From Haloactinopolyspora alba (lineage in GTDB: Bacteria; Actinomycetota; Actinomycetes; Jiangellales; Jiangellaceae): a DNA stretch of 64,000 nucleotides. The position numbers and the translations under genes were made by a program. The notes beneath the pieces are model-generated. The model was not told the origin of the DNA and ran no database searches. It saw nothing but the letters and a program-made list of their open reading frames with translations. Each line of letters opens with the position of its first letter. Positions within the stretch are counted from its first letter, which is position 1. Below are positions 1 through 64,000 of the stretch, piece after piece. The stretch covers positions 1 through 64,000 of the forward strand of contig NZ_PYGE01000012.1 of NCBI RefSeq assembly GCF_003014555.1, given 5' to 3'.

Positions 1-87
1 AGCGCGAAGAACCCCTCACGCACCTCATACGGCAACGCCCTCGGCAATCACAACACCCTCTCCACTAGGCGTTGCTTACACCGATAG
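1..87 (+). other. possible 3' tail of a gene cut by the left edge
   Basis: Frame 1 is open from the first base to a TAG at 85-87, giving 28 residues rich in Asn, Arg and Thr. It could be the tail of an upstream gene, but it is too short to identify and could be open by chance. From 88 to 336 no gene is visible on either strand. Confidence 0.15.
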
Positions 88-245
88 ATTCCACCCCTGG
101 TGATGCGTGAAGAAGCCTGGTGACGGCCGTCCGGTGTGGTCGGGGGCTGCCCTGCCCCTGCCGGCGAGCCGCCCTCGGGTGACGGGTCGGTGCACGAATG
201 TGCCGTTCGTCACCTTGCCGTGATCGATCGGACGTGGGCATACTC

Positions 246-258
246 TTCTCATAGAGAA
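246..258. promoter_or_regulatory. small inverted repeat upstream of the ferritin-like gene
   Basis: TTCTC-ATA-GAGAA is a perfect 5-bp inverted repeat in an AT-richer island of an otherwise GC-rich leader, about 80 bp before the first gene. It could be an operator or part of a promoter. No regulator gene is adjacent, so the role is unknown. Confidence 0.25.
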
Positions 259-336
259 TGAGCCTTCGTTTTAGGTCACACTGGAGAGGGGGACGCGGCG
301 GGGCGGCCGCGATCCGGTGCCTCGTTGCTACCGTCA

Positions 337-1131
337 ATGGCCTTTGACATCCGCGAGTACACCCGGAACTCCCAAGGCGTGAAGTGGCAGGACCTGCCGC
401 TGGACGAGTTCCTCGACAATCCGTTGCCTCCCGAAACCCTGCGCACCCTGCGGTACATGTGCGACGTCGAGTACCACACGGTCTGCTACCTGCGCGACAT
501 GCTGGTCACGCCGTCGCACAAGGATCCGGACGTCACGGCCTTCATGACGATGTGGAACATGGAGGAGTTCTGGCACGGCGAGGCGCTGGCCGACGTCCTC
601 GGAATCCACGGCGTGAGCGTCGACTACGACCATCTGAAGGCGGTACGGCTGAAGATGGGCTGGCGGGACAAGTTCGATCCGATCAAGCAGTCGATGCTCG
701 CGAACATCGTCGGCGTCGACTTCGTGGCGGTGCACATGATCTGGGGTGCCGCGAACGAGTGGTCGGCCATCACCGCGTACAACCGTCTCGCCGAGCTGCA
801 GGACCACCCGGTCCTGGCCGAACTGCTCAAGCGGATCGCCAAGCAGGAGGCGCGGCACGTCGCCTTCTACGCCACCCAGGCGCGGGAGCGGCTGGAGCGT
901 AGCAAGAAGGCGCAGAAGCTGGCGCGCTTCGCACTGCGGAAGTCCTGGGGCCCGGTCGGAACCGGAGTGATGGCCGAGTCCGAGGTCCGGCACGTCCTCG
1001 GACACCTGATGAGCGGGCCGGACGGCCGTCGTGCCGCCCGCATCATCGACGGCAACATCCAGAAGATGCCGGGCCTGGCCGGGCTCACCATCGTCGAGGA
1101 CGCCCTCGACGCCCGCGCCATCCCCGCCTGA
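337..1131 (+). CDS. ferritin-like diiron-fold protein
   Basis: A protein of about 264 residues, mostly helical by composition. It has the ligand pattern of a ferritin-like four-helix diiron bundle: a Glu in VEYHT near residue 45, an ExxH in EEFWH near 77-80, a Glu in NEW near 141, and a second ExxH in EARH near 171-174. Such proteins bind two metals and act as oxidases, desaturase-like enzymes or metal stores; which applies here cannot be read. ATG at 337 is chosen; an in-frame TTG at 325 is possible, and neither has a clear ribosome site. It is monocistronic. The opposite-strand giant gene converges on it across a 280-bp repeat-rich gap. Confidence 0.7.
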   Translation: MAFDIREYTRNSQGVKWQDLPLDEFLDNPLPPETLRTLRYMCDVEYHTVCYLRDMLVTPSHKDPDVTAFMTMWNMEEFWHGEALADVLGIHGVSVDYDHLKAVRLKMGWRDKFDPIKQSMLANIVGVDFVAVHMIWGAANEWSAITAYNRLAELQDHPVLAELLKRIAKQEARHVAFYATQARERLERSKKAQKLARFALRKSWGPVGTGVMAESEVRHVLGHLMSGPDGRRAARIIDGNIQKMPGLAGLTIVEDALDARAIPA

Positions 1132-1146
1132 CGCCGCGGTCGCGGT

Positions 1147-1332
1147 ACGCCAAATGATCAGGTGACGTTTGTGCGCCGGAGGGCGCTCCACGGTCACCTG
1201 ATCGTTTGGCGTCCACATGACGGAGGTGATCAGGTGACTGCTCCGGCGCAGTCACCTCGGGTTCTGTCGGGTCTGTGTCACCTGATCGTCGGCGCCGAGT
1301 TGATCAGGTGACAAAACGACGATCAGGTGACA
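1147..1332. repeat. cluster of TGATCAGGTGAC repeats forming two large hairpins
   Basis: The convergent gap 1132-1411 holds the 12-mer TGATCAGGTGAC or a close variant at 1155-1166, 1193-1204 (reverse), 1227-1238, 1277-1288 (reverse), 1301-1312 and 1320-1331, with a shortened reverse copy near 1251. Copies pair into two hairpins. Arms 1147-1166 and 1193-1212 match at 19 of 20 bases. Arms 1276-1291 and 1317-1332 match perfectly, with the copy at 1301 in the loop. The position between two convergent 3' ends suits bidirectional transcription termination, but the repeated exact core is more than a terminator needs. 1333-1411 shows nothing else. Confidence 0.7.
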
Positions 1333-1411
1333 GTACGAGCCGCGTGTTCCGCTGCCGTTGTGAGTGGCAGCGGAACACACAGCTCGCACCAGGGGTGGCG
1401 GTTCGCGGGGA

Positions 1412-4400
1412 TCACTCCCGCGGCAGCCCCGGCCGGTACCGCTCCACCGCGAACGATCGGTGCTCGCTGACCGTCCGGTGACCGGCCGCGTCGGTGACCT
1501 CCGCGTACCAGCGCACCCTCGTCCGCGGCCGCAGGTCCGGTCGGCGCAGCTCGACGGACGCGACGTCCGGGCCGACCAGCTGAACCGGGTCGCCGATGGG
1601 CTCGTCCGGCTCCGTCGCCAGGCTCAGCGACGACGTGGTCAGCGTGCGCACCGACGTGCCTCCGAGATCGACGGGGATGACGAAGTTGTCGGCGTCGCGC
1701 TGGTGGTACCCGCCCGGCCCGGTCATCTGCCGGTCGCCGTACGGCGACGTCGTCTCGCCCGTGTACGGAGAGTACGTGGTGAAGTAGGCGAGATCGTTCT
1801 CGACATCGAACTTCAGGTGCCGCAGGAAACCGAGGCCGCCGAACGGCAGGCCCTGGTAGTTGGTGAGCACGCCGTAGACGGGCCGGCCGTCGATCTCCTC
1901 GTAGTGCATGCCGACGCCGCTGACGTGACCGCTGAGGATCAGCTTGACGTTGTCGTACGGCGCGACCAGGGTGTCGCGGAGCCGCGGCCCCTCGCCGGAG
2001 AGCCCGCCCGGGGTGCCGGTGTAGGAGTGGGTGACGAGGATGACCGAGTGGTCGGGGTGCGCCTCGATGGCCTCGGCTGCCCAGGCCAGGTCCTCGTCGT
2101 TCGCGAAGTAGCCGACGGTCAGCACCATGATCTTGGCGCCGTTGCGCTCCATCAGGTAGTACGCGTCGTCGATGCCCTTCGAGCCGCCCCACATCTCACC
2201 GGCGCTTTCACGCAGCCGGTCGGCGGAGAACCAGCGCTCGTACAGGATGCGGCTGTTGGTGCCGTTGTCGTAGTCGTGGTTGCCCCAGGTGATCGCGTAC
2301 GGGACACCGGCGTCGTCGAGGACGTCCATGGCGGCGTCGCCGGCGCGCCACTGGTACTCCTCGGACAGCCACGGCCGGTTGACCACGTCGCCGAGATGCA
2401 GGGCCATCGCGGTCTTGTTGACGTCCGCCTGTTCGGCGATGTGCTCGGTCTGCTGGCGGAAGATCCCGGGGTAGCTCTGCGCGTACAGCTGGGTGTCCGG
2501 GATGATCGCGTAGCTGAAGTCGAACTCACCGGGCCGCGGGTCGTAGCTGTCGCGCTCGGCCGGGTCCTCGTCGAGCCCGCGCCACAGCAGCAGCGTCAGC
2601 TCGCCGTCCCGCAGTGCGGTCTTGCGCGGCATGTCGATGTCCATCGACGCGGTCTCGCCGTCCGGCCCGTACGCCGAGCCCGCCTCGACCCAGCTGCCCT
2701 GCGCGTGGTCCCAGTAGTAGGCGGTGACCTCGCGCTCGGCCTTGCCGGTCCACCTCAGCCGGTACGACTCGGCGCGGACCTGCTGCTTCCGGGTCAGCTC
2801 GACGTCGAAGACCTGGTACGGAGTGACGCCGTTCCCTTCGGTGGTCGTGAACGGTTCGCCGGACACCTCGCCGTCGGTGGGGCGGACGTCGTCGGGCAAC
2901 CGGGCGTCGGTGGTGCCCGACCGCATGGTGACCTGATCGGCGTCCAGCTGCACCGCCCGGCTGCGCATGAACTGGACCGACGTGGGTTCACCGGTGCCGG
3001 CGTCCACCTCGGCGTCGAGCCGGGCCTCGTCGTGACCGGGAACCACGACGCCGTCGACGGAGGTGTCCGAGACCTCGGGCGTCGACGGCGCCGCCGTGTC
3101 GGTCACCTCGAGGGTCACCTCGGCGGTGTCGGTGTCACCGTCGCCGGACGACGCGGTCAGCGTGACGGCCTGCTCACCGACGGCGTACACGGGAACGTCG
3201 ACGGTGAACTCGCCGGCGCCGACGGTGCCGAGGTCGTGGTCGCGCCCGTCGACCGTCGCGGTCAGCGAAGCGTCCTCGGTCAGCACACCGTCGACGGTGA
3301 CCGGTCCGGCGTCGGCGGCGCTGCCGGCCATCGGCAGCGACACGCCCAGGTCGACGGCGTCGTCGGATCGTTCCCGGACGGCGCCGTAGCCGACGGCGTC
3401 GCCGAACCAGGTGCCGTACCGGAACCGTTCGAGGTCCGGGCTGGTCCGGTTGCCGGTCAGCTGGACCTCGTCGATGGTGCCGGAGAAGCCGCCGCGGATC
3501 CGGCCTGGGTCGGAGAACGCGCCGATGGTGGTCGGTGTGTCCGGGCCGCCGAGCGTGGTGCGGTACTCGGCGAAGTTCTGGTGGACGAGCTCGCCGTCGA
3601 GGAAGACGGTGAAGGTCATGCCGTCGTAGCTGAGCGTCAGCAGGTGCGGCTCGCCGTCACCCGGCAGTTCGACCGCGCCTTCGGAGCCACGCCGGGCAGT
3701 GCTGTTCGACGAGTACCAGACACCGACGTGGGTGGCGAGCAGCTTCTGCTGCGCGGCGTCCAGGCCCAGCCGGAACGTGTCGTTGCCGCCGTTGCCCAGC
3801 ATGTCCTTGGCGACGATCGCGGACAGGTCCGCGGGCTGCTCGGAGTCGGGACGGACGACGGCGCTCACGGTGATCTGGTCCAGCCCGCCGCCCACGTCGC
3901 CGTAGCGGACCTTCGTCCCGGCGAAGTCGGCGGCACGAGTCCCGCCGGGAGTGGTGTGCGCGGTCAGGCCGGCTCCGCGGACGGTACCGGTGCGCCGGCC
4001 GGTGGAGTCGGTGAGCCGTTCTCCGGGCGCGGTGGACCGGTCGAAGTGCTCGACCAGCAGGTGGTCACCACGCCAGACATCGGCGGGGTCGTTCGACGGG
4101 GCCGCGGCGCCGTAGTACGCCCACAGGTGACTCGCCGACTCCGCACCGACGTCGGCCATCCGGGCCCAGACGGTGCTGGTCCCGGCCGGATCCCAGTGTT
4201 CGATCTCGTACGGCACCGGATGCCCGACGGCGTCGACGAGCTGCAGCTCGCCGGCGGCGGTCCCCGGCGGGACGTCATCCAGGCGCAGCAGGACCGGCGT
4301 GTCCTCGACGGCGCTGCCGGTGGTGTTGCGCACGGCGATGCTCTGGCGGTGGCCGGCGCCGTCGACGTGCCACGGCACCGCGCCGTCGACCGCGGCGAGC

Positions 4401-7400
4401 GCGTGCTCGACCGCGGCCAGCCGGCCGGCGTTGGTGACCGCGCTCTGCTGGCCACGGCTGAGCTCGTCGTAGGCGGTGCGGGCCGCCGTGACGGCCGGCT
4501 GGTCCGCGCTGGTGGCGTCGGCCGGATCCGGGAGGGCCTCGATGGCCTCGACGACCGGTGTGACCTCGCGGTCGATGCCGAAGCCTTCGAGCGCGAACGG
4601 CTGGGCGCGGTCCTTGATCTGGTACATCATGACCTCGAGCCGGTCGCCGTCGACGCTGACACCGGCGAAGTACTGTGCGTTCCGTTCCGACGCGGTGTTC
4701 TTCCTGCCCTGGTCGGAGCGGTCGAACAGGCCGAGGTAGGCATCCATGTCGATGCCGTTCGGGTCGGTGGCCTGGTCGTAGTGCTTGGCGCCGGCGGTGT
4801 TCGGCAGCAGGTACCGGGTGCCGTCCGGGCTGACCGAGTACTCGATCCGCTTGCCGCCCACCAGCTCGGTGTAGCGGCTCGTCTCCACCGGGCGGGCGTT
4901 GGCCACGCCTTCCGGGTCGTAGGCGAGGTGCTCGGTGCGCGAGTAGATGTGGTCGTGGCCCTGCAACACCAGGTCGATGTCGAGCTCGTCCATCAGCGGC
5001 ACGACCGTGTCGCGCATCGCGACGACGTCGGGGTCGTCCAGGTGCACGCCGGTGGTGTAAGGGCCCTTGTGCATGGTGACGATGATCCACTCGGCGCCAC
5101 GCTCGCGAGCGGCGGTGACGTCGTCGCGCAGCCAGTCCAGCTGCTCCTGCGACACGCCCGTCTCCGGGTCCTCGTTCGTGTTCAGCACGGCGACGTGCGC
5201 GTTGCTGTAGTCGAACGAGTAGTACGTCCCGTCGGTGGTGTCGCCGTGGTGCGGCAGGTTGAAGTGGTCGACGAAAGCTCCCGCGCCGGCGTCGTGGTTG
5301 CCCGGGGCCGGGGCAACCGTCGTGCGCGTCAGGCTGCCGCCGGCGAGGTTGAGCATGTCCTTCCACATCTTCTCGTTGGTGCCGTCCTCGACCACGTCGC
5401 CGCCGTGCAGCATGAAGGCAGCGTCCGGGACGGTCGCCAGCGACTTGGCCATCGTCTCCGCGGAGACCTGCGCCTCGGCGGTGTTCTGCGACTGGGTGTC
5501 GGTGAGGCTGACGAACGAGAACGCACCCTCGTCCGGAGCGGTGCGGAACGTGCCGACGGCGCTGATGTTGCCGGTCGCGGCGTCGCCCACCCGGTAGTAG
5601 TAGGTGGCGCCGGGCACCAGCCCGTCGGCGAGCGCCGTGTAACGGACACCGTCAGGGAGCACCTCGGTGTCCGCGGCGATCTCGACGGCGTCGGCGAGGT
5701 CCGGAGCGGTACTCAGGCGGACCACGGGCTCGGCCGCCTCGTCGCGGGTGTACCAGCTGAAGCCCTTCCGCGTCCCGGCGTCGCCGTTGAACGTGACGGT
5801 GATCCGGTCCGGTCGCATCGAGGTGTCGGCGTACTCCAGAACCGGCCGGGACCGCTCGGCGTTCCACCCCCACGTGTAGCCGAAGTCCCAGCCGAGGTCC
5901 TCGTAGGTGCCGCGCTCGGCCAGCTGGGCGGCGGTGCGGTCGGCCCCGTTGGGATCGGTGGCCAGGCCGGACACCGTCTCGCCGTTGATGGTGATGTCCT
6001 GGCTGGCGAGGTTGTCCCGCAGGATGCGGCTGTAGCCGTCGTATCCGGTGATCCGGCCGTAGAAACCGCTGGTCTCGCCGGGGTAGGCATAGTTGATCGA
6101 GCCGCCGTAGGCGACGTTGGCCTGCACGGTGCCGGTGTTCGGGTACGCGAGCACCAGGGCGGCGTCGTTGCCGCGCTGCTCGTCGCGGCCCTCGACCGGC
6201 TCGGTCGACATGGTGTGCACGTCGGCGTCGACCAGGCAGCGCTGGACGGTGCCGTTGCCGTTGTTGTACGCGACGACGCCGGCGGCCATGAGGTTCGCCC
6301 GGACCGTGCCCTCGAACGAGCAGTCGCGGATGGTGCCGCCCTGGTTCTCGCCGACGAGGCCGGCGCCCTTCTCCGCGCCCGGCGCCTCGATCCGGCCCTG
6401 GACGGCGACCGACTGCACGACGCCGTCACCGTGGTTGCGCGCGACTAGCGCGGCGGCGGTGGGTCCGGTGACCGGTCCGCGGTCGCCGGACATGGTCACG
6501 TCGACGCCGGTGAGCACCAGGTTCTCGATGACGCCGGAGTTCTCGACGACCATCGCGGCGACGCTGCGGGTGGACAGGTCGGTGTCGAGAGTCAGCCCGC
6601 TGATCGTGTGCCCGGCCCCGTCGAACGTGCCGCGGAACTCGTTGACCATGGCGAACGGCCGGGTCAGCGTGATGTCGGCGGCGAGGCGGTAGTGCCGCTC
6701 GCCGGAGTGGCCGATGTTGGTCGGGTCGTTCACGAGGGCGGCCCAGTTGTGGAACTCCGCCTCGGTGGTGATCAGGTACGGGTCCTCGGCCGTGCCGGAC
6801 CCCTGCAGCGGCGGGACCGGCTCGGTGCTGACGGGCTCGCGCAGGACCGGCAGACCGGTGTCCGGGTCCAGTTGCCACACCGTCTCGAAGTCGAACCCGA
6901 GGGTGGCGTAGAAGCCCTGGTCGCGCAGGGTGTCGGCGGAGACGTCCGCGCCGTTCTGGCCGGTCGCCGTGCCGGTGACCGTGTCGCCGTTGATCAGCAC
7001 GTCGGCGTAGGCGTGGTTACCGCTGAGGTCGTTGCTGTACCCGTCGTACCCGGAGATGCGCCCGTAGAAGCCGGTGGTCTCGCCGGGATAGGCGTAGCTG
7101 ATCGAACCACCGGTGACAACGTTATCGCGGACCGTGATGCCGTTCGAGTACGCGACGACGAGGCCCGCGTCGTTGCCGCGCTGCCCGTCGCGGCCCGCCG
7201 TGGGCTCCGTCGACGTGGCCACGAGATCCGCGTCGACGACCGTCCGTTCGACGACGGCGCCGCCGTTGCTGTACGAGGCGATCCCGCCGGGCATGAACTT
7301 CGCCGTGACCTCGCCGGTGAAGACGGTGTCCCGGATGGTGCCGCCGTAGTTGCCGCCGGCGATCCCGGCCACCTTCTCGAAGCCGGGAGCGTCGACGGTG

Positions 7401-7975
7401 CCGTGCACCGCGCTGGCGACGATGGCGCCGTGGTTGTCGGCGACCAGCCCGGCGCAGGTGTGCCCGGTCTCGGCGCCGTTGCTGCCGGAGCAGGTGACGT
7501 CGAGATCGTCGAGCGTGAGATTCCGGATCGTCCCGTCGTTGCGGAGGATGAACCCGGCGCGGAAGGCCGCGGGGTCGGTCGCGGGGAGGTCGACGTCCGC
7601 GGTGTAGCCGGAGACGGTGTGACCGGCGCCGTCCAGGACCCCGTCGAAGTCGCGCACCATCGGCACCGGACCGGTGAGCGCGATGTCCGCGGTGAGCTGG
7701 AACGTCTTGGCGCCGGTGTAGTCCGGGTCGCCGGCGTTGAGCAGTTCGGCCCACTGCACCAGGTCGGCCTCGGTTCCGATCAGGTACGGGTCGGACGCCG
7801 TGCCGCTCCCGTCCAGGCCTTCGGACGCCGAGGGCTGCTGGGTGGTCGCCGTGGCCGGCGACGGTGGGCTGCCGAGCGGAACCAGAACCGCCCCGGCCAG
7901 CGTCACTGCGGTCAGAATCCGTGCCAACGACATCCTCACGCGAAGCCCTTCCTCGACGGACATTGGGCTCGACAC
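1412..7975 (-). CDS. giant secreted protein with two metallophosphoesterase domains, LamG and beta-helix-like repeats
   Basis: 2187 residues. A signal peptide lies at the N-terminus; the better start may be the Met at residue 15 (nt 7933), giving MSLARILTAV and an Ala-rich cleavage region near residue 45. Two homologous halves open with SGTASDPYLI (about 58) and SGTAEDPYLI (about 390), typical of GLUG/beta-helix surface proteins. Then come a purple-acid-phosphatase-like Fn3 domain (about 720-810) and metallophosphoesterase 1 (about 820-1090: DTQ, GGDVV, GNHD, THK-like MHKG, GHDH). A FIVAR-like spacer (about 1150), a DUF2341 domain (about 1200), a LamG/concanavalin domain (about 1320-1470) and Ig-like domains follow. 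Metallophosphoesterase 2 (about 1818-2110) shows PDTQ, LGDVV, GNHDY, THSY and GHV, followed by a C-terminal Ig-like domain. It is likely an exported phosphatase or phosphodiesterase that binds polysaccharide; the substrate is unknown. Confidence 0.85.
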   Translation of the reverse strand: MSSPMSVEEGLRVRMSLARILTAVTLAGAVLVPLGSPPSPATATTQQPSASEGLDGSGTASDPYLIGTEADLVQWAELLNAGDPDYTGAKTFQLTADIALTGPVPMVRDFDGVLDGAGHTVSGYTADVDLPATDPAAFRAGFILRNDGTIRNLTLDDLDVTCSGSNGAETGHTCAGLVADNHGAIVASAVHGTVDAPGFEKVAGIAGGNYGGTIRDTVFTGEVTAKFMPGGIASYSNGGAVVERTVVDADLVATSTEPTAGRDGQRGNDAGLVVAYSNGITVRDNVVTGGSISYAYPGETTGFYGRISGYDGYSNDLSGNHAYADVLINGDTVTGTATGQNGADVSADTLRDQGFYATLGFDFETVWQLDPDTGLPVLREPVSTEPVPPLQGSGTAEDPYLITTEAEFHNWAALVNDPTNIGHSGERHYRLAADITLTRPFAMVNEFRGTFDGAGHTISGLTLDTDLSTRSVAAMVVENSGVIENLVLTGVDVTMSGDRGPVTGPTAAALVARNHGDGVVQSVAVQGRIEAPGAEKGAGLVGENQGGTIRDCSFEGTVRANLMAAGVVAYNNGNGTVQRCLVDADVHTMSTEPVEGRDEQRGNDAALVLAYPNTGTVQANVAYGGSINYAYPGETSGFYGRITGYDGYSRILRDNLASQDITINGETVSGLATDPNGADRTAAQLAERGTYEDLGWDFGYTWGWNAERSRPVLEYADTSMRPDRITVTFNGDAGTRKGFSWYTRDEAAEPVVRLSTAPDLADAVEIAADTEVLPDGVRYTALADGLVPGATYYYRVGDAATGNISAVGTFRTAPDEGAFSFVSLTDTQSQNTAEAQVSAETMAKSLATVPDAAFMLHGGDVVEDGTNEKMWKDMLNLAGGSLTRTTVAPAPGNHDAGAGAFVDHFNLPHHGDTTDGTYYSFDYSNAHVAVLNTNEDPETGVSQEQLDWLRDDVTAARERGAEWIIVTMHKGPYTTGVHLDDPDVVAMRDTVVPLMDELDIDLVLQGHDHIYSRTEHLAYDPEGVANARPVETSRYTELVGGKRIEYSVSPDGTRYLLPNTAGAKHYDQATDPNGIDMDAYLGLFDRSDQGRKNTASERNAQYFAGVSVDGDRLEVMMYQIKDRAQPFALEGFGIDREVTPVVEAIEALPDPADATSADQPAVTAARTAYDELSRGQQSAVTNAGRLAAVEHALAAVDGAVPWHVDGAGHRQSIAVRNTTGSAVEDTPVLLRLDDVPPGTAAGELQLVDAVGHPVPYEIEHWDPAGTSTVWARMADVGAESASHLWAYYGAAAPSNDPADVWRGDHLLVEHFDRSTAPGERLTDSTGRRTGTVRGAGLTAHTTPGGTRAADFAGTKVRYGDVGGGLDQITVSAVVRPDSEQPADLSAIVAKDMLGNGGNDTFRLGLDAAQQKLLATHVGVWYSSNSTARRGSEGAVELPGDGEPHLLTLSYDGMTFTVFLDGELVHQNFAEYRTTLGGPDTPTTIGAFSDPGRIRGGFSGTIDEVQLTGNRTSPDLERFRYGTWFGDAVGYGAVRERSDDAVDLGVSLPMAGSAADAGPVTVDGVLTEDASLTATVDGRDHDLGTVGAGEFTVDVPVYAVGEQAVTLTASSGDGDTDTAEVTLEVTDTAAPSTPEVSDTSVDGVVVPGHDEARLDAEVDAGTGEPTSVQFMRSRAVQLDADQVTMRSGTTDARLPDDVRPTDGEVSGEPFTTTEGNGVTPYQVFDVELTRKQQVRAESYRLRWTGKAEREVTAYYWDHAQGSWVEAGSAYGPDGETASMDIDMPRKTALRDGELTLLLWRGLDEDPAERDSYDPRPGEFDFSYAIIPDTQLYAQSYPGIFRQQTEHIAEQADVNKTAMALHLGDVVNRPWLSEEYQWRAGDAAMDVLDDAGVPYAITWGNHDYDNGTNSRILYERWFSADRLRESAGEMWGGSKGIDDAYYLMERNGAKIMVLTVGYFANDEDLAWAAEAIEAHPDHSVILVTHSYTGTPGGLSGEGPRLRDTLVAPYDNVKLILSGHVSGVGMHYEEIDGRPVYGVLTNYQGLPFGGLGFLRHLKFDVENDLAYFTTYSPYTGETTSPYGDRQMTGPGGYHQRDADNFVIPVDLGGTSVRTLTTSSLSLATEPDEPIGDPVQLVGPDVASVELRRPDLRPRTRVRWYAEVTDAAGHRTVSEHRSFAVERYRPGLPRE

Positions 7976-8064
7976 GCTAGGCGCGCAGTGTGGCCGTCGA
8001 CGGAGATCGGCATGAATAGGCAGAAAACAGGCCTTGGCCGGATCGGCAGTGCGGTGAGCGCCGC

Positions 8065-8131
8065 GGCGCGAGGGCGCCGGTCTAGTGCGGCCGCACTAGA
8101 CCGGCGCGAGGGCGCCGGTCTAGTGCGGCCG
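8065..8131. repeat. 34-bp perfect palindrome with a 29-bp direct repeat
   Basis: 8074-8107 is a perfect palindrome centred on GGCC with TCTAGTGCGG arms. The 29-bp unit 8065-8093 recurs exactly at 8103-8131, so the second unit could also pair with the right arm of the palindrome. The TAG stop of the following minus-strand gene (8120-8122) lies inside the second unit. The placement just after that stop suggests a terminator with an alternative fold. The rest of 7976-8119, upstream of the giant gene's start, shows no gene. Confidence 0.8.
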
Positions 8132-8851
8132 GCTCGCGACGTAGACGTGGTAGTCGACGTGGCGGCCCTCGCGCCGCACGGTGCGGACGAGCTCCTCGAC
8201 GTCGCCGACGACGTCGGTGAGGTCGGACGACAGCCGCGCCGACGGCGCCGACGACCACACCGCGAGCATCCCGCCCGGGCGCAGGCGGTGCGCGGCGGCA
8301 CGTAGCAGCGGTGGCCGGTACACCTCGTCGTTGGCTTCGTGGACGAGGAAGTCCGGCCCGTTGTCGACGTCGAGCAGGATGCCGTCGTAGGACTCCGCGG
8401 TGCCCGCGCGCATGACCGACCGGATGTCGTCGACCGACACGTGCACCCGCGGGTCGCGGACGACGACGTCGGCCCCCGGCACCGTTCCGGCGCGCAGCAG
8501 CCGCACCAGCGCCGGCTCCATCTCGATCACGTCCACGCGGCGAACCCGGGCGTCGGCCAGCAGCTCCTGCACGGTGAACCCGAACCCCAGCCCACCGACG
8601 AGCACCCGGCCCGGCGCGTCGTGCCGGTCGAGGAACGTGGTCGCGAGCAGGCGCTCGGTCGAGGTCTCGGCGGTGTCCATGAGGAACGTGCCGTTGACGA
8701 TCAGCTCGTAGACGTCGGCGCCGTCGGTGCCCGCTCGCCGCCGGACCACGACCTCGCCCCCGACCCCGTCGACGCGCTCGACGGTCTCCAGTCCATCCAA
8801 CACAGCAGCAGCGTACGAGTCGATTTCGGTTGGCCGGCGGGTACTGATCAC
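8120..8851 (-). CDS. spermidine-synthase-like SAM-dependent protein
   Basis: About 243 residues with a Rossmann methyltransferase fold. The glycine loop VLVGGLGFGFT is followed by an acidic strand end in DVIEMEPALV, a DD pair (VSVDDIRSV) and DGILLDVDNGP, the usual layout of polyamine-synthase-like proteins. Catalytic identity as a true spermidine synthase is doubtful because the amine-binding aspartates are not evident. The open frame runs up to 8989 but would overlap the divergent lipoprotein gene; GTG at 8851 or 8803 is more plausible. It stands alone, transcribed away from lpqY. Confidence 0.7.
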   Translation of the reverse strand: MISTRRPTEIDSYAAAVLDGLETVERVDGVGGEVVVRRRAGTDGADVYELIVNGTFLMDTAETSTERLLATTFLDRHDAPGRVLVGGLGFGFTVQELLADARVRRVDVIEMEPALVRLLRAGTVPGADVVVRDPRVHVSVDDIRSVMRAGTAESYDGILLDVDNGPDFLVHEANDEVYRPPLLRAAAHRLRPGGMLAVWSSAPSARLSSDLTDVVGDVEELVRTVRREGRHVDYHVYVASRPH

Positions 8852-8928
8852 GTAATCTTCATCACAGTTGGGCGCTCCGATGACGTGGCGGTCACCAGGG
8901 GCGGCGCATGACTGCTCCTGGAGGCGAC

Positions 8929-10215
8929 GTGAGCAGACGAAGCGCAACACTGGCTGTGGCGGTGACGCTGGCCCTGGGCCTGCCCGCATGCGGAGGCGAC
9001 TCCGGCCCGCCCACGCTGACCTGGTACATCAACCCCGACGCCGGGGGCCAGGCGGAGATCGCCGACCGCTGCAGCGAACAGGCCGCGGGCGAGTACCGCA
9101 TCGAGACGTCGCTGCTGCCTCGCGAGGCGTCGGCGCAGCGCGAGCAGCTGGCGCGGCGGCTCGCGGCCGAGGACTCGTCCATCGACCTGATCAGCATGGA
9201 TCCGCCGTTCATCCCCGAGTTCGCCGAGGCAGGGTTCCTCGCGGACATCCCCGACGACGTGGCCGAGGCCGTCACCGAGAACGTCGTCCAGAGCGCCATC
9301 GACGGCGCCACCTGGAAGGACGAGCTGGTGGCCGTCCCGTTCTGGGCGAACACCCAGCTGCTCTGGTACCGCAAGTCGGTGGCCGAGGCGGCCGGCCTCG
9401 ACCCGGCGAACGAGCCGGTGACCTGGCAACAACTCATCGACGCGGCGGCACAGCAGGACAAGTACCTGGGGGTGCAGGGCATCCGCGCCGAGGCGCTGAC
9501 GGTGTGGATCAACGCGCTGGTCGCTTCGGCGGGCGGCGAGGTCCTCACCAACCCGGAGGCGCCGGTGGAGGATGTCGAGCTCGGCCTGCAGTCCGAGGCC
9601 GGCCGGCAGGCCGCGGGGATCATCGGGACCATCGCCCGTCAAGGTCTCGGCGGGCCCGGGTTCTCCAACGAGGACGAGAACGCGTCGATGCTGCAGTTCC
9701 AGGGTGAGAACGGGTCGTTCATGGTGAACTGGCCGTTCGTCTGGGCGGCGACGCTGGCGGGCGTCGAGGAAGGAACGCTGGACCAGTCACTGATCGACGA
9801 CATCGGGTGGGCGCAGTACCCCTCGATGGTCGAGGGCGAGCCGTCACGTCCTCCGTACGGCGGCATCAACCTCGGAATCGGGGCGTTCAGCGAGCACGTC
9901 GACCTCGCGATGGACGCGGCGCAGTGCATCGTCAGCGTCGAGAACCAGGCCTACTACATGGTGTCCAACGGCAACCCGGCGTCGAACACCGAGGCATACG
10001 AGGACCCGGACGTGCAAGAGACGTTCCCTATGGCGGACCTGATCCGGGAGTCGCTCGAGCAGGCCGGGCCACGACCGAAGACGCCGTACTACAACGAGGT
10101 GTCCACCGGTCTGCAGAACACATGGCACCCGCCGAGTTCGGTCCGGCCGGACTCCACGCCGCAGGAGGCAGCCACCTTCATCACCGAGGTGCTGCAAGGG
10201 GAGAGGTTGCTATGA
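8929..10215 (+). CDS. lpqY: LpqY-like trehalose ABC transporter substrate-binding lipoprotein
   Basis: About 428 residues. A lipoprotein signal MSRRSATLAV... ends in the lipobox LPAC, so the mature protein is anchored on the outer face of the membrane. The fold is an extracellular solute-binding protein. Stretches such as SLLPREASAQREQLARRL, EFAEAGF, NTQLLWYR and NWPFVWA match mycobacterial LpqY from memory, and the next three genes match SugA, SugB and SugC in order. It should capture trehalose or a related disaccharide. GTG at 8929 follows TGGAGG at 8919-8924; an ATG at 8908 is in frame and possible. The stop overlaps sugA by ATGA. Confidence 0.85.
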   Translation: MSRRSATLAVAVTLALGLPACGGDSGPPTLTWYINPDAGGQAEIADRCSEQAAGEYRIETSLLPREASAQREQLARRLAAEDSSIDLISMDPPFIPEFAEAGFLADIPDDVAEAVTENVVQSAIDGATWKDELVAVPFWANTQLLWYRKSVAEAAGLDPANEPVTWQQLIDAAAQQDKYLGVQGIRAEALTVWINALVASAGGEVLTNPEAPVEDVELGLQSEAGRQAAGIIGTIARQGLGGPGFSNEDENASMLQFQGENGSFMVNWPFVWAATLAGVEEGTLDQSLIDDIGWAQYPSMVEGEPSRPPYGGINLGIGAFSEHVDLAMDAAQCIVSVENQAYYMVSNGNPASNTEAYEDPDVQETFPMADLIRESLEQAGPRPKTPYYNEVSTGLQNTWHPPSSVRPDSTPQEAATFITEVLQGERLL

Positions 10216-11168
10216 CGACGACCCCCGTTCCGGACATCGCCGCCGAGCAGGCCGAGGTGCCGGCGTCGGTCAGTGAACGAGCACGGGCCGAGCGGAGGCT
10301 CGGATGGTGGCTGGCCGGTCCCGCGTTCGTGGTGATGCTCCTGGTCACGGCCTATCCGATCGCGCAGGCGTTCTACGAGTCACTGTTCCAGTACCGCCTC
10401 ACCGACCCCGAAGCTCGCGAGTTCATCGGCCTGTCGAACTACGGCGTGGTGCTCACCGACGGCGTGTGGTGGAGCGCCGTGGGGGTGACCGTGCTGATCA
10501 CGGTCATCACCGTGGCGGTCGAGGCGGTGCTGGGTTTCGCGCTGGCACTGGTGATGCATCGCGCGTTGCGCGCCCTGCGTCCGCTGCTGCGCACCGTGAT
10601 CCTCGTCCCGTACGCGATCATCACCGTGGTGTCCGCGTTCGCGTGGTTCTACGCATTCGACATCAGCACCGGCTTCGTGAACTCGTGGTTCGGCTGGCTG
10701 CCCGGCATCAGCGCGGACACCAACTGGTTCGGCGAGTTCGGCACGTCGGTGACGGTGATCATCGCCTCGGAGATCTGGAAGACGACCCCGTTCATCTCGC
10801 TGCTGCTGCTGGCCGGGCTCGCGCAGGTCCCGGACGATCTTCAGGAGGCGGCCAAGGTCGACGGTGCGACCTGGTGGCAGCGCATGTACAAGGTGACGAT
10901 CCCGAACATGAAAGCGGCGGTCATGGTCGCGCTGCTGTTCCGCACGCTGGACGCGTTCCGGATCTTCGACAACGTGTTCATCATGACCCAAGGGGCGAAC
11001 AACACCGAGGTCGTGTCGTTCCTCGCGTACCGGCAGACCATCAGCAGGCTCGAGATCGGGCTCGGGTCCGCGGTGTCGGTGCTGCTGTTCCTCTGCGTCG
11101 TGCTGATCAGCTTCACGTTCATCAAGTTGTTCAAGGTCGACCTGGCCAGCGCGAGAGGTGAGCGGTGA
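10212..11168 (+). CDS. sugA: SugA-like sugar ABC transporter permease
   Basis: 318 residues, six predicted membrane helices (the first around LAGPAFVVMLLVTAYPI) and the binding-protein-dependent permease EAA loop EAAKVDGATWWQRMYKV near residue 220. FRTLDAFRIFDN is a hallmark of this MalF-type family. It forms half of the membrane channel with the next gene. The ATG overlaps the lpqY stop (ATGA), so translation is coupled. Confidence 0.88.
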   Translation: MTTTPVPDIAAEQAEVPASVSERARAERRLGWWLAGPAFVVMLLVTAYPIAQAFYESLFQYRLTDPEAREFIGLSNYGVVLTDGVWWSAVGVTVLITVITVAVEAVLGFALALVMHRALRALRPLLRTVILVPYAIITVVSAFAWFYAFDISTGFVNSWFGWLPGISADTNWFGEFGTSVTVIIASEIWKTTPFISLLLLAGLAQVPDDLQEAAKVDGATWWQRMYKVTIPNMKAAVMVALLFRTLDAFRIFDNVFIMTQGANNTEVVSFLAYRQTISRLEIGLGSAVSVLLFLCVVLISFTFIKLFKVDLASARGER

Positions 11169-12016
11169 TGGACGAGGGGAAGGTCTCGAGGCGGGACCGT
11201 TCGCTGTGGTGGATCGCCGGTGTGGTCGTGATCGCCTACGCGCTCTTCCCGGTCGCCTGGATCGTGTCGGTGTCCTTCAAGACGCCCAGTGACCTCGGCA
11301 GCAACCGGTTCCTGCCGACCACGTGGGTCTGGGAGAACTACGAGAACATTCTCGCCGGCGGCGCCCAGGACCTGTTCCTGTCCGCGCTGCGGAACTCCGT
11401 CGGCATCTCGCTGCTCGCGACGTTCATCTCCGTCGTGCTCGCGACGTTCGCCGCCTACGCGATAGCCCGGCTGGACTTCCCCGGTAAACGGGTGATTCTG
11501 ACGACGGCGCTGGCGGTGGCGATCTTCCCGGTGATCTCGATCGTCACGCCCCTGTTCAACCTGTGGCGCAACATCGGCCTCTACGACACGTGGCCGGGGC
11601 TCATCATTCCGTACCTGTCGTTGACGCTGCCGATCTCGATCTGGACGCTGTCGGCGTTCTTCCGGCAGATCCCGTGGGAGCTCGAACAGGCGGCCCAGGT
11701 CGACGGCGCCACCACCTGGCAGGCCTTTCGCAAGGTCATCGTGCCGCTGGCGACGCCAGGCGTCTTCACCACCGCGATCCTCTCGTTCTTCATCGCGTGG
11801 AACGACTTCGTCTACGGCATCTCGCTGACATCGACGGAGGCGGCGCGCCCGGTGCCTGCCGCGCTGGCGTTCTTCACCGGCGCGTCCCAGTTCGTCGACC
11901 CGGCCGGCGCGATCGCCGCCGCGGCCGTCGTGGTGACCATTCCGGTCGTGGTGCTGGTGCTGCTGTTCCAACGCCGGATCGTCTCCGGCCTCACCCAGGG
12001 CGCCGTCAAGGGTTGA
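11168..12016 (+). CDS. sugB: SugB-like sugar ABC transporter permease
   Basis: 282 residues, MalG-type, with six membrane helices. It carries the EAA loop EQAAQVDGATTWQAFRKVIV and ends FQRRIVSGLTQGAVKG, the ending I recall for SugB. It pairs with SugA. The start overlaps the sugA stop as TGATG; GTG at 11165, one codon upstream, is an alternative. Confidence 0.88.
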   Translation: MDEGKVSRRDRSLWWIAGVVVIAYALFPVAWIVSVSFKTPSDLGSNRFLPTTWVWENYENILAGGAQDLFLSALRNSVGISLLATFISVVLATFAAYAIARLDFPGKRVILTTALAVAIFPVISIVTPLFNLWRNIGLYDTWPGLIIPYLSLTLPISIWTLSAFFRQIPWELEQAAQVDGATTWQAFRKVIVPLATPGVFTTAILSFFIAWNDFVYGISLTSTEAARPVPAALAFFTGASQFVDPAGAIAAAAVVVTIPVVVLVLLFQRRIVSGLTQGAVKG

Positions 12017-12043
12017 CGTCGTCGAAGTCCGTAGGAGAACCCC

Positions 12044-13315
12044 ATGGCCGATATCACGCTGAAGAACATCACGAAGCAGTACGGCGACGGCTACCGGGCG
12101 GTCCGCGACGTCAACCTCGACATCGCCGACGGCGAGTTCGTCATCCTGGTCGGCCCGTCCGGGTGCGGCAAGTCGACGTTGTTGCGCATGATCGTCGGAC
12201 TGGAGGACATCACCAGCGGCGACATGCTCATCGGCGGCGAACGGGTGAACGAGAAGGCACCACGTGACCGCAACCTGTCGATGGTGTTCCAGAACTACGC
12301 CCTGTACCCGCACCTGACGGTCTACGAGAACATCGCGTTCCCGCTGCGGCTGGCGAAGTTCGGCGACGCCGAGGTCGACCGGCGGGTGCACCAGGCGTCC
12401 GAGCTGCTCGAGCTGGACGAACACCTGCAGCGCAAACCGGCGAACCTCTCCGGCGGCCAACGCCAGCGGGTCGCCATGGGGCGCGCCATCGTCCGGCAGG
12501 CGCAGGCGTTCCTGTTCGACGAGCCCCTGTCGAACCTGGACGCCAAGCTGCGCGGTCAGATGCGTGCGGAGATCTCCCGGCTGCAGAAGCGGCTCGGCAT
12601 CACGACCGTCTACGTCACCCATGACCAGATCGAGGCGATGACGCTCGGCGACCGGGTGGCGGTGCTGCGCAAGGGCGAGCTGCAGCAGGTGGCGACACCA
12701 CGCGACCTGTACACGAGCCCGGTCAACCTGTTCGTCGCCGGGTTCATCGGCTCGCCGCCGATGAACTTCATCCCCGCCACCGTGAGCGACGGCGAGCTGC
12801 ACACGCCGTTCGGCGAGTGGCGGCTGCCGGAGTCCCGGCGGCCCGACCTCGGCGGGCACGACATCGTGCTGCTCGGGGCGCGGCCGGAGTCGTTCGAGGA
12901 CTCGTCGGTGGTGCCGGACACGATCCGCGAGCACGGTGTCGTGTTCGACGCGAACGTCGACGTCATCGAGTGGCTGGGCAACGAGCAGTACGCCTACGTC
13001 CCTTACGAGGCGCCGGAGGACATCCGCGCGCAGCTGGCCGATCTCGAGCGCGAGCTGGACAGTGAGGCGATGCGGACCCAGCTGGTGGTCTCGCTGGACG
13101 CGACCAGCCGGATACCCGAGGGGACGACGGCCGAGCTGTGGCTGGACCTGCGCAAGATCCACGTGCTGGACCCGGCCACCGGGCGCAACCTCAGCGTGGC
13201 TGCGGCGGACGCGGCAGGGTCGGACGGCGCGGCGGGGTCGGAAGGCGCCGGCGCCACGTCCGACGCGTCCGCACCGGAGCCGTCGCCGGCCGCTGACGAG
13301 AATCCGTCGCCATGA
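12044..13315 (+). CDS. sugC: SugC-like ABC transporter ATP-binding protein
   Basis: 423 residues; this is the ATPase that energises the LpqY-SugAB importer. Walker A is GPSGCGKST (about 39-47), the Q-loop is MVFQNY, the signature LSGGQRQR and Walker B FLFDEPLSNLD, followed by the H-loop THD. A C-terminal MalK/UgpC-type OB/TOBE regulatory domain includes LGARPESF. The last ~40 residues are an Ala/Ser/Gly/Glu-rich low-complexity tail not usual in this family. A good ribosome site, TAGGAG, precedes the ATG after a 27-bp gap, the only real spacing in the operon. Confidence 0.9.
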   Translation: MADITLKNITKQYGDGYRAVRDVNLDIADGEFVILVGPSGCGKSTLLRMIVGLEDITSGDMLIGGERVNEKAPRDRNLSMVFQNYALYPHLTVYENIAFPLRLAKFGDAEVDRRVHQASELLELDEHLQRKPANLSGGQRQRVAMGRAIVRQAQAFLFDEPLSNLDAKLRGQMRAEISRLQKRLGITTVYVTHDQIEAMTLGDRVAVLRKGELQQVATPRDLYTSPVNLFVAGFIGSPPMNFIPATVSDGELHTPFGEWRLPESRRPDLGGHDIVLLGARPESFEDSSVVPDTIREHGVVFDANVDVIEWLGNEQYAYVPYEAPEDIRAQLADLERELDSEAMRTQLVVSLDATSRIPEGTTAELWLDLRKIHVLDPATGRNLSVAAADAAGSDGAAGSEGAGATSDASAPEPSPAADENPSP

Positions 13316-13424
13316 CCGGGCTCCGGCCGGGCCCCGCGCGGCCGGCGGCGTACCGTCCCCGGGGTGGAATGTCGGGGACTTCTCCTCCCTGCGGACGGCA
13401 CGTTGGTTGCTAAGGTCATGTGTT

Positions 13425-14054
13425 GTGGAAGAGAGTCGCGATCAACGTGCGCTGCGGGCGTCCGACGCCGACCGTGAGCGCGTCGCGGACCTCCTCCGGC
13501 AGGCGGCATCCGACGGGCGGTTGAGCCTCACCGAGCTGGACGAGCGGATCGACGCGCTCTACGCCGCGAAGACCTACGCCGATCTCGAACCCGTGGCGCA
13601 GGACCTTCCCGGAGCCACGCCGACCGCTCCGGAACCTTCCTCGTCACCGGCGGCCACCAGCCGCGAAGCGGTGCCGGGCGGCCGGGTGGGCGGTCGAGCG
13701 GGCCGCTCCGAAGGCAAGGCCGTCTTCGCCGGGCTGGTGCGACGCGGCGAGTGGGTCGTGCCCAGGTGCTACAAGGTCAAGGCCGTTTTCGGTGGCGCCG
13801 AGCTCGACCTGCGGAAGGCCCAACTGGAGGCGGACGAGGTCGAGATCCGGGTCAAGGCCGTCTTCGGCGGCGTCAACATCGTCGTCCCCGAGGACGTGTA
13901 CGTGATCGTCGACGGTGACGGCGTGTTCGGCGGTTTCTCCGACGACGCGAGCAAGCGGCAGCCGTCGGGTGACCCGCCCGTCGTCAAGGTCTACGGCCGG
14001 GCGGTCTTCGGCGGCGTCAGTGTGCAGCGCAAGGGGGACGGCGACGATGGCTGA
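13425..14054 (+). CDS. DUF1707 protein with LiaF-like C-terminal domain
   Basis: 209 residues. The N-terminal DUF1707 domain (about 5-55: ASDADRERVADLLRQAAS, LTELDERIDALYAAKTY) is joined by a Ser/Pro linker to a C-terminal beta-rich domain. That domain has four VFGG turns (KAVFGG twice, GVFGG, RAVFGG), as in LiaF-like cell-wall stress proteins. DUF1707 proteins are thought to be regulatory or membrane-associated; the exact role is unknown. GTG at 13425 is chosen because it just precedes the conserved domain; no ribosome site is visible and the message may be leaderless. It overlaps the next DUF1707 gene by 8 bp. Confidence 0.8.
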   Translation: MEESRDQRALRASDADRERVADLLRQAASDGRLSLTELDERIDALYAAKTYADLEPVAQDLPGATPTAPEPSSSPAATSREAVPGGRVGGRAGRSEGKAVFAGLVRRGEWVVPRCYKVKAVFGGAELDLRKAQLEADEVEIRVKAVFGGVNIVVPEDVYVIVDGDGVFGGFSDDASKRQPSGDPPVVKVYGRAVFGGVSVQRKGDGDDG

Positions 14055-14763
14055 GGGCCAGGAGCAGCCGCGTCGCGGGCCGGAGGCCGACCTGCCCGAC
14101 GTGCGCAGCGGCGCCGATCTGCGCTGCTCGGACGTCGACCGCGAGCGGGTGGCCGAGGCGCTTCGCCAGGCGGCCACCGACGGCAGGCTGACCCTGACCG
14201 AACTGGACGAGCGCATCGACGCCACGTTCCAGGCGCGGACCTACGGCGACCTGCAACCCATCACACGGGACCTGCCGCAGGGGCCGTACCCGGTCCCGGG
14301 CGCCGCGCCGGCGCCGCAGTGGCAGCCCGACACCACGGCGGGAGCGGCCGGAGCGGCGAGTCCGAACGGGTCCGGCGCGCCGGCCCGTCACCAGACGCCC
14401 GTCCCCGACGGCCCTCCGCCGCCCCCGGAACGCATCACCGGGATCCTCAGCACCGAGAAGCGCAAGGGTCGCTGGGAGGTGCCCGCGCGGCTCGATCTCA
14501 CGACGGTGCTCGGCGAGATCGTCATCGACCTCACCGACGCGGTGGTGCGCTCGCCGGAGGTCGAGATCCAGGTCGGCGTCGTCCTCGGCAGCGTGACGCT
14601 GATCGCGCCCGAGGGCGCCGACGTCCGTCTCGAGCACGGCGCCAACGTGCTGGGCGAGCGGAAGATGCGGCTGCGCTCGGCCGCCGTGCAGGGCGGGCCG
14701 GTGTACCGGGTGCGCGGGTTCGTGGTGCTGGGCGAGGTCGTCGTGCGCGCGCCGCGGCGCTGA
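14047..14763 (+). CDS. second DUF1707 protein with LiaF-like C-terminal domain
   Basis: 238 residues and a paralogue of the preceding gene. DUF1707 (about 22-75: CSDVDRERVAEALRQAATDG, LTELDERIDATFQARTYGDL) is followed by a Pro/Ala-rich linker and a beta-rich C-terminal region with GILSTEKRKGRWEVP and repeated short strands ending in VLGE or VLGS instead of VFGG. The overlap with the upstream gene implies one transcript and possibly a paired product. No enzymatic motif is visible. Confidence 0.8.
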   Translation: MAEGQEQPRRGPEADLPDVRSGADLRCSDVDRERVAEALRQAATDGRLTLTELDERIDATFQARTYGDLQPITRDLPQGPYPVPGAAPAPQWQPDTTAGAAGAASPNGSGAPARHQTPVPDGPPPPPERITGILSTEKRKGRWEVPARLDLTTVLGEIVIDLTDAVVRSPEVEIQVGVVLGSVTLIAPEGADVRLEHGANVLGERKMRLRSAAVQGGPVYRVRGFVVLGEVVVRAPRR

Positions 14764-14786
14764 TCGGGAACGTCCGTCCTTTCCCA

Positions 14787-14828
14787 TGATCATCGGCACT
14801 TTCCGGGTCATGGAACTGCCGATGATCA
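14787..14828 (+). terminator. inverted repeat with 12-bp perfect arms
   Basis: TGATCATCGGCA (14787-14798) pairs with TGCCGATGATCA (14817-14828) around an 18-base loop. It lies just after the DUF1707 pair and before the molybdate operon, so it probably ends the first transcript. There is no T-run, as usual in high-GC genomes. The TGATCATC edge recurs in the element at 45710. Confidence 0.6.
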
Positions 14829-14869
14829 CCGCCGTCGACCGTGTACCGCAAATCGTGACAGTTCAGCGG

Positions 14870-14894
14870 ATACTCACCGCAGATGCGGGAGTAT
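14870..14894. promoter_or_regulatory. dyad just upstream of the molybdate operon regulator
   Basis: ATACT (14870-14874) pairs with AGTAT (14890-14894), enclosing CCGC (14877-14880) and GCGG (14885-14888), an almost continuous 25-bp dyad. It ends 10 bp before the start of the HTH-TOBE gene. It could be an autoregulatory operator or a leader hairpin. It does not look like the E. coli ModE box, so a link to molybdate is inferred only from position. Confidence 0.45.
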
Positions 14895-14904
14895 TCTCGA
14901 CTTC

Positions 14905-15309
14905 ATGCCGTGTTTTCGGATCGCCGAGGCCGCCCGGATCTTGGGCGTCAGTGACGACTCGTTGCGGCGGTGGGCCGAAGCGGGAAAGGTCGAGCTGTAC
15001 CGCGACGACGCCGGACGGAAGGTCGTCGACGGCGTCGAGCTCGCGCGCGTCGCACGCGAGATCGTGCCGGCCGAGACCGCGCTGCCGATGCCGCGCGAGT
15101 CCGCGCGCAACCACTTCCCGGGCATCGTCGTCGGCGTCCGCAGGGACCCGGTGATGGCCCAGGTCGAGATCCAGGCCGGCCCGCACCGGGTGGTGTCGCT
15201 GCTCAGCGCCGAGGCGGTCGACGAGCTGGGGCTCGAGGTCGGCGTCGCGGCCATCGCGTCGGTCAAGGCCACCAACGTCGTCGTCGACCTCCCGGAGCCG
15301 TGGTCATGA
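14905..15309 (+). CDS. HTH-TOBE molybdate-responsive regulator
   Basis: 134 residues. The N-terminal MerR/excisionase-type helix-turn-helix (about 4-50: FRIAEAARILGVSDDSLRRW) is followed by a TOBE (Mop) domain (about 70-130) of the kind that binds molybdate or tungstate. It is the first gene of the mod operon and overlaps modA by ATGA. That position fits a sensor controlling molybdate uptake in place of ModE. No ribosome site is obvious; the dyad ending at 14894 leaves little room for a leader. Confidence 0.8.
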   Translation: MPCFRIAEAARILGVSDDSLRRWAEAGKVELYRDDAGRKVVDGVELARVAREIVPAETALPMPRESARNHFPGIVVGVRRDPVMAQVEIQAGPHRVVSLLSAEAVDELGLEVGVAAIASVKATNVVVDLPEPWS

Positions 15310-16121
15310 GGGACGCAGGTGCGCGGCGCGTCGGCATGCTCGTCCAGGCGATCGGCGTGGCGGGCCTGCTGGTCGCCTGCGGTGGCGACGCGGAGGGCGC
15401 CTCGCATCCTGACGGTTCGCCGGCGGACGGCTCCGGCGCGCGGATCTCGGGCGAGGTGACGGTCCTGGCCGCCGCGTCGTTGACCGAGCCGTTCGAAACG
15501 CTCGGAGAGCGGCTCGCGGACCGGTACCCGGACCTCGAGGTGACGTTCTCGTTCGGGCCCAGCTCAGGACTCGCCGAGCAGGCCGCCGCCGGTGCGCCGG
15601 CCGACGTCCTCGCGACCGCGAACACCGTCACCATGGACACGGCGGTGCAGGCGGGCGTCGTCGACGGGACGCCGCGCGTGTTCGCCCGCAACACGCTGGC
15701 GCTCGCCGTCCCGGCGGGCAACCCGGGGAACGTGACCGGCCCGGCCGACCTCGCGCGCGACGAGCTGCGCGTCGCCGTCTGCGAGCCCAGGGTCCCGTGC
15801 GGCGCCGCGGCGGAGGCGTTGCTGGACAGGGCGGGGGTCGAGGCCGCTCCGGACACTCTCACCACGGACGTCAAGGAGGCCGTGTCGCTGGTCTCGCTGG
15901 GCGAGGTCGACGCGGCCCTGGTGTACCTGACCGATGCCGCGGCGGCGGGCGATGCGGTCGAGACCGTGGACGTTCCGCGGGCCGGCGCCGTCGTGAACGA
16001 CTACCCGGTCGCCGTCATGGCCGACGCGCCGAACCCGGACGGTGCGCACGCGGTGGTCGACGCGGTGACGGGCGAGCTCGGCCGGGACGTCCTCGCCGAG
16101 GCGGGCTTCCTCGAGCCATGA
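15306..16121 (+). CDS. modA: molybdate ABC transporter substrate-binding lipoprotein
   Basis: 271 residues. A lipoprotein signal with lipobox LVAC is followed by a low-complexity linker and a ModA domain starting GEVTVLAAASLTEPFETL. FGPSSGLAEQ and GAPADVLATAN carry the anion-binding residues seen in ModA, and VNDYPVAV is the usual late strand. It captures molybdate outside the cell for ModBC. Overlaps of ATGA with both neighbours show tight coupling. Confidence 0.92.
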   Translation: MRDAGARRVGMLVQAIGVAGLLVACGGDAEGASHPDGSPADGSGARISGEVTVLAAASLTEPFETLGERLADRYPDLEVTFSFGPSSGLAEQAAAGAPADVLATANTVTMDTAVQAGVVDGTPRVFARNTLALAVPAGNPGNVTGPADLARDELRVAVCEPRVPCGAAAEALLDRAGVEAAPDTLTTDVKEAVSLVSLGEVDAALVYLTDAAAAGDAVETVDVPRAGAVVNDYPVAVMADAPNPDGAHAVVDAVTGELGRDVLAEAGFLEP

Positions 16122-16921
16122 CCGGCCACCGGCGGCGGACGGACGGGCGGGTGCCGGTGGCGCTGCTGGTCCCGTCGGTGCTCGGCGTGGCCGTGCTGGT
16201 GCTGCCGATGGTGGGGCTCCTGCTGCGCGCGCCGTGGCGGCGGCTGCCGGACATCCTGTCGTCGGACGCGGTGCTCACGGCGCTGCGGCTGTCGCTGACG
16301 ACGGCGACGGCCGCGACGGCGTTGTCGCTGGTGTGTGGCGTACCGGTGGCCTGGTTGCTGGCCCGCACGCGGATGCCCGGCCGCTCGCTGCTGCGCGGAG
16401 TCGTGACGGTGCCGCTCGTGCTGCCGCCGGTCATCGGGGGGATCGCGCTGCTGATGGTGTTCGGCCGGCGTGGCGTGCTGGGCGGCTGGCTGGACGAGGC
16501 CCTGGGGGTGAGCCTGCCGTTCACGACGGCGGGGGTGGTTCTGGCGCAGGCGTTCGTCGCCATGCCGTTCCTGATCGTCTCGGTGGAGGGCGCGCTGCGG
16601 ACGACGGACCGCCGCTACGACGACGTCGCGGCGACGCTCGGTGCCTCGGCGTGGACGACGTTCCGGCGGGTGACGCTGCCGTCCGTGGCGCCGGGCGTGC
16701 TGGCCGGAGCGGTGCTGTGCTGGGCCCGTGCGCTCGGCGAGTTCGGCGCGACGGTGACATTCGCGGGCAGCTTCCCGGGCACCACCCGCACGCTGCCGCT
16801 ACAGGCCTATGTGGCCATCGGTTCGGGCGACACGGACACGGCCATCGTGCTGAGCCTGCTGATGATCGCGGTGTCGGTCGCCGTGCTCGTGGCGATGCGA
16901 CGGCGCTGGGTCGGTGCGTGA
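16118..16921 (+). CDS. modB: molybdate ABC transporter permease
   Basis: 267 residues with five to six membrane helices (the first around VALLVPSVLGVAVLVLPMVG). The cytoplasmic EAA loop is DDVAATLGASAWTTFRRV, and FGATVTFAGSFPGTTRTLPL is the characteristic ModB/CysT ending. It forms the homodimeric channel for molybdate. The start overlaps the modA stop and the stop overlaps the modC start. Confidence 0.92.
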   Translation: MTGHRRRTDGRVPVALLVPSVLGVAVLVLPMVGLLLRAPWRRLPDILSSDAVLTALRLSLTTATAATALSLVCGVPVAWLLARTRMPGRSLLRGVVTVPLVLPPVIGGIALLMVFGRRGVLGGWLDEALGVSLPFTTAGVVLAQAFVAMPFLIVSVEGALRTTDRRYDDVAATLGASAWTTFRRVTLPSVAPGVLAGAVLCWARALGEFGATVTFAGSFPGTTRTLPLQAYVAIGSGDTDTAIVLSLLMIAVSVAVLVAMRRRWVGA

Positions 16922-17973
16922 TGGGCCTGGCAGCGCGGGTGGAGGTGGACCGCGGCGAGTTGCGGCTGCAGGTGGATCTCGAGGTCGGTGCGGGGGAGGT
17001 GGTTGCCCTTCTGGGCCCGAACGGGGCGGGCAAGTCGACACTTCTTGACGTACTCGCCGGGCTGCTCCCTCCCGACGCCGGGCGGATCGCACTCGACGGA
17101 ACGGTCCTCGACGACGTCGCTCACGGCCGGCGCACCGCGGCGCGCCACCGCGGGGTGGGTCTGGTCGCCCAGGACTATCTGCTGTTTCCGGGGCTGACGG
17201 TGCTCGAGAACGTGGCGTTCGGGCTGCGCGCCCGCGGTGAGACGCGCCGCTGCGCCCGAGAACACGCGCGGCAGTGGCTGCACCGGATGGACCTCGGCGA
17301 GCACGAGCGCCGGCGACCCGGCGAGCTGTCCGGCGGCCAGGCGCAGCGGGTCGCGCTGGCCCGGGCGCTGATCGTCGAACCGCGGCTGCTGCTGCTGGAC
17401 GAGCCACTCGCGGCATTGGACGCCGGAACCCGCCCGATCGTCCGAGCTCAGCTGCGCCGGCACCTTGCCGGCTACGAGGGCTGCACGGTGATCGTCACGC
17501 ATGACCCGCTGGAGGCGATGGTGCTCGGGGAGCGGATCGTCGTCGTCGAGCGCGGGCAGGTCGTGCAGCAGGGCGCACCGGACGAGGTGGCGCGGCGCCC
17601 GCGCACCGACTACGTCGCTCGGCTGGTGGGCCTCAACCTGCTCCGCGGCACCGCCCGGGGACGCGTCGCCGAGGTGGGCGACCGCGCGGAGGTGACGCTC
17701 GCCCACGACGCACACGGCCCGGTGCACATCGCGTTCCCTCCGGTCGCGGTGGTGCTCAGCCCGGAGCGTCCACAGGGTTCGGCGCGCAACGCCTGGCCGG
17801 TCACGGTCCGCGATCTGGAGGCGCACGGCGACCTGGTGCGGGTGACGGCCGACGGCCCGGTTCCGGTGCTGGCGGACGTGACGCCGCTGGCGGTCGCGGA
17901 CCTGGGGCTGGCGCCGGGTGTGCGGGCCTGGGCGTCCGTCAAGGCCGGCGAGATCAGCGCCTACCCGGCGTGA
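16921..17973 (+). CDS. modC: molybdate ABC transporter ATP-binding protein
   Basis: 350 residues. Walker A is GPNGAGKST (about 34-42), the signature LSGGQAQR, Walker B LLLLDEPLAALD and the H-loop THD. A C-terminal TOBE-like domain (about 240-350) is consistent with feedback control by molybdate, as in known ModC proteins. It starts one base into the modB stop and completes the importer. Confidence 0.9.
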   Translation: MGLAARVEVDRGELRLQVDLEVGAGEVVALLGPNGAGKSTLLDVLAGLLPPDAGRIALDGTVLDDVAHGRRTAARHRGVGLVAQDYLLFPGLTVLENVAFGLRARGETRRCAREHARQWLHRMDLGEHERRRPGELSGGQAQRVALARALIVEPRLLLLDEPLAALDAGTRPIVRAQLRRHLAGYEGCTVIVTHDPLEAMVLGERIVVVERGQVVQQGAPDEVARRPRTDYVARLVGLNLLRGTARGRVAEVGDRAEVTLAHDAHGPVHIAFPPVAVVLSPERPQGSARNAWPVTVRDLEAHGDLVRVTADGPVPVLADVTPLAVADLGLAPGVRAWASVKAGEISAYPA

Positions 17974-18085
17974 ACGCCCTCCGGCCGGGCCGTGTACGGC
18001 GGTCCGGCCGGGCCGTGTGCGGCGGTCGGAGCGGCCCCGCACGCGGGCGGGGGCGGCTCCGTCCGGGCGCCGTGCGGCTGGGACC

Positions 18086-18625
18086 ATGAGAGGCATGGCA
18101 CGCTCGAGCCGAGGCAACCCGTCGCTGGGCGACATCCTGCGCAGCGTCCTGGTGCTCGGCGGTGCGCTGGCCGTCGTCGCGGTCGTGTTCAACCTGCTCA
18201 ACGAGTCCGAACCGCGGCTGCCCGAACCGGTCGACTACTCCGCCGCGCTCGAGGTGGCGCGAGCGGAGTACGGTTACCCGGTGCTGGCGCCCGGAGATCT
18301 TCCCCAGGGCTGGCGCGCCACCAGCGTCGACTTCGCGCAGGAGGCCGGCGGCGACCGGTGGCGGCTGGGCTTTCTCACCGAGGACGAGCAGTACGTCGGC
18401 CTGCGTCAGTCCGACGGCGAGATCGAGGCGTATCGCGACGAGCACCTGGACGGGTTCACCGCCGACGGAGAGAGCACGGTCGACGGCACCCGCTGGACGC
18501 GGATGATCGAGGACGGCAACGCACCCGACCGTGCGCTGGTCCGCGTGCACGACGGCGCCATCACCATCGTCATGGGCACGATGTCGTACGCGTCTCTGGA
18601 GCAGTTCACCGCGCGGCTCCGGTGA
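18086..18625 (+). CDS. DUF4245 single-pass membrane protein
   Basis: 179 residues. One N-terminal membrane helix (about 18-38: SVLVLGGALAVVAVVFNLL) anchors an extracytoplasmic domain. The motif YPVLAPGDLPQGWRATSVDF and the later GYASLEQF-like ending (SYASLEQFTARL) are typical of the actinobacterial DUF4245 family, whose function is unknown. ATG at 18095 is an alternative start. It converges on xseB across a 45-bp gap. Confidence 0.78.
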   Translation: MRGMARSSRGNPSLGDILRSVLVLGGALAVVAVVFNLLNESEPRLPEPVDYSAALEVARAEYGYPVLAPGDLPQGWRATSVDFAQEAGGDRWRLGFLTEDEQYVGLRQSDGEIEAYRDEHLDGFTADGESTVDGTRWTRMIEDGNAPDRALVRVHDGAITIVMGTMSYASLEQFTARLR

Positions 18626-18670
18626 TCGTCAGGGCGCACTGTCGCCGGGGCGGACGTCGTCCCCTGGTGA

Positions 18671-18895
18671 TCACTCCGATTGGGAGTTCTGCTGGCTCGG
18701 CGCGTCCTGCTGGCTCGCCGCGTCCAGCCGTTCGCGCGCACCCTCGAGGTAGCGCTCACACAGTGCCGCGAGCTCCTCGCCGCGCTGCCACATGGCCAGC
18801 GAATCCTCGAGCGTCGTGCCGCCCGCCTCGAGCTTCGCGACGATCTGGACCAGTTCGTCGCGGGCTTCCTCGTACGTCGGCTCGGCGTCGGTCAT
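18671..18895 (-). CDS. xseB: exodeoxyribonuclease VII small subunit
   Basis: 74 residues, the normal size for XseB. The signature TYEEARDELVQIVAKLEAGG and LEDSLAMWQRGEEL...C is clear. It associates with XseA to digest single-stranded DNA. Its partner gene lies upstream on the same strand, but an unrelated F420-type gene has come between them, which is unusual since xseA and xseB are commonly adjacent. The tail is rich in Gln and Ser. Confidence 0.92.
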   Translation of the reverse strand: MTDAEPTYEEARDELVQIVAKLEAGGTTLEDSLAMWQRGEELAALCERYLEGARERLDAASQQDAPSQQNSQSE

Positions 18896-18950
18896 GGACG
18901 GCACCCTAGTCGCGGCGTACCGGCTCCCGCGACCGGCGGGCGCCGATCCG

Positions 18951-19361
18951 TCACGCCGGCCGAGGCTCGAGGACGACGACGGGGATGGTGCGGTCGGTCC
19001 GCTCCTCGTAGGCGCCGAAGTCCGGTATCGCCTCGGTGTGCGCCGCCCAGAGCCGGTCGCGCTCGGTGCCGTCCGGCACCACGGCCGTCGCGGAGATGGT
19101 GCGGTCACCGAGTTCGACGGTGACGTCCGGGTCCGCCTGGACGTTGCGGAACCATGCCGGGTCGTCGTCGGAGCCGCCGTTCGAAGCGGCCACGACGATC
19201 CGCTCGTCGACGCTCGTGTAGGCCAGCGGGGTCACGATCGCGCGCCCGCTGCGTCGTCCCGTGGTGGTGAGCAGGAGCAGAGGCACGCCTTGGAACGGTC
19301 CGCCGACCTGTCCGGCGTTTGAGCGGAACTCGGTGATGATGTTCTCGTTGAACGACGACAC
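18951..19361 (-). CDS. deazaflavin (F420)-dependent nitroreductase-family protein
   Basis: 136 residues of the DDN family. LLLLTTTGRRSGR (about 27-40) and the phosphate-binding TPLAYTSV are characteristic, as is NGGSDDDPAWFRNVQADPDV. These proteins use reduced F420 to reduce quinones or nitro compounds; the substrate is not evident. It lies between xseA and xseB on the same strand. Confidence 0.88.
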   Translation of the reverse strand: MSSFNENIITEFRSNAGQVGGPFQGVPLLLLTTTGRRSGRAIVTPLAYTSVDERIVVAASNGGSDDDPAWFRNVQADPDVTVELGDRTISATAVVPDGTERDRLWAAHTEAIPDFGAYEERTDRTIPVVVLEPRPA

Positions 19362-19424
19362 GGGGGTGCTCCTGTCGGTCTGCGCTGAGGTGATGGACCA
19401 TCTTCAGCGATGACCGTCGATGAA

Positions 19425-20666
19425 CTATTCCGTGTCCGGTGCGGAGTCCGCCGACGGCGGCTCGTCCACGGTGGCGGCGATCTCGCCTCCGCTGACCAGG
19501 AGTCGTAGCCGGTCACCGGCGCTGACCTCGGACGGGTCGCGGACGACGGCGTCGTCGGAGCGTTGCACCACGGCGTAGCCGCGGTCGAGGGTGGCCGCCG
19601 GCGAGAGCGCCCGGACACGGGCACGGGTGTGCTCCACGTCGGACGCGGCGCGGTCCAGCAGGTGGCGCACGGACCGGCGGGCCCGCTGCACCAGTCCGGC
19701 CAGCTCGTCGGTGCGCAGCCGAATGCCGTGGTGCGGGTTCGCCAGGGCCGGGCGCGAGCGCATCGAGTCCAGGCCGGCGCGCTCGCGTTCCAGCCAGCGG
19801 CGCATCGTCGCCCGGATCTGCTCGCGTGCACGCGCCACCCGCTCGAGCTCCTCGTGGACGTCCGGGACGCTGCGGCGGGCCGCGTCCGTCGGCGTCGACG
19901 CACGATAGTCGGCGACCAGGTCGACCAGCGGGGTGTCGCTCTCGTGCCCGATGGCGCTGACGACCGGGGTGGACGCGGCGCCGACGGCTCGGACCAGCGA
20001 CTCGTCCGAGAACGGCAGCAGGTCCTCGACCGAACCGCCGCCACGAGCCATGATGATCACGTCGACGTCCGGGTCACGGTCCAGTGCGCGTAGCACCTCG
20101 AGGATCTGGCTCACCGCGTTCACGCCCTGAACGGCGACCGGTTCGACGCGGAAACGCACGCCCGGCCACCGGCGCCGGGCGTTCTCGAGCACGTCGTGCT
20201 CGGCCTTGGAGTCGCGCCCGCAGATCAGCCCGACCCCGCGCGGCAGGAACGGGAGCGGACGTTTCCGGTCGGTCGCGAACAGACCTTCGGCGGCGAGGAT
20301 CTTGCGCAGCCGCTCGATCCGCGCGAGCAGGTCGCCGAGGCCGACCGGGCGGATGTCGTCCGCCGCCAACGACAGGGTGCCTCGGGTGTGGTACCAGGAC
20401 GGCTTGGCGTGGACGACGACCCGTGCACCGTCGGTGGGCGGCGCCTCCATGGCGTCGAGCAGCCGGGTCGGGCAGGTGACCGTGACCGAGACCTCCGCCG
20501 ACGGGTCGCGCAGCGTCAGGAACGCGGTGGACGTTCCCGGCCGGCGCGAGTACTGGGCGACCTGCCCTTCGACCCACACCGCGCCGAGGCGGCTGATCCA
20601 CTGCCCGATCAGCTGCGAGATCACCCGCACCGGCGCCGGCTTCTCCGGGGATGTGTCCAAGGCCAC
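19425..20666 (-). CDS. xseA: exodeoxyribonuclease VII large subunit
   Basis: 413 residues. An N-terminal OB fold (about 15-110: VSQ-type start, [12 protein letters not shown]) precedes the catalytic XseA domain with [35 protein letters not shown] and [18 protein letters not shown] coiled-coil region and the C-terminal LDRGYAVV motif end the protein. With XseB it forms exonuclease VII. It is divergent from ispH with a 56-bp gap that must hold both promoters. Confidence 0.93.
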
Positions 20667-20722
20667 GGGGACACGTTACGTGCTCGGGCGAGCAGGGCGC
20701 CGTCGCACATACGATGGGTCCC

Positions 20723-21688
20723 ATGACTGCTGAGGGGCGTGTCCTGCTGGCGGCACCGCGCGGGTACTGCGCGGGTGTCGACCGGGCTGTCATCACGGTC
20801 GAGAAGGCGCTCGACCACTACGGGCCACCGGTGTACGTCCGCAAGCAGATCGTGCACAACAAGCACGTGGTCGAGACGCTGGAGGAGCGCGGCGCGATCT
20901 TCGTCGAGGAGCTCGACGAGGTTCCCGAGGGCGCACTCGTGGTGTTCTCCGCGCACGGTGTGTCGCCCATGGTGCACGACCAGGCCGCCAAGCGTGAGCT
21001 GCGCACCATCGACGCCACCTGCCCGCTGGTGACCAAGGTGCACAACGAGGCGCGGCGCTTCGCCAGGGACGACCTCGACATCGTCCTCATCGGCCACGAC
21101 GGCCACGAAGAGGTCGAGGGCACCGCCGGTGAGGCCCCGTCGCACGTGCAGCTGGTCGAGAGCCCGGACGACGTCGAGAACGTCGAGGTGCGCGATCCGT
21201 CCAAGGTGGTGTGGCTGTCGCAGACGACGTTGTCGGTCGACGAGACGTTCCAGACCGTCGACCGGTTGCGCGAGCGGTTCCCGGACCTGATCAGCCCGCC
21301 CAGTGACGACATCTGCTACGCGACGCAGAACCGCCAGGTCGCGGTGAAAGAGATCGCCGCCGAGTCAGAGCTGGTGCTGGTGGTCGGGTCGTCGAACTCG
21401 TCCAACTCGGTGCGCCTGGTCGAGGTGGCGCTCGAGGCCGGCGCGGACGACGCTCACCGGGTCGACAACGCTGACGAGATCGACGAGTCGTGGCTGCAAG
21501 GGGTCCGCACGGTCGGGCTGACCAGCGGCGCATCGGTCCCGGAGGACCTCGTCGCCGGGGTGATCGACTGGCTGGCCGAGCGTGGTTTCCCGACGGTCGA
21601 GGAGCACCGCACCACCGAGGAGTCGCTGATCTTCTCGCTGCCCCGCGAACTCCGCCGCGACCTCAAGTCGTCTGCTGCCTCGGAATGA
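20723..21688 (+). CDS. ispH: 4-hydroxy-3-methylbut-2-enyl diphosphate reductase
   Basis: 321 residues. It catalyses the last step of the MEP isoprenoid pathway. The three [4Fe-4S] cysteines are visible in PRGYCAGV (about 13), DATCPL (about 100) and DICYATQNR (about 200), with the HGV motif and the SSNSSNS substrate loop. ATG 20723 gives the usual N-terminus [17 protein letters not shown] 20714 is also in frame. It is monocistronic. Confidence 0.94.
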
Positions 21689-21765
21689 TCATGTAGTCGT
21701 GTGGGCTCAGTCTTCTGAGCTCAGTCTTCGGCGCACAGTGCCGCGGGCAGCTTGTGGCGCCCGCT

Positions 21766-22656
21766 TCACGGGTCGGGGAGTTGGAAGTGCCAGATGACCA
21801 GCGAGGGTCGACCGCTGGCCGCCCGGACCACCGAGGGCATGTAGGCCATCAGCGACCATGGCCAGTCTTGCCAGTCTCCGATTTCGGTCGTTGGTTCGGG
21901 TAGTGGTCCGGCCGCACGGTTGCTGTGTGGCTCCTCGCACCGCTTGACCTGCAGACCGAGGCTCAAGGCCGGGCGAAGGTAGTCGCCGAGTTGGTGGCGG
22001 CAGGTGGTCACGATGCGCGGTTCGCCTCCCGGGTCCGATCCCTTGATCGCCGAGCCGCGGGTAACGAGTTCGTGGTGCACATCCGAGATCACCAAGTCGC
22101 CGCCGGGACGCAGCACGCGCGTGAACTCTGCCAATGCAGGAGCGAGGTCAGGGACGTGGACGAGGGCGAGTGCACAGACGATGACGTCGACCGAGTCGTC
22201 CGGCAGTGGCAGCCGTTCCACGTCCCCGACGTGGAACTCGCCGTCGGGGACACGCTGGCGAGCGTGAGCGAGCATGTCGGGTGAGCTGTCGACGCCGATC
22301 ACCTGGTGCCCGCTCTCGGCGAGGAGTTCGGCGAAGCGGCCGGTCCCGCAGGCAGCGTCGAGCGCTACGCCGGGCTTCCGGTCACTCAGAAACTCGGTGA
22401 CGAACGGCACGTCGACGTCGAACAGCCCGCCGCCTGCCTGTGCGTCATAGCTGGCGGAGCGTTGCTGGTAGATGTCGGCCGGGCCCGCCCACCCGGCGTG
22501 CACCCCGCGGTCACGCAACTTCTCGTCGTCGAGCAATCGGCGGATCTCGGCAAGCCGGGCATCGGTGAACTCGCGATCGTGATCACCGGCCCACCCGTCA
22601 AGCAGTGCGACGCCTTCGAGGCCGATCAGAAAGGCCAGGGGGTCCTGGTAGATCAT
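21766..22656 (-). CDS. class I SAM-dependent methyltransferase
   Basis: About 296 residues. Motif I is VALDAACGTGRFAELLAE (about 118), followed by the acidic VIGVDSSPDML, the PLPDDSVDVIVCALALVHV motif and LRPGGDLVISDVH. The substrate is unknown; the C-terminal part has WPWSLMAYMP, seen in small-molecule methyltransferases. Met at 22656 is preferred to the longer frame that runs to 22722 through a dispersed repeat. It converges on ispH across 77 bp that contain the repeated decamer GCTCAGTCTT and a short CTCAG/CTGAG hairpin. Confidence 0.75.
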   Translation of the reverse strand: MIYQDPLAFLIGLEGVALLDGWAGDHDREFTDARLAEIRRLLDDEKLRDRGVHAGWAGPADIYQQRSASYDAQAGGGLFDVDVPFVTEFLSDRKPGVALDAACGTGRFAELLAESGHQVIGVDSSPDMLAHARQRVPDGEFHVGDVERLPLPDDSVDVIVCALALVHVPDLAPALAEFTRVLRPGGDLVISDVHHELVTRGSAIKGSDPGGEPRIVTTCRHQLGDYLRPALSLGLQVKRCEEPHSNRAAGPLPEPTTEIGDWQDWPWSLMAYMPSVVRAASGRPSLVIWHFQLPDP

Positions 22657-22709
22657 GGAGACTGACCGTAGATGAGGGCGAAGAGCCGGGCTACCGAATT
22701 TCCGCCCAG

Positions 22710-22771
22710 CATGGAATTGCATGCGTCACGAGGCGTGCAGGCCTGGTGACGCGTAGACACGCCTGGTGATG
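22710..22771 (+). repeat. dispersed repeat, copy at 22.7 kb
   Basis: This copy begins CATGGAATTGCATGCGTCAC and continues through GTGCAGGCCTGGTGACGCGT to CGCCTGGTGATG. It aligns without gaps to 54393-54454, differing mainly in the middle. It lies upstream of the methyltransferase gene, between two minus-strand genes. See the copies at 50407 and 54378. Confidence 0.65.
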
Positions 22772-22826
22772 GCGGCGCATCGATCACCGGCGCAGCGGAT
22801 TGGTCGCGGAGAGTCCGCCGGTGTGC

Positions 22827-23273
22827 TCAGTCCTTGGCGCAGCGGCCGCCAAGGCCACCGGCGAGCAGGACGACGGCCCAGATGGCCAGCGGAACGCCGG
22901 GCCAGAAGTTCTGGACCTCGCCGGACGCGACGCCGGTGATCGCCCAGATGCCGATCATGATGACGGCGCCGCCCAGCCAGGCCTTCCACTCGCCGAAGTA
23001 CTGGGCCATCTCGCGCCGCTGCCGTTCGTCGGCCTTGCGCTGCTGTTCGGCGCGCACCTGTGCCCTCTGCCGCTCCAACGGCTGGGGGAGATCGGCGGTG
23101 AGCAGGTCGAGCTCGCCGTAGGTGCGTGCCTGCCACGCGGCGTCGAGGCGGCGTTCGTACTCGTCCTGGTCGAGGCGCCCTTCACCGAAAGCGTCGCGGA
23201 GATCACCGGCGACGACGTCGCGATCGTCGTCGGACGCGCGGTACTCGGGACGGTGGATGGTGTCGTCGCTCAT
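22827..23273 (-). CDS. DUF1707 protein with a 2TM domain
   Basis: 148 residues. DUF1707 (about 10-62: RASDDDRDVVAGDLRDAFGEGRLDQDEYERRL...ARTYGELDLLTADLP) is followed by a charged, Gln/Arg-rich helix (about 65-90). Two membrane helices, AVIMIGIWAITGV and VPLAIWAVVLLAGGL, complete the protein. This is a common actinobacterial architecture of unknown function and the third DUF1707 gene in the window. The next 172 bp to rmuC hold no gene. Confidence 0.82.
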   Translation of the reverse strand: MSDDTIHRPEYRASDDDRDVVAGDLRDAFGEGRLDQDEYERRLDAAWQARTYGELDLLTADLPQPLERQRAQVRAEQQRKADERQRREMAQYFGEWKAWLGGAVIMIGIWAITGVASGEVQNFWPGVPLAIWAVVLLAGGLGGRCAKD

Positions 23274-23445
23274 GACCGCCTCCCCTCCGGCATGCCCGGT
23301 TCGTCCCAGGATACGACCGATCGGCGGCTACGGAACCCGTTCGAGCTATCCGAACGAGACAGCCCGAACGCCGACACGGCGGCGCCGGCGGCGTCTCACG
23401 CCTTCGCGATCCGACGTCCCGACGGTTTGCCGACGTGCCGCCGGG

Positions 23446-24909
23446 CTATCCGTTGGTGCCGTCGCGCTCGGTGTCCGCGCCGGCGGCGTTGACGCCGTAC
23501 CTGGGGTCGGCGTCGATGTCGTCGAGCGCGAGCAACGACTGGTCCGGAGCGGCGGCGAGGTCGGCCGGCTGGATCTGCCGCGTCGTCCGCTCGACCTGCG
23601 CGGGGCTCTCGAGCTCGTCGTCGACGACTTCGAGCTCGGTCATCTTCCGGGCGGTCACGAGGACTCTGCTCTCGAGAGAACTGACCGTCTCGTTGTACGC
23701 CTTGACGGCGTTGTCGAGCTGCCGGCCGAGCTTGCCGACATGCCTGCCCATGGTCGACAGGCGCGTGTGCAGCTCCCGGCCGAGCTGCAGCACCTGCTGC
23801 GCGTTGCGTGCCAGCGCCTCCTGGCGCCAGGTGTAGCCGACCGTGCGCAGCAGCGCGACGAGCGTCGCCGGGGTGGCGAGGACGACGTTGCGCTCGAAGG
23901 CGTGCTCGAACAGCGACGGATCCTGCTGCAGCGCGGCGTCGAGGAACACGTCCGACGGGACGAACATCACGACGAACTCCGGCGTCGGCGCGAACTGCGC
24001 CCAGTACTGCTTGCCGGCGAGCGAGTCGATGTGCGCCTGCAGGTGCCGGGCGTGCGCGGCCAGCCGGTCGTTGCGGGTGGCGTCGTCGCGCGCCTCCTGC
24101 GCTTCGAGATAACCGCTGAACGACACCTTCGCGTCGACGACGACGCGCTTGCCGCCGGCGAGATGGACGAGCATGTCCGGCCGCAGCTTGCCGTCGGCGG
24201 TGTCGGCGGTGGCCTGCTCGACGAAGTCGACGTGCTCGAGCATGCCGGCGGCCTCGACGACGCGGCGCAACTGCAGCTCGCCCCAGCGCCCACGGACCTG
24301 GGGCGCGCGCAGCGCGGTGACCAGCTGCTGGGTCTCGAGCCGCAGCTTCTCGGAGTTCTGGCCCATGCTCTCGACCTGGGTGCGCAGCTCGGCGTAGGCG
24401 GCGGACCGGGCGCGCTCGAGCTCGTTGGCGTGCTCGGTGACCTTGGCGAGCTGCTCGTTCAGCGGCTTGACCATGGCCTCCACCGCGGCGCGGCGATGCT
24501 CGAGTTCGGTCTTGGTGCGTTCCTCGGAGCCCTTCAACTGCTCGGTGGCGAGCTCGAGGAACTCGGCGCGGTTGCGGCGCAGGGCGTCGTTGGACAGCCG
24601 GTCGAACTCCTGGGTGAGCCGTTCCTGTTCGGTGCGCAGCAGGGCGAGCTTCTCGTCCGCGCTGTTGCGGGTGTGCTCGATCTGGGCCTCGAGCCGTGCC
24701 TTGTCGGCCTGGGCCTGGCGGAGGTGCTGCTCGGCGTCGTCGAGCTCGGCGTGTGCGGTGTCGCGCTCACCACGGATGGTGTCGCGTTCGGCGCGGGCGG
24801 CGTTGCGCTCGGCCGCCAGCGTGGCGGTGCGGCCGCGGACGGTCAGCGCCCCGAGCGCGAACCCGACGAGCAGGGCGAGTGCCGCTACGACCAGACCGGT
24901 GGCATCCAT
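23446..24909 (-). CDS. rmuC: DNA recombination protein RmuC
   Basis: 487 residues. One N-terminal membrane helix (about 4-24) is followed by a long coiled coil (about 30-200) and the RmuC nuclease-like domain (about 210-440). That domain includes VRGRWGELQLRRVVEAAGML, RPDMLVHLAGGK and VVVDAKVSFSGYLEA, the putative active-site D-x-K. RmuC limits inversions at short repeats. It is divergent from ychF with a 119-bp gap. Confidence 0.93.
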   Translation of the reverse strand: MDATGLVVAALALLVGFALGALTVRGRTATLAAERNAARAERDTIRGERDTAHAELDDAEQHLRQAQADKARLEAQIEHTRNSADEKLALLRTEQERLTQEFDRLSNDALRRNRAEFLELATEQLKGSEERTKTELEHRRAAVEAMVKPLNEQLAKVTEHANELERARSAAYAELRTQVESMGQNSEKLRLETQQLVTALRAPQVRGRWGELQLRRVVEAAGMLEHVDFVEQATADTADGKLRPDMLVHLAGGKRVVVDAKVSFSGYLEAQEARDDATRNDRLAAHARHLQAHIDSLAGKQYWAQFAPTPEFVVMFVPSDVFLDAALQQDPSLFEHAFERNVVLATPATLVALLRTVGYTWRQEALARNAQQVLQLGRELHTRLSTMGRHVGKLGRQLDNAVKAYNETVSSLESRVLVTARKMTELEVVDDELESPAQVERTTRQIQPADLAAAPDQSLLALDDIDADPRYGVNAAGADTERDGTNG

Positions 24910-25028
24910 GTGTCCACTGTGCCTTCCGCCTCAGACACATCGTCGAAGGCGCGGCGTGACCTGCTGGTACGAGTTGCCGATGCCCGTGTGCCACGGCCGG
25001 GCTCCGGTGACGCGTACCCTTGACGACC

Positions 25029-26102
25029 GTGAGTCTCACCATCGGTATCGTCGGCCTGCCCAACGTCGGCAAGTCCACCCTGTTCAACGCCCTGACCAAG
25101 AACGATGTGCTGTCGGCGAACTACCCGTTCGCCACCATCGAGCCGAACGTGGGCGTCGTCGGGGTGCCCGACGACCGGCTGGGAACGCTGGCCGGCATCT
25201 TCGAGTCCGCGCGCGAGCTGCCGGCGACGGTGAGCTTCGTCGACATCGCCGGCATCGTGACCGGCGCGTCCGAGGGGCAGGGCCTGGGGAACAAGTTCCT
25301 CGCCAACATCCGCGAGGCCGATGCCATCTGCCAGGTCATCCGCGTGTTCGACGACCCGGACGTGGTGCACGTCGACGGCGAGGTGGCGCCGCGTCGCGAC
25401 ATCGAGACGATCAACACCGAGCTCATCCTCGCCGACCTGCAGACCATCGAGAACGCGCTACCGCGGCTGGCCAAGGAAGCCCGGATGGCCAAGGACAAGC
25501 AGGCGACGGTCGCCGCGATCGAGGAGGCGAAGGCCGTCCTCGAGCAGGGACGGACCGTGTTCGAGGCCGGGCTGGACATCGAACCGCTGCGTGACCTGCA
25601 CCTGCTCACGGCGAAGCCGTTCCTGTACGTGTTCAACATGGACGACGACGAGCTGACCGACGACGGTCTCAAGGACCGGCTGCGCGCGCTGGTCGCTCCG
25701 GCCGAGGCGATCTTCCTGGATGCGAAGATCGAGGCCGAGCTGGCGGAGCTGTCCGACGACGAGGCGCTCGAGCTGTTGCAATCGACCGGCCAGGAGGAGT
25801 CCGGGCTGGACATGCTCGCCCGCGTCGGCTTCGACACGCTGGGTCTGCAGACGTACCTGACGGCCGGGCCGAAGGAGGCCCGGGCCTGGACCATCCCCAA
25901 GGGAGCGACGGCCCCGCAAGCCGCCGGCGTCATCCACACCGACTTCCAGAAGGGCTTCATCAAGGCCGAGATCGTGTCCTACGACGATCTGGTGGCGTGT
26001 GGCTCGATGGCCGAGGCCAAGGCGAAGGGCCTGGTCCGGATCGAGGGCAAGGACTACGTCATGGCCGACGGCGACGTGGTGGAGTTCCGGTTTAACGTCT
26101 AG
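25029..26102 (+). CDS. ychF: redox-regulated ATPase YchF
   Basis: 357 residues of the Obg-family YchF/OLA1 type. Walker A is GLPNVGKST (8-16), the G3 region is DIAGIVTGASEGQGLGN, NMDDDE replaces the NKxD guanine motif (so ATP is preferred), and a C-terminal TGS domain ends VVEFRFNV. GTG 25029 gives the family N-terminus MSLTIGIVGLPN; a TTG at 25020 is in frame. The last 20 bases of the coding region recur at 27227-27246. Confidence 0.94.
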   Translation: MSLTIGIVGLPNVGKSTLFNALTKNDVLSANYPFATIEPNVGVVGVPDDRLGTLAGIFESARELPATVSFVDIAGIVTGASEGQGLGNKFLANIREADAICQVIRVFDDPDVVHVDGEVAPRRDIETINTELILADLQTIENALPRLAKEARMAKDKQATVAAIEEAKAVLEQGRTVFEAGLDIEPLRDLHLLTAKPFLYVFNMDDDELTDDGLKDRLRALVAPAEAIFLDAKIEAELAELSDDEALELLQSTGQEESGLDMLARVGFDTLGLQTYLTAGPKEARAWTIPKGATAPQAAGVIHTDFQKGFIKAEIVSYDDLVACGSMAEAKAKGLVRIEGKDYVMADGDVVEFRFNV

Positions 26103-26127
26103 CGTTAATGACGCACTCCGTTATACA
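26092..26127 (+). promoter_or_regulatory. promoter and possible operator of the higBA cassette
   Basis: TTAACG-TCTAG-CGTTAA (26092-26108) is a perfect 6-bp dyad across the ychF stop codon. A -10-like TATACA lies at 26122-26127, eight bases before the higB ATG, so the transcript would be nearly leaderless. HigA antitoxins repress their own promoter, so the dyad is a candidate operator. A weaker ATAC-N7-GTAT dyad spans the -10. Confidence 0.45.
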
Positions 26128-26135
26128 CTGGTCGT

Positions 26136-26417
26136 ATGATCAGATCGTTCGGCAGCAAGGACACCGAGCGCATCTGGCATGAGCAGTACGTCAAGCGCGT
26201 CGACCGGACGGTGCAGCGGGCGACCCTGCGCAAGCTCGAGCTGATCCATGCGGCGAAGGATGTCGAGGATCTTCGGGTTCCGCCAGGCAACCGGCTGGAG
26301 CGCCTCGTCGGCGACCGTCGCGGGCAGCACAGCATCCGGGTGAACGCGCAATGGCGGATCTGCTTCGTCTGGAGAGAGGGAGGTGCGGAAGATGTCGAAC
26401 TCGTCGACTACCACTGA
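26136..26417 (+). CDS. higB: HigB-type RelE/ParE-family toxin
   Basis: 93 residues. The small basic fold is typical of HigB: MIRSFGSKDTERIWHEQ, LELIHAAKDVEDLRVPPGNRLE and HSIRVNAQWRICFVW are close to the family consensus. HigB toxins cleave mRNA on the ribosome. The gene order toxin-antitoxin and the overlap with higA are diagnostic. It starts 33 bp after the ychF stop. Confidence 0.92.
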   Translation: MIRSFGSKDTERIWHEQYVKRVDRTVQRATLRKLELIHAAKDVEDLRVPPGNRLERLVGDRRGQHSIRVNAQWRICFVWREGGAEDVELVDYH

Positions 26418-26712
26418 GGCTGACCTGATCGAGCCGATCCATCCGGGAGAGATCCTGATGGAGGACTTCATCGAGGGCTTCGAGATCACGCAGAACAAGC
26501 TGGCCACCTCGATCGCTGTATCGCCGCGCCGGATCAACGAGATCGTGCACGGCAAGCGGGGCATCACCGCGGACACGGCGATCCGTCTGGCGCGGTACTT
26601 CGGGACCTCGGAGGAGTTCTGGATGAACCTGCAGTCGAACTACGAGCTGCGGCTCGAGCGCCGGGCGCTGCGCGACAAGGTCGCGGCGATCACCCCGCTC
26701 AAGGTCGCGTGA
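26392..26712 (+). CDS. higA: HigA-type antitoxin with Xre helix-turn-helix
   Basis: 106 residues. IHPGEILMEDFIEGFEITQNKL leads into a helix-turn-helix (about 35-60: SPRRINEIVHGKRGITADTA) and RLARYFGTSEEFWMNLQ, all typical of HigA. It neutralises HigB and represses the pair. ATG 26392 follows the GAGGGAG ribosome site; GTG 26383 is possible. It overlaps higB by about 26 bp and the NUDIX gene by GTGA. Confidence 0.92.
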   Translation: MSNSSTTTEADLIEPIHPGEILMEDFIEGFEITQNKLATSIAVSPRRINEIVHGKRGITADTAIRLARYFGTSEEFWMNLQSNYELRLERRALRDKVAAITPLKVA

Positions 26713-27188
26713 GCGTCGGTCCAGAGCGCCGGCGGGTGCAGAAGGTCGTCGGCTACGTCGTCAGTGACGGTCGGCTGTTGGTGTTCACGCATGACGACTT
26801 CCCCCTCGAGGTCACCGGCGTCCAGGTTCCGGCAGGGACCATCGAGTCAGGCGAGCAGCCCGCGGCTGCGGTGGCCCGCGAGGTGTGGGAGGAGACTGGG
26901 GTCGACGTCCGTATCGTCCGCGCACTGGGTGTCGAACAGTACGATATGTGGCCTTCCAAGCCGGAGCTGCACGAGCGCTACTTCTTCCAGCTCGCGCCAC
27001 GTGGTGACAGCTTGGCGGAACGGTGGCGCGCAGGGGAGGAGCTGCCATCCGACGGAGGGGCCCCGCAGTGGTGGACGTGTCAGTGGATACCGCTGGAGCA
27101 GGCTCACGTGCTGTGTAACGGCTTCGGCGCGCGACTCGGCGAGATCATTCTCGGGGCCAGCGATGGTACGACGGTCGAGGGTGGATAG
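26709..27188 (+). CDS. NUDIX hydrolase
   Basis: 159 residues. The Nudix box is complete: G-x5-E-x7-REVWEETGV near residues 42-64. NUDIX enzymes hydrolyse nucleoside diphosphates linked to other groups; the substrate is unknown. The GTG start overlaps the higA stop, so it is a third gene of the toxin-antitoxin transcript, an uncommon companion. Confidence 0.88.
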   Translation: MSVGPERRRVQKVVGYVVSDGRLLVFTHDDFPLEVTGVQVPAGTIESGEQPAAAVAREVWEETGVDVRIVRALGVEQYDMWPSKPELHERYFFQLAPRGDSLAERWRAGEELPSDGGAPQWWTCQWIPLEQAHVLCNGFGARLGEIILGASDGTTVEGG

Positions 27189-27226
27189 TTCGACCTCTCC
27201 GTGATGGTTCTACGTGCCGGAACGCA

Positions 27227-27246
27227 GTGGAGTTCCGGTTCAACGT
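27227..27246 (+). repeat. displaced second copy of the ychF 3' end
   Basis: These 20 bases match 26079-26098 at 19 of 20 positions (one T to C). Read in frame they encode VEFRFNV followed by TGA, the conserved end of YchF. The copy lies after the higB-higA-NUDIX cassette, as expected if the cassette inserted into the end of ychF. The rest of the gap 27189-27370 holds no gene. Confidence 0.75.
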
Positions 27247-27370
27247 GTGACCCGCGTGCGCTGAGACACCTCGTGCGCTCGGGCGTACGGTCTGCACCGT
27301 GAGGCGTAGGACAGGATCCGTGAGTGCTCCGGTCAGGAGGAAACGCGCGGCTCCCGCTCCCGATCGGTCT

Positions 27371-27745
27371 TCATGACGCGCCGACCTTCCAGCGTTCGGC
27401 CCACGCTACGAGTGGCCGGAGGGTCCGGATGAGTTCGATGCCGGCTTGGGTGAGGCCGTACCGGATCTGAGCGGGGAACGACGGTATGACCTCGCGCTCG
27501 ACGAGGCCGTTCGTCTCGAGCTCGCGCAGGCGTGCGGCGAGGAGGCGGTCGGAGAGGCCGTCGACGGATGTTCGGATCTCGGAGAAGCGCGTCGCCCCTC
27601 TCGCAAGGGCGAGGAGAATCGCGGCGCTCCATTTCTTGCCGGCCAGCTCGACCGCGACCTGGAATACGCGGCAGTCCTCGTCGTCTATCTGGTTCGGCCG
27701 CCGGGACCCCGGCCCCTGATGGCTGTGGGTCGTCGTCACGCTCAC
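27371..27745 (-). CDS. HxlR-family transcriptional regulator
   Basis: 124 residues with a winged helix: DCRVFQVAVELAGKKWSAAILLAL, RFSEIRTSVDGLSDRLLAARLRELETNGLVEREV and YGLTQAG match HxlR/MarR-like regulators. It is divergent from the F420-type oxidoreductase gene at 27806 and probably controls it. The GTG at 27745 is chosen because it begins MSVTTTH just before the domain; a much longer open frame upstream is antisense to the neighbours. The 60-bp gap contains GTTGGTCAAC and an AGTAAGTA tract as possible operator elements. Confidence 0.88.
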   Translation of the reverse strand: MSVTTTHSHQGPGSRRPNQIDDEDCRVFQVAVELAGKKWSAAILLALARGATRFSEIRTSVDGLSDRLLAARLRELETNGLVEREVIPSFPAQIRYGLTQAGIELIRTLRPLVAWAERWKVGAS

Positions 27746-27805
27746 CAATAGTAAGTAGCTAATGCGCTGTTGGTCAACGATGTTCGGTGATCCCACGGTT
27801 GAGGC

Positions 27806-28465
27806 ATGAGCACAGAGAATGACTCCACCGGCATCGTCGCCGTGCTCGGCGTTGGGCGCGTCGGCACGGTCGTCGCCCGCTCGGCGCTGCGCGCCGGCTA
27901 CTCGGTCAACGTCGCGTCGTCCGGCGGCGCGGATCGCATCGCGCTGCTCGTCGACGTGGCGATCCCCGGCGCGCGGGCGACGACGGCAGCTGACGCAGTG
28001 CGCGACGCGGACATCGTGGTGGTCGCGGTTCCGCTCGGCAAGTTCCGCTCCGTCGACCCGGAGATGCTCGTCGGGAAGGTCGTCGTCGACATCATGAACT
28101 ACTGGCCGCCCGTCGACGGGCACCTCGAGGATTTCGACGGCGACGCGTCGAGCAGCGAGGTCGTCGCTCAGCACCTCGGCCGGTCGCGGCTCGTCAAGAC
28201 GCTGAACCACATCGGGTACCACGAGCTGGAGCAGGATGCCGCGCCGGGCGCCTCGCAGCGCCGCGCTCTGGCCGTTGCGAGCGATGACGAGGATGCGGCC
28301 GGCCAGGTCGCGACGATGATCGATCGCTTCGGGTTCGATCCGGTCATTGCTGGCCCGTTGAGCGCGGGGCGGAGGTTCGAGCCCGGCACGGCGATCTTCA
28401 ACGACGCATTCACACGGTCCGCCCTCGAAGCAGAACTCGGTCTGTCCGCCATCGCGCAGGCCTGA
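27806..28465 (+). CDS. NADPH-dependent F420 reductase-family protein
   Basis: 219 residues. An N-terminal Rossmann fold, VAVLGVGRVGTVVARSAL (about 11-28), precedes ADIVVVAVPLGKF and VVVDIMNYWPP, as in the F420-oxidoreductase family that binds NADP. LVKTLNHIGYHEL is typical of the C-terminal half. Together with the next gene, a luciferase-like monooxygenase, it suggests a redox pair under the HxlR regulator. Confidence 0.85.
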   Translation: MSTENDSTGIVAVLGVGRVGTVVARSALRAGYSVNVASSGGADRIALLVDVAIPGARATTAADAVRDADIVVVAVPLGKFRSVDPEMLVGKVVVDIMNYWPPVDGHLEDFDGDASSSEVVAQHLGRSRLVKTLNHIGYHELEQDAAPGASQRRALAVASDDEDAAGQVATMIDRFGFDPVIAGPLSAGRRFEPGTAIFNDAFTRSALEAELGLSAIAQA

Positions 28466-28489
28466 TGCGCACCACGGAAGGAACGTCAC

Positions 28490-29512
28490 ATGGAAATCGG
28501 CATCTACTCGTTCGGCGAGGTCAACCAATACAGCAACGGTGAGGCGACGACCGACGTCGGCAAGCGCCTGGATGGGCTCGTCTCGCTGGCGCGCGCGGCC
28601 GACGAGGGCGGCCTCGACGTGGTCGCGCTCGGCGAGCATCACCGTCCCGATTTCGCGGTGTCCGCGCCGGAGATGGTGCTTGCGACGATGGCGGCGGAGA
28701 CCGAGAGGATCCGCCTGACGAGCGGCGTCACGGTGCTCTCCAGTCAGGACCCCGTGCGCGTCTACCAGCAGTACGCGACGCTCGATCACCTGTCCCACGG
28801 CCGCGCGGAGATCGTGACCGGGCGCGGGGCGTTCACGGAGTCGTTCCCGCTGTTCGGATACGACCTGAACGACTACGACGAGCTCTACGACGAGAAGCTG
28901 CGCCTGCTGCTGCAGATCCGCGAGCAGGAGTCCGTCACCTGGAGCGGTCGGCACCGTCCGTCCCTCGACGCCGCGTCGGTTACGCCGCGGGCGGCGCAGT
29001 CGCCGCTCCCGGTGTGGGTGGCGATCGGAGGCAATCCAGCCTCCGGCGTCCGAGCCGGCACGCTCGGGCTGCCGATGCTCATCGGGTTCTTCAGTGGCAC
29101 CGAGCAGTTCGTTCCCCACGTCCAGCTTTACCGCCGTGCTGCTGAGCAGGCGGGGCATGCTCCGGACGCCCTTCGTCTCGGCGCGAGCGGACACATGTTC
29201 GTCGGAAAGACCTCCCAGGCGGCGCGCGACGCGTTCTTTCCGTACTACTCCGACTACATCCGTCAGATGGGGTTGACCGGAGGAGCTCCGCTTCCCCGGC
29301 GAGCGTTCGAGCAGTCGATCGAGCGCGGCTTGCCCGTCGGCAGTCCGCAGCAGGTCATCGACGAGATCATGAAGCGCGTCGAACTGCTGGGCATTACTCG
29401 CTGGCTGGGCCAGATCGACGTTGGCAACCTGCCGTTCGGGATGGTCAACGACTCGATCGAGCTGTTCATGACCGAAGTCGCTCCGGTCGTCCGGCGCGAA
29501 ACGGCGGCCTGA
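28490..29512 (+). CDS. LLM-class flavin/F420-dependent oxidoreductase
   Basis: 340 residues of the luciferase-like TIM-barrel family. Recognisable stretches are GLDVVALGEHHRPDFAVS, ERIRLTSGVTVLSSQDPVRV, GRAEIVTGRGAF and PVWVAIGGNPAS. The cofactor may be FMN or F420; the substrate is unknown. It lies 24 bp after the F420 reductase-like gene, with a GGAAGG ribosome site, so they share a transcript. Confidence 0.9.
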   Translation: MEIGIYSFGEVNQYSNGEATTDVGKRLDGLVSLARAADEGGLDVVALGEHHRPDFAVSAPEMVLATMAAETERIRLTSGVTVLSSQDPVRVYQQYATLDHLSHGRAEIVTGRGAFTESFPLFGYDLNDYDELYDEKLRLLLQIREQESVTWSGRHRPSLDAASVTPRAAQSPLPVWVAIGGNPASGVRAGTLGLPMLIGFFSGTEQFVPHVQLYRRAAEQAGHAPDALRLGASGHMFVGKTSQAARDAFFPYYSDYIRQMGLTGGAPLPRRAFEQSIERGLPVGSPQQVIDEIMKRVELLGITRWLGQIDVGNLPFGMVNDSIELFMTEVAPVVRRETAA

Positions 29513-29666
29513 GTCGCTTATCGGGAATGGCGCCGGTCGATCGGATCCTTCCCGGGCCACACGGCGCGCTGCGGGTCCGTCTCCGTCCGGCCCGGCGACA
29601 TCGCGATCGTCCTAGGCGCACAGGCGGGGCGAGCCTGGCGGTGCCTGCCGGTCGACTGATCCTCGC

Positions 29667-29696
29667 CTGACTGCTATCATCATTGATAGCAGTCAG
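29667..29696. promoter_or_regulatory. perfect operator palindrome of the FitAB-type pair
   Basis: CTGACTGCTATCA (29667-29679) pairs perfectly with TGATAGCAGTCAG (29684-29696) around TCAT. It ends 14 bp before the antitoxin ATG and just before the GGGAGG ribosome site. RHH antitoxins of this class bind such palindromes as tetramers to repress their operon. The gap 29513-29666 shows nothing else. Confidence 0.75.
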
Positions 29697-29710
29697 GGAG
29701 GTGGTCCCAC

Positions 29711-29944
29711 ATGTCGTCCATTATCGTCCGAGGGCTTGACGAGTCCGTGAAGCAGGAGCTCGCCACGCAGGCGAAGGAGCACGGGCGCTCGATGGAAGCT
29801 GAGGTCCGCGACATCCTCACCAAGGCCGCGCGCAGACCACATATCGGCTTGGCGCTCATGCACGCGGCGCAGGACGCCGGAGGCGTCGACGATCTCCCGA
29901 TCCCCGAGCGAAGCGACGTCGCGCGAGCCGTGGACTTCGAGTGA
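29711..29944 (+). CDS. FitA-like ribbon-helix-helix antitoxin
   Basis: 77 residues. SSIIVRGLDESVKQELATQAKEHGRSMEAEVRDIL is a classic RHH DNA-binding domain of FitA type; the C-terminal part should wrap around the toxin. The palindrome at 29667 is its likely operator. The stop overlaps the toxin GTG. Confidence 0.88.
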   Translation: MSSIIVRGLDESVKQELATQAKEHGRSMEAEVRDILTKAARRPHIGLALMHAAQDAGGVDDLPIPERSDVARAVDFE

Positions 29945-30366
29945 TCGTTCTCGACACCAACGTCATCTCGGAGATCTTCCGTCCGCACCCGGACGCGCAC
30001 GTCGTCGCGTGGCTCGAGTCGCTCACCGGAGACGTCGCCATCACCGCTGTGACGCTTGCGGAACTACTGGCTGGCGTACGTCGCCTCCCCGATGGCCGAC
30101 GCAAGAAGGCATTGTCTTTGCGCGTCGAGGCAGCGGTTGAACCCTACCGGAACGATCGTTCCGTGCTTTCCTTCGATACCGTTGCCGCCGAGCAATTCGC
30201 GGACGTCCTCGTCGCGCGAAAGGCGGCGGCGATGCCAATCAGTACGGCCGATGCGCAGATCGCGGCGATCTGCCGGGTGCGCAACGCCACCTGCGCGACT
30301 CGGAACGTCACGGACTTCGCGCACACCGGAGTCGATCTGCTCGACCCGTGGAAGCCGCGGTTGTGA
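29941..30366 (+). CDS. FitB-like PIN-domain toxin
   Basis: 141 residues. The PIN acidic residues are present: MIVLDTNVISE (D5), a Glu in TLAELLAGV near 43, and STADAQIAAI with a later RNVTDF Asp. It is probably a Mg-dependent RNase. The GTG start overlaps the antitoxin stop. Two ATGA/GTGA-coupled PIN pairs lie within 13 kb in this window. Confidence 0.9.
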   Translation: MIVLDTNVISEIFRPHPDAHVVAWLESLTGDVAITAVTLAELLAGVRRLPDGRRKKALSLRVEAAVEPYRNDRSVLSFDTVAAEQFADVLVARKAAAMPISTADAQIAAICRVRNATCATRNVTDFAHTGVDLLDPWKPRL

Positions 30367-30380
30367 CGTGGTGAGCGTCT

Positions 30381-30414
30381 GAGGGCCGACTGCGCTCGTG
30401 CGCAGGCGGCCCTC
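30381..30414. terminator. bidirectional terminator hairpin
   Basis: GAGGGCCG (30381-30388) pairs with CGGCCCTC (30407-30414), and inside it CTGCGC (30390-30395) with GCGCAG (30400-30405) around TCGT, interrupted by one A-G mismatch. It stands between the PIN toxin and the convergent MFS gene and should end both transcripts. Confidence 0.7.
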
Positions 30415-30467
30415 TCCTCCGGAGCTGCGGTGGAGTTCAGCGTCAAGGTCGTTCAGCAGTCCCGAGT

Positions 30468-31691
30468 TCAGCGACGAAGCATCCGAGACCCCGAGGTCAC
30501 GACGAGGATCGCGGCGAGGGCGACGAGGCCGACGACGACAGCGCCGATGGGCCACAGGCTGAGAGCAGCTGCCGTGAGCAGCGGGGGCACCGTCATGCCG
30601 GCATAGGCGATGAGGAAGATGCCGGCGAGCGCCTCACCGCGGCGTTCCGCATCCGCGACCGCGGCGACCGTACCGAGTGCGGCTCGGAACAGGATGCCGA
30701 TACCCGCGCCCGCTACTCCGCCGCCGACGAGGAAGAGCGGAAGCGAGGTGACGATGGCCGCAATGCCGATGCTCAGGAGTCCGAGCGCGGCTAGTACGAC
30801 GGCGAGCACGATCTGACGACGCAGCGCCAGGCGCACGGTGACGATCTGCGCGAGAGCCGCGGCCATGAACACGACGAAAGGTGCCAGGCCGGCGAGCAGG
30901 TGTGAGTTCAGCCCGAGGAGGCCGACGAGGAAGGTCGAGGAGAGTCCCATGAAGGTGCCGAAGACCGCGAATGCTCCGAACGCCGCGGCTCCGGCCGCCC
31001 AGTACGCGCCCTTCCCTGCCGCCGGGACCGCGACTTGCTGCGGCCTGTACGCGGGCCGTTCCTCACGGCGTTCGACCGTCTCGGGGACGAACGCCACCAA
31101 GATGGCCCCGACGGCCAGGATGACGGCGAACGCGACGTAGGGCACGATCAGTGGCCGCGCGGACCACGTCGTGATGAGCCCGCCGATCAGGGGGCCGAGG
31201 CCGATGCCGCCGAGGTTGGCGAAGGTCGAGACGAGCGCGACGCGGCCCTTCGCATGGTTGGCGGCCGCCCCGAGCTCGGAAAGGTGTGCCGTTGCCGTCG
31301 CGGTGAGGATGCCGATGCCGAGTCCGCTGATGAAGCGGGCGATCACGAGGCCGGCGACATCGCTCCAGACGAGGAACAGGATCGCGGCGAACAGGTTGAT
31401 GAGCAGCGAGCCGAGGATGACACGTCGGCGCCCGAGCCAGTCGGAGATGTGGCCTGCGAGGTACAAGCTCACCATGACCCCGACGGCGTATGCCGCGAAG
31501 ATGACCGTGAGGACGATCGTGGGGAATCCGTCGCGCTGCTGGTAGATCGCGTACAGGGGCGTCGGAACGGCGCAGAAGGCCATCTGGGTGGCGAAGGCGA
31601 GCGCGATGATCCAGAACCCCGCCCCATGTGGGAGCTGTCCGCTGGCAGGGGTCTGAGCAGGAGTCTGGGTAGGCGGTGCGGTCGTCGTCAT
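30468..31691 (-). CDS. MFS transporter
   Basis: About 407 residues and 12 predicted membrane helices. The loop 2-3 signature is GHISDWLGRRRVILG, and RFISGLGIGILTATATAHLSEL is typical of the drug-efflux DHA1 group. The substrate is unknown. It is divergent from a LysR gene with a dyad between them, so it is the likely target of that regulator. Met at 31700 is an alternative start. Confidence 0.88.
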   Translation of the reverse strand: MTTTAPPTQTPAQTPASGQLPHGAGFWIIALAFATQMAFCAVPTPLYAIYQQRDGFPTIVLTVIFAAYAVGVMVSLYLAGHISDWLGRRRVILGSLLINLFAAILFLVWSDVAGLVIARFISGLGIGILTATATAHLSELGAAANHAKGRVALVSTFANLGGIGLGPLIGGLITTWSARPLIVPYVAFAVILAVGAILVAFVPETVERREERPAYRPQQVAVPAAGKGAYWAAGAAAFGAFAVFGTFMGLSSTFLVGLLGLNSHLLAGLAPFVVFMAAALAQIVTVRLALRRQIVLAVVLAALGLLSIGIAAIVTSLPLFLVGGGVAGAGIGILFRAALGTVAAVADAERRGEALAGIFLIAYAGMTVPPLLTAAALSLWPIGAVVVGLVALAAILVVTSGSRMLRR

Positions 31692-31711
31692 GACTTTCAT
31701 GCTCGGTGACC

Positions 31712-31770
31712 CACTCCATCGCGTCCAACGCATACTCTTGCTCGTGGTCATCGACGTGAGCGATGGAGTG
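31712..31770. promoter_or_regulatory. divergent LysR/MFS control region with 11-bp inverted repeat
   Basis: CACTCCATCGC (31712-31722) and GCGATGGAGTG (31760-31770) are exact inverted copies 37 bp apart, filling the gap between the MFS and LysR starts. LysR proteins bind paired half-sites in divergent regions, so these may be the recognition and activation sites. They could also pair as a leader hairpin. Confidence 0.5.
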
Positions 31771-31779
31771 AGCAGGAAG

Positions 31780-32649
31780 ATGGACACCCGACTGATCGAG
31801 TACGTGATCGCGGTCGCCGACGAGCTGAGCTTCACCCGGGCGGCGCGGCGCGTCTACACCGGGCAGTCGACCGTCTCCGCCGGCGTCCGAGCGCTGGAGC
31901 GACAACTCGGTGCCACGCTCTTCGAGCGCGATCAACGCGGCGTGCGGATCACGCCCGCAGGCGAGGCGGTTCTGCCTGCGCTGCGTGAACTCGTTGCTGC
32001 CGAGGCGCGCGCCAGAACCGCCGCCGACCCGCGGGGCGAGCTGCGCGGCGAGCTGCGCATCGGGGTCTTCTCCAGCGTGAGCTATCTCGCGATCCCACAT
32101 GTCATTGGTGACTTTCACCGCGACCATCCCCTCGTGGAGCTGCGGCTGCGGGCGGCATCCGGCGGCTCAGGTGAACTCGCGGACGCGGTCCGGCGTGGCC
32201 GGCTCGACCTCAGCCTCTTCGGGCTTCCGGCCGCATCGGCACCCGGCCTGGCCGTACACCGCCTCGCGACCACTCCCTACCGTGTTCTTCTCCCGACCGG
32301 CCACGAACTGGAGCAGCGCACCGAGCTGCGGCTGGAGGATCTCGCCGGCGAGCGCTTCGTGGACGCGCCCGTCGGGTTCGGGAATCGGGACGTCCTCGAC
32401 GCGGCGCTCAATGCGCGCGGCATCGTGCGCGAGATCCGCGCCGAGGTGACCGAGACGAGTGCGATTCCCGTCTTCGTCGCCACCGGCCTTGGCATCGCCC
32501 TTCTGCCCGAACTGCTCATCCCGCCGAACGACGGCATCACGACCGTCCGCCTCGCCGAACGTATCGACTGGGAGTTCAACGTCGTCACCCGTAGTTCGCC
32601 CGGCGAGGCGGCTACGGCGCTTCTCGAGCGGTTGCTCGCGGCCTATTGA
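31780..32649 (+). CDS. LysR-family transcriptional regulator
   Basis: 289 residues. The N-terminal winged helix is MDTRLIEYVIAVADELSFTRAARRVYTGQSTVSAGVRALE, here spanning about 1-40, with FERDQRGVRITPAG. The effector-binding domain (about 90-285) starts ELRIGVFSS. ATG 31780 follows AGGAAG. It should control the divergent MFS gene. Confidence 0.9.
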   Translation: MDTRLIEYVIAVADELSFTRAARRVYTGQSTVSAGVRALERQLGATLFERDQRGVRITPAGEAVLPALRELVAAEARARTAADPRGELRGELRIGVFSSVSYLAIPHVIGDFHRDHPLVELRLRAASGGSGELADAVRRGRLDLSLFGLPAASAPGLAVHRLATTPYRVLLPTGHELEQRTELRLEDLAGERFVDAPVGFGNRDVLDAALNARGIVREIRAEVTETSAIPVFVATGLGIALLPELLIPPNDGITTVRLAERIDWEFNVVTRSSPGEAATALLERLLAAY

Positions 32650-32694
32650 CGTAGCGCTCGCACGAATACGACCGTGTCTGCCGTCGCCGAGTAC

Positions 32695-33129
32695 TGCTCA
32701 GCAGTTCGTGGAGTCCGCCCGTAGTGAGGGTGTGGAACTGTGTGGGCCCGGATGGGATGCTGACCGGGTCGACCAAGCAGGTGCCCGGGGGACCGCTCTG
32801 GAGACGGAGACGAGCGAGCACCTGGGCTATGAGCCTCATGACCCGGCCGGGCATCACAGCGGGAACTCCCGCAACGGGACCCGGTCGAAGGCGGTGACCA
32901 CCGAGATCGGGCCGGTCGAGATCGAGGGTGCCACGTGACCGGGACGGCAGCTTCGAGCCGCAGCTGGTCAAGGAGCGGCAACGGCGGCTGTCGGGCATCG
33001 ACGCGATCGTGCTCTCGCTCACCGCGCGCGGACTGACCACCGGCGAGGTGGGCGATGCGCTGGAAACCGGCGTTGAACGCCTTCGCCATCACCTTCCCCG
33101 GACGCATCGTCCCCTCAACCACCAACTGA
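32695..33129 (+). pseudogene. IS256-family transposase remnant
   Basis: Pieces of a Mutator/IS256 transposase appear in shifting frames. In order they are QFVESARSEGVEL, then GMLTGSTKQV in another frame, then EHLGYEPHDPAGHHSGNSRNGTR and TEIGPVEI, then PRDRDGSFEPQLVKERQRRL. A jump to RWKPALNAFAITFPGRIVP and a stop at 33127-33129 follow. The catalytic centre between LTTGEVGDAL and the C-terminus is deleted. It is dead; the next bases (33130-33165) may retain the right terminal repeat. Confidence 0.8.
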
Positions 33130-33166
33130 ACACCGACCAGTTACACCAGTCGTCGGACAGTCCCCT

Positions 33167-33208
33167 CGCTGGTGCGGTGACGGCGAGAACGCTGTCACCG
33201 CACCAGCG
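33167..33208. terminator. 15-bp perfect hairpin after the transposase remnant
   Basis: CGCTGGTGCGGTGAC (33167-33181) pairs with GTCACCGCACCAGCG (33194-33208) around a 12-base loop. It could be a terminator or an insertion-sequence end. From 33209 to 33579 no intact gene is visible; short frames on both strands look degraded. Confidence 0.6.
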
Positions 33209-33579
33209 GCCGCAAAGGCACCCCTGCGTTGTTCGTATGCGCAGCGTGCAGGCACAGTGGCCGTGAACCTTGACACGATCCGGGCGATCGGACGTAGATC
33301 CCAGCCGGCGCCGAGGTACGGCCCGAGTCTCGAGATCCCTGCCTCAGCGACCGTGCGGTAGTGATGAGCGGCAGCACGTCAGGGTCGTGTGCCGGCGTGG
33401 GTAGCCAGCCGGACGCCAGGTCCTTGCGCTCGGCGTGTCACCTCCACCCGGAGATGTCCAGTAGGAGGCTGACCGGGCCGGCACGCTCGGACTCGGTGAG
33501 CGGCCGTCGAGATACGCCGTCATGGAGTCGATCGGACCCGTCATCGTGTCGGACGCTATCGAGTCGGTCGGCGTCGTGG

Positions 33580-34395
33580 CTACTGTGGCGTCAGAGCCGT
33601 GAGACGCTCACTGATTGAGCGCAGTCGCGCTCTAGCTGCCGGATCGTACGCCTGGGGGTGGACGCGGCTTTTGCGCTTCCCGTCGAAGTAGCGTCCGGTC
33701 GTCGCCGCGAGAGCGTCGGAAGTGGCGAGGGTGAGCACTGCGTCCGCTCCTTGGTCGGCAGTGCCGGCCGGTCGAATGCCGGCGGCGCGAACCATCGTGG
33801 TGTCGAGGTGGGTGCCGGGGTGGAGGCAGTTGGCGGTGAGACGGGTGGCGTCGTACTGCTCGGCCAGGTCGAACGTCAGCATGGCGAGCGCGACCTTGCT
33901 TTGGCCGTACGCGCGGTAGCCGTCGTAGCCGCGTTCCAACATCGGGTCGTCGAGGTCTACTGCGCTTTGCCCCGCTGAGATGACGTTCACCACGCGCGAT
34001 GACCGTCTGGCGCCGAGGCTCGGTAGCAGAAGGCGGGTGAGCAGGAACGGTGCGAGGTAGTTCACGGCGAAGTGCCGTTCGAACCCGTCCGGACTCTCGC
34101 GGCGCGGGCCGTCGGGGATCGACATTCCGGCGTTGTTCACGAGTATGTCGACATGGTCGTGCTCGCTCGTAACGGCATCGGCCAAGTGGCGAACCTCGGA
34201 CAGTGATGCGAGGTCCGCGCCGACGAACGTCGCCGTGCCGCCGGCGCGCTCGGTAGCGGCAACGACAGCATCTCCGCGGGCGCTGTCGCGGCCGTGGATG
34301 AGTACGTGGGTCCCGGGTGCGGCGAGCCTCTGGGCAAGCAGGCGGCCGACGCCGTCAGTTGATCCAGTGATCAGGACTACGCGTTCTGCGGGCAT
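33580..34395 (-). CDS. short-chain dehydrogenase/reductase
   Basis: 271 residues. The cofactor loop is TGSTDGVG (about 8-16), followed by the NNAG motif, the catalytic Ser in NVISAG and YGQSK (Y and K). The sequence resembles the retinol-dehydrogenase-like SDR group. It is divergent from a TetR gene with a clear operator between them, so it is probably induced by that regulator's ligand. Confidence 0.88.
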   Translation of the reverse strand: MPAERVVLITGSTDGVGRLLAQRLAAPGTHVLIHGRDSARGDAVVAATERAGGTATFVGADLASLSEVRHLADAVTSEHDHVDILVNNAGMSIPDGPRRESPDGFERHFAVNYLAPFLLTRLLLPSLGARRSSRVVNVISAGQSAVDLDDPMLERGYDGYRAYGQSKVALAMLTFDLAEQYDATRLTANCLHPGTHLDTTMVRAAGIRPAGTADQGADAVLTLATSDALAATTGRYFDGKRKSRVHPQAYDPAARARLRSISERLTALTPQ

Positions 34396-34417
34396 CGCTC
34401 GGTCCTCTCGAATTAAA

Positions 34418-34464
34418 CGTAGGAGCCCTACGGAAAAGATCCGGAGGAAGCCTACGCTTATACT
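34418..34464. promoter_or_regulatory. TetR operator and -10 element between the SDR and TetR genes
   Basis: CGTAGG-AGC-CCTACG (34418-34432) is a perfect 6-bp dyad, and a third CCTACG half-site lies at 34451-34456. TATACT at 34459-34464 is a good -10 for the TetR gene and places the start of transcription at about its GTG (34471), so that message is probably leaderless. The dyad can block both divergent promoters. Confidence 0.6.
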
Positions 34465-34470
34465 CGTCGG

Positions 34471-35064
34471 GTGGCAAGGACAGGCGTGGCGGGACCGACG
34501 GCGGCGGCGCCGGGACGGAAGCAGCGAGCCGACGCTGCGCGCAACCGTGCGCGACTTGTCGCCGCTGCCAAGCAGGTTGTTTCCGAACAGGGAGCGACGG
34601 CCAGTTTGGAGCGCGTGGCTCGCGAAGCCGGCGTCAGCATCGCCACCCTCTACCGACACTTCCCAGAACGGGACGTGTTGATCGAGGCGGTGTATCGGGA
34701 AGAGGTCGACTCGCTCGTCGGGGCGGCTTCGGATCTGGCGAGAGAGCGGGAGCCGATCGAGGCGTTGCGTCTGTGGCTGCTGCTGTTTGTCGACTTCCTA
34801 GAGGTCAAGCAGGGGATGTCCGAGGTGCTTGGCACCCTCATACGAGGGCCGGAGCCGTTGTTTCGCGAATCCTCGGATCGCCTCGCAGCGACGGTCGAAA
34901 CCCTGGTACGGAACGCGGAGGAAGCGTCCAGCCTGAGGGCCGACATCCAGCCACTCGACCTCCTCAGGGCTATCGGCGGTATCGCTAACGTCAGTCCCGA
35001 CAAGAACTGGAAGCAGTCTGCTGTCGGCCTGATCGAACTCCTGCTGCGGGGTCTGCAGGAGTAG
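34471..35064 (+). CDS. TetR-family transcriptional regulator
   Basis: 197 residues. The N-terminal helix-turn-helix (about 20-65) reads RADAARNRARLVAAAKQVVSEQGA, SLERVAREAGVSIATLYRHFPERD. The C-terminal ligand domain has FVDFLEVKQGM. It probably represses itself and the divergent SDR gene. Confidence 0.9.
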   Translation: MARTGVAGPTAAAPGRKQRADAARNRARLVAAAKQVVSEQGATASLERVAREAGVSIATLYRHFPERDVLIEAVYREEVDSLVGAASDLAREREPIEALRLWLLLFVDFLEVKQGMSEVLGTLIRGPEPLFRESSDRLAATVETLVRNAEEASSLRADIQPLDLLRAIGGIANVSPDKNWKQSAVGLIELLLRGLQE

Positions 35065-35161
35065 GGCGTGTCTGCCGCAGCTGTAGGGACCGGTTCGGCC
35101 ATCGCAGACGTATCCGAGTGTCGGGAACGCTGCGGGCAACGTCGCGTGGTGGTGTACGGGC

Positions 35162-36067
35162 ATGGGTCCGCTCCGCCTCGCGCCCGCCTTGTCCGCCGGC
35201 GACCCGGTCGCCCTGATATCCCCTGCCAGTTGGTCGGACGACGACTGGGTCCAGTGGAGTGTGGCCGAGGTCGACTCGTGGGGGCTGCGACCACGGTTGG
35301 GCGTGCATGCCCGCGACCAGCGTGGCTACCTCGCGGGTCGGGACGAGGACCGGCTCGCCGACCTCAACGACGCGATCCGGGACCCGGACGTTCGCGCGAT
35401 CGTGACCCTGCGAGGCGGGTGCGGCAGCTTCCGGCTCGTTCACGGCGTCGACGTCGATTCCCTCCGGGCCGACCCCAAGCCCTTGGTCGGATTCAGCGAC
35501 GTCACGTCGTTGCACCATGTCTGGCATCTCGCCGGGACGGCGTCGTTGCACGGCGCCGTGGCGGGAGCGCACGCGGAGGACGTGCGCGATCTCCTGCTGG
35601 GTGGGAAACCCGGACCCGTGAAAGCCGACCCCACCCAGTTCGGGGCGGAACTCACAACCCGGGGTCGCGCGTCAGGTCCGCTGACCGGCGGCGCCTTGGA
35701 GCTGTTGGCCCGTAGCGTCGGCGTGTTGGACTTCGACCTCAGTGGCCATGTGTTGCTGCTGGAGATCAGCAAGACCGCCGGCCTCGGAAACGTCGACCGC
35801 GCGTTGACCCAGCTCATCATGTCCGGGTCGCTCGAGGGCATCACCGGGGTCGCTCTGGGTCGGCTGTCGGGCTTCGAGGCGCACGAGGACCGGGGCTGGA
35901 CCATCATCGACCTGCTGCGCGATCGGTTCGCGGTGCTGGACGTCCCGGTGCTCGCCGGCCTCCCGTTGGGTCACGGCGCCGACCCGCGGACAGTGCCCTT
36001 GGGTGTCGGCTGTACGGTCGACGCCGACGCTGGAACGTTGACGTGTGAGCGGCCGACTCAGCCCTGA
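35162..36067 (+). CDS. S66-family LD-carboxypeptidase
   Basis: 301 residues. RGGCGSFRL and the nucleophile motif GFSDVTSLH (Ser near 111), the Glu in LLLEISK (near 200) and the His in LGHG (near 270) form the Ser-Glu-His triad of muramoyl-tetrapeptide LD-carboxypeptidases and MccF-type enzymes. It either trims peptidoglycan peptides or detoxifies a peptidyl antibiotic. No signal peptide is seen, so it acts in the cytoplasm. Confidence 0.85.
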   Translation: MGPLRLAPALSAGDPVALISPASWSDDDWVQWSVAEVDSWGLRPRLGVHARDQRGYLAGRDEDRLADLNDAIRDPDVRAIVTLRGGCGSFRLVHGVDVDSLRADPKPLVGFSDVTSLHHVWHLAGTASLHGAVAGAHAEDVRDLLLGGKPGPVKADPTQFGAELTTRGRASGPLTGGALELLARSVGVLDFDLSGHVLLLEISKTAGLGNVDRALTQLIMSGSLEGITGVALGRLSGFEAHEDRGWTIIDLLRDRFAVLDVPVLAGLPLGHGADPRTVPLGVGCTVDADAGTLTCERPTQP

Positions 36068-36153
36068 GAAACGGCACTTCCGCCGGCACGACGGCGTCGG
36101 ACGCCGTGGATTCGTGTCCGGAACCTGGTCACGTTCGGAAAGGTGGTTTGAGG

Positions 36154-36873
36154 GTGCTGCTCGAGAACATCGTCTGGGACGCGCGTGACCCGCACCGGCT
36201 CGGAACCTTCTGGGCGTCGGCACTCGGCGCCGAGCCGTTCACGGACGAGCCCGAGGGTTTCGAAGCCCGGATGATGCTGACCGACGAGGCCTTCCTCGAC
36301 CTGTGCTTCCAGCGCGTCGCGGAACCGTCGCGGTCACCGGCGAGGCTGCACCTTGACCTCCGGGGCGGTGCACGGCAGCAGGAGGTGGTCGGGCGGCTGC
36401 TGTCGTTGGGTGCCGAGCATGCCGACATCGGACAGGGTGAGGTGCCGTGGGTGGTGCTCGCCGACCCCGAAGGCAACGCGTTCTGCGTCATGGAGGAGCG
36501 GGCGGCCTATCAGGCGACCGGGCCCGTCGCGGCGTTGCCACTGGACAGCGCCGATCCGGACCGAGACGCCGCGTTCTGGGCGGCGATCACCGGCTGGGTC
36601 CCGTGGGCGGGAGTCGACGGTGTGGCGACGTTGCGGCACCCCTCCGGCGCCGGACCGCTCCTGGAGTTCTGCCCTGAGCCCGAGCCGAAGTCGGGTAAGA
36701 ACCGCGTGCATCTGGACGTGCGCCGCAGTGCCGACGAGGGTGACGTGACCGAGCGCCTCGTCGAGATGGGTGCGAGCACGCTCAGCGGGTACGAGGGCCT
36801 GCCCTGGCGGGTGTTCGCTGACCCTTCCGGCAACGAGTTCTGTGTGCTGGATCCGCCCCGGCAACAGGCGTGA
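36154..36873 (+). CDS. VOC-family protein with two glyoxalase-like domains
   Basis: 239 residues. Two tandem halves show the same ending: WVVLADPEGNAFCVME (about 101-116) and WRVFADPSGNEFCVLD (about 219-234). Such double VOC proteins bind metals or small antibiotics; the function is unknown. GTG 36154 is preferred because it opens LLENIVWDARDP, the first strand. Confidence 0.82.
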   Translation: MLLENIVWDARDPHRLGTFWASALGAEPFTDEPEGFEARMMLTDEAFLDLCFQRVAEPSRSPARLHLDLRGGARQQEVVGRLLSLGAEHADIGQGEVPWVVLADPEGNAFCVMEERAAYQATGPVAALPLDSADPDRDAAFWAAITGWVPWAGVDGVATLRHPSGAGPLLEFCPEPEPKSGKNRVHLDVRRSADEGDVTERLVEMGASTLSGYEGLPWRVFADPSGNEFCVLDPPRQQA

Positions 36874-36961
36874 CACCCCCACCGCCTGGAGCATTGAGGA
36901 CGTCGGCAGTCATGCCGGGCAGTCTTCCATGAGCAGGATGCCCTGTTCGGCAGTGTCGGCG

Positions 36962-37366
36962 TCAGGCCGGCGGGTACAGCACGTCGGCGGGAGCGGTGTC
37001 CACCACGTCCCGCGCGGCGCGGGCGAGGCCGGCGTCCAGGGTGACGAACGCGTCCGCCTGAAGCCGGGTGAGCGCGAGGTACTCGGCGGTGAACGTGCTC
37101 GGCCACCCGAGCTGGTCGGCGATCTGCCATGCGACGTTCTGCAGGACGCGGTCTCCCAGCAGCCTGATCCGCATCGCTCTGATGCTGGCGAGCCGTTGGT
37201 CGGCCGTAGCCTTGGTCAGCTCGCCGCGTTCGGCGGCTTCGTGCAGAAGCGACAGTGTCTGCGAGCGCAGCAGGGTCGGGGCGAGCAGTTCGTGCTCGCC
37301 CGGAGGGTCGACCTCGTCGCCCGCGAGCCGGAGAGCGACCCCGGCGTCGATCACATACCTGGTCAC
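36962..37366 (-). CDS. orphan PIN-domain protein
   Basis: 134 residues. The acidic residues are at MTRYVIDAG (D7), the helix with LHEAAERGE, and TAEYLALTRLQADAFVTLDAGLA. It resembles VapC-type toxins, but no antitoxin gene lies on either side. Either the partner has been lost or it acts alone. It is divergent from a VOC gene. Confidence 0.75.
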   Translation of the reverse strand: MTRYVIDAGVALRLAGDEVDPPGEHELLAPTLLRSQTLSLLHEAAERGELTKATADQRLASIRAMRIRLLGDRVLQNVAWQIADQLGWPSTFTAEYLALTRLQADAFVTLDAGLARAARDVVDTAPADVLYPPA

Positions 37367-37437
37367 GGATCGTCCTTACTGCTCGAACGTGGAGTTCGAC
37401 AGTATCGGGGTGGCATCTCGCTGGCTAGACTGCGCGG

Positions 37438-37839
37438 ATGGAGTTCGCGGACCCGCAGGTGATCCTCTTCGTCGCCGACTGTGAAGCGGCGGCACGCTTC
37501 TACAGCCTGTTCGGCTTCGAGGAGACGTTCCGCTCGAGCCCGCAGGCGCCGGTGAAGATCGAGATGACGCTCGGCGGGTTCGGTCTCGGCCTGGCGCTTC
37601 CGGGACCTGCTGCCGACAGTCACGGCATCGTGCCCGTCACGTCCGGGCACCGCGCGTGCATCACGCTCTGGACAGACGACGTCGAGGGCGCCTACGCGGT
37701 GGCGTTGCGTGAGGGAGCCGCTGATCACACCGGGCCGCATCCGTTCCTGGACGGGAAGCTCCGGGTCGCGTTCGTCGAGGATCCCGACGGGCACCCGATC
37801 CAGCTGGTGCAGCGGGTCACGGAACCGGCGGCCGGCTGA
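37438..37839 (+). CDS. VOC-family protein, single domain
   Basis: 133 residues. MEFADPQVILFVADCEAAARFY and the ending RVAFVEDPDGHPIQLVQ are typical of a glyoxalase/bleomycin-resistance fold with metal ligands at the last Glu or Gln. Substrate unknown. Only a 71-bp gap separates it from the divergent PIN gene. Confidence 0.82.
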   Translation: MEFADPQVILFVADCEAAARFYSLFGFEETFRSSPQAPVKIEMTLGGFGLGLALPGPAADSHGIVPVTSGHRACITLWTDDVEGAYAVALREGAADHTGPHPFLDGKLRVAFVEDPDGHPIQLVQRVTEPAAG

Positions 37840-37934
37840 CCCTCGCATCGGCTCGTTGCGGCCGCGAGGCGCGGTGTGGACCCGCCCGCCGTGCACACCT
37901 ACGATCATGCGGCATGACGACGGTGGCTCAGTTG

Positions 37935-38070
37935 CCGACGTCGACGGTCGGCCGAAGTCGTCCGGTCCGCCGGGCGTCGGCAATGCCCACACGTCGTAGA
38001 GCTTGAAGTCGGGGGCGATCTCGTGGATGCGCCACGGCCGACCGGAGTACGCGGAGTACGGAAGCTTCAT
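37935..38070 (-). pseudogene. truncated DUF2867 gene
   Basis: Starting at 38070, MKLPYSAYSGRPWRIHEIAP and VWALPTPGGPDDFG match the N-terminus of actinobacterial DUF2867 proteins. The similarity then stops and the frame runs on antisense to the VOC gene. About 45 of an expected 150 or more codons remain. The ATG overlaps the TetR stop (ATGA), so the intact gene was once coupled to that regulator. Confidence 0.6.
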
Positions 38071-38735
38071 CTCGTCGGTCTCCGTCCTTCGGTGCCGGGT
38101 TCGAGGCCGAGGACGCCGGCGACGGCGTGCGCCGCGAGCTCCTCGTCGTGCGGTGCATCGCCGGCCAGCGACATCACGGTTCCTTCGAGGGCGCCGACGA
38201 AGGCGAGCGCGAGGGTTCGTGCTGGTGCACCGGACGGGATCGTGCCGGCGTCCTGTCCGGCATCGATGAGGCGTGAGCATTGCTCGACGAGTCGTTCGTA
38301 CCCCTCTTCGATCGCTCGCCCGATCGGATGGTCCTGCCCGGAGAACTCGAGCCGCAGCGCGATCGCCACCCGCGCGATGTCGCGGCGGCAGTAGACGGCG
38401 TGCCCGCGGGCCAGCGTCAGCAGCGCGGCGACGGGGTCGGCCTCCTGATCCACGAACCTGCCCACCTCGTGCGCCCAGGTCTCGAGGACCCAGTCGCCGA
38501 CGGCCAGGGTCAAGTCCTGCTTGTCCTTGAACAGGTGGTAAAGCGCCCCGCGGCTGTAGCCGGCGTCGTTGGCGACCTCTTCGAGAACCAGGTTGCCGTA
38601 GCCGTAGCGGGAGAGGCCGCGTGCCGCCGACTCGAGGAGCTTGTCACGCGTGCGTGCCCGGCGTTCGGCCTGGGTGCGCCGCCCGGGTAAGCAACGCTGG
38701 GGATCCGCCGGACCGGCATCGTCGTCAGGCGGCAT
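38067..38735 (-). CDS. TetR-family transcriptional regulator
   Basis: 222 residues. The helix-turn-helix lies at about 25-70: TRDKLLESAARGLSRYGYGN, VANDAGYSRGALYHLFKDKQDL. The C-terminal domain contains the dimerisation helices. The start overlaps the upstream DUF2867-type gene by 11 bp, so it is the second gene of that operon. The likely operator is at 39213. Confidence 0.9.
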   Translation of the reverse strand: MPPDDDAGPADPQRCLPGRRTQAERRARTRDKLLESAARGLSRYGYGNLVLEEVANDAGYSRGALYHLFKDKQDLTLAVGDWVLETWAHEVGRFVDQEADPVAALLTLARGHAVYCRRDIARVAIALRLEFSGQDHPIGRAIEEGYERLVEQCSRLIDAGQDAGTIPSGAPARTLALAFVGALEGTVMSLAGDAPHDEELAAHAVAGVLGLEPGTEGRRPTR

Positions 38736-39177
38736 GGTGCCCCGGGTTCTCGCCGCGGTCGGGGGAACTGGTGACGATTTGCCGTGCGGACCGCCGGTGG
38801 GCCGGCCCGATCAGTGCCCAGACGAGACGCGACAGCACCGGACGCTGGTGGGTGAGCGCGGTCGTGAGCGTCCGCCGTGTCGGCTCGACCTTGCGTCCCA
38901 CGAGCACCACGTGCGACAGCGGCAACGACATCTCGAGGTGGACGACGTCCGGACCGGACTCGATCACCTGCCATTCGCTGAAGCCCAGCATGGAGGTGAT
39001 CCGCCGCGCCCACGGCGGCGACTCCGATATGCCGCCGCGTAGCCACGTTTCCGGTGGGTGCGGGTCCGGTGCGGGCAACCGGACCTCGAACGCGTCGGTG
39101 TAGTCGTACCGGCGAGCGGTGGCGATCGGGTCGGTTACCTCGACTCGGCGCGTCCGGAGTGCGGTCTCGTCCTTCAT
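38725..39177 (-). CDS. DUF2867-family protein
   Basis: 150 residues. ARRYDYTDAFEVRLPAPDPHPPE, WARRITSMLGF and VVHLEMSLPLSHVVLVGRK fit DUF2867, a small SRPBCC-like family of unknown function that often sits beside TetR genes. Leading the operon with a TetR gene suggests control by a small molecule. Confidence 0.7.
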   Translation of the reverse strand: MKDETALRTRRVEVTDPIATARRYDYTDAFEVRLPAPDPHPPETWLRGGISESPPWARRITSMLGFSEWQVIESGPDVVHLEMSLPLSHVVLVGRKVEPTRRTLTTALTHQRPVLSRLVWALIGPAHRRSARQIVTSSPDRGENPGHHAA

Positions 39178-39212
39178 GTCGCGGATCCTCCTCGTACCGA
39201 AACCCTGCAACG

Positions 39213-39234
39213 ACATACGTCCATGTCTGTATGT
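39213..39234. promoter_or_regulatory. probable TetR operator
   Basis: ACATAC (39213-39218) and GTATGT (39229-39234) form a dyad with a 10-bp spacer, 36 bp upstream of the DUF2867-TetR operon. AcrR-like TetR proteins recognise similar ACATAC/GTATGT sites. The remainder of 39178-39404 shows no gene. Confidence 0.5.
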
Positions 39235-39404
39235 GAGCCAGGGTCGCCGGCGTGGCGCCCGACCGGCTTCCCCCACAGGAGGGATCACGGCCACACCTTC
39301 GGGGGTGCCCCGGTCGGATCGGCCGGCCGCGGCCACCGGAGGGTGAGACGCTTCCCCTGCGCGAGGGAGGCGAGCACACGGGAACGGCAGCGACGCTGTC
39401 GTGC

Positions 39405-39983
39405 ATGAGTGCCGAACACACACCCGCACCGCCTCGATGGGCCGTGGTGGCCGCCTGGCTGGTGCCGCTGACCATTCTGCCGTCGTGTGTCTGGCGGGTC
39501 ACCGAACTGTGGACCGCTGACGATCTGTTCAGCGGCGGTGTCCGGCACCGGCTGGTCGATGACGGCGGCTGGTACCTGATCGTGCTGAGCGGGCTCAGCC
39601 TGGGCTTCGGTCTGCTGACATCGGGTCTGGTACAGCGGTGGGGCGAGATCGTGCCGCGATGGATCCCGGTGGTCGGTGGAAGGCGTGTGCCGGTCCGTGC
39701 CGCCACCGGCGCCGCGATCACCGGCGCCTGCCTGGTGATGGCGATCTTCCTTTACGGGACGTTGAACTACGCGTTCGGCTGGGTGGAACAGGGCCCGGTG
39801 CTGACCGGCAGAGCGAGCGGCGACCATGCACCGCCGGGAGCCGGAGTCGCGGTCTTGTACCTCCCGCTGGGGGCGTGGGGGCCGCTGCTCGTCGCTGTCG
39901 CGCTGAACTACCGCCGTCGGCGGGCGGCCGCGACCCGGGGCGGAAGCGGTGCAATGGGTCACGAGGCAACGTCCGCCGCGTGA
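39405..39983 (+). CDS. four-helix integral membrane protein, function unknown
   Basis: 192 residues with four predicted membrane helices: about 11-30 (AVVAAWLVPLTILPSCVWRV), 53-75, 99-123 and 145-170. No conserved motif is recognised. The C-terminus is basic. It probably shares the divergent control region at about 39213 with the TetR operon, and may be its target. Confidence 0.65.
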   Translation: MSAEHTPAPPRWAVVAAWLVPLTILPSCVWRVTELWTADDLFSGGVRHRLVDDGGWYLIVLSGLSLGFGLLTSGLVQRWGEIVPRWIPVVGGRRVPVRAATGAAITGACLVMAIFLYGTLNYAFGWVEQGPVLTGRASGDHAPPGAGVAVLYLPLGAWGPLLVAVALNYRRRRAAATRGGSGAMGHEATSAA

Positions 39984-40066
39984 ACGTGCCGTCGTGCGAC
40001 GCGGACGGACCGGCGGACGGCGAAATCGGCTCGCTCGGAGACCGCGTGCATCCATAAGGTACCGAC

Positions 40067-40669
40067 ATGCCAGACACGGTGACGGCCATGCCCGGGGCCA
40101 AAGAGACCCTGAAGTCCTACCTGCAGGCCCAGCGCGAAGCGATGCTGTGGAAGCTCGACGGGCTCGGTGAGCGCGACCTCCGCTGGCCGCACACACCCAG
40201 CGGGACGAACCTGCTCGGGCTGGTGAAGCACGTCGGCAGCATGGAGTTCGACTACTTCGGCGGGGTGTTCGGCCGGCCGTCTCCCGAGCCGCTGCCGTGG
40301 CTGGCCGACGAGGCCGAGGACAACGCCGACATGTGGGCGACGGCGGATCAGTCCCGCGAGTGGGTGGTCGACTTCTACCGCCGTTCGTGGGCGCACGCGG
40401 ACGCCACCATCGACGCGCTGAACCTGGACGCCGCGGGGCACGTCTCGTGGTGGCGCCCGGCGAGACGTGACGTCACGCTGCACCAGATCCTGGTGCACAT
40501 GATCGTGGAGACGTCCCGGCACGCCGGGCACGCGGACATCCTGCGTGAGCAGATCGACGGCGAGATCGGGCTGTGGGCCGGCAACACCAACATCCCCGAC
40601 CACCAGAAGCAGTGGTGGGCCGACTACGTCGAGACGCTTCGGCGCACCGCCGAGCAGGCGTCCGGATAG
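40067..40669 (+). CDS. DinB/DUF664-family protein
   Basis: 200 residues. LKSYLQAQREAMLWKLDGL, GLVKHVGSMEFDYFGGVFG and ILVHMIVETSRHAGHADILRE give the three His ligands of the DinB four-helix fold (near 53, 144 and 152). Members bind a metal and are thiol-transferase-like; the substrate is unknown. Confidence 0.85.
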   Translation: MPDTVTAMPGAKETLKSYLQAQREAMLWKLDGLGERDLRWPHTPSGTNLLGLVKHVGSMEFDYFGGVFGRPSPEPLPWLADEAEDNADMWATADQSREWVVDFYRRSWAHADATIDALNLDAAGHVSWWRPARRDVTLHQILVHMIVETSRHAGHADILREQIDGEIGLWAGNTNIPDHQKQWWADYVETLRRTAEQASG

Positions 40670-40782
40670 CGGCTACGTCGTCGTCGGCCCGCCCCCGCCG
40701 GAATGGTTAATTCTGCGGATGTGGCCGCCCACCCGGCGCCCTAGCGTGTGCCGGAAGGTACAGCGACGTATGGGGGGACACC

Positions 40783-41877
40783 ATGACGGCAACCGATCTC
40801 GCGCCGGAGCAGAGCCCGCTCGATCAGGAGAAGGTGGAAGCCTTCGCCGGCCGGATGCTCACGACTTTCACCGATGCGTGTGCCGCGCTCATGATCAGCA
40901 TCGGCCACCAGACCGGCCTGTTCGACGTCCTCGCCGGTACGGGGCCGGCGACGAGCGAGCAGATCGCGCGGGCCGCGGGGGTGAACGAGCGCTACGTCCG
41001 CGAGTGGCTCGGCGCGATGACGACCGCCAAGATCGTCGACCACGACCCGGACGAGGGCACCTACCGGTTGCCCGCCGAGCATGCGGCGTCGCTGACCAGG
41101 GCCGCGGGCCCGGACAACCTGGCGACGCTGACACAGATGGTGTCGATGCTCGGCGAGGTGGAGCCGGCGATCGTCGAGTGCTTCCGGAACGGCGGCGGTC
41201 TGCCGTACTCCGCGTACCCGCGGTTCCATCGCTTGATGGCGGAGAACAGCGCCCAGGTCTTCGACGCCTCCCTGCTCGACGTGACGCTGCCGATGGCCCC
41301 CGGCGTCGCCGATCGGCTGCGTGCCGGCGCGGACGTCCTCGACATCGGGTGCGGACAGGGACACGCGATCAACCTGCTGGCGCAGGAGTTCCCGGCCAGC
41401 CGGTTCACCGGCTACGACTTCTCCGACGAGGCCATCGGGCACGCCCGCGAGGAGGCGGGGGCGCTCGGACTGACGAACGCGACGTTCGACGTCGTCGACG
41501 TCGCCACGATGACGGACGCGGACTCGTACGACCTCGTCACGGCGTTCGACTCGGTGCACGACCAGGCGGACCCGGCCGGTGTGCTGGCGGCGGTCGCTCG
41601 GGCGCTGCGGCCGGGCGGCACGTTCCTGATGGTGGACATCAAGGCGTCCAGCAACGTCGCGGACAACGTGGACTCGCCCCTGGGCACCTTCTTCTACACG
41701 GTCTCGACGCTGCACTGCATGAGTGTCTCGCTCGGTCTGGACGGCGCCGGACTCGGGACGGCCTGGGGGCGTCAGCTGGCCGAGTCGATGCTGCACGACG
41801 CGGGATTCACCGACGTGGCCGTCGGTGAGATCGAGGCCGACATACTCAACTACTACTACGTGGCGCGCAAGGGCTGA
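40783..41877 (+). CDS. methyltransferase with N-terminal winged helix
   Basis: 364 residues. A winged-helix dimerisation domain (about 40-110: [34 protein letters not shown]) precedes a class I methyltransferase core with [28 protein letters not shown] and [12 protein letters not shown]. This layout is found in small-molecule O- or N-methyltransferases. It is preceded by a gap with no other gene. Confidence 0.85.
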
Positions 41878-41884
41878 GCAGCCC

Positions 41885-41911
41885 GGACCGCCGTCGCACG
41901 GTCGACGGTCC
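41885..41911 (+). terminator. possible terminator after the methyltransferase
   Basis: GGACCG (41885-41890) pairs with CGGTCC (41906-41911), and CCGTCG (41891-41896) with CGACGG (41903-41908) in an alternative fold. It lies 8 bp after the stop codon. Confidence 0.4.
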
Positions 41912-41977
41912 GGTGACCACCGTCGTCGTGCCCCTGCCGTGCGCTCGTCGGCCGGTGCAATCGTTGCATCGGTTCTC

Positions 41978-41994
41978 GCATCGCATTATGATGC
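41978..41994 (+). promoter_or_regulatory. promoter/operator of the VapBC-type pair
   Basis: GCATC (41978-41982) and GATGC (41990-41994) form a dyad that overlaps a -10-like TATGAT (41987-41992). Transcription would start at about the antitoxin ATG (41999), so the message is probably leaderless. A VapB dimer bound here would cover the -10. Confidence 0.45.
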
Positions 41995-41998
41995 AGTT

Positions 41999-42229
41999 AT
42001 GCGAACGACGGTCGACCTTCCGCCTGCCGCGCATCGGCGCGCTCGAGAGATCGCTGTACGTAGTGGGCGATCGTTGTCGAGTGTCGTGGCTGACCTCGCA
42101 CTGCGAGGGTTGGCGGCGGCCGAAGACGAGCAGCAGTTGATCGCCCATCACACGACAGGATTCCCCACGGTGAGCGTGGGACACAGCGTCGATGCCGAAG
42201 ACGTGGCGACGTTGTGGGATGACGAATGA
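41999..42229 (+). CDS. vapB: VapB-type ribbon-helix-helix antitoxin
   Basis: 76 residues. MRTTVDLPPAAHRRAREIAVRSGRSLSSVVADL is an RHH DNA-binding domain; the acidic C-terminus (DAEDVATLWDDE) should contact the toxin. The stop overlaps the toxin start (ATGA). Confidence 0.85.
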   Translation: MRTTVDLPPAAHRRAREIAVRSGRSLSSVVADLALRGLAAAEDEQQLIAHHTTGFPTVSVGHSVDAEDVATLWDDE

Positions 42230-42648
42230 GCGAATCGTCGTCCGCTGAACTCAGTTATCTGCTGGACGCCAACGTGCTCATCGCGCTTGCTGTGCGCGAT
42301 CACACGGCGCACGAAGCAGCGCACCGATGGCTCGCCGGCGTCGGGCAGATAGCTCTATGCCCGATTACGGAGGGCGCGCTCGTGCGGTTTCTGCTGCGCG
42401 AGGGCGAGTCGGCAGTTGTGGCCCAGGAAGCGATCAGCGCGATACGCAACATGCCGCGATGCGAGTTCTGGAGCGACAACGTCTCGTACAGTGACCTCGA
42501 TATGAAGGGCGTCTACGGCCATCGGCAAGTAACGGACTCCTACCTCGTCGGTTTGGCGTCCGAGCGCGTGGTCGGTCGACTCGCGACGTTCGACCGCGCG
42601 CTCGCGGTCCGCCACTCGACGTGGTGTGTGTTGGTGCCGCAAAGCTGA
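42226..42648 (+). CDS. vapC: VapC-type PIN-domain toxin
   Basis: 140 residues. PIN residues: YLLDANVLIAL (D near 14), the Glu in PITEGALVRFL (near 49), VTDSYLVGLA (Asp near 105) and LATFDRAL (Asp near 123). Probably a Mg-dependent RNase held by the upstream antitoxin. Confidence 0.88.
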   Translation: MSESSSAELSYLLDANVLIALAVRDHTAHEAAHRWLAGVGQIALCPITEGALVRFLLREGESAVVAQEAISAIRNMPRCEFWSDNVSYSDLDMKGVYGHRQVTDSYLVGLASERVVGRLATFDRALAVRHSTWCVLVPQS

Positions 42649-42745
42649 CAAGGCTACTCGACGTTGTGATGCGGTGCCTTTCACGGTCACGTCGCGAGGT
42701 GTGCCCGTCGCGGGTCGTCGGCTGCGTTCGTCTGGAGTCGTGATC

Positions 42746-43453
42746 ATGGACCAGCTTCCCCTCGCGGGCCGGGTGGCCGTCGTCACCGGGGTCAGTCGGT
42801 TCCGGGGGATCGGCTTCGCCGTCGCCGCGCGGCTCGCGTCGATGGGTGCGAGCCTGTACGTGCACCACTTCGTCCCGCACGACGACGCCCAGCCGTACGG
42901 CGCGGACACGCTCATCGACGCCGCGCGGCGTGCCTTCGGTCACCTCGACATCCTCGTGTGCAACCACGCGCGCAGCGGCTCCGACGGGACGCTCGTGGCG
43001 ATGACCGCATCCACTCTCGACGGACATTGGCAGGTCAACACTCGCTCGACGCTGCTGGCCACGCGCGCGTTCGCGGCGCAGTACGACGGCCGCGACGGCG
43101 GGCGGGTGATCTGGATGACCTCCGGGCAGCAGCTCGGTCCGATGCGCGACGAGATCGCCTACGCCACCTCCAAGGCGGCGCTGGCCGGGATCACCGCCTC
43201 GGTCGCCGACGGGCTCATCGACCAGGGCATCTCGTTGAACACCGTGAACCCCGGGCCGGTGAACACCGGATACCTCGACGAGCAGGATGGCGATCGGTCG
43301 GTCGAGTTCGTCCGGACGTTGCGGGCGAGGTTCCCGGCCGGGCGTCTCGGTGAGCCCGACGACCCGGCACGGTTGATCGCCTGGCTGGTCAGCGACGACG
43401 CCCGGTGGGTGGTGGGGCAGACGATCGACAGCGAGGGCGGGTTCCACCGCTGA
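42746..43453 (+). CDS. short-chain dehydrogenase with an internal deletion
   Basis: 235 residues. TGVSRFRGIGFAVAARL (cofactor loop), NTRSTLLATRAFA, the catalytic WMTSGQQ Ser and YATSK are present. Between QPYGAD (about 54) and TLIDAARRAFGHLDIL about 30 residues expected for this family are missing, the stretch holding strand 3 and the adenine-contacting Asp. The frame is intact, so the product may be stable but altered. A GGAG ribosome site precedes the ATG by eight bases. Confidence 0.8.
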   Translation: MDQLPLAGRVAVVTGVSRFRGIGFAVAARLASMGASLYVHHFVPHDDAQPYGADTLIDAARRAFGHLDILVCNHARSGSDGTLVAMTASTLDGHWQVNTRSTLLATRAFAAQYDGRDGGRVIWMTSGQQLGPMRDEIAYATSKAALAGITASVADGLIDQGISLNTVNPGPVNTGYLDEQDGDRSVEFVRTLRARFPAGRLGEPDDPARLIAWLVSDDARWVVGQTIDSEGGFHR

Positions 43454-43460
43454 CGACGGC

Positions 43461-44702
43461 TCACGACGCCGTGGCCCGCGAACCCGTCGTGGCGGCCACG
43501 GCGCCCGCCGTGACCAGGATCGCGACGGTGACGCCGAACGCCGTGGTCCCGGCCGCCAGCCCGACCGCGTCGCTGAGGTAGCCCGCGCCGACGGGAAGCG
43601 CCCCGGCCATCAGGTAGCCGCCGGCCGTGAGGGCGGCGTTCGCTTCGGCCAGCCGGGCGGAGGGGATCCGCGAGCTGAGCGTGCCCAAGGCACCCAGCTG
43701 GGCGGAGCCCTGGCCCAAGCCGGCCAGCACCGCCGCGACCAGCACCAGCGTGACGGAGCCGGTCGGCACGGCCAGGATCAGCGTCGTCATGCCGGACACG
43801 GTGAGCGTGGCGCCGAGCCGGAAGAGCGTGGGAACCGTCAGGCCGCGCGCGGCGAACTGGACACCTGTGGCCGCGGCGAAGAGGATGAAGATCGTCCCGC
43901 CTGCGACGGTTCGGTTGCTCGTGTGTAGCAGGTCGGCGAGCAACGACGGACCGAGCGAGAGCACGAATCCGGTGGCGGTGATGGCCGGGGCGAAGACGCC
44001 GAGGCCGAGCAGCAGACCGCGCCGGTGCGGTCGCGGCGCTGAAGGGATGCGCGGGCGGCCGGTCCCGGCGACGTGCGCGGCGGGACGGTGCAGCGGCATC
44101 CGTAAGACCACTGGGAAGGCCGTGACCAGCAGGGCGATCTGCAGGACGAAGACGCCGACCGTCGGCCCCGGCAAGGTCTCGGACAGGATGCCGGAGAGCA
44201 TCGGACCGAGAGCGGCGCCGCCGACCATCGAGGCCGACGCGACGAGCCCGCCGAGCCGCTTGCTCCCGGCCGGCGCGAGATCCGACACGGCGGCCAGGCC
44301 GGCCGAGAGGAACGCGCCGACGGTGACGCCGCTGAGCGTCCGCGCCAGTGCCAGTGCCGGCACGGAATCGGCGGTGGCGAACAGCGCCGCGGCGACGATG
44401 CCCAGCGCCAGTCCCGGGAGCAGAACCGGCCGTCGGCCGATCCGGTCGGCGAGCGAGCCCGCGCCGATCAGCGTGCCGAGCAACCCGACGACGTAGAAGG
44501 CGTAGATCAGGGTGAGGGTGGCGGCGGAGAAGCCGAGCCGGTCCTGCCACACGACGTACAGCGGCGCCGGCTCGTTGGACAGGGCGAGCGCGACCACGAC
44601 CGGCCAGGCCGCGAACCACATCCACCGGCGTGACGTCGGCGGATGCGGGTCCGGGCGGGGCGGTTGGCCGCACGCGCGGGACGTGTCCGTGTCGGTGGTC
44701 AT
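43461..44702 (-). CDS. MFS transporter
   Basis: 413 residues and 12 predicted membrane helices. The loop 2-3 motif is GAGSLADRIGRRPVLLPG. Probably a drug or metabolite exporter; substrate unknown. It is divergent from an ArsR-type regulator across 116 bp with two operator copies, and converges on the SDR gene. Confidence 0.87.
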   Translation of the reverse strand: MTTDTDTSRACGQPPRPDPHPPTSRRWMWFAAWPVVVALALSNEPAPLYVVWQDRLGFSAATLTLIYAFYVVGLLGTLIGAGSLADRIGRRPVLLPGLALGIVAAALFATADSVPALALARTLSGVTVGAFLSAGLAAVSDLAPAGSKRLGGLVASASMVGGAALGPMLSGILSETLPGPTVGVFVLQIALLVTAFPVVLRMPLHRPAAHVAGTGRPRIPSAPRPHRRGLLLGLGVFAPAITATGFVLSLGPSLLADLLHTSNRTVAGGTIFILFAAATGVQFAARGLTVPTLFRLGATLTVSGMTTLILAVPTGSVTLVLVAAVLAGLGQGSAQLGALGTLSSRIPSARLAEANAALTAGGYLMAGALPVGAGYLSDAVGLAAGTTAFGVTVAILVTAGAVAATTGSRATAS

Positions 44703-44756
44703 GCGTCGCTCCTGGGCGGGACGGAGGTGGGCTGAAGTTCGAGTGAAGGCGCACAA

Positions 44757-44806
44757 GTACGAGAAGAGTCGTACAGCATCTCTGTTGTACGATGCAAGTC
44801 GTACAA
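44757..44806. promoter_or_regulatory. two tandem ArsR operators
   Basis: GTACGA-N6-TCGTAC occurs at 44757-44774 and again at 44787-44804; the second is extended to TTGTACGA/TCGTACAA (44785-44806). The centres are exactly 30 bp apart, about three helical turns, so two dimers would sit on one face. They fill the gap between the MFS and ArsR-type starts. Confidence 0.75.
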
Positions 44807-44818
44807 GGAGGAGCGACC

Positions 44819-45211
44819 ATGGGACCGACGGCAACGGACACCGCGACGGGTACGCCGCCGCGGTTCCGCACCTTCACCGAAGACGACCGACTTCCCGAGC
44901 CGCTACCCGAGCCGACCCGGGACGAGATGCGACTCGAGATCGTGATGGCCGCCCTCAGTGATCCGTTGCGGCTGTTCATCGTGCGCAAGCTGCTGCTCGA
45001 GGCCGAGCGGATCGACCACCCCTGCGGGTGGTTCGGACTGGACCGGCCGAAGTCGTCGCTGACACACCACTTCCGCACGTTGCGCGACGCCGGGCTCATC
45101 CGGCAGCGGCAGTACGGCCTGACGCGGGGCAACCAGCTGCGTGTCGAAGACCTCGAGGCCCGGTTCCCTGGGCTGCTGCGGTTGATCGCCGACTGGCGGC
45201 CGCATGCCTGA
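44819..45211 (+). CDS. ArsR-type winged-helix regulator
   Basis: 130 residues. IVMAALSDPLRLFIVRKLLL, KSSLTHHFRTLRDAGLIRQRQYG form an ArsR-like winged helix. The N-terminal 40 residues are an acidic, Thr/Pro-rich extension. An AAGGAGGAG ribosome site precedes the ATG. It should bind the operators at 44757 and control the divergent MFS gene and itself. Confidence 0.85.
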   Translation: MGPTATDTATGTPPRFRTFTEDDRLPEPLPEPTRDEMRLEIVMAALSDPLRLFIVRKLLLEAERIDHPCGWFGLDRPKSSLTHHFRTLRDAGLIRQRQYGLTRGNQLRVEDLEARFPGLLRLIADWRPHA

Positions 45212-45310
45212 CGTCTGCGTGGTGACCGGTGGCCGGCGCGCCGTGCTCGGCCCCGACCCGGAGTCGCGGTGACACGCGGCGGCGTCGTGCGTGGCTAGAG
45301 AACGGCGGCG

Positions 45311-45712
45311 ATGGTGGCGGGCGCCGCGCTGGTGGTGGCGGCGGCCGGGCTGCTCGACGGCGACGGGTGGAGCGCAGTCGTGATCGCCGCGGCGATGGTC
45401 GTGTTCGCATGGACGCTGTCGCCGGCGTTCTTCCCGCGGGGCGTCCCGTTCGAGCAGGCACGCGACATCGCGTCCGCCCGGGGTGTCCCGCTGATCCTCT
45501 GGCGTCCGGGATGCACCTACTGCATGCGTCTTCGGATGGCGCTGGCGTCGGGCGCGCGGCGGGTCATGTGGGTGAACATCTGGGACGACGATGCGGCGCG
45601 ATTCGTCCGGTCGGTGAACTCCGGCAACGAGACCGTGCCCACCGTCGTCGTCGGCGGGCAGGCGCACACGAACCCGAGTCCGCGGTGGGTGCGCCTGCAG
45701 CTGTTCCGGTGA
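45311..45712 (+). CDS. membrane-anchored glutaredoxin-like protein
   Basis: 133 residues. Two N-terminal membrane helices (about 2-16 and 22-36) precede a thioredoxin-fold domain with the active site WRPGCTYCMRLR (CxxC near 68-71) and the cis-Pro in NETVPTVVV. It resembles actinobacterial mycoredoxin-like proteins. The TGA stop lies within the terminator arm at 45710. Confidence 0.8.
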   Translation: MVAGAALVVAAAGLLDGDGWSAVVIAAAMVVFAWTLSPAFFPRGVPFEQARDIASARGVPLILWRPGCTYCMRLRMALASGARRVMWVNIWDDDAARFVRSVNSGNETVPTVVVGGQAHTNPSPRWVRLQLFR

Positions 45713-45759
45713 TCATCAACGACGCACCACACCATGACCCGGCAAAACGTTGATGATCA
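45710..45759. terminator. convergent terminator that contains both stop codons
   Basis: TGATCATCAACG (45710-45721) pairs perfectly with CGTTGATGATCA (45748-45759) around a 26-base loop. The TGA of the glutaredoxin gene begins the left arm and the TGA of the ABC gene (45757-45759 on the minus strand) begins the other. An AAAA/TTTT tract flanks the right arm. Confidence 0.7.
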
Positions 45760-47562
45760 TGGGCGGTCGGGGTGGCCGTGCCACGAGTTCCAGAGCGCGG
45801 CGTACGCACCGCCGGCACGCAGGAGATCGTCGTGCGAGCCGAGTTCGACGATCCGGCCCTCCTCCATGACGGCGATCCGGTCGGCGTCGTGCGCGGTGTG
45901 CAGGCGATGTGCGATGGCGATCACGGTGCGCCCGGCCAGCACGGCAGCGAGTGAGCGTTCCACGTGCCGCGCGGACCGCGGATCGAGCACCGACGTCGCC
46001 TCGTCGAGGATTACCGTGTGCGGGTCGGCCAGAGTCAGCCGCGCCAACGCCAGCTGCTGCGCCTGCGCGGGTGACAGGGCAGTCCCGCCGGAGCCCACAC
46101 GGGCGTCCAGCCCCAGGTCCGCCGCCCAATCCCAGGCGTCGACGGCCCGCAACGCGTGCTCGACGGCGGCATCGTCCGCGTCCGGCACGGGCAGCACGAC
46201 GTTGTCGCGCAGCGAGCCGCGGAACACATGGTGCTCCTGTGTGACCAGCGTGATCTCGGTCCGCAGCTGCTCCAGTGGGAGACCGCCGACGTCGACGTCG
46301 TCGACGGTGATCGAGCCGGCACGCGGCCGGTGGACACCCGCGAGCACCCGGCCGAGAGTGGACTTGCCCGCGCCGGACGCACCCACGATCGCGAGCCGCT
46401 CGCCGGGGCCGACCTCGAGATCGACGTCGCGCAGCACGTCCACCGCGTCGCGGTAGCCGAAGCTGACACCGTGTGCGGCGATGCCCGCTCGGTCGCCGGC
46501 CGCGGAAACCGGCGTTGCCAGTACCAGCGGCGCCGAGCGCGACGGCCCTGGGAACGCCGGTCCGGTGGTGGCATCGTCGTCGCAGGTCGGCTGGTCCGGC
46601 CGGCGCACCCCGAGCAGTCGGGCGAGCGCGGCGCTGCCGAGCTGCAGCTCGTTCAGCCAGAACAGCAACGTGTCCACCGGCGTGAGCAGCTGCTGGACGT
46701 ACAGGGTCGCGGCGGTGACCGCCCCCAGCGACGCCAGCCCGTTGAGATGGAACGCACCGCCGATGACCAGTGTGGTGACCACCGGGAGCACGTACGCGGT
46801 GTCGACGATCGGCAGGAACACGGTCCGCAGCCGCATCGTGTAGCGCTCGGCCGCGTCCGCGGCTGCGATGTCGTCGTCGGCGCGGGCCCGGCGACGAGCG
46901 CCGATCCGCAGCGCCTCGACGGTGCGCGCGCCATCGGCGGTCTCGCTCAGCCCGGCCGCGATCCGCGTGTACGAGGCGTTCTCACGCAGGTACGCGTCGC
47001 GGGCACGAGCGAGGAACCAGCGGGTCGCCGCCCACAGGATCGGCACCGCGACCAGGCAGGGCAACGCCAGCAACGGTCCCAGCAGGACCAGCCCGCCGAG
47101 CGTCAGCACGATCGTCACCGCGCTGATCAGCGTCTCCGGAATCGCGTGCCGGACCGCCCGCGACAACAGGTCGACGTCGCGCGTGGTCCGGGTGACCAGA
47201 TCCCCGGTCCCGGCCCGCTCGACCGTCGACTGCGGCAGCGCGAGCACGTCGTCGACGAACTCCTCGCGCAGCTGGGCGAGCACCTTCTCGCCGAGCCGAG
47301 CGGAGGCGAGCATGGCGAAGCCTGTGAGCGCCGCCTGCGTCACGACGAACGCGCAGATCAGCACGGCGACCCGGTCGACGGTGTCCGTTCCGCGGGCGAC
47401 GTCCTCGACGAGCCTTCCGAGCAGCCACGGGACGACCAGACCGGACGCCGCGGCCAGGATGTGCAGCACCACGACGCGGCCGAGCTCGGCGGGGTGCCGC
47501 AGCGCCAGCCGGCGTGCGTGCGCCCGGGCCCGGGTGGCGGAGGCGACGGGCAGGCCGGTCAT
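45757..47562 (-). CDS. ABC exporter half with catalytic Walker motifs but degenerate signature
   Basis: 601 residues: a six-helix exporter domain (about 20-310) and a nucleotide-binding domain. Walker A is GASGAGKST (near 397), Walker B VILDEATS (near 520) and the H-loop AHR. The signature is LSPAQ (near 500) instead of LSGGQ. The start overlaps the stop of its partner (ATGA). Together they form a heterodimeric exporter in which this subunit supplies the working ATP site. Substrate unknown. Confidence 0.9.
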   Translation of the reverse strand: MTGLPVASATRARAHARRLALRHPAELGRVVVLHILAAASGLVVPWLLGRLVEDVARGTDTVDRVAVLICAFVVTQAALTGFAMLASARLGEKVLAQLREEFVDDVLALPQSTVERAGTGDLVTRTTRDVDLLSRAVRHAIPETLISAVTIVLTLGGLVLLGPLLALPCLVAVPILWAATRWFLARARDAYLRENASYTRIAAGLSETADGARTVEALRIGARRRARADDDIAAADAAERYTMRLRTVFLPIVDTAYVLPVVTTLVIGGAFHLNGLASLGAVTAATLYVQQLLTPVDTLLFWLNELQLGSAALARLLGVRRPDQPTCDDDATTGPAFPGPSRSAPLVLATPVSAAGDRAGIAAHGVSFGYRDAVDVLRDVDLEVGPGERLAIVGASGAGKSTLGRVLAGVHRPRAGSITVDDVDVGGLPLEQLRTEITLVTQEHHVFRGSLRDNVVLPVPDADDAAVEHALRAVDAWDWAADLGLDARVGSGGTALSPAQAQQLALARLTLADPHTVILDEATSVLDPRSARHVERSLAAVLAGRTVIAIAHRLHTAHDADRIAVMEEGRIVELGSHDDLLRAGGAYAALWNSWHGHPDRP

Positions 47563-49286
47563 GCCGGGTCCTCCTCGCGAGCCACGACGGCTCGGTAGCG
47601 GTCGTCGGCGAGCAGTTCGGCGTGCGTGCCCTCGGCCACGGCCTTGCCGGCCTCGACGAAGACGACGTGCTCGGCGCAGTCCAGCAGGATCGGGCTGGTG
47701 GAGAAGACCACGGTCGTGCGCCTGTCGCGGGCCGCGGCCAGTCCGGCCGCGATCCGCGACTCGGTGTGGGCGTCGACGGCGCTGGTGGGTTCGACCAGGA
47801 CCAGCACCTCGGGATCGACGGTGAGGGCACGCGCCAGCCGGAGCCGCTGGCCCTGGCCACCGGACAGCTCGCGTCCGGCGTCGGCGACGACGGTGTCCAG
47901 CCCTGCGGGCAGCCCGGCGAGGACGTCGTGCGCGGACGCCGTGCCAACGGCCCGGTGCACGACGTCCGGGACCCGTGCCGCGCGGCCGGCCGGGTCGAGC
48001 TCGACGCGCAACGAGCCCGAGAACAGGTGCGCGGCGTTGTCGACGACCAGGATGCGGCGGCGGACGTCGTCGATGTCGAGCTGACGCAGCGGCACGTCGC
48101 CGAACGTCACGTCGGAGTCGGCATAGCGGCCGATCCGGTCGGCCAGCGGCCCGGCGTCGTCGGAGAACGCGCACACGACCGCCGTCAGCCGGCCGGGCTC
48201 GATCCGCAGGCCGGAGACCGGGTCGTGGAACCCGGCACCGGCGGCGGTTGGCGGCGCGCCGGAGTCGCCGGTCGGCGATGCTCCGCCGGTGTCGTGCGGT
48301 TGCAACGAGAGCAGCGTCGTCACCCGGCGGGCGGCGACAACGCCCTTCATGACCGCTCCGGCCGCGTTGGTCAGCCGGCGCAGCGGAATCGACAGGAACG
48401 TGGCGTAACCGTAGAACGCCACGAGCTGGCCGGGGGTGAGGCGGCCGTCCAGCACGTATCGAGCGCCCTGCCACACCACGGCCGTGACCAGCAATCCGGG
48501 CAGCAGCACCTTGGCGCCGTCGAGCACCGCCTCGACGCGGGCAACCCGGACGGCGGCGCGTCGCGCCCGCTGCGACTCGCTGCGATAACCGTCGGCGAAC
48601 ATCTGCTCGCCGCCGATGCCGCGCAGGACTCGCAGACCACCGACGATGTCGACGGCGCTCGAGGTGAGCTCGGACTGGACGGCGCGCAGCCCGACCTGGC
48701 GCCGATGCAGCGGACGCAGCGTCAGCGTCGTCGCGACGACCATCACCGGCACGCCGACCAGCACGACCAGTCCCAGCTGCCACGAGGTGACCAGCATGAT
48801 CGCGGCGACCACGACGACCGCGGCCACGGCGCCCACGGCACGGGAGACGAAGGCGAGCGCGTTGCCGATCTGCCCGACGTCGGCGACACCGACGCTCATG
48901 ACCTCGCCGGCGGACACGCGCCGGGGCAGACTCGCGCCGAGTCGGGTGGCGTGGTCGGTGACGAACTGGAGCGTGCGGAAACTGCCGCCGAGGGAGGCGG
49001 TCAGCGCGCATCGGTCGTGCAGGATGCCGGTGACGGCCTGGAGGATTCCCAGCGCCAGGACGGCCCCGCCCCACAGCAACAGGGCCCGTTGGTCGCGTTC
49101 GGTGAGCCCGTCGTCGACGGCGCGGCCGATGGCCGCGGGGATCAGCGCATTCGCGACGACGCTGACGGTCGAGTAGACGACGCCCAGGGCGACGATGACG
49201 CGGTTGGCGCCGGCGAGGCGGGTGAGGTAGCTACCGGGGGACCGAAGATCTGGTTGCCCAGGGTCCGGGTCAGGAAACTGGCGCAC
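47559..49286 (-). CDS. ABC exporter half lacking a Walker A motif
   Basis: 575 residues: exporter membrane domain (about 20-310), then a nucleotide-binding domain without Walker A (the expected place near 374 reads VVCAFSDDAGPLAD). It keeps the signature LSGGQGQR (near 475) but its Walker B is LVLVEPTS, with Val for the Mg-binding Asp. GTG 49286 gives MRQFPDPDPGQPDLRS, the usual N-terminus of this family. It is probably unable to hydrolyse ATP and completes the site of its partner. Confidence 0.88.
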   Translation of the reverse strand: MRQFPDPDPGQPDLRSPGSYLTRLAGANRVIVALGVVYSTVSVVANALIPAAIGRAVDDGLTERDQRALLLWGGAVLALGILQAVTGILHDRCALTASLGGSFRTLQFVTDHATRLGASLPRRVSAGEVMSVGVADVGQIGNALAFVSRAVGAVAAVVVVAAIMLVTSWQLGLVVLVGVPVMVVATTLTLRPLHRRQVGLRAVQSELTSSAVDIVGGLRVLRGIGGEQMFADGYRSESQRARRAAVRVARVEAVLDGAKVLLPGLLVTAVVWQGARYVLDGRLTPGQLVAFYGYATFLSIPLRRLTNAAGAVMKGVVAARRVTTLLSLQPHDTGGASPTGDSGAPPTAAGAGFHDPVSGLRIEPGRLTAVVCAFSDDAGPLADRIGRYADSDVTFGDVPLRQLDIDDVRRRILVVDNAAHLFSGSLRVELDPAGRAARVPDVVHRAVGTASAHDVLAGLPAGLDTVVADAGRELSGGQGQRLRLARALTVDPEVLVLVEPTSAVDAHTESRIAAGLAAARDRRTTVVFSTSPILLDCAEHVVFVEAGKAVAEGTHAELLADDRYRAVVAREEDPA

Positions 49287-49425
49287 GGAAGTCAAGACCG
49301 TAGACGTTGCCCCCGGAACGGGCAACCGGTTTTGTGCCGCTGTCCTGGCGGCCCGGGACGGCATGGCGGTCGAGCTGCCCGTCACCGATGGGCCGGAGGC
49401 ATGACGCCGCGGTCACCGCAGTACA

Positions 49426-50040
49426 GTGAGTCGCGTGGCCGAACCGACCCGCTGGGAGACCGACACCAAGGACGGCCACTCGCACTGGTACGTCGAGCGG
49501 TTCCGCCGGATGGCTGCCGAGGGCGACGACCTCGCAGGTGAGGCGCGGCTCGTCGACGCGATGGTGCGCCGGAAGGCACGGATCCTCGATGCGGGGTGCG
49601 GTACCGGCCGCATCGGCGCCGAGCTGCACGCTCGCGGGCACGAGCTCGTCGGGGTCGACGCCGACCCGGTACTGATCGACGCCGCCGTCGCCGACCACCC
49701 CGGTCCGCGGTGGCTGGTCGCCGACCTGGCCGAGCTCGACCTGCCAGCACAGGGTGTCGCCGAGCCGTTCGACGCCGCGGTCGTGGCCGGCAACGTGATG
49801 GTCTTCGTCGCGCCCGGCACCGAGACCGAGGTGCTACGTCGCGTCGGCGCGCACGTCGCCGGCGACGGGTTCGTGATCGTCGGCTTCCACGTCGACCGGC
49901 ATCTGTCGCTCGACGAGTTCGACCGGTGCGTCGCCGCGGCGGGGCTGCGGGTGGAGCACCGGTTCGCGACGTGGGATCTGCGTGCGTGGCACGACGAGGC
50001 CGACTTCGCGGTGACGGTGCTGCGGCACGCTGCGGGGTGA
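49426..50040 (+). CDS. class I SAM-dependent methyltransferase
   Basis: 204 residues. Motif I is ILDAGCGTGRIGAEL (about 49-63), then VGVDADPVLI and VGFHVDRHLSLDEF. A common actinobacterial methyltransferase of unknown substrate; it begins 140 bp from the divergent ABC exporter. GTG 49435 is an alternative start. Confidence 0.82.
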   Translation: MSRVAEPTRWETDTKDGHSHWYVERFRRMAAEGDDLAGEARLVDAMVRRKARILDAGCGTGRIGAELHARGHELVGVDADPVLIDAAVADHPGPRWLVADLAELDLPAQGVAEPFDAAVVAGNVMVFVAPGTETEVLRRVGAHVAGDGFVIVGFHVDRHLSLDEFDRCVAAAGLRVEHRFATWDLRAWHDEADFAVTVLRHAAG

Positions 50041-50061
50041 TCGGCAGCGGTGCCGGGCGGG

Positions 50062-50355
50062 CTACTCCGTGTGCCGTGCGACGATCCGGTCGATGGCGTG
50101 GGCCATGTCGACGTCCGCCCTGGTCACGCCGCCGGCCGAATGGGTGACGAGCGCGAACGTGAGGGTGCGCCAGCGGATGTCGATGTCCGGATGGTGATCC
50201 GCGGCTTCGGCTGCCTCGGCGACGTCGTCGACGACGGCGATGCCGGTCGGGAAGTCCGGAGCCTCGACGGTGCGGGTGATGCCGGAGGTGTCGCCGCTCC
50301 ACTCCGGTAGGCCGTCGAGCGCGGAGCGTATGTCGTCGGTGTCGAGCAGTGTCAT
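50062..50355 (-). CDS. pterin-4a-carbinolamine dehydratase
   Basis: 97 residues, the usual length. The motif EAADHHPDIDIRW holds the active-site histidines. It dehydrates the carbinolamine made during aromatic amino-acid hydroxylation, or acts in molybdopterin-like metabolism, since no hydroxylase gene is nearby. Confidence 0.9.
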   Translation of the reverse strand: MTLLDTDDIRSALDGLPEWSGDTSGITRTVEAPDFPTGIAVVDDVAEAAEAADHHPDIDIRWRTLTFALVTHSAGGVTRADVDMAHAIDRIVARHTE

Positions 50356-50406
50356 CGGTGCCTCCGTTCGCGGGCCACGGCGGCTGCCATCACCAGGATC
50401 GTCCCC

Positions 50407-50465
50407 GCGTCACCAGGTCTGCAAGGGTGGTGACGCAGGGAATTCCATGGTGAACGTGATCATTC
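50407..50465 (-). repeat. dispersed repeat, copy downstream of sdhB
   Basis: On the minus strand this reads AATGATCACG, then CATGGAATTCCCTGCGTCAC and CACCCTTGCAGACCTGGTGA. It matches the copy at 54378 at about 52 of 58 positions, in inverted orientation. It runs into the sdhB stop codon. Confidence 0.75.
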
Positions 50466-51248
50466 CTGGGGCTGGTCGGGGGGTTGGGACTCGGGGAGCT
50501 GGTCGCGGCGGAAGATCTTGCGGCCGAGCCAGGTGACCGGGTCGAAGGAGCGGTCGACCACGCGTTCCTTCACCGGGATGATCGCGTTGTCGGTGATCTT
50601 GATGCCCTCGGGGCACACCTCGGTGCAGCACTTGGTGATGTTGCACAGCCCGATGCCGGCCTGTTCCTTGGCCAGCTGCCGATGGTCGTTCGTGTCCAGC
50701 GGGTGCATCTCGAGCTCGGCGTAGCGCAGGAAGTAGCGCGGGCCCGAGAACGACTGCTTGTTCTCCTCGTGGTCACGGATCACGTGGCACACCGTCTGGC
50801 ACAGGAAGCACTCGATGCACTTGCGGAACTCCTGCCCGCGCTCGACGTCCTCCTGCTGCATGCGGTACTCGCCGTCGGCGCCGCGCGGCTCGGGCGCGAA
50901 GGTCGGGACCTTCTTGGCGGCCTCGTAGTTGTACGACACGTCCGCGACGAGGTCACGGATCACCGGGAACGTCCGCAGCGGCGTGACCGTCACCGTCTCG
51001 CCGGGCTCGAACGTGGACAGCCGGGTCATGCAGGCCAGCCGCGGCTGCCCGTTGATCTCGGTGCTGCACGACCCGCACTTGCCGGCCTTGCAGTTCCACC
51101 GGACCGCGAGGTCGCCTGCCTGGGTGGCCTGCACGCGGTGCAGCGCGTCGAGGACGACCTCACCCTCCTCGACCGGCACGGTGTAGTCGACGAGCTCACC
51201 ACCCGACGCGTCACCGCGCCATACCTTCATGTCGAGGTCGTATCCCAT
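50460..51248 (-). CDS. sdhB: succinate dehydrogenase/fumarate reductase iron-sulfur subunit
   Basis: 262 residues. An N-terminal [2Fe-2S] ferredoxin domain (CKAGKCGSC, then RLACM, about 52-77) precedes a C-terminal domain with CIECFLCQTVC (about 146) and CNITKCCTEVCPEG (about 205) for the [4Fe-4S] and [3Fe-4S] clusters. It passes electrons from SdhA to the membrane anchor. A GAGGAGG ribosome site precedes the ATG. Confidence 0.94.
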   Translation of the reverse strand: MGYDLDMKVWRGDASGGELVDYTVPVEEGEVVLDALHRVQATQAGDLAVRWNCKAGKCGSCSTEINGQPRLACMTRLSTFEPGETVTVTPLRTFPVIRDLVADVSYNYEAAKKVPTFAPEPRGADGEYRMQQEDVERGQEFRKCIECFLCQTVCHVIRDHEENKQSFSGPRYFLRYAELEMHPLDTNDHRQLAKEQAGIGLCNITKCCTEVCPEGIKITDNAIIPVKERVVDRSFDPVTWLGRKIFRRDQLPESQPPDQPQE

Positions 51249-51312
51249 CACGCCTCCTCGGCGATCGTTCGTGTCGTCACCGGCCCGGCCGGCGCACGGT
51301 GCCGCTGACGTC

Positions 51313-53115
51313 TCATGTCTCGTCGAAAAGCCGGCGCAACTCGTCGGGCATCGACGGCAACGGCTGCCGCCGGACGGCGACGGCGTCGTCGTCGAGGTGG
51401 CAGAGCAGGTTGACCGAGCCCCACGTGTCGTCGGTGCCCGGGAAGTCGTCGCGGGTGTGCCCGCCACGGCTCTCGGTCCGTTCGAGCGCCGCCCGCGCGA
51501 TGCATTCGGACACCTGCAGCATGTTGGGCAGGTCGAGCGCGAGGTGCCACCCGGGGTTGTACTGCCGGTGTCCCTCCACCGTCATCCGTGTGGTCCGCTC
51601 ACGCAACTCGACCAGCTTGTCGAGCGCGTCGCGCATCTCGTCGGCGTTGCGGATGATGCCGACCAGCTTGTGCATGACGTCCTGCAGGTCGTGCTGGACG
51701 GTGTAGGGGTTCTCGTCGCCGGTGCCGTCGAACGGGGCCAGCGCTGCCGTGGCCGCGTTGCGGACGTCGTCGTCGGCGATCGCCGGGGCGGAACGGACGC
51801 GGGCCGCAGCGTACGCGGCGTTCAGCCCTGCGCGGCGGCCGAAGACGAGCAGGTCGGACAGCGAGTTGCCGCCCAGCCGGTTGGACCCGTGCATGCCGCC
51901 GGCGACCTCACCGGCGGCGTAGAGCCCGGTCACGCCGGACTCGCCGGTGTCCGGGTCGACGGCCACGCCGCCCATGACGTAGTGGCAGGTCGGGCCGACC
52001 TCCATCGGGCCGGCGGTGATGTCGACGTCGGCCAGCTCCTTGAACTGGTGGTACATCGACGGCAGCCGGCGCTGGATGTACTCGGGCGATCGCCGGGAGG
52101 CGATGTCGAGGAACACGCCGCCGTGCGGCGAGCCGCGGCCGGCCTTCACCTCGGCGTTGATGGCGCGCGCGACCTCGTCGCGGGGCAACAGCTCGGGCGG
52201 GCGGCGGTTGTTGGCCTTGTCGTCGTACCAGCGGTCGGCCTCGTCCTCGGAGTCGGCGGTCTCGGCCTTGAAGAACTCCGGGATGTAATCGAACATGAAC
52301 CGGCGGCCCTCGTTGTTGCGCAGCACCCCGCCGTCGCCGCGGACCGACTCGGTGACCAGGATCCCGTTGACCGACGGCGGCCAGACCATGCCCGTCGGGT
52401 GGAACTGGACGAACTCCATGTTCACCAGGTCCGCGCCGGCGTCCAGCGCGAGCGCGTGGCCGTCGCCGGTGTACTCCCACGAGTTCGACGTGACCTTGTA
52501 CGACTTGCCGATGCCGCCGGTGGCCAGCACCACCGAGGGTGCCTCGAAGACGACGAACCGGCCGGACTCGCGCCAGTAGCCGAACGCGCCGGACAGCCGG
52601 TCGCCCTCTTTGAGTAGCTGGGTGACGGTGCATTCCATGAACACCGAGATGCCCAGTGCGACGGCGCGCTGCTGCAGGGTGCGGATGAGCTCGAGGCCGG
52701 TGCGGTCGCCCACGTGCGCGAGCCGGGCGAAACGGTGACCGCCGAAGTCGCGCTGCGAGATCAGACCGTCCGGCGTGCGGTCGAACAGTGCGCCCCACTC
52801 TTCGAGCTCGCGGACGCGGTCGGGCGCCTCCTGGGCGTGCAGCTGGGCCATCCGCCAGTGGTTGAGCATCTTGCCGCCACGCATGGTGTCGCGGAAGTGC
52901 ACCTGCCAGTTGTCGTCGGACCAGACGTTGCCCATGGCCGCGGCGATGCCGCCCTCGGCCATCACGGTGTGCGCCTTGCCCAGCAGCGACTTGCACACCA
53001 GGCCGACCTTCGCGCCCGCGTCGTGTGCGGCGATGGCCGCGCGCAGCCCGGCACCGCCGGCCCCGACGACCAGGACGTCGAAGCTGTGCCGTTCGATACT
53101 GCTCGGGTCGGTCAT
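51313..53115 (-). CDS. sdhA: succinate dehydrogenase/fumarate reductase flavoprotein subunit
   Basis: 600 residues. The FAD fold is DVLVVGAGGAGLRAAIAAHDAG; LLGKAHTVMAEGGIAAAMGN carries the His usually linked to FAD. FHPTGMVWPP and the late GGNSLSDLLVFGRRAG are typical of the active site and the capping domain. ATG 53115 is chosen for its AGGGAG ribosome site; a GTG at 53127 is in frame. Confidence 0.94.
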   Translation of the reverse strand: MTDPSSIERHSFDVLVVGAGGAGLRAAIAAHDAGAKVGLVCKSLLGKAHTVMAEGGIAAAMGNVWSDDNWQVHFRDTMRGGKMLNHWRMAQLHAQEAPDRVRELEEWGALFDRTPDGLISQRDFGGHRFARLAHVGDRTGLELIRTLQQRAVALGISVFMECTVTQLLKEGDRLSGAFGYWRESGRFVVFEAPSVVLATGGIGKSYKVTSNSWEYTGDGHALALDAGADLVNMEFVQFHPTGMVWPPSVNGILVTESVRGDGGVLRNNEGRRFMFDYIPEFFKAETADSEDEADRWYDDKANNRRPPELLPRDEVARAINAEVKAGRGSPHGGVFLDIASRRSPEYIQRRLPSMYHQFKELADVDITAGPMEVGPTCHYVMGGVAVDPDTGESGVTGLYAAGEVAGGMHGSNRLGGNSLSDLLVFGRRAGLNAAYAAARVRSAPAIADDDVRNAATAALAPFDGTGDENPYTVQHDLQDVMHKLVGIIRNADEMRDALDKLVELRERTTRMTVEGHRQYNPGWHLALDLPNMLQVSECIARAALERTESRGGHTRDDFPGTDDTWGSVNLLCHLDDDAVAVRRQPLPSMPDELRRLFDET

Positions 53116-53158
53116 GAACTCCCTCACGCTGTCGTTCGGTCGGCTGGATCCACTGGCG

Positions 53159-53956
53159 TCAGAAGAAACGCAGGTCCGACCACGTTCCCGACGCCACCAT
53201 CCAGATGTAGAAGTCGGTCAGCGCCAGGGTGCCGAGCGTGATCCACGCGAACTGCATGTGCCGTGTGTTCAGCTTGGACACGAAGGTCCACCACCGGTAC
53301 CTGATGGGGTGCCGCGAGAACGAGCGCAACCGGCCGCCGGTGATGTGCCGGCACGAGTGGCACGACAACGTGTAGCACCACAGCATGACCACGTTGCCGA
53401 CGAGGATCACGTTGCCGAGCCCCACGCCGAAGCCGTCGGCGCCGTCGAAGGCGAGGATGGCGTCGTAGGTGTTGATCAGTGTGATGATCAGCGCGGCATA
53501 GAACGTGTACCGGTGCGCGTTCTGCAGGATGAGCGGCAGCCGGGTCTCGCCGGTGTAGCGCCGGTGCGGCTCGGCGACCGCGCAGGCCGGCGGCGACAGC
53601 CAGAAGCTGCGGTAGTACGCCTTGCGGTAGTAGTAGCAGGTCAGCCGGAACAGCAGCAGCAACGGCAGGCTCAGCGCCGCGTACGGGAGCAGCGGGTGGT
53701 CCGGCAGGAACGTGCCGAAGTGCGCGGCCCCGTCGACGCAGCCGTTGGAGACGCACGGCGACGAGAACGGCGTCAGGTAATGGTGTTCGGCGACCCAGTA
53801 GTCGGCCTGCTGGAACACCCGGAAGGTGGCGTAGGCCAGCCAGGCGACGAGGCCGGTGACGGTCAGTGCGGGCGTGATCCACCAGCGGTCCGTGCGCAGC
53901 GTCCGCTCGGTGATGCGGGCGCGCGACGGTGCCTGGGTGCCGGTCGGAGCGGCCAC
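53159..53956 (-). CDS. sdhC: succinate dehydrogenase membrane anchor (Sdh1-type cytochrome b)
   Basis: 265 residues with five predicted membrane helices. CYTLSCHSCRHITGG and ARNAHRYTFYAA-like LQNAHRYTFYAALI supply the histidines for haem. From memory, this size and topology match the anchor of mycobacterial Sdh1. The GTG start (53954-53956) overlaps the stop of the preceding gene as TAGTG. Confidence 0.85.
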   Translation of the reverse strand: MAAPTGTQAPSRARITERTLRTDRWWITPALTVTGLVAWLAYATFRVFQQADYWVAEHHYLTPFSSPCVSNGCVDGAAHFGTFLPDHPLLPYAALSLPLLLLFRLTCYYYRKAYYRSFWLSPPACAVAEPHRRYTGETRLPLILQNAHRYTFYAALIITLINTYDAILAFDGADGFGVGLGNVILVGNVVMLWCYTLSCHSCRHITGGRLRSFSRHPIRYRWWTFVSKLNTRHMQFAWITLGTLALTDFYIWMVASGTWSDLRFF

Positions 53957-54249
53957 TACGGCGCGCGCCGATCGGGAGCGCCGAGGCCCTCGTCCTCGGC
54001 GTCGGCCCACATGCTGGGGTCGTACGGGTCGTCCGGGACGACTTCGAGATGCTGGCGCTCCTGCGTGCCGGAGCGCTGCCCCGGAAGCGGATCGCCCAGC
54101 TCGTCGAGGTCGTCGGCCAGTCGCGCCGTGTCCGTCATGAGCCGGCGCACGCCCAGCGTGTCGCCGTACTGACGGCGTAGCTCGACCACGGCCGCGTCAA
54201 GACCCGTGATGGCCTCGGCCACCGCGGCGCGGCTCTCGGACACTCCCAT
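53956..54249 (-). CDS. small conserved protein leading the sdh operon
   Basis: 97 residues, acidic and helical: VAEAITGLDAAVVELRRQYGDTLGVRRLMTDTARLADDLDELGDP, then YDPSMWADAEDEGLGAPDRRAP. From memory a gene of this size also precedes Sdh1 genes in mycobacteria. No catalytic motif is seen; an assembly or regulatory role is only a guess. Confidence 0.72.
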   Translation of the reverse strand: MGVSESRAAVAEAITGLDAAVVELRRQYGDTLGVRRLMTDTARLADDLDELGDPLPGQRSGTQERQHLEVVPDDPYDPSMWADAEDEGLGAPDRRAP

Positions 54250-54377
54250 ACTGCCTCCCGCGAACGTCGACGGTCGCGATAGGGCGCAGCTTGGCACGGC
54301 TGGCGTCACGAATCCAGAGCTTCCCCCGGATCGAGGTCTATCTCTCAGCCGCCACCGTTTCCGGCGCGCCGCGCGTG

Positions 54378-54455
54378 AATGATCACGTCCCGCATGGAAT
54401 CCCATGCGTCACCACCCTTGCAGACCTCGTGACGCGTGCAGACGCCTGGTGATGC
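54378..54455 (+). repeat. dispersed repeat, copy upstream of the sdh operon
   Basis: Begins AATGATCACG, continues CATGGAATCCCATGCGTCAC, CACCCTTGCAGACCTCGTGA and ends GACGCCTGGTGATG. The first 58 bp match the inverted copy at 50407; 54393-54454 match the copy at 22710. The rest of the 540-bp gap 54250-54789 shows no gene; it should hold the promoters of the sdh and peptide-importer operons. Confidence 0.75.
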
Positions 54456-54789
54456 CACCTCCCGGATGCCGTCCCGGGGGCCGTTAGCCGCCGGCGTCCT
54501 GGCGCGAGCCGACCCGCGACCTCCGTCGGTGGTGGCCGGTGTGGAGGGCCTCGCGGCGGGGCTCGACGCTCCGGCTCTCCCTTCGTCCTGTCGAACGGCC
54601 GTTGAACAGGAGGAATTGCGGGGGAGGCTGCGCCCTCTCTGTTGTGGTTTCGTCATTTCCTGCCCGGATTGGGTTGCAGGTCCGTAACAGCGAGTGCGGC
54701 TCGCTTGTGTCTGTGTCAGCAGCGATGGTGTCGTTAGGAAATTCTCGACATGGATCTTCGTGTGATCCGGACACAGTGGAGGAGTCACC

Positions 54790-56562
54790 TTGACGAGCAA
54801 GCGCAAGGGCGCGACGTTGTTCGCGGTGCTGACGGCGGGGGCCCTGGCGCTCACCGCTTGCGGCGGCGACGACGGCGGCGGATCGGAAGAGCCCGGTGCC
54901 AACCGCACCGAGGAGCCGACGGAAGAGGAAGGCACCCAGTCCGGCACCATCACGGTGGCCGTCGACTCGGAGTACACCGCTTACAACGACCTCACCGCGG
55001 AAGGCAATGGCACCTGGAACACCTACGTCCACAACGGTGCCAAGCTCAATTTCTGGTCGTACGGCGCCGACGGCTCCATCGTGCGTGAGGAGGAGTTCGG
55101 CACGTACGAGAAGACCAGCGACGATCCGCTGACGGTGGAGTACACCTACAGCGACAAGGCGGTGTGGTCCGACGGCGAGCCCATCGACTGCGACGACTTC
55201 CTGCTCGAGTGGGCGGCGATGTCGGGCAAGATGGTCGACGGCTCCGGCGAGGACATCTTCGACCAGTCGTCGACCAACGGCTACGAGTTGGTGCAGAAGC
55301 CGGAGTGCCAGCCCGGCGACAAGACGATCACGGTCGTCTACGAGCAGCCGTACATCGACTGGGAGCTGATCTTCCAGGGCGGCGCCATCCCGGCGCACAT
55401 CGCGGCCGAGCAGGGCGGGCTGACCTCCGAGGAGCTCATCACCGCCATCGCCGAGGACGACATCGCCGCGTTGAAGCCGGTCGCGAAGTTCTGGAACACC
55501 GGGTGGCAGTTCAACCCCGGCGAACTCCCGCCGCCGGAGATGATCCCGTCGTCCGGGCCGTACCTCATCGACTCCTGGGACGCCGGGCAGTCCCTGACCC
55601 TCAAGGCGAATCCGAACTTCTACGGCACGCCGCCGAAGACGGAGACGATCGTTCTGCGGCTTCTCGACCCCGCCCAGCAGGTCGCGGCGCTGCAGAACGG
55701 TGAGGTCGACATCATCAACCCGGGCAACCCGACCCCGGACGTGGCTGCCCAGCTGGAGCAACTCGCCCAGCAAGGCCAAATCACCACCGAGTCCGGCGAA
55801 AGCCTGACCTGGAGCCACATCGACATGCAGCAGGGCAAGGGCGACGTCTTCGAACCCCTGGAGATCCGCCAGGCGTTCGCCAAGTGCATCCCGCGGCAGC
55901 TGATCGTGGACAACCTGGTCAAGCCGGCCAACCCGGAGGCCATCGTCCTCGACATGCGCGAGTTCTTCCCGGTCGACCCGATGTACGACCAGGCCCGCGA
56001 GCAGGCGTTCCCCGCGGACATGTACGGCGAGCAGGACCTCGACGGTGCCAGGCAGCTGATCCAGCAGTCCGGTGTCCAGACGCCGATCGACGTCAGGTTG
56101 ATGCACGCCGACGACCCGGTCCGTAACCAGCTCTCGGCGCTGGTGAAGAGCGAGTGCGACAAGGTCGGGTTCAACATCAAGGACTTCACCCCGCCGGACT
56201 GGGGCGCCCGCCTCACCGGCCAGCCGGGGTCCTACGACGCGACGATGTTCGCCTGGGCCGGCTCCGGCGTCCTCGCCGCGGGCGAGTCGCTGTACGTCAG
56301 CGACGGCGCGCAGAACCCGTACGGCTACGCCAACCAAGAGGTCGACAAGCTCTGGGACCAGATCGTCACCAGCACCGACCGTGAGGCGGCCAAGCAGCTG
56401 ATCGCCGAGATGGAGGGGTTGCTGTGGGAGGACGTTTTCAACATCCCGCTGTACGTCAACGCCAACATCAACGCGTTCGCGTCCGACCTCGAGGGCGTGA
56501 AGGTCAACGCCACGCAGACCGGCGTGACGTTCAACATGGACGAGTGGTCGCGGTCGTCCTGA
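54790..56562 (+). CDS. peptide/opine-type ABC transporter substrate-binding lipoprotein
   Basis: 590 residues. A lipoprotein signal with lipobox LTAC is followed by a family 5 solute-binding domain, with DPLTVEYTYSDKAVWSDGEPI near 115-135 and SSGPYLIDSWDAGQSLTLKANPNF-like motif near 255. TTG start after GGAGGAG. It begins a five-gene importer; ligands of this family include oligopeptides, opines and metal chelates. Confidence 0.88.
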   Translation: MTSKRKGATLFAVLTAGALALTACGGDDGGGSEEPGANRTEEPTEEEGTQSGTITVAVDSEYTAYNDLTAEGNGTWNTYVHNGAKLNFWSYGADGSIVREEEFGTYEKTSDDPLTVEYTYSDKAVWSDGEPIDCDDFLLEWAAMSGKMVDGSGEDIFDQSSTNGYELVQKPECQPGDKTITVVYEQPYIDWELIFQGGAIPAHIAAEQGGLTSEELITAIAEDDIAALKPVAKFWNTGWQFNPGELPPPEMIPSSGPYLIDSWDAGQSLTLKANPNFYGTPPKTETIVLRLLDPAQQVAALQNGEVDIINPGNPTPDVAAQLEQLAQQGQITTESGESLTWSHIDMQQGKGDVFEPLEIRQAFAKCIPRQLIVDNLVKPANPEAIVLDMREFFPVDPMYDQAREQAFPADMYGEQDLDGARQLIQQSGVQTPIDVRLMHADDPVRNQLSALVKSECDKVGFNIKDFTPPDWGARLTGQPGSYDATMFAWAGSGVLAAGESLYVSDGAQNPYGYANQEVDKLWDQIVTSTDREAAKQLIAEMEGLLWEDVFNIPLYVNANINAFASDLEGVKVNATQTGVTFNMDEWSRSS

Positions 56563-56595
56563 CCTGACACAGCCCGATGAGTTCAGCACGCTGAC

Positions 56596-56631
56596 CGAGG
56601 GGCCGGCCGGGCCATCCCAGCCGGCCCCTCG
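56596..56631 (+). terminator. hairpin between the binding protein and permease genes
   Basis: CGAGGGGCCGGC (56596-56607) pairs with GCCGGCCCCTCG (56620-56631) around 12 bases. It lies 33 bp after the binding-protein stop and may reduce transcription into the permease genes, giving more binding protein than channel. Confidence 0.65.
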
Positions 56632-56766
56632 ATCGCGTCCGGCGCCTGGGCAGCGGCGTCGCGCGCGGACACTCCCGCCTCGCGCCACCCGGCCGGCTCG
56701 GGACGCAGGCGCGCTCTCGGTTACCGTTCTGCGCAGTCGACTTCACCCGTAAGGAGCAGGTACTCC

Positions 56767-58299
56767 GTGCTCGCTTTCATCGTGCGCCGCGTGATCGCCG
56801 CGTTCGGCATCCTGCTGGCGGGGACGTTCATCGCCTACGTCCTGGTGGCGCTGTCCGGCGATCCGCTGGCGCAGTTGCGCCAGAGCAACGAGCCCGGTAT
56901 CGAGGACCGCATCGCCAACATGACCGAGCGGCTCGACCTGGACACACCGGTGCCGCTGCGCTATCTGAAGTGGCTCGGCGGTGCCGCACAGTGCGTGGTG
57001 CCGTTCGTCGGGACCTGCGACCTGGGACAGTCCGTGCGCGGCCAGGACGTGTCTGCCCTGCTGGCCGACGCGATGGTCGCGACGTTGCAGCTGATCACGG
57101 TCGCGACCGTCACGGCCGTCATCATCGGCGTGCTGGTCGGCATCGTCACGGCGCTGCGGCAGTACACCCGGCTCGACTACAGCGCGACATTTGCGTCGTT
57201 CGTTTTCGTGTCGCTGCCGATCTTCTGGTTCGCCGTCCTGCTGAAGCAGTACATCGCGATCGACCTGAACGACTGGCTGGCCGATCCCACCGTGTCGCTA
57301 CCGGCGGCGGCGATCGTCGGCGTGATCAGTGGGTTGATTTGGGGGTCGATCGTCGGCGGCGACAGACGCCGGGTGCTGACGTCGTTCGCGGTCGCGTTCG
57401 TCGCCACCGGCGGTGCGCTGCTGCTGCTGTCCGCGAGCGGCTGGTTCCGCAGCCCCGGCCTCGGGCCCGTGGTGGTGGGTGTCGTCGGGGTGGCGGCAGC
57501 CGTCGGGCTGACCGCTGTGGTCGCGGGCTTCCGGTACCGCAACGTGCTGTACGCGGCGCTGGCGACCGCCGGGGCGGGCATTGTCGCGAACCTCGCGTTC
57601 GACCCGCTGCTCACAGACCCGACGTGGGGCACACTGTTCCTGCTGTTGCTGCTGGCCGTCGCGGTGGCGGTGGGCATCGGCTACGCCATCGGCGGGCTGC
57701 AGCGTCGGCAGGCCATCAGCACGTCGGTCTGGGTCGCGGTCATCATGGCGTTCACCATCACCGCCGACCGGATGCTGACCGCGTGGGACAACTACTACGA
57801 GTTCGTCGGCGGGCGCGTCGTCGCGACCTTCGGCGCCCGGACGCCGAACTACGACGGCGGAACGTGGGGGAACCTGCTCGACACCGTGACGCACCTGGCC
57901 CTGCCGACGCTCGCGTTGATGTTGGTGTCGCTGGCGACCTACAGCCGCTACACCAGGGCGAGCATGCTCGAGGTGATGAACCAGGACTACGTGCGCACCG
58001 CCCGCTCCAAGGGCCTCACCGACCGGACGGTCATCGTGCGGCATGCGCTGCGCAACGGGCTGATCCCGGTCACGACTCTGGTGGCCTTCGACCTGGCCGG
58101 GCTGATCGGCGGCGCGGTGATCACCGAGACGGTCTTCGGCTGGCAGGGCATGGGCTTCATGTTCGTCGAGGCGCTGCGCAACACCGACCCCAACCCGGCC
58201 ATGGCGTTCTTCCTGGTGACCGGGATCGTCGCGGTTCTGTTCAACATGCTCGCCGACATCGCCTACGCCTACCTCGACCCGCGGATCCGGCTCGGATGA
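56767..58299 (+). CDS. DppB-type permease with a large membrane insertion
   Basis: 510 residues, against about 310-340 for DppB/OppB permeases. The N-terminus MLAFIVRRVIAAFGILLAGT and the C-terminal part with TRASMLEVMNQDYVRTARSKGL, VIVRHALRNGLIP are canonical. Between FASFVFVSLPIFWFAVLLKQ (about 150) and FGARTPNYDG (about 360) lies an extra ~190 residues with about six membrane helices. GTG start after AAGGAG. It forms the channel with the next gene. Confidence 0.88.
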   Translation: MLAFIVRRVIAAFGILLAGTFIAYVLVALSGDPLAQLRQSNEPGIEDRIANMTERLDLDTPVPLRYLKWLGGAAQCVVPFVGTCDLGQSVRGQDVSALLADAMVATLQLITVATVTAVIIGVLVGIVTALRQYTRLDYSATFASFVFVSLPIFWFAVLLKQYIAIDLNDWLADPTVSLPAAAIVGVISGLIWGSIVGGDRRRVLTSFAVAFVATGGALLLLSASGWFRSPGLGPVVVGVVGVAAAVGLTAVVAGFRYRNVLYAALATAGAGIVANLAFDPLLTDPTWGTLFLLLLLAVAVAVGIGYAIGGLQRRQAISTSVWVAVIMAFTITADRMLTAWDNYYEFVGGRVVATFGARTPNYDGGTWGNLLDTVTHLALPTLALMLVSLATYSRYTRASMLEVMNQDYVRTARSKGLTDRTVIVRHALRNGLIPVTTLVAFDLAGLIGGAVITETVFGWQGMGFMFVEALRNTDPNPAMAFFLVTGIVAVLFNMLADIAYAYLDPRIRLG

Positions 58300-58339
58300 G
58301 CGTCGCCGTACCGAGTGGCCAGAGCGGAGGAGACCACAC

Positions 58340-59320
58340 GTGAGCACACCAGATCAGCAGCGGCCCGGGGCGGGTGACGAGGACCAGGGGATCGCGGTCG
58401 TCGCGCGGACCCAGGGCCAACTCGTGCGGCGGCGGTTCTTCCGGCACCGGCTGGCGATGATCTCGCTGGTGGTGTTCGTGGCCATCCTGGTTCTGTCCTT
58501 CAGTTCGACCGGCATCGGGCCGATCCCCGGGTGGTGGAAGCACGACTACACGACCATCGGGACGGTCGTCGACGGCGGCCGGCCGACACTGTCGGTGGTG
58601 CCCGGCTTCCTCGGCGGCGACGGCATACATCTCGGCGAGCATCCGTTCGGCCAGGACAACAAGGGCATCGACTACTTCGCGCTGACGATGCGCGGCACCC
58701 AGATCTCGTTGATGATCGCGTTCATCGTCGGCGGGCTCGGATCGTTCATCGGCGTGCTGATCGGCGCGGCCGCGGGCTTCTTCCGCGGGTGGACCGAGAC
58801 GATCCTGATGCGCTTCACCGACGTCATCATCATCATGCCGCTGCTGGCCATCGTGGCGGTGATCGCGAACCAGGCCGGTAACGCGGGACCGTTCTGGCTC
58901 GCCGTCGTCATCGCGCTGTTCACCTGGACCGGGCTGGCGCGGATCGTGCGCGGCGAGTTCCTGTCACTGCGCGAGAAGGAGTTCGTCGAGGCGGCGCGCG
59001 CGGCGGGCACGCCGGCGTGGCGGATCATCCGCAAGCACATCCTGCCGAACACGCTCGGCGTCATCCTGGTGAGCGCGACGCTGAGCCTGGCCGGCGCGGT
59101 CATCCTCGAGACCGCGCTGTCGTTCCTCGGCTTCGGCGTCAAGCCGCCGGACACGTCGCTCGGACGGCTGGTCAGCGTCTACCAGGGCGCCTTCGTCACC
59201 CGGCCATGGCTGTTCATCTGGCCGGGTGTGTTCATCGTGGCCATCGCACTGACCGTCAACTTCATCGGCGACGGCTTGCGCGACGCGTTCGACCCCCGGC
59301 AGAACAAGGTGCGGAGCTAG
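58340..59320 (+). CDS. DppC-type permease
   Basis: 326 residues. LVRRRFFRHRLAMISLVVFV, the EAA loop with EFVEAARAAGTPAWRIIRKHILPN and SFLGFGVKPPDTSLG are typical of DppC/OppC. GTG start after GGAGGAG. It pairs with the previous permease. Confidence 0.9.
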   Translation: MSTPDQQRPGAGDEDQGIAVVARTQGQLVRRRFFRHRLAMISLVVFVAILVLSFSSTGIGPIPGWWKHDYTTIGTVVDGGRPTLSVVPGFLGGDGIHLGEHPFGQDNKGIDYFALTMRGTQISLMIAFIVGGLGSFIGVLIGAAAGFFRGWTETILMRFTDVIIIMPLLAIVAVIANQAGNAGPFWLAVVIALFTWTGLARIVRGEFLSLREKEFVEAARAAGTPAWRIIRKHILPNTLGVILVSATLSLAGAVILETALSFLGFGVKPPDTSLGRLVSVYQGAFVTRPWLFIWPGVFIVAIALTVNFIGDGLRDAFDPRQNKVRS

Positions 59321-59323
59321 ACC

Positions 59324-60502
59324 ATGACCAAACCCTCGTCCGACGACCCGTTCGTCGACCACCGGTCGATGGGCGCGGCCGGCTCCGACCCGCTGGACGT
59401 CGGCGCCGCCGAGCCCACCGAGCAGGTCAAGTCGGCAACCCAGGCGCACGTCGGCCACCTCGGCCGCTCGGCCGTCGGCGGCGAAGAGCTGCTGCGCGTC
59501 GACGATCTCAGTGTCGAGTTCCCGACCGACGACGGCGTGGTGCACGCGGTGCGCGGTGTCTCGTACGCGTTGCACGCGGGCGAGGTGCTCGGCATCGTCG
59601 GCGAGTCCGGCTCCGGGAAGTCGGTGTCGTCGATGGCGGTCATGGGGCTGCTGCCACGCTCGGCGCGGATCAGCGGCGACGTCTCGTTCCGCGGCGAGGA
59701 CGTGCTGAGCATGCCACCGGCGGTCCAGCGCAGCCTGCGCGGGCGCAAGATCGCGATGATCTTCCAGGACCCGATGACCGCCATGAACCCGGTGCACACG
59801 GTCGGCGACCAGCTGGCCGAGGCGGTGCTCTCGCACGAGCTGATGCCGCGCAAGAAGGCGCTCGCCCGCGCGGAGGAGGCGTTGGGCATGGTCGGCATCC
59901 CGCAGCCGAAGACGCGGCTGCGCAACTACCCGCACGAGTTCTCCGGCGGCATGCGGCAGCGGGCGATGATCGCGATGGCCATCATCAACGATCCGGACGT
60001 CATCATCGCCGACGAGCCGACGACCGCGCTCGACGTCACCGTCCAGGCGCAGATCCTCGAGAAGTTGGTCGAGGTGAAGGACGCCATCGGCGCCGCGATC
60101 GTGCTGATCACCCACGACCTCGGCGTCGTCGCGGGGATGACGCACCGGGTGCTGGTCATGTACGCCGGACGCGCGGTCGAGGTCGGCGAGACAGACGACA
60201 TCTTCTACCGCACGCGGATGCCGTACACGGCAGGGCTGCTCGGCTCCATCCCGTCGCTGGACTCGGATGACGACGGCCGGCTGCGGCCGATCCACGGCAC
60301 GCCGCCGTCGCTGATCCACCTGCCGGCCGGCTGCCCGTTCTCGCCACGCTGCCCGCTGGCGACCGACCTGTGCCGCCAGACCGAGCCGGAGCTGTTCGAC
60401 ACCGACGTCACGGGTCACGTCGCCGCGTGCCACCACTGGCGGCGCCTCGCCGAGGCCGACGACCCGACGACGTTCTTCCGCAGCGAAAGTGAGGCGTCGT
60501 AG
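59324..60502 (+). CDS. DppD-type ABC transporter ATP-binding protein
   Basis: 392 residues, with a ~60-residue N-terminal extension before LLRVDDLSVEF. Walker A is GESGSGKSV, signature FSGGMRQR, Walker B VIIADEPTTALD; the C-terminal oligopeptide-transporter motif has cysteines in CPFSPRCPLATDLC, which in some members bind a [4Fe-4S] cluster. Confidence 0.92.
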   Translation: MTKPSSDDPFVDHRSMGAAGSDPLDVGAAEPTEQVKSATQAHVGHLGRSAVGGEELLRVDDLSVEFPTDDGVVHAVRGVSYALHAGEVLGIVGESGSGKSVSSMAVMGLLPRSARISGDVSFRGEDVLSMPPAVQRSLRGRKIAMIFQDPMTAMNPVHTVGDQLAEAVLSHELMPRKKALARAEEALGMVGIPQPKTRLRNYPHEFSGGMRQRAMIAMAIINDPDVIIADEPTTALDVTVQAQILEKLVEVKDAIGAAIVLITHDLGVVAGMTHRVLVMYAGRAVEVGETDDIFYRTRMPYTAGLLGSIPSLDSDDDGRLRPIHGTPPSLIHLPAGCPFSPRCPLATDLCRQTEPELFDTDVTGHVAACHHWRRLAEADDPTTFFRSESEAS

Positions 60503-61543
60503 ATGACAGTCACGGACGACCGGCCGTCCGGTTCCTCGCCCGGAGGCTCCGGCGCCCACCTGCTCGAGGTGGACGACCTCGTCATGGAGTTCCCCGTCAA
60601 GGGCGAAGGGCTGCTGCGGCGCACCATCGGCCAGGTGCACGCGGTCAGCGGTGTCTCGCTGCACGTCGACGCGGGTGAGACGCTCGGCCTGGTGGGCGAG
60701 TCCGGCTGCGGGAAGTCCACCACCGGCCGGGCCATCCTGCAGCTGCACAAGCCCACGGGCGGATCGGTCCGCTACGACGGACGCGAGCTCACCGGGCTTT
60801 CCACCAAGCAGATGCGTGAGCTGCGGCGTGACCTGCAGATCGTGTTCCAGGACCCGTTCGCGTCGCTGAACCCGAAGATGCCGGTCAACGACATCGTCGG
60901 CGAGCCGATGAAGGTGCACGGCAGTTACGGCCCGGGCGGGCTGGAACGCGTCGGCGAGCTGCTGCGCCTGGTCGGCCTCAACCCCGAGCACGGCAACCGC
61001 TACCCGCACGAGTTCTCCGGCGGGCAGCGCCAGCGCGTCGGCATCGCCAGGGCGCTGGCGCTGGAGCCGCGGATGCTGGTGCTCGACGAGCCGGTGTCGG
61101 CGCTGGACGTCTCGGTGCAGGCGGGTGTCGTCAACCTGCTCGAGGACCTGCAGGACGAGCTCGACCTGGCGTACCTGTTCATCGCGCACGACCTCTCGGT
61201 GGTGCGCCACATCTGCGACCGGGTTGCCGTGATGTATCTCGGCAAGATCGTCGAGTCGGGGACCAAGGACGAGATCTACACCCGCGCGGCGCATCCGTAC
61301 ACGCAGGCGCTGTTGTCGGCCGCGCCGACCGCCGATCCGCGGGTCGAGCGCCACCGCGAGCGGATCATCCTGGCCGGCGACGTGCCGAGCCCGATCGACC
61401 CGCCGAGCGGGTGCCGGTTCCGCACGCGATGCTGGAAGGCGCAGGACATCTGCGCCACCGAGGAGCCGGCGCTGGTCGACCGCGGCCAGGGCCACCCGGT
61501 GGCGTGCCACTTCGCCGAGGAGGTCGTGCGGGTCCCCTCGTGA
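60503..61543 (+). CDS. DppF-type ABC transporter ATP-binding protein
   Basis: 346 residues. Walker A is GESGCGKST, signature FSGGQRQR, Walker [12 protein letters not shown], and the C-terminal motif [15 protein letters not shown] carries cysteines. It starts directly after the preceding stop, so the two ATPases are coupled. It completes the importer. Confidence 0.92.
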
Positions 61544-61756
61544 CAGGGTCATTCGCCTGGTCACGCGCCGAGTCGGCAGGGTAGCGCGGCGTCCGCCTGC
61601 CTGGTCACGTTTGTCCAGGGATGTCGGGTGTTGCGGACGTGCAACGATTCCCAGACTGGTTTGACGACGGTATCGTCGAGGCGAAACTGTGTGACACGGC
61701 CGAGGCCGACCCGTCAGCTTCGGCATACGTGTGTTGTCGAATGAAAGGCGAGTCGA

Positions 61757-63688
61757 ATGAGCCCACCGACGGATGTCGCCAAATCAGGAAAGCCACTCGA
61801 CCCATACGAGCCCGGTGCGGGCAACAAACACGGCGTGGCTCCCAAGGTCTTCTATCCGTCGTTGATCATCCTCGCGTTCGTGGTGATCATCACGGTGTCG
61901 TTCCCGGACGACGTGGGCGAGTTCCTCAGCAACGTCCAGACCGACATCGTCGGCGGGTTCGGCTGGTACTACACCCTGCTCGTCGCCGTGTTCGTGGTGT
62001 TCTCGATCTGGATGGGCGTCAGCCGGTTCGGTGACATCAAACTCGGCAAGGACGACGAGGACGCCGAGTTCAGCCTCCTCGCCTGGTTCGCGATGCTCTT
62101 CGCCGCCGGCATGGGCATCGGCCTGGTGTTCTGGGGCGCGGCCGAGCCGCTGATCCACTACGACTCCCCGAAGCCCGGCACCGACGGTGGCGGCGCCCTC
62201 GGCGAGGACGGTCACGGCCGCGAGGGCATCGGCGCGGAGGGCGCCGAGCTGGCCCAGGACGCGATGGCCCAGACGTTCGTGCACTGGGGATTCCACGCGT
62301 GGGCGATCTACGTCGTGGTCGGTCTCGCGCTGGCCTATGCCATCCACCGCAAGGGCCGTCCGGTCTCGATCCGCTGGGCCCTCGAGCCCGTGCTGGGCGA
62401 CCGGGTCCGCGGCTGGATCGGCGACGTCATCGACATCATCGCGATCATCGGCACGCTGTTCGGTGTCGCCACCTCGCTCGGCCTGGGCGTGAGCCAGATC
62501 GCGGCCGGGTTCGTCGAGATGGGCGTGTTCGACGAGCCCACCGACGGCGTTCTCGTCACGTTGATCGTCATCATCACCGCGCTCGCCACCGTCTCCGTGG
62601 TCTCGGGTGTCGGCAAGGGCATCAAGTGGCTGTCCAACTTCAACCTCGGCCTGGCGGCGGTGTTCCTGGTCGTCATGCTGATCGTCGGCCCGAGCCTGTT
62701 CTTCCTGCGCGACTTCGTCCAGTCCATGGGCGTGTACCTGCAGGACGTGCTGCCGACCACGTTCGACACCAGTACCTACACCGGTGACGCCGGCCAGGCC
62801 TGGCAGGGATCCTGGACGACGTACTACTGGGGCTGGTGGATCTCGTGGGCGCCCTTCGTCGGTGTCTTCATCGCCCGCATCTCCCGCGGCCGGACCATCC
62901 GCGAGTTCGTCGCCGGCGTGCTGATCGTGCCGACCATGGTCACCTTCCTGTGGTTCGCCGTGATGGGCGGCAGTGCGCTGTACCGCCAGCTGTACGGCGA
63001 AGGCGGGCTGGTCAGCCGCGGCGAGGAGGGCATGTTCGAGCGGGTCATCCCCGAGAACGTGCTGTTCAACATGGTCAGCGACCTGCCCATGGGCGGCATC
63101 CTGACCGTCATCGTGGTGGTGCTGGTCGCGATCTTCTTCGTCACGTCGTCGGACTCCGGGTCGCTGGTGGTCGACATGCTGGCCTCCGGCGGCGAGCCGG
63201 AACCGCCGAAGTGGAGCCGGGTGCTGTTCGCGGTGCTCGAGGGAGCCATCGCGATCGCGCTGCTGCTGGCAGGCGGACTGGCGGCGTTGCGCACCGGTGC
63301 GATCATCGCGGCGTTGCCGTTCAGCGTCGTGATGATCGTGATCATGGTGGCGACGTACAAGTCGTTGAAGTCCGAACACCGGGTGCTGCAGGCAGCGCAA
63401 CGGCGGCAACGCCGTGAGGAGTTGCAGCGGCACATCACCCAGAGCGTCACCGGTGATCTCACCGACAACTTCGACGATCACTTCGGCGAGCAGGTCGACG
63501 ACCGCATCGACCAGGCACTCGTCGGTGTCGGCGCACTGCCCGACGGTGAACGTGCCAACGGCGAGGCCGGCAGCGGCGACGGGTCCGCCGGTGGCTCGGC
63601 CGGTGGCGGCGCGGTGTCCCCGTCTGGACACGCCAGGCGCCTGCGCAGGCCGCGTCGCAAGGGCGGTGAGCAGGGCAAGGACGAGTGA
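61757..63688 (+). CDS. BCCT-family betaine/carnitine/choline transporter
   Basis: 643 residues with 12 predicted membrane helices. AMLFAAGMGIGLVFWGAAEPL and YYWGWWISWAPFVGVFIARISRGRTIREF are the family signatures, including the Trp-rich substrate box. A Gly/acidic loop near 140-168 and a long charged C-terminal tail (from about 535) are extra; such tails sense osmotic stress in BetP-type proteins. The 213-bp gap upstream shows no gene. Confidence 0.92.
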   Translation: MSPPTDVAKSGKPLDPYEPGAGNKHGVAPKVFYPSLIILAFVVIITVSFPDDVGEFLSNVQTDIVGGFGWYYTLLVAVFVVFSIWMGVSRFGDIKLGKDDEDAEFSLLAWFAMLFAAGMGIGLVFWGAAEPLIHYDSPKPGTDGGGALGEDGHGREGIGAEGAELAQDAMAQTFVHWGFHAWAIYVVVGLALAYAIHRKGRPVSIRWALEPVLGDRVRGWIGDVIDIIAIIGTLFGVATSLGLGVSQIAAGFVEMGVFDEPTDGVLVTLIVIITALATVSVVSGVGKGIKWLSNFNLGLAAVFLVVMLIVGPSLFFLRDFVQSMGVYLQDVLPTTFDTSTYTGDAGQAWQGSWTTYYWGWWISWAPFVGVFIARISRGRTIREFVAGVLIVPTMVTFLWFAVMGGSALYRQLYGEGGLVSRGEEGMFERVIPENVLFNMVSDLPMGGILTVIVVVLVAIFFVTSSDSGSLVVDMLASGGEPEPPKWSRVLFAVLEGAIAIALLLAGGLAALRTGAIIAALPFSVVMIVIMVATYKSLKSEHRVLQAAQRRQRREELQRHITQSVTGDLTDNFDDHFGEQVDDRIDQALVGVGALPDGERANGEAGSGDGSAGGSAGGGAVSPSGHARRLRRPRRKGGEQGKDE

Positions 63689-63738
63689 CGTCCGGTGTCG
63701 GTCGGCACAGTGTGAAATGAGTGTCGGTCACGACGAAT

Positions 63739-63782
63739 CGGTGTGAGGGTGGTGTCGCTCCGGCGACACCACCCTCACACCG
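63739..63782 (+). terminator. strong terminator after the BCCT gene
   Basis: Perfect 19-bp arms (63739-63757 and 63764-63782; the right arm ends CACCACCCTCACACCG) around a 6-base loop. It is the longest simple hairpin in the window and starts 50 bp after the stop codon. Confidence 0.85.
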
Positions 63783-63896
63783 TTCTCGCCTCTGCACCGG
63801 CGGCGCGCGCCCACAGGCTGCCGGCTCGGCCCCCGCTTTTCCACAGTTGGCCTCGAGTGGGGTGCGAGCGTGCTCCGGCCGGGTGACGCTCGACCC

Positions 63897-64000
63897 ATGC
63901 GGGTTCCGGACGAGGTAGTGCGTGTCGCACGCGAGCAGGACGGCCTGGTGACGCGGTCCCAGGCTCTGAGCCTCGGCATGACCGTCGCGGCGGTGCGGCA
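63897..64000 (+). CDS. start of a gene cut by the right edge, AbiEi/DUF559-like
   Basis: ATG at 63897 opens MRVPDEVVRVAREQDGLVTR and SQALSLGMTVAAVR before the edge. This is the N-terminal helix-turn-helix seen in AbiEi-type antitoxin domains and in actinobacterial proteins with a DUF559 nuclease-like end. Only 34 codons are present, so the family call is tentative. Confidence 0.5.
   Translation, partial: MRVPDEVVRVAREQDGLVTRSQALSLGMTVAAVR

Follow-up and report, generated by a model that had tools for sequence, protein, structure and literature searches.

Degenerate-Site ABC Exporters

The role of the degenerate site in ABC exporters is an open question. In the available text of one review (PMC7756269), the ATP resting in such a site is described as a hinge, and the site is proposed to have kept its sequence by gaining a function. 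The Walker A changes covered there are single Lys replacements, Lys to Cys in Pdr5 and Lys to Arg in ABCG5/G8. According to the accessible portion of another report, TmrAB occludes two ATP molecules (PMC7205462). In MsRv1273c/Rv1272c, the degenerate-side chain keeps both Walker A and the A-loop Tyr and binds ATP, as stated in the excerpted text of PMC12038006.

In the 64,000-nucleotide stretch of DNA analysed here (the window), a pair of half-exporters was found in which one half is devoid of Walker A. It is likely that the two proteins, subunits A and B, form an obligate heterodimer, a type IV ABC exporter that has only one ATP site. No description of a half-exporter in this Walker-A-less state was found in the open-licence literature, among the matches listed.

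The Gene Pair and Its Motifs

Subunit A (575 aa; 47559..49286, reverse strand, as are all features below) starts with a GTG codon, and its stop overlaps the start of subunit B (601 aa; 45757..47562) in an ATGA. The translations and Pfam matches identify both as type IV half-exporters, with a TMD (ABC_membrane) followed by an NBD (ABC_tran), each above the Pfam cut-off. ABC_membrane is matched at 3e-32 in A and 4.6e-28 in B. ABC_tran is matched at 3e-26 in B, which carries an intact nucleotide-binding half-site, and at 3.7e-08 in A, where the match starts only at profile position 42. The loss of Walker A explains the weak, partial NBD match of such subunits, whose domain can be called a pseudo-NBD.

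Alignment of the two subunits places GASGAGKS of B, at the P-loop positions, against CAFSDDAG of A (residues 372–379; 48150..48173). In the predicted model of A, a strand (367–372) is joined to a helix from residue 375 with no P-loop turn; the model of B has a five-residue loop ahead of Lys400. Subunit A is also without an A-loop, and its Walker B (47790..47807), located by alignment, reads VLVLVEPTSAVD, with Val in place of Asp and the catalytic Glu retained. Kept in A are the LSGGQ signature (47853..47867, codons checked) and the D-loop Asp505 (47772..47774).

Subunit B displays the motifs GASGAGKST, VTQE, VILDEATSVLD and IAHR. Its Walker A (GASGAGKS, 46360..46383) and its Walker B with the catalytic Glu (46000..46017) are intact, and its sole departure is the degenerate signature LSPAQ (46063..46077).

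The first-pass annotation had described A as lacking Walker A and carrying Val for the Walker B Asp while keeping LSGGQ, and B as combining intact Walker A and B motifs with LSPAQ, leaving one complete site and another with both contributions destroyed. The alignment, codons and translations bear out each of these readings, and the motif logic extends to the whole family. A hidden Walker A, raised there as an objection, is ruled out because no part of subunit A matches the pattern G....GK[ST]. Two more losses can be added to those described at first, the Q-loop Gln, replaced by Asn417 (48036..48038, from the alignment column), and the H-loop His, replaced by Thr530 (47697..47699); both codons were checked.

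Conservation in the A-Type and B-Type Families

The A-type set comprised 91 distinct proteins longer than 480 aa, subunit A of the window among them. The Walker A pattern was present in 0/91 of these and in 0/13 proteins of a sister clade, which rules out a sequencing error as the cause of its absence. The Walker A Lys, the Q-loop Gln and the H-loop His are likewise found in 0/91, as is the A-loop aromatic residue (a gap in 90, Ser in 1), and SGGQ and the D-loop Asp are present in 91/91. A single GK[ST] occurs in the set, at position 512 of 564 in L082, late in the NBD and away from the P-loop.

The Walker B Asp column of the A-type proteins holds Val in 64, Asp in 12, Ile in 12, and Ala, Gln and Pro in one each; the catalytic position is Glu in 85/91 and Asp in the other six. 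The retained Glu, together with Asp in 12/91, counts against a single-site reading, because these residues would be superfluous in a completely dead half-site.

Among the 80 B-type proteins, Walker A, the A-loop Tyr and the Q-loop Gln are found in 80/80. The sequence ends at the locus edge before Walker B in 27, and the 53 that reach it all have the Walker B Asp and Glu and the His. SGGQ is found in 0/80, the signature being LTPAQ in 33, LSPAQ in 15 and other forms in the remainder. The D-loop Asp is retained in 51/53 even though its role would be at the dead site, another point against the single-site reading. As read from these motifs, A-type halves keep the parts given to the shared site and have lost those that would hold their own ATP, and the B-type halves mostly show the reverse.

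As a control, the genome of the window's own organism was searched, giving 19 ABC_membrane matches (17 outside the window plus the window's two). Walker A was present in 17/19, the two exceptions being subunit A and a paralogue on contig C8.

Gene Pairing, Selection and Phylogeny

The B gene lies directly downstream of the A gene in all 88 loci with room to test. Together with the motifs, which indicate one consensus and one degenerate site made from two halves, this points to a heterodimer of the TM287/288 kind, so that A and B would assemble with each other. A degenerate half that keeps Walker A, as in that kind, was found in 0/91 A-type proteins.

Purifying selection acts on the subunit A family. 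In Kribbella-group A genes (20 genes, 190 pairs), the median dN/dS is 0.16 for the NBD and 0.027 from the signature to the D-loop. The value for the former Walker A region, 0.217, reveals somewhat weaker selection than in the NBD as a whole, and this too counts against the single-site reading.

It could be argued that A is decaying or has no function and that B works as a homodimer, given that nearly all cis nucleotide-binding motifs are missing from A. This explanation is scarcely credible in view of the purifying selection on A and the adjacency of B in 88/88 loci. Moreover, SGGQ and the D-loop Asp are maintained throughout the A-type proteins, and a B homodimer would hold two broken signatures. 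In a tree based on the TMD only, A groups with the sister A-type halves in one clade (support 94, not starred), whereas the sister B-type halves group with B in another (support 99, starred).

Comparison with Solved and Described Exporters

Structurally, A and B best match MsRv1273c/Rv1272c and TM287/288. The nearest solved folds of subunit A are chain A of MsRv1273c/72c and 3qf4_A; those of subunit B are chain B of MsRv1273c/72c, then 5mkk_A and 3qf4_B. We take the matches of A to be degenerate-side chains and those of B to be catalytic-side chains. The model of B shows a poor overall fit to its PDB matches (TM about 0.5), which counts against the single-site reading. Sequence searches of solved structures ranked P-glycoprotein or another full-length ABCB-type transporter first and did not discriminate the kind of pair.

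The matched exporters likewise pair a degenerate-side chain with a catalytic-side one (PMC12038006, available text), but the A-type halves lack both the Walker A and the A-loop Tyr kept by MsRv1273c/72c. The closest folds being exporters with a degenerate site, an ordinary exporter of that class could be envisaged, with A still holding an unhydrolysed ATP in a non-canonical pocket hidden from the sequence and this ATP acting as a hinge, as in TM287/288, TmrAB and CFTR. The ATP bound at the degenerate site of MsRv1273c/72c (excerpt of PMC12038006) and the catalytic Glu of most A-type proteins are consistent with this. However, the A-loop aromatic residue, the Walker A Lys, the Gln and the His are all missing in 91/91 A-type proteins, the model of A has no P-loop turn, and the signature of B is broken too, making such a pocket unlikely.

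The preferred reading, a heterodimer with one ATP site, finds a partial parallel in yeast Pdr5 (PDR/ABCG type), in which all the motifs of one site are altered, including Walker A and the signature of the partner (PMC7756269, available text). According to the same source, Pdr5 has one changed Lys in its Walker A and is a full-length chain with the NBD before the TMD, whereas no Walker A remains in subunit A and the window pair consists of half-size chains with the TMD first; the Pdr5 layout is seen in neither A nor B. The initial claim that the pair goes further than the usual degenerate-site exporters agrees with the single Lys replacements covered in the review.

Other known kinds were rejected. 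The NCBIfam equivalog scores for CydDC are far below cut-off, with 144.6 for CydC (cut-off 329.05) and 137 for CydD (cut-off 435) in subunit A, and 187.4 and 215, respectively, in subunit B. As for lanthipeptide exporters, the ABC pairs that neighbour LanC-like genes of about 870–890 aa (L154 and L155), presumably RamAB/AmfAB, keep Walker A and so are not of the Walker-A-less kind.

TetAB and the Siderophore-Linked Sister Clade

TetA of the Corynebacterium striatum plasmid pTP10 (513 aa) resembles subunit A in lacking Walker A and keeping LSGGQ. TetB combines GTSGAGKS with a broken signature, and its gene adjoins that of TetA, as in the window pair; its D-loop reads ATAEAG. The window family shows the same combination, with no Walker A but LSGGQ in A, and Walker A but a broken signature in B. 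By its annotation, we take TetAB of pTP10 to be a tetracycline resistance system, and we assume that TetAB and StrVW belong to TC 3.A.1.119. The absence of Walker A may already be mentioned in the original TetAB paper (1999). The name of TC 3.A.1.119 is Drug/Siderophore Exporter-3 (PMC3924187, available text), and the accessible parts of PMC8304765 and PMC6804068 contain nothing on TetA or StrV motifs.

The closest sequences to TetB belong to the sister clade (49–55% over best segments), and TetA is 24–28% identical to its closest A-type sequences. Subunits A and B do not reach the TetAB cut-offs of NCBIfam (90.2 vs. 1025 for NF000506 and 138.2 vs. 999 for NF000103). The TetA model NF000506 gave 0 matches in 392 genomes at E 1e-60, and among 14 control genomes it matched only in Corynebacterium glutamicum, below the cut-off. 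The Walker-A-less state is not unique to the window; judged by its motifs, it marks an actinobacterial exporter branch and occurs also in TetAB of pTP10.

In the sister clade, which shows the same loss, siderophore or iron genes lie beside 10/14 pairs. In Streptomyces, a 3652-aa NRPS lies between a Walker-A-less A-type half and a B-type half; we assume these two halves to be a coelichelin-type siderophore exporter, the presumed names being coelichelin, CchG and CchI. These halves sit in the separate sister clade and, unlike the window family, have lost the D-loop Asp of B. The neighbours of the window pair are MFS, SDR, methyltransferase and glutaredoxin-like genes and one without a match; with no siderophore genes among them, siderophore export by this pair was rejected. 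In 52 window-family loci, of which only 14 have about 9 kb of flank, FecCD or binding-protein relatives were found in 0/52 and an NRPS in 1/52.

The D-loops bear on whether the pair might be an ATP-gated facilitator or sensor, with a single ATP switching the conformation but no strict coupling. D-loop mutants turn TAP and ABCB9 into facilitators, according to the available text of the review (PMC7756269), and the Asp has become Gly in 12/12 sister-clade B proteins that reach it. The loss of one site would also mean one fewer of the two ATP occluded per stroke by TmrAB (PMC7205462, accessible portion). Nevertheless, the window family keeps the D-loop Asp in A and mostly in B, and the siderophore or iron neighbours of most of the sister clade, together with the annotation of TetAB as tetracycline efflux, point to real export, so that a facilitator seems quite improbable.

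A Putative Single-ATP-Site Mechanism

What the sequences show directly is the state of the motifs and how well it is conserved, the pairing of the genes and the selection on A; the following model for the single-site heterodimer is built on these findings. B would supply the Walker A, A-loop, Q-loop, Walker B and H-loop of the sole ATP site, and A would close it with its LSGGQ signature and D-loop. The opposite, mirror-image site would be unable to form, because A has lost its nucleotide-holding elements and the signature of B is broken; ATP would presumably be absent from it. The pseudo-NBD of A would act as a lid and activator for the ATP on B, and a protein contact, in place of ATP, would hold the second interface. 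One ATP, bound and hydrolysed at the site of B, would drive the inward-to-outward cycle, and the window pair would thereby carry a small molecule or peptide out of the cell.

This arrangement is found again in many actinobacteria and therefore looks like a working single-ATP-site pump, not a damaged one. In the ordinary heterodimer TetAB(60), deletion of the Walker A stretch in either half abolished resistance (PMC5138185, available text), a further point against the single-site reading, so the loss of Walker A in A-type halves must be compensated somehow.

More broadly, we lean towards the view that an ancient Actinomycetota branch of type IV exporters, including the window family, the siderophore exporters and TetAB, abolished one ATP site. 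No nucleotide would bind there, the pump would run on a single ATP, and protein contacts would replace the "hinge" ATP. If true, models in which the degenerate site must hold ATP tightly would have a natural counter-example. A conserved, selected lineage without Walker A in one half is a natural candidate for a single-ATP exporter, allowing one to ask whether NBD closure and transport need two nucleotides.

Motifs of the half-exporter pair

The two half-exporters lie on the minus strand in genes that overlap by ATGA: A (49286-47559; 575 aa, GTG start), the half without a Walker A motif, and B (47562-45757; 601 aa), its partner with the signature LSPAQ. ABC_membrane and ABC_tran domains are present in both, the ABC_tran match in A beginning only at profile position 42, past the P-loop. 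The first-pass annotation described A as lacking Walker A and carrying Val for the Walker B Asp while keeping LSGGQ, and B as combining intact Walker A and B with LSPAQ; reading the motifs in both proteins bore this out. Beyond that account, A has two further losses, the Q-loop Gln being replaced by Asn417 and the H-loop His by Thr530.

Downstream of the pair, the opposite strand (44819-45712) encodes a glutaredoxin-like protein and a small protein that has no Pfam match and by eye resembles a winged-helix regulator.

Motif loss across the family

A search with patterns from A alone returned 45 loci, comprising 39 clear relatives, all under actinobacterial record titles, and six weak generic ABC matches. 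The titles name Kribbella, Nocardioides, Mumia, Leifsonia, Microbacterium, Agrococcus, Tetrasphaera/Nostocoides, Streptomyces and Virgisporangium, as well as Acidimicrobiales MAGs and others. An A-profile match of at least 450 bits was obtained in 21 of 396 genomes drawn from the phylum; the match was split in two pieces in a 22nd (G421), and the next genome reached 391.

For the motif census, frames of at least 400 aa were pooled from the collected loci, copies identical over a 200-aa core were removed and those above 480 aa were kept. This gave 91 A-type (including the window's own) and 80 B-type proteins, 13 of each half from a separate sister clade with the same loss, and 12 cA and 14 cB halves nearest a canonical pair; one of 92 A-type (L039), 10 of 90 B-type and 4 of 18 cB proteins were excluded as truncated, and the cA set includes a distant transporter from another phylum (L044) whose motifs align poorly.

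The Walker A pattern is found in 0/91 A-type and 80/80 B-type proteins, confirming the degenerate pair noticed initially, in 0/13 sister A and 13/13 sister B, and in all canonical halves (12/12 and 14/14). Since it is absent throughout the A-type relatives, its loss is not accidental. Within the window's genome, only A and a paralogue on contig C8 lack it among 19 ABC_membrane matches.

In A-type proteins, the cis elements that hold a half's own ATP are gone (A-loop aromatic, Walker A Lys, Q-loop Gln and H-loop His, each 0/91; Walker B Asp retained in 12/91), and the trans elements given to the partner's site are invariant (SGGQ and D-loop Asp, each 91/91). The B-type cis elements are invariant (A-loop Tyr, Walker A and Gln, each 80/80; Walker B Asp, Glu and His in all 53 reaching that far, 27/80 ending at the locus edge), and SGGQ occurs in 0/80. 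Two exceptions are the catalytic Glu, kept in 85/91 A-type proteins with Asp in the other six, and the D-loop Asp, kept in 51/53 B-type proteins. These family-wide losses support the earlier reading that the pair would form one complete and one destroyed ATP site.

The sister B proteins have Gly instead of the D-loop Asp in 12/12 (one more is cut; ATAEAG in those listed; L106-L114, L143-L152), as though the second site had decayed one step further, with another element of a putatively dead site lost. A sister B from Tsukamurella (L157), included at a later stage, retains the Asp (ATADAD).

Selection, pairing and origin

Selection was measured as median regional dN over whole-gene dS in 190 pairs from 20 Kribbella-group A genes (one record titled Streptomyces). 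The medians were 0.169 for the TMD and 0.160 for the NBD; the region of the former Walker A gave 0.217, and the signature-to-D-loop stretch 0.027.

In all 88 loci that extend 1300 bases or more beyond A, a B-type frame directly follows it (four loci had less). In the sister clade this holds for 11/13, a large NRPS frame separating the halves in the other two. Across 67 loci, the pairwise identities of A track those of B (r = 0.976; the maximum in 500 shuffles was 0.18), a correlation that still includes shared species history.

A tree was built by a quick method with midpoint rooting from 93 rows sampled from 223. It used the TMD columns alone, which keeps the motif columns from shaping the grouping, and it carries the caveat that some of the long canonical branches meet. 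The A-type halves of the window's family and of the sister clade group together (support 94), as do the B-type halves of both (99, starred), and every one of the four sets makes up one side of a branch with support of at least 97. The canonical pairs examined show a milder degenerate state, with DD at Walker B in 11/12 cA and LSAGE or ISAGQ as the signature in 9/14 cB. The simplest reading is a single Walker A loss on the A-type stem, in a heterodimer one of whose sites was already degenerate.

Predicted structure

AlphaFold single-chain models reached a mean pLDDT of 81.5 and pTM of 0.57 for A, and 76.8 and 0.50 for B. At the former P-loop, A is modelled as a strand (367-372) followed by a helix from 375; at the same place B forms a strand (389-394) and then a loop of five residues, its helix starting at Lys400. 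The best PDB matches were MsRv1273c/72c chain A and 3qf4_A (TM287) for A, and MsRv1273c/72c chain B, then 5mkk_A (TmrAB) and 3qf4_B (TM288) for B, whose overall fit was poor (TM ~0.5).

Neighbourhoods and likely role

An iron or siderophore neighbourhood is present at 10/14 sister-clade pairs. Nine were found by blast with relatives of FecCD permeases, binding proteins, ornithine monooxygenase and NRPS, the queries being Pfam-checked and taken from loci of the same set; the tenth, a Tsukamurella plasmid pair, adjoins isochorismate genes by annotation. The remaining four pairs (L143, L145, L148, L149) showed no such genes. In one genome (G386) the genes run ornithine monooxygenase, FecCD, ATPase, binding protein, B, NRPS, A. 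In another (G059), B, a 3652-aa NRPS and A are flanked by those relatives too. This layout agrees with that of the coelichelin cluster.

In the window family, FecCD or binding-protein relatives were found in 0/52 loci, 38 of which have a flank of only ~6 kb or less, and an NRPS lies beside the pair in 1/52. Some Streptomyces-like members adjoin P450, methyltransferase, NRPS or PKS genes.

Like A, TetA of plasmid pTP10 (L156:4566-6104) lacks the P-loop, with an alignment gap in its place, and keeps LSGGQ; TetB has the complementary pattern. The relatives' neighbourhoods together with this TetAB pattern make small-molecule or peptide export by these pairs likely. TetA is named a tetracycline efflux ABC subunit, and one resistance predictor calls much the same stretch an MFS pump.

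Immediately upstream of the Walker-A-less pair, six Streptomyces-like genomes (G246, G214, G386, G039, G235, G181) have a canonical half with GSTGAGKS and ISAGQ (L088-L092, L128, L135); two of them (G386, G181) have both canonical halves, making four half-exporters in a row. The window's genome (G000) also carries a second, divergent Walker-A-less pair (L122 and L140; contig C8, ~182900-186500), 43.6% (A) and 55.2% (B) identical to the window pair. This second-copy type (L031, L032, L037, L038, L132, L137, L140) is often near IMP dehydrogenase, GMC oxidoreductase and aldehyde dehydrogenase genes that are related between loci, and these recurring neighbours suggest an old fixed location.

Comparison with known exporters

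No description of a conserved Walker-A-less half-exporter lineage was found in the open-licence literature searched. One review mentions Walker A changes from Lys to Cys in Pdr5 and from Lys to Arg in ABCG5/G8, and proposes a hinge role for the ATP at the degenerate site (PMC7756269). Papers on other systems describe two occluded ATP in TmrAB (PMC7205462), ATP at both sites of MsRv1273c/72c (PMC12038006) and, in TetAB(60), abolition of resistance when the Walker A stretch is deleted from either half (PMC5138185).

Judged by its sequence, the window pair represents a conserved, putatively single-site exporter design, which would be a variant of the heterodimeric exporters with a degenerate site. 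That a lineage has conserved one half with no Walker A at all is hard to reconcile with a required second ATP.
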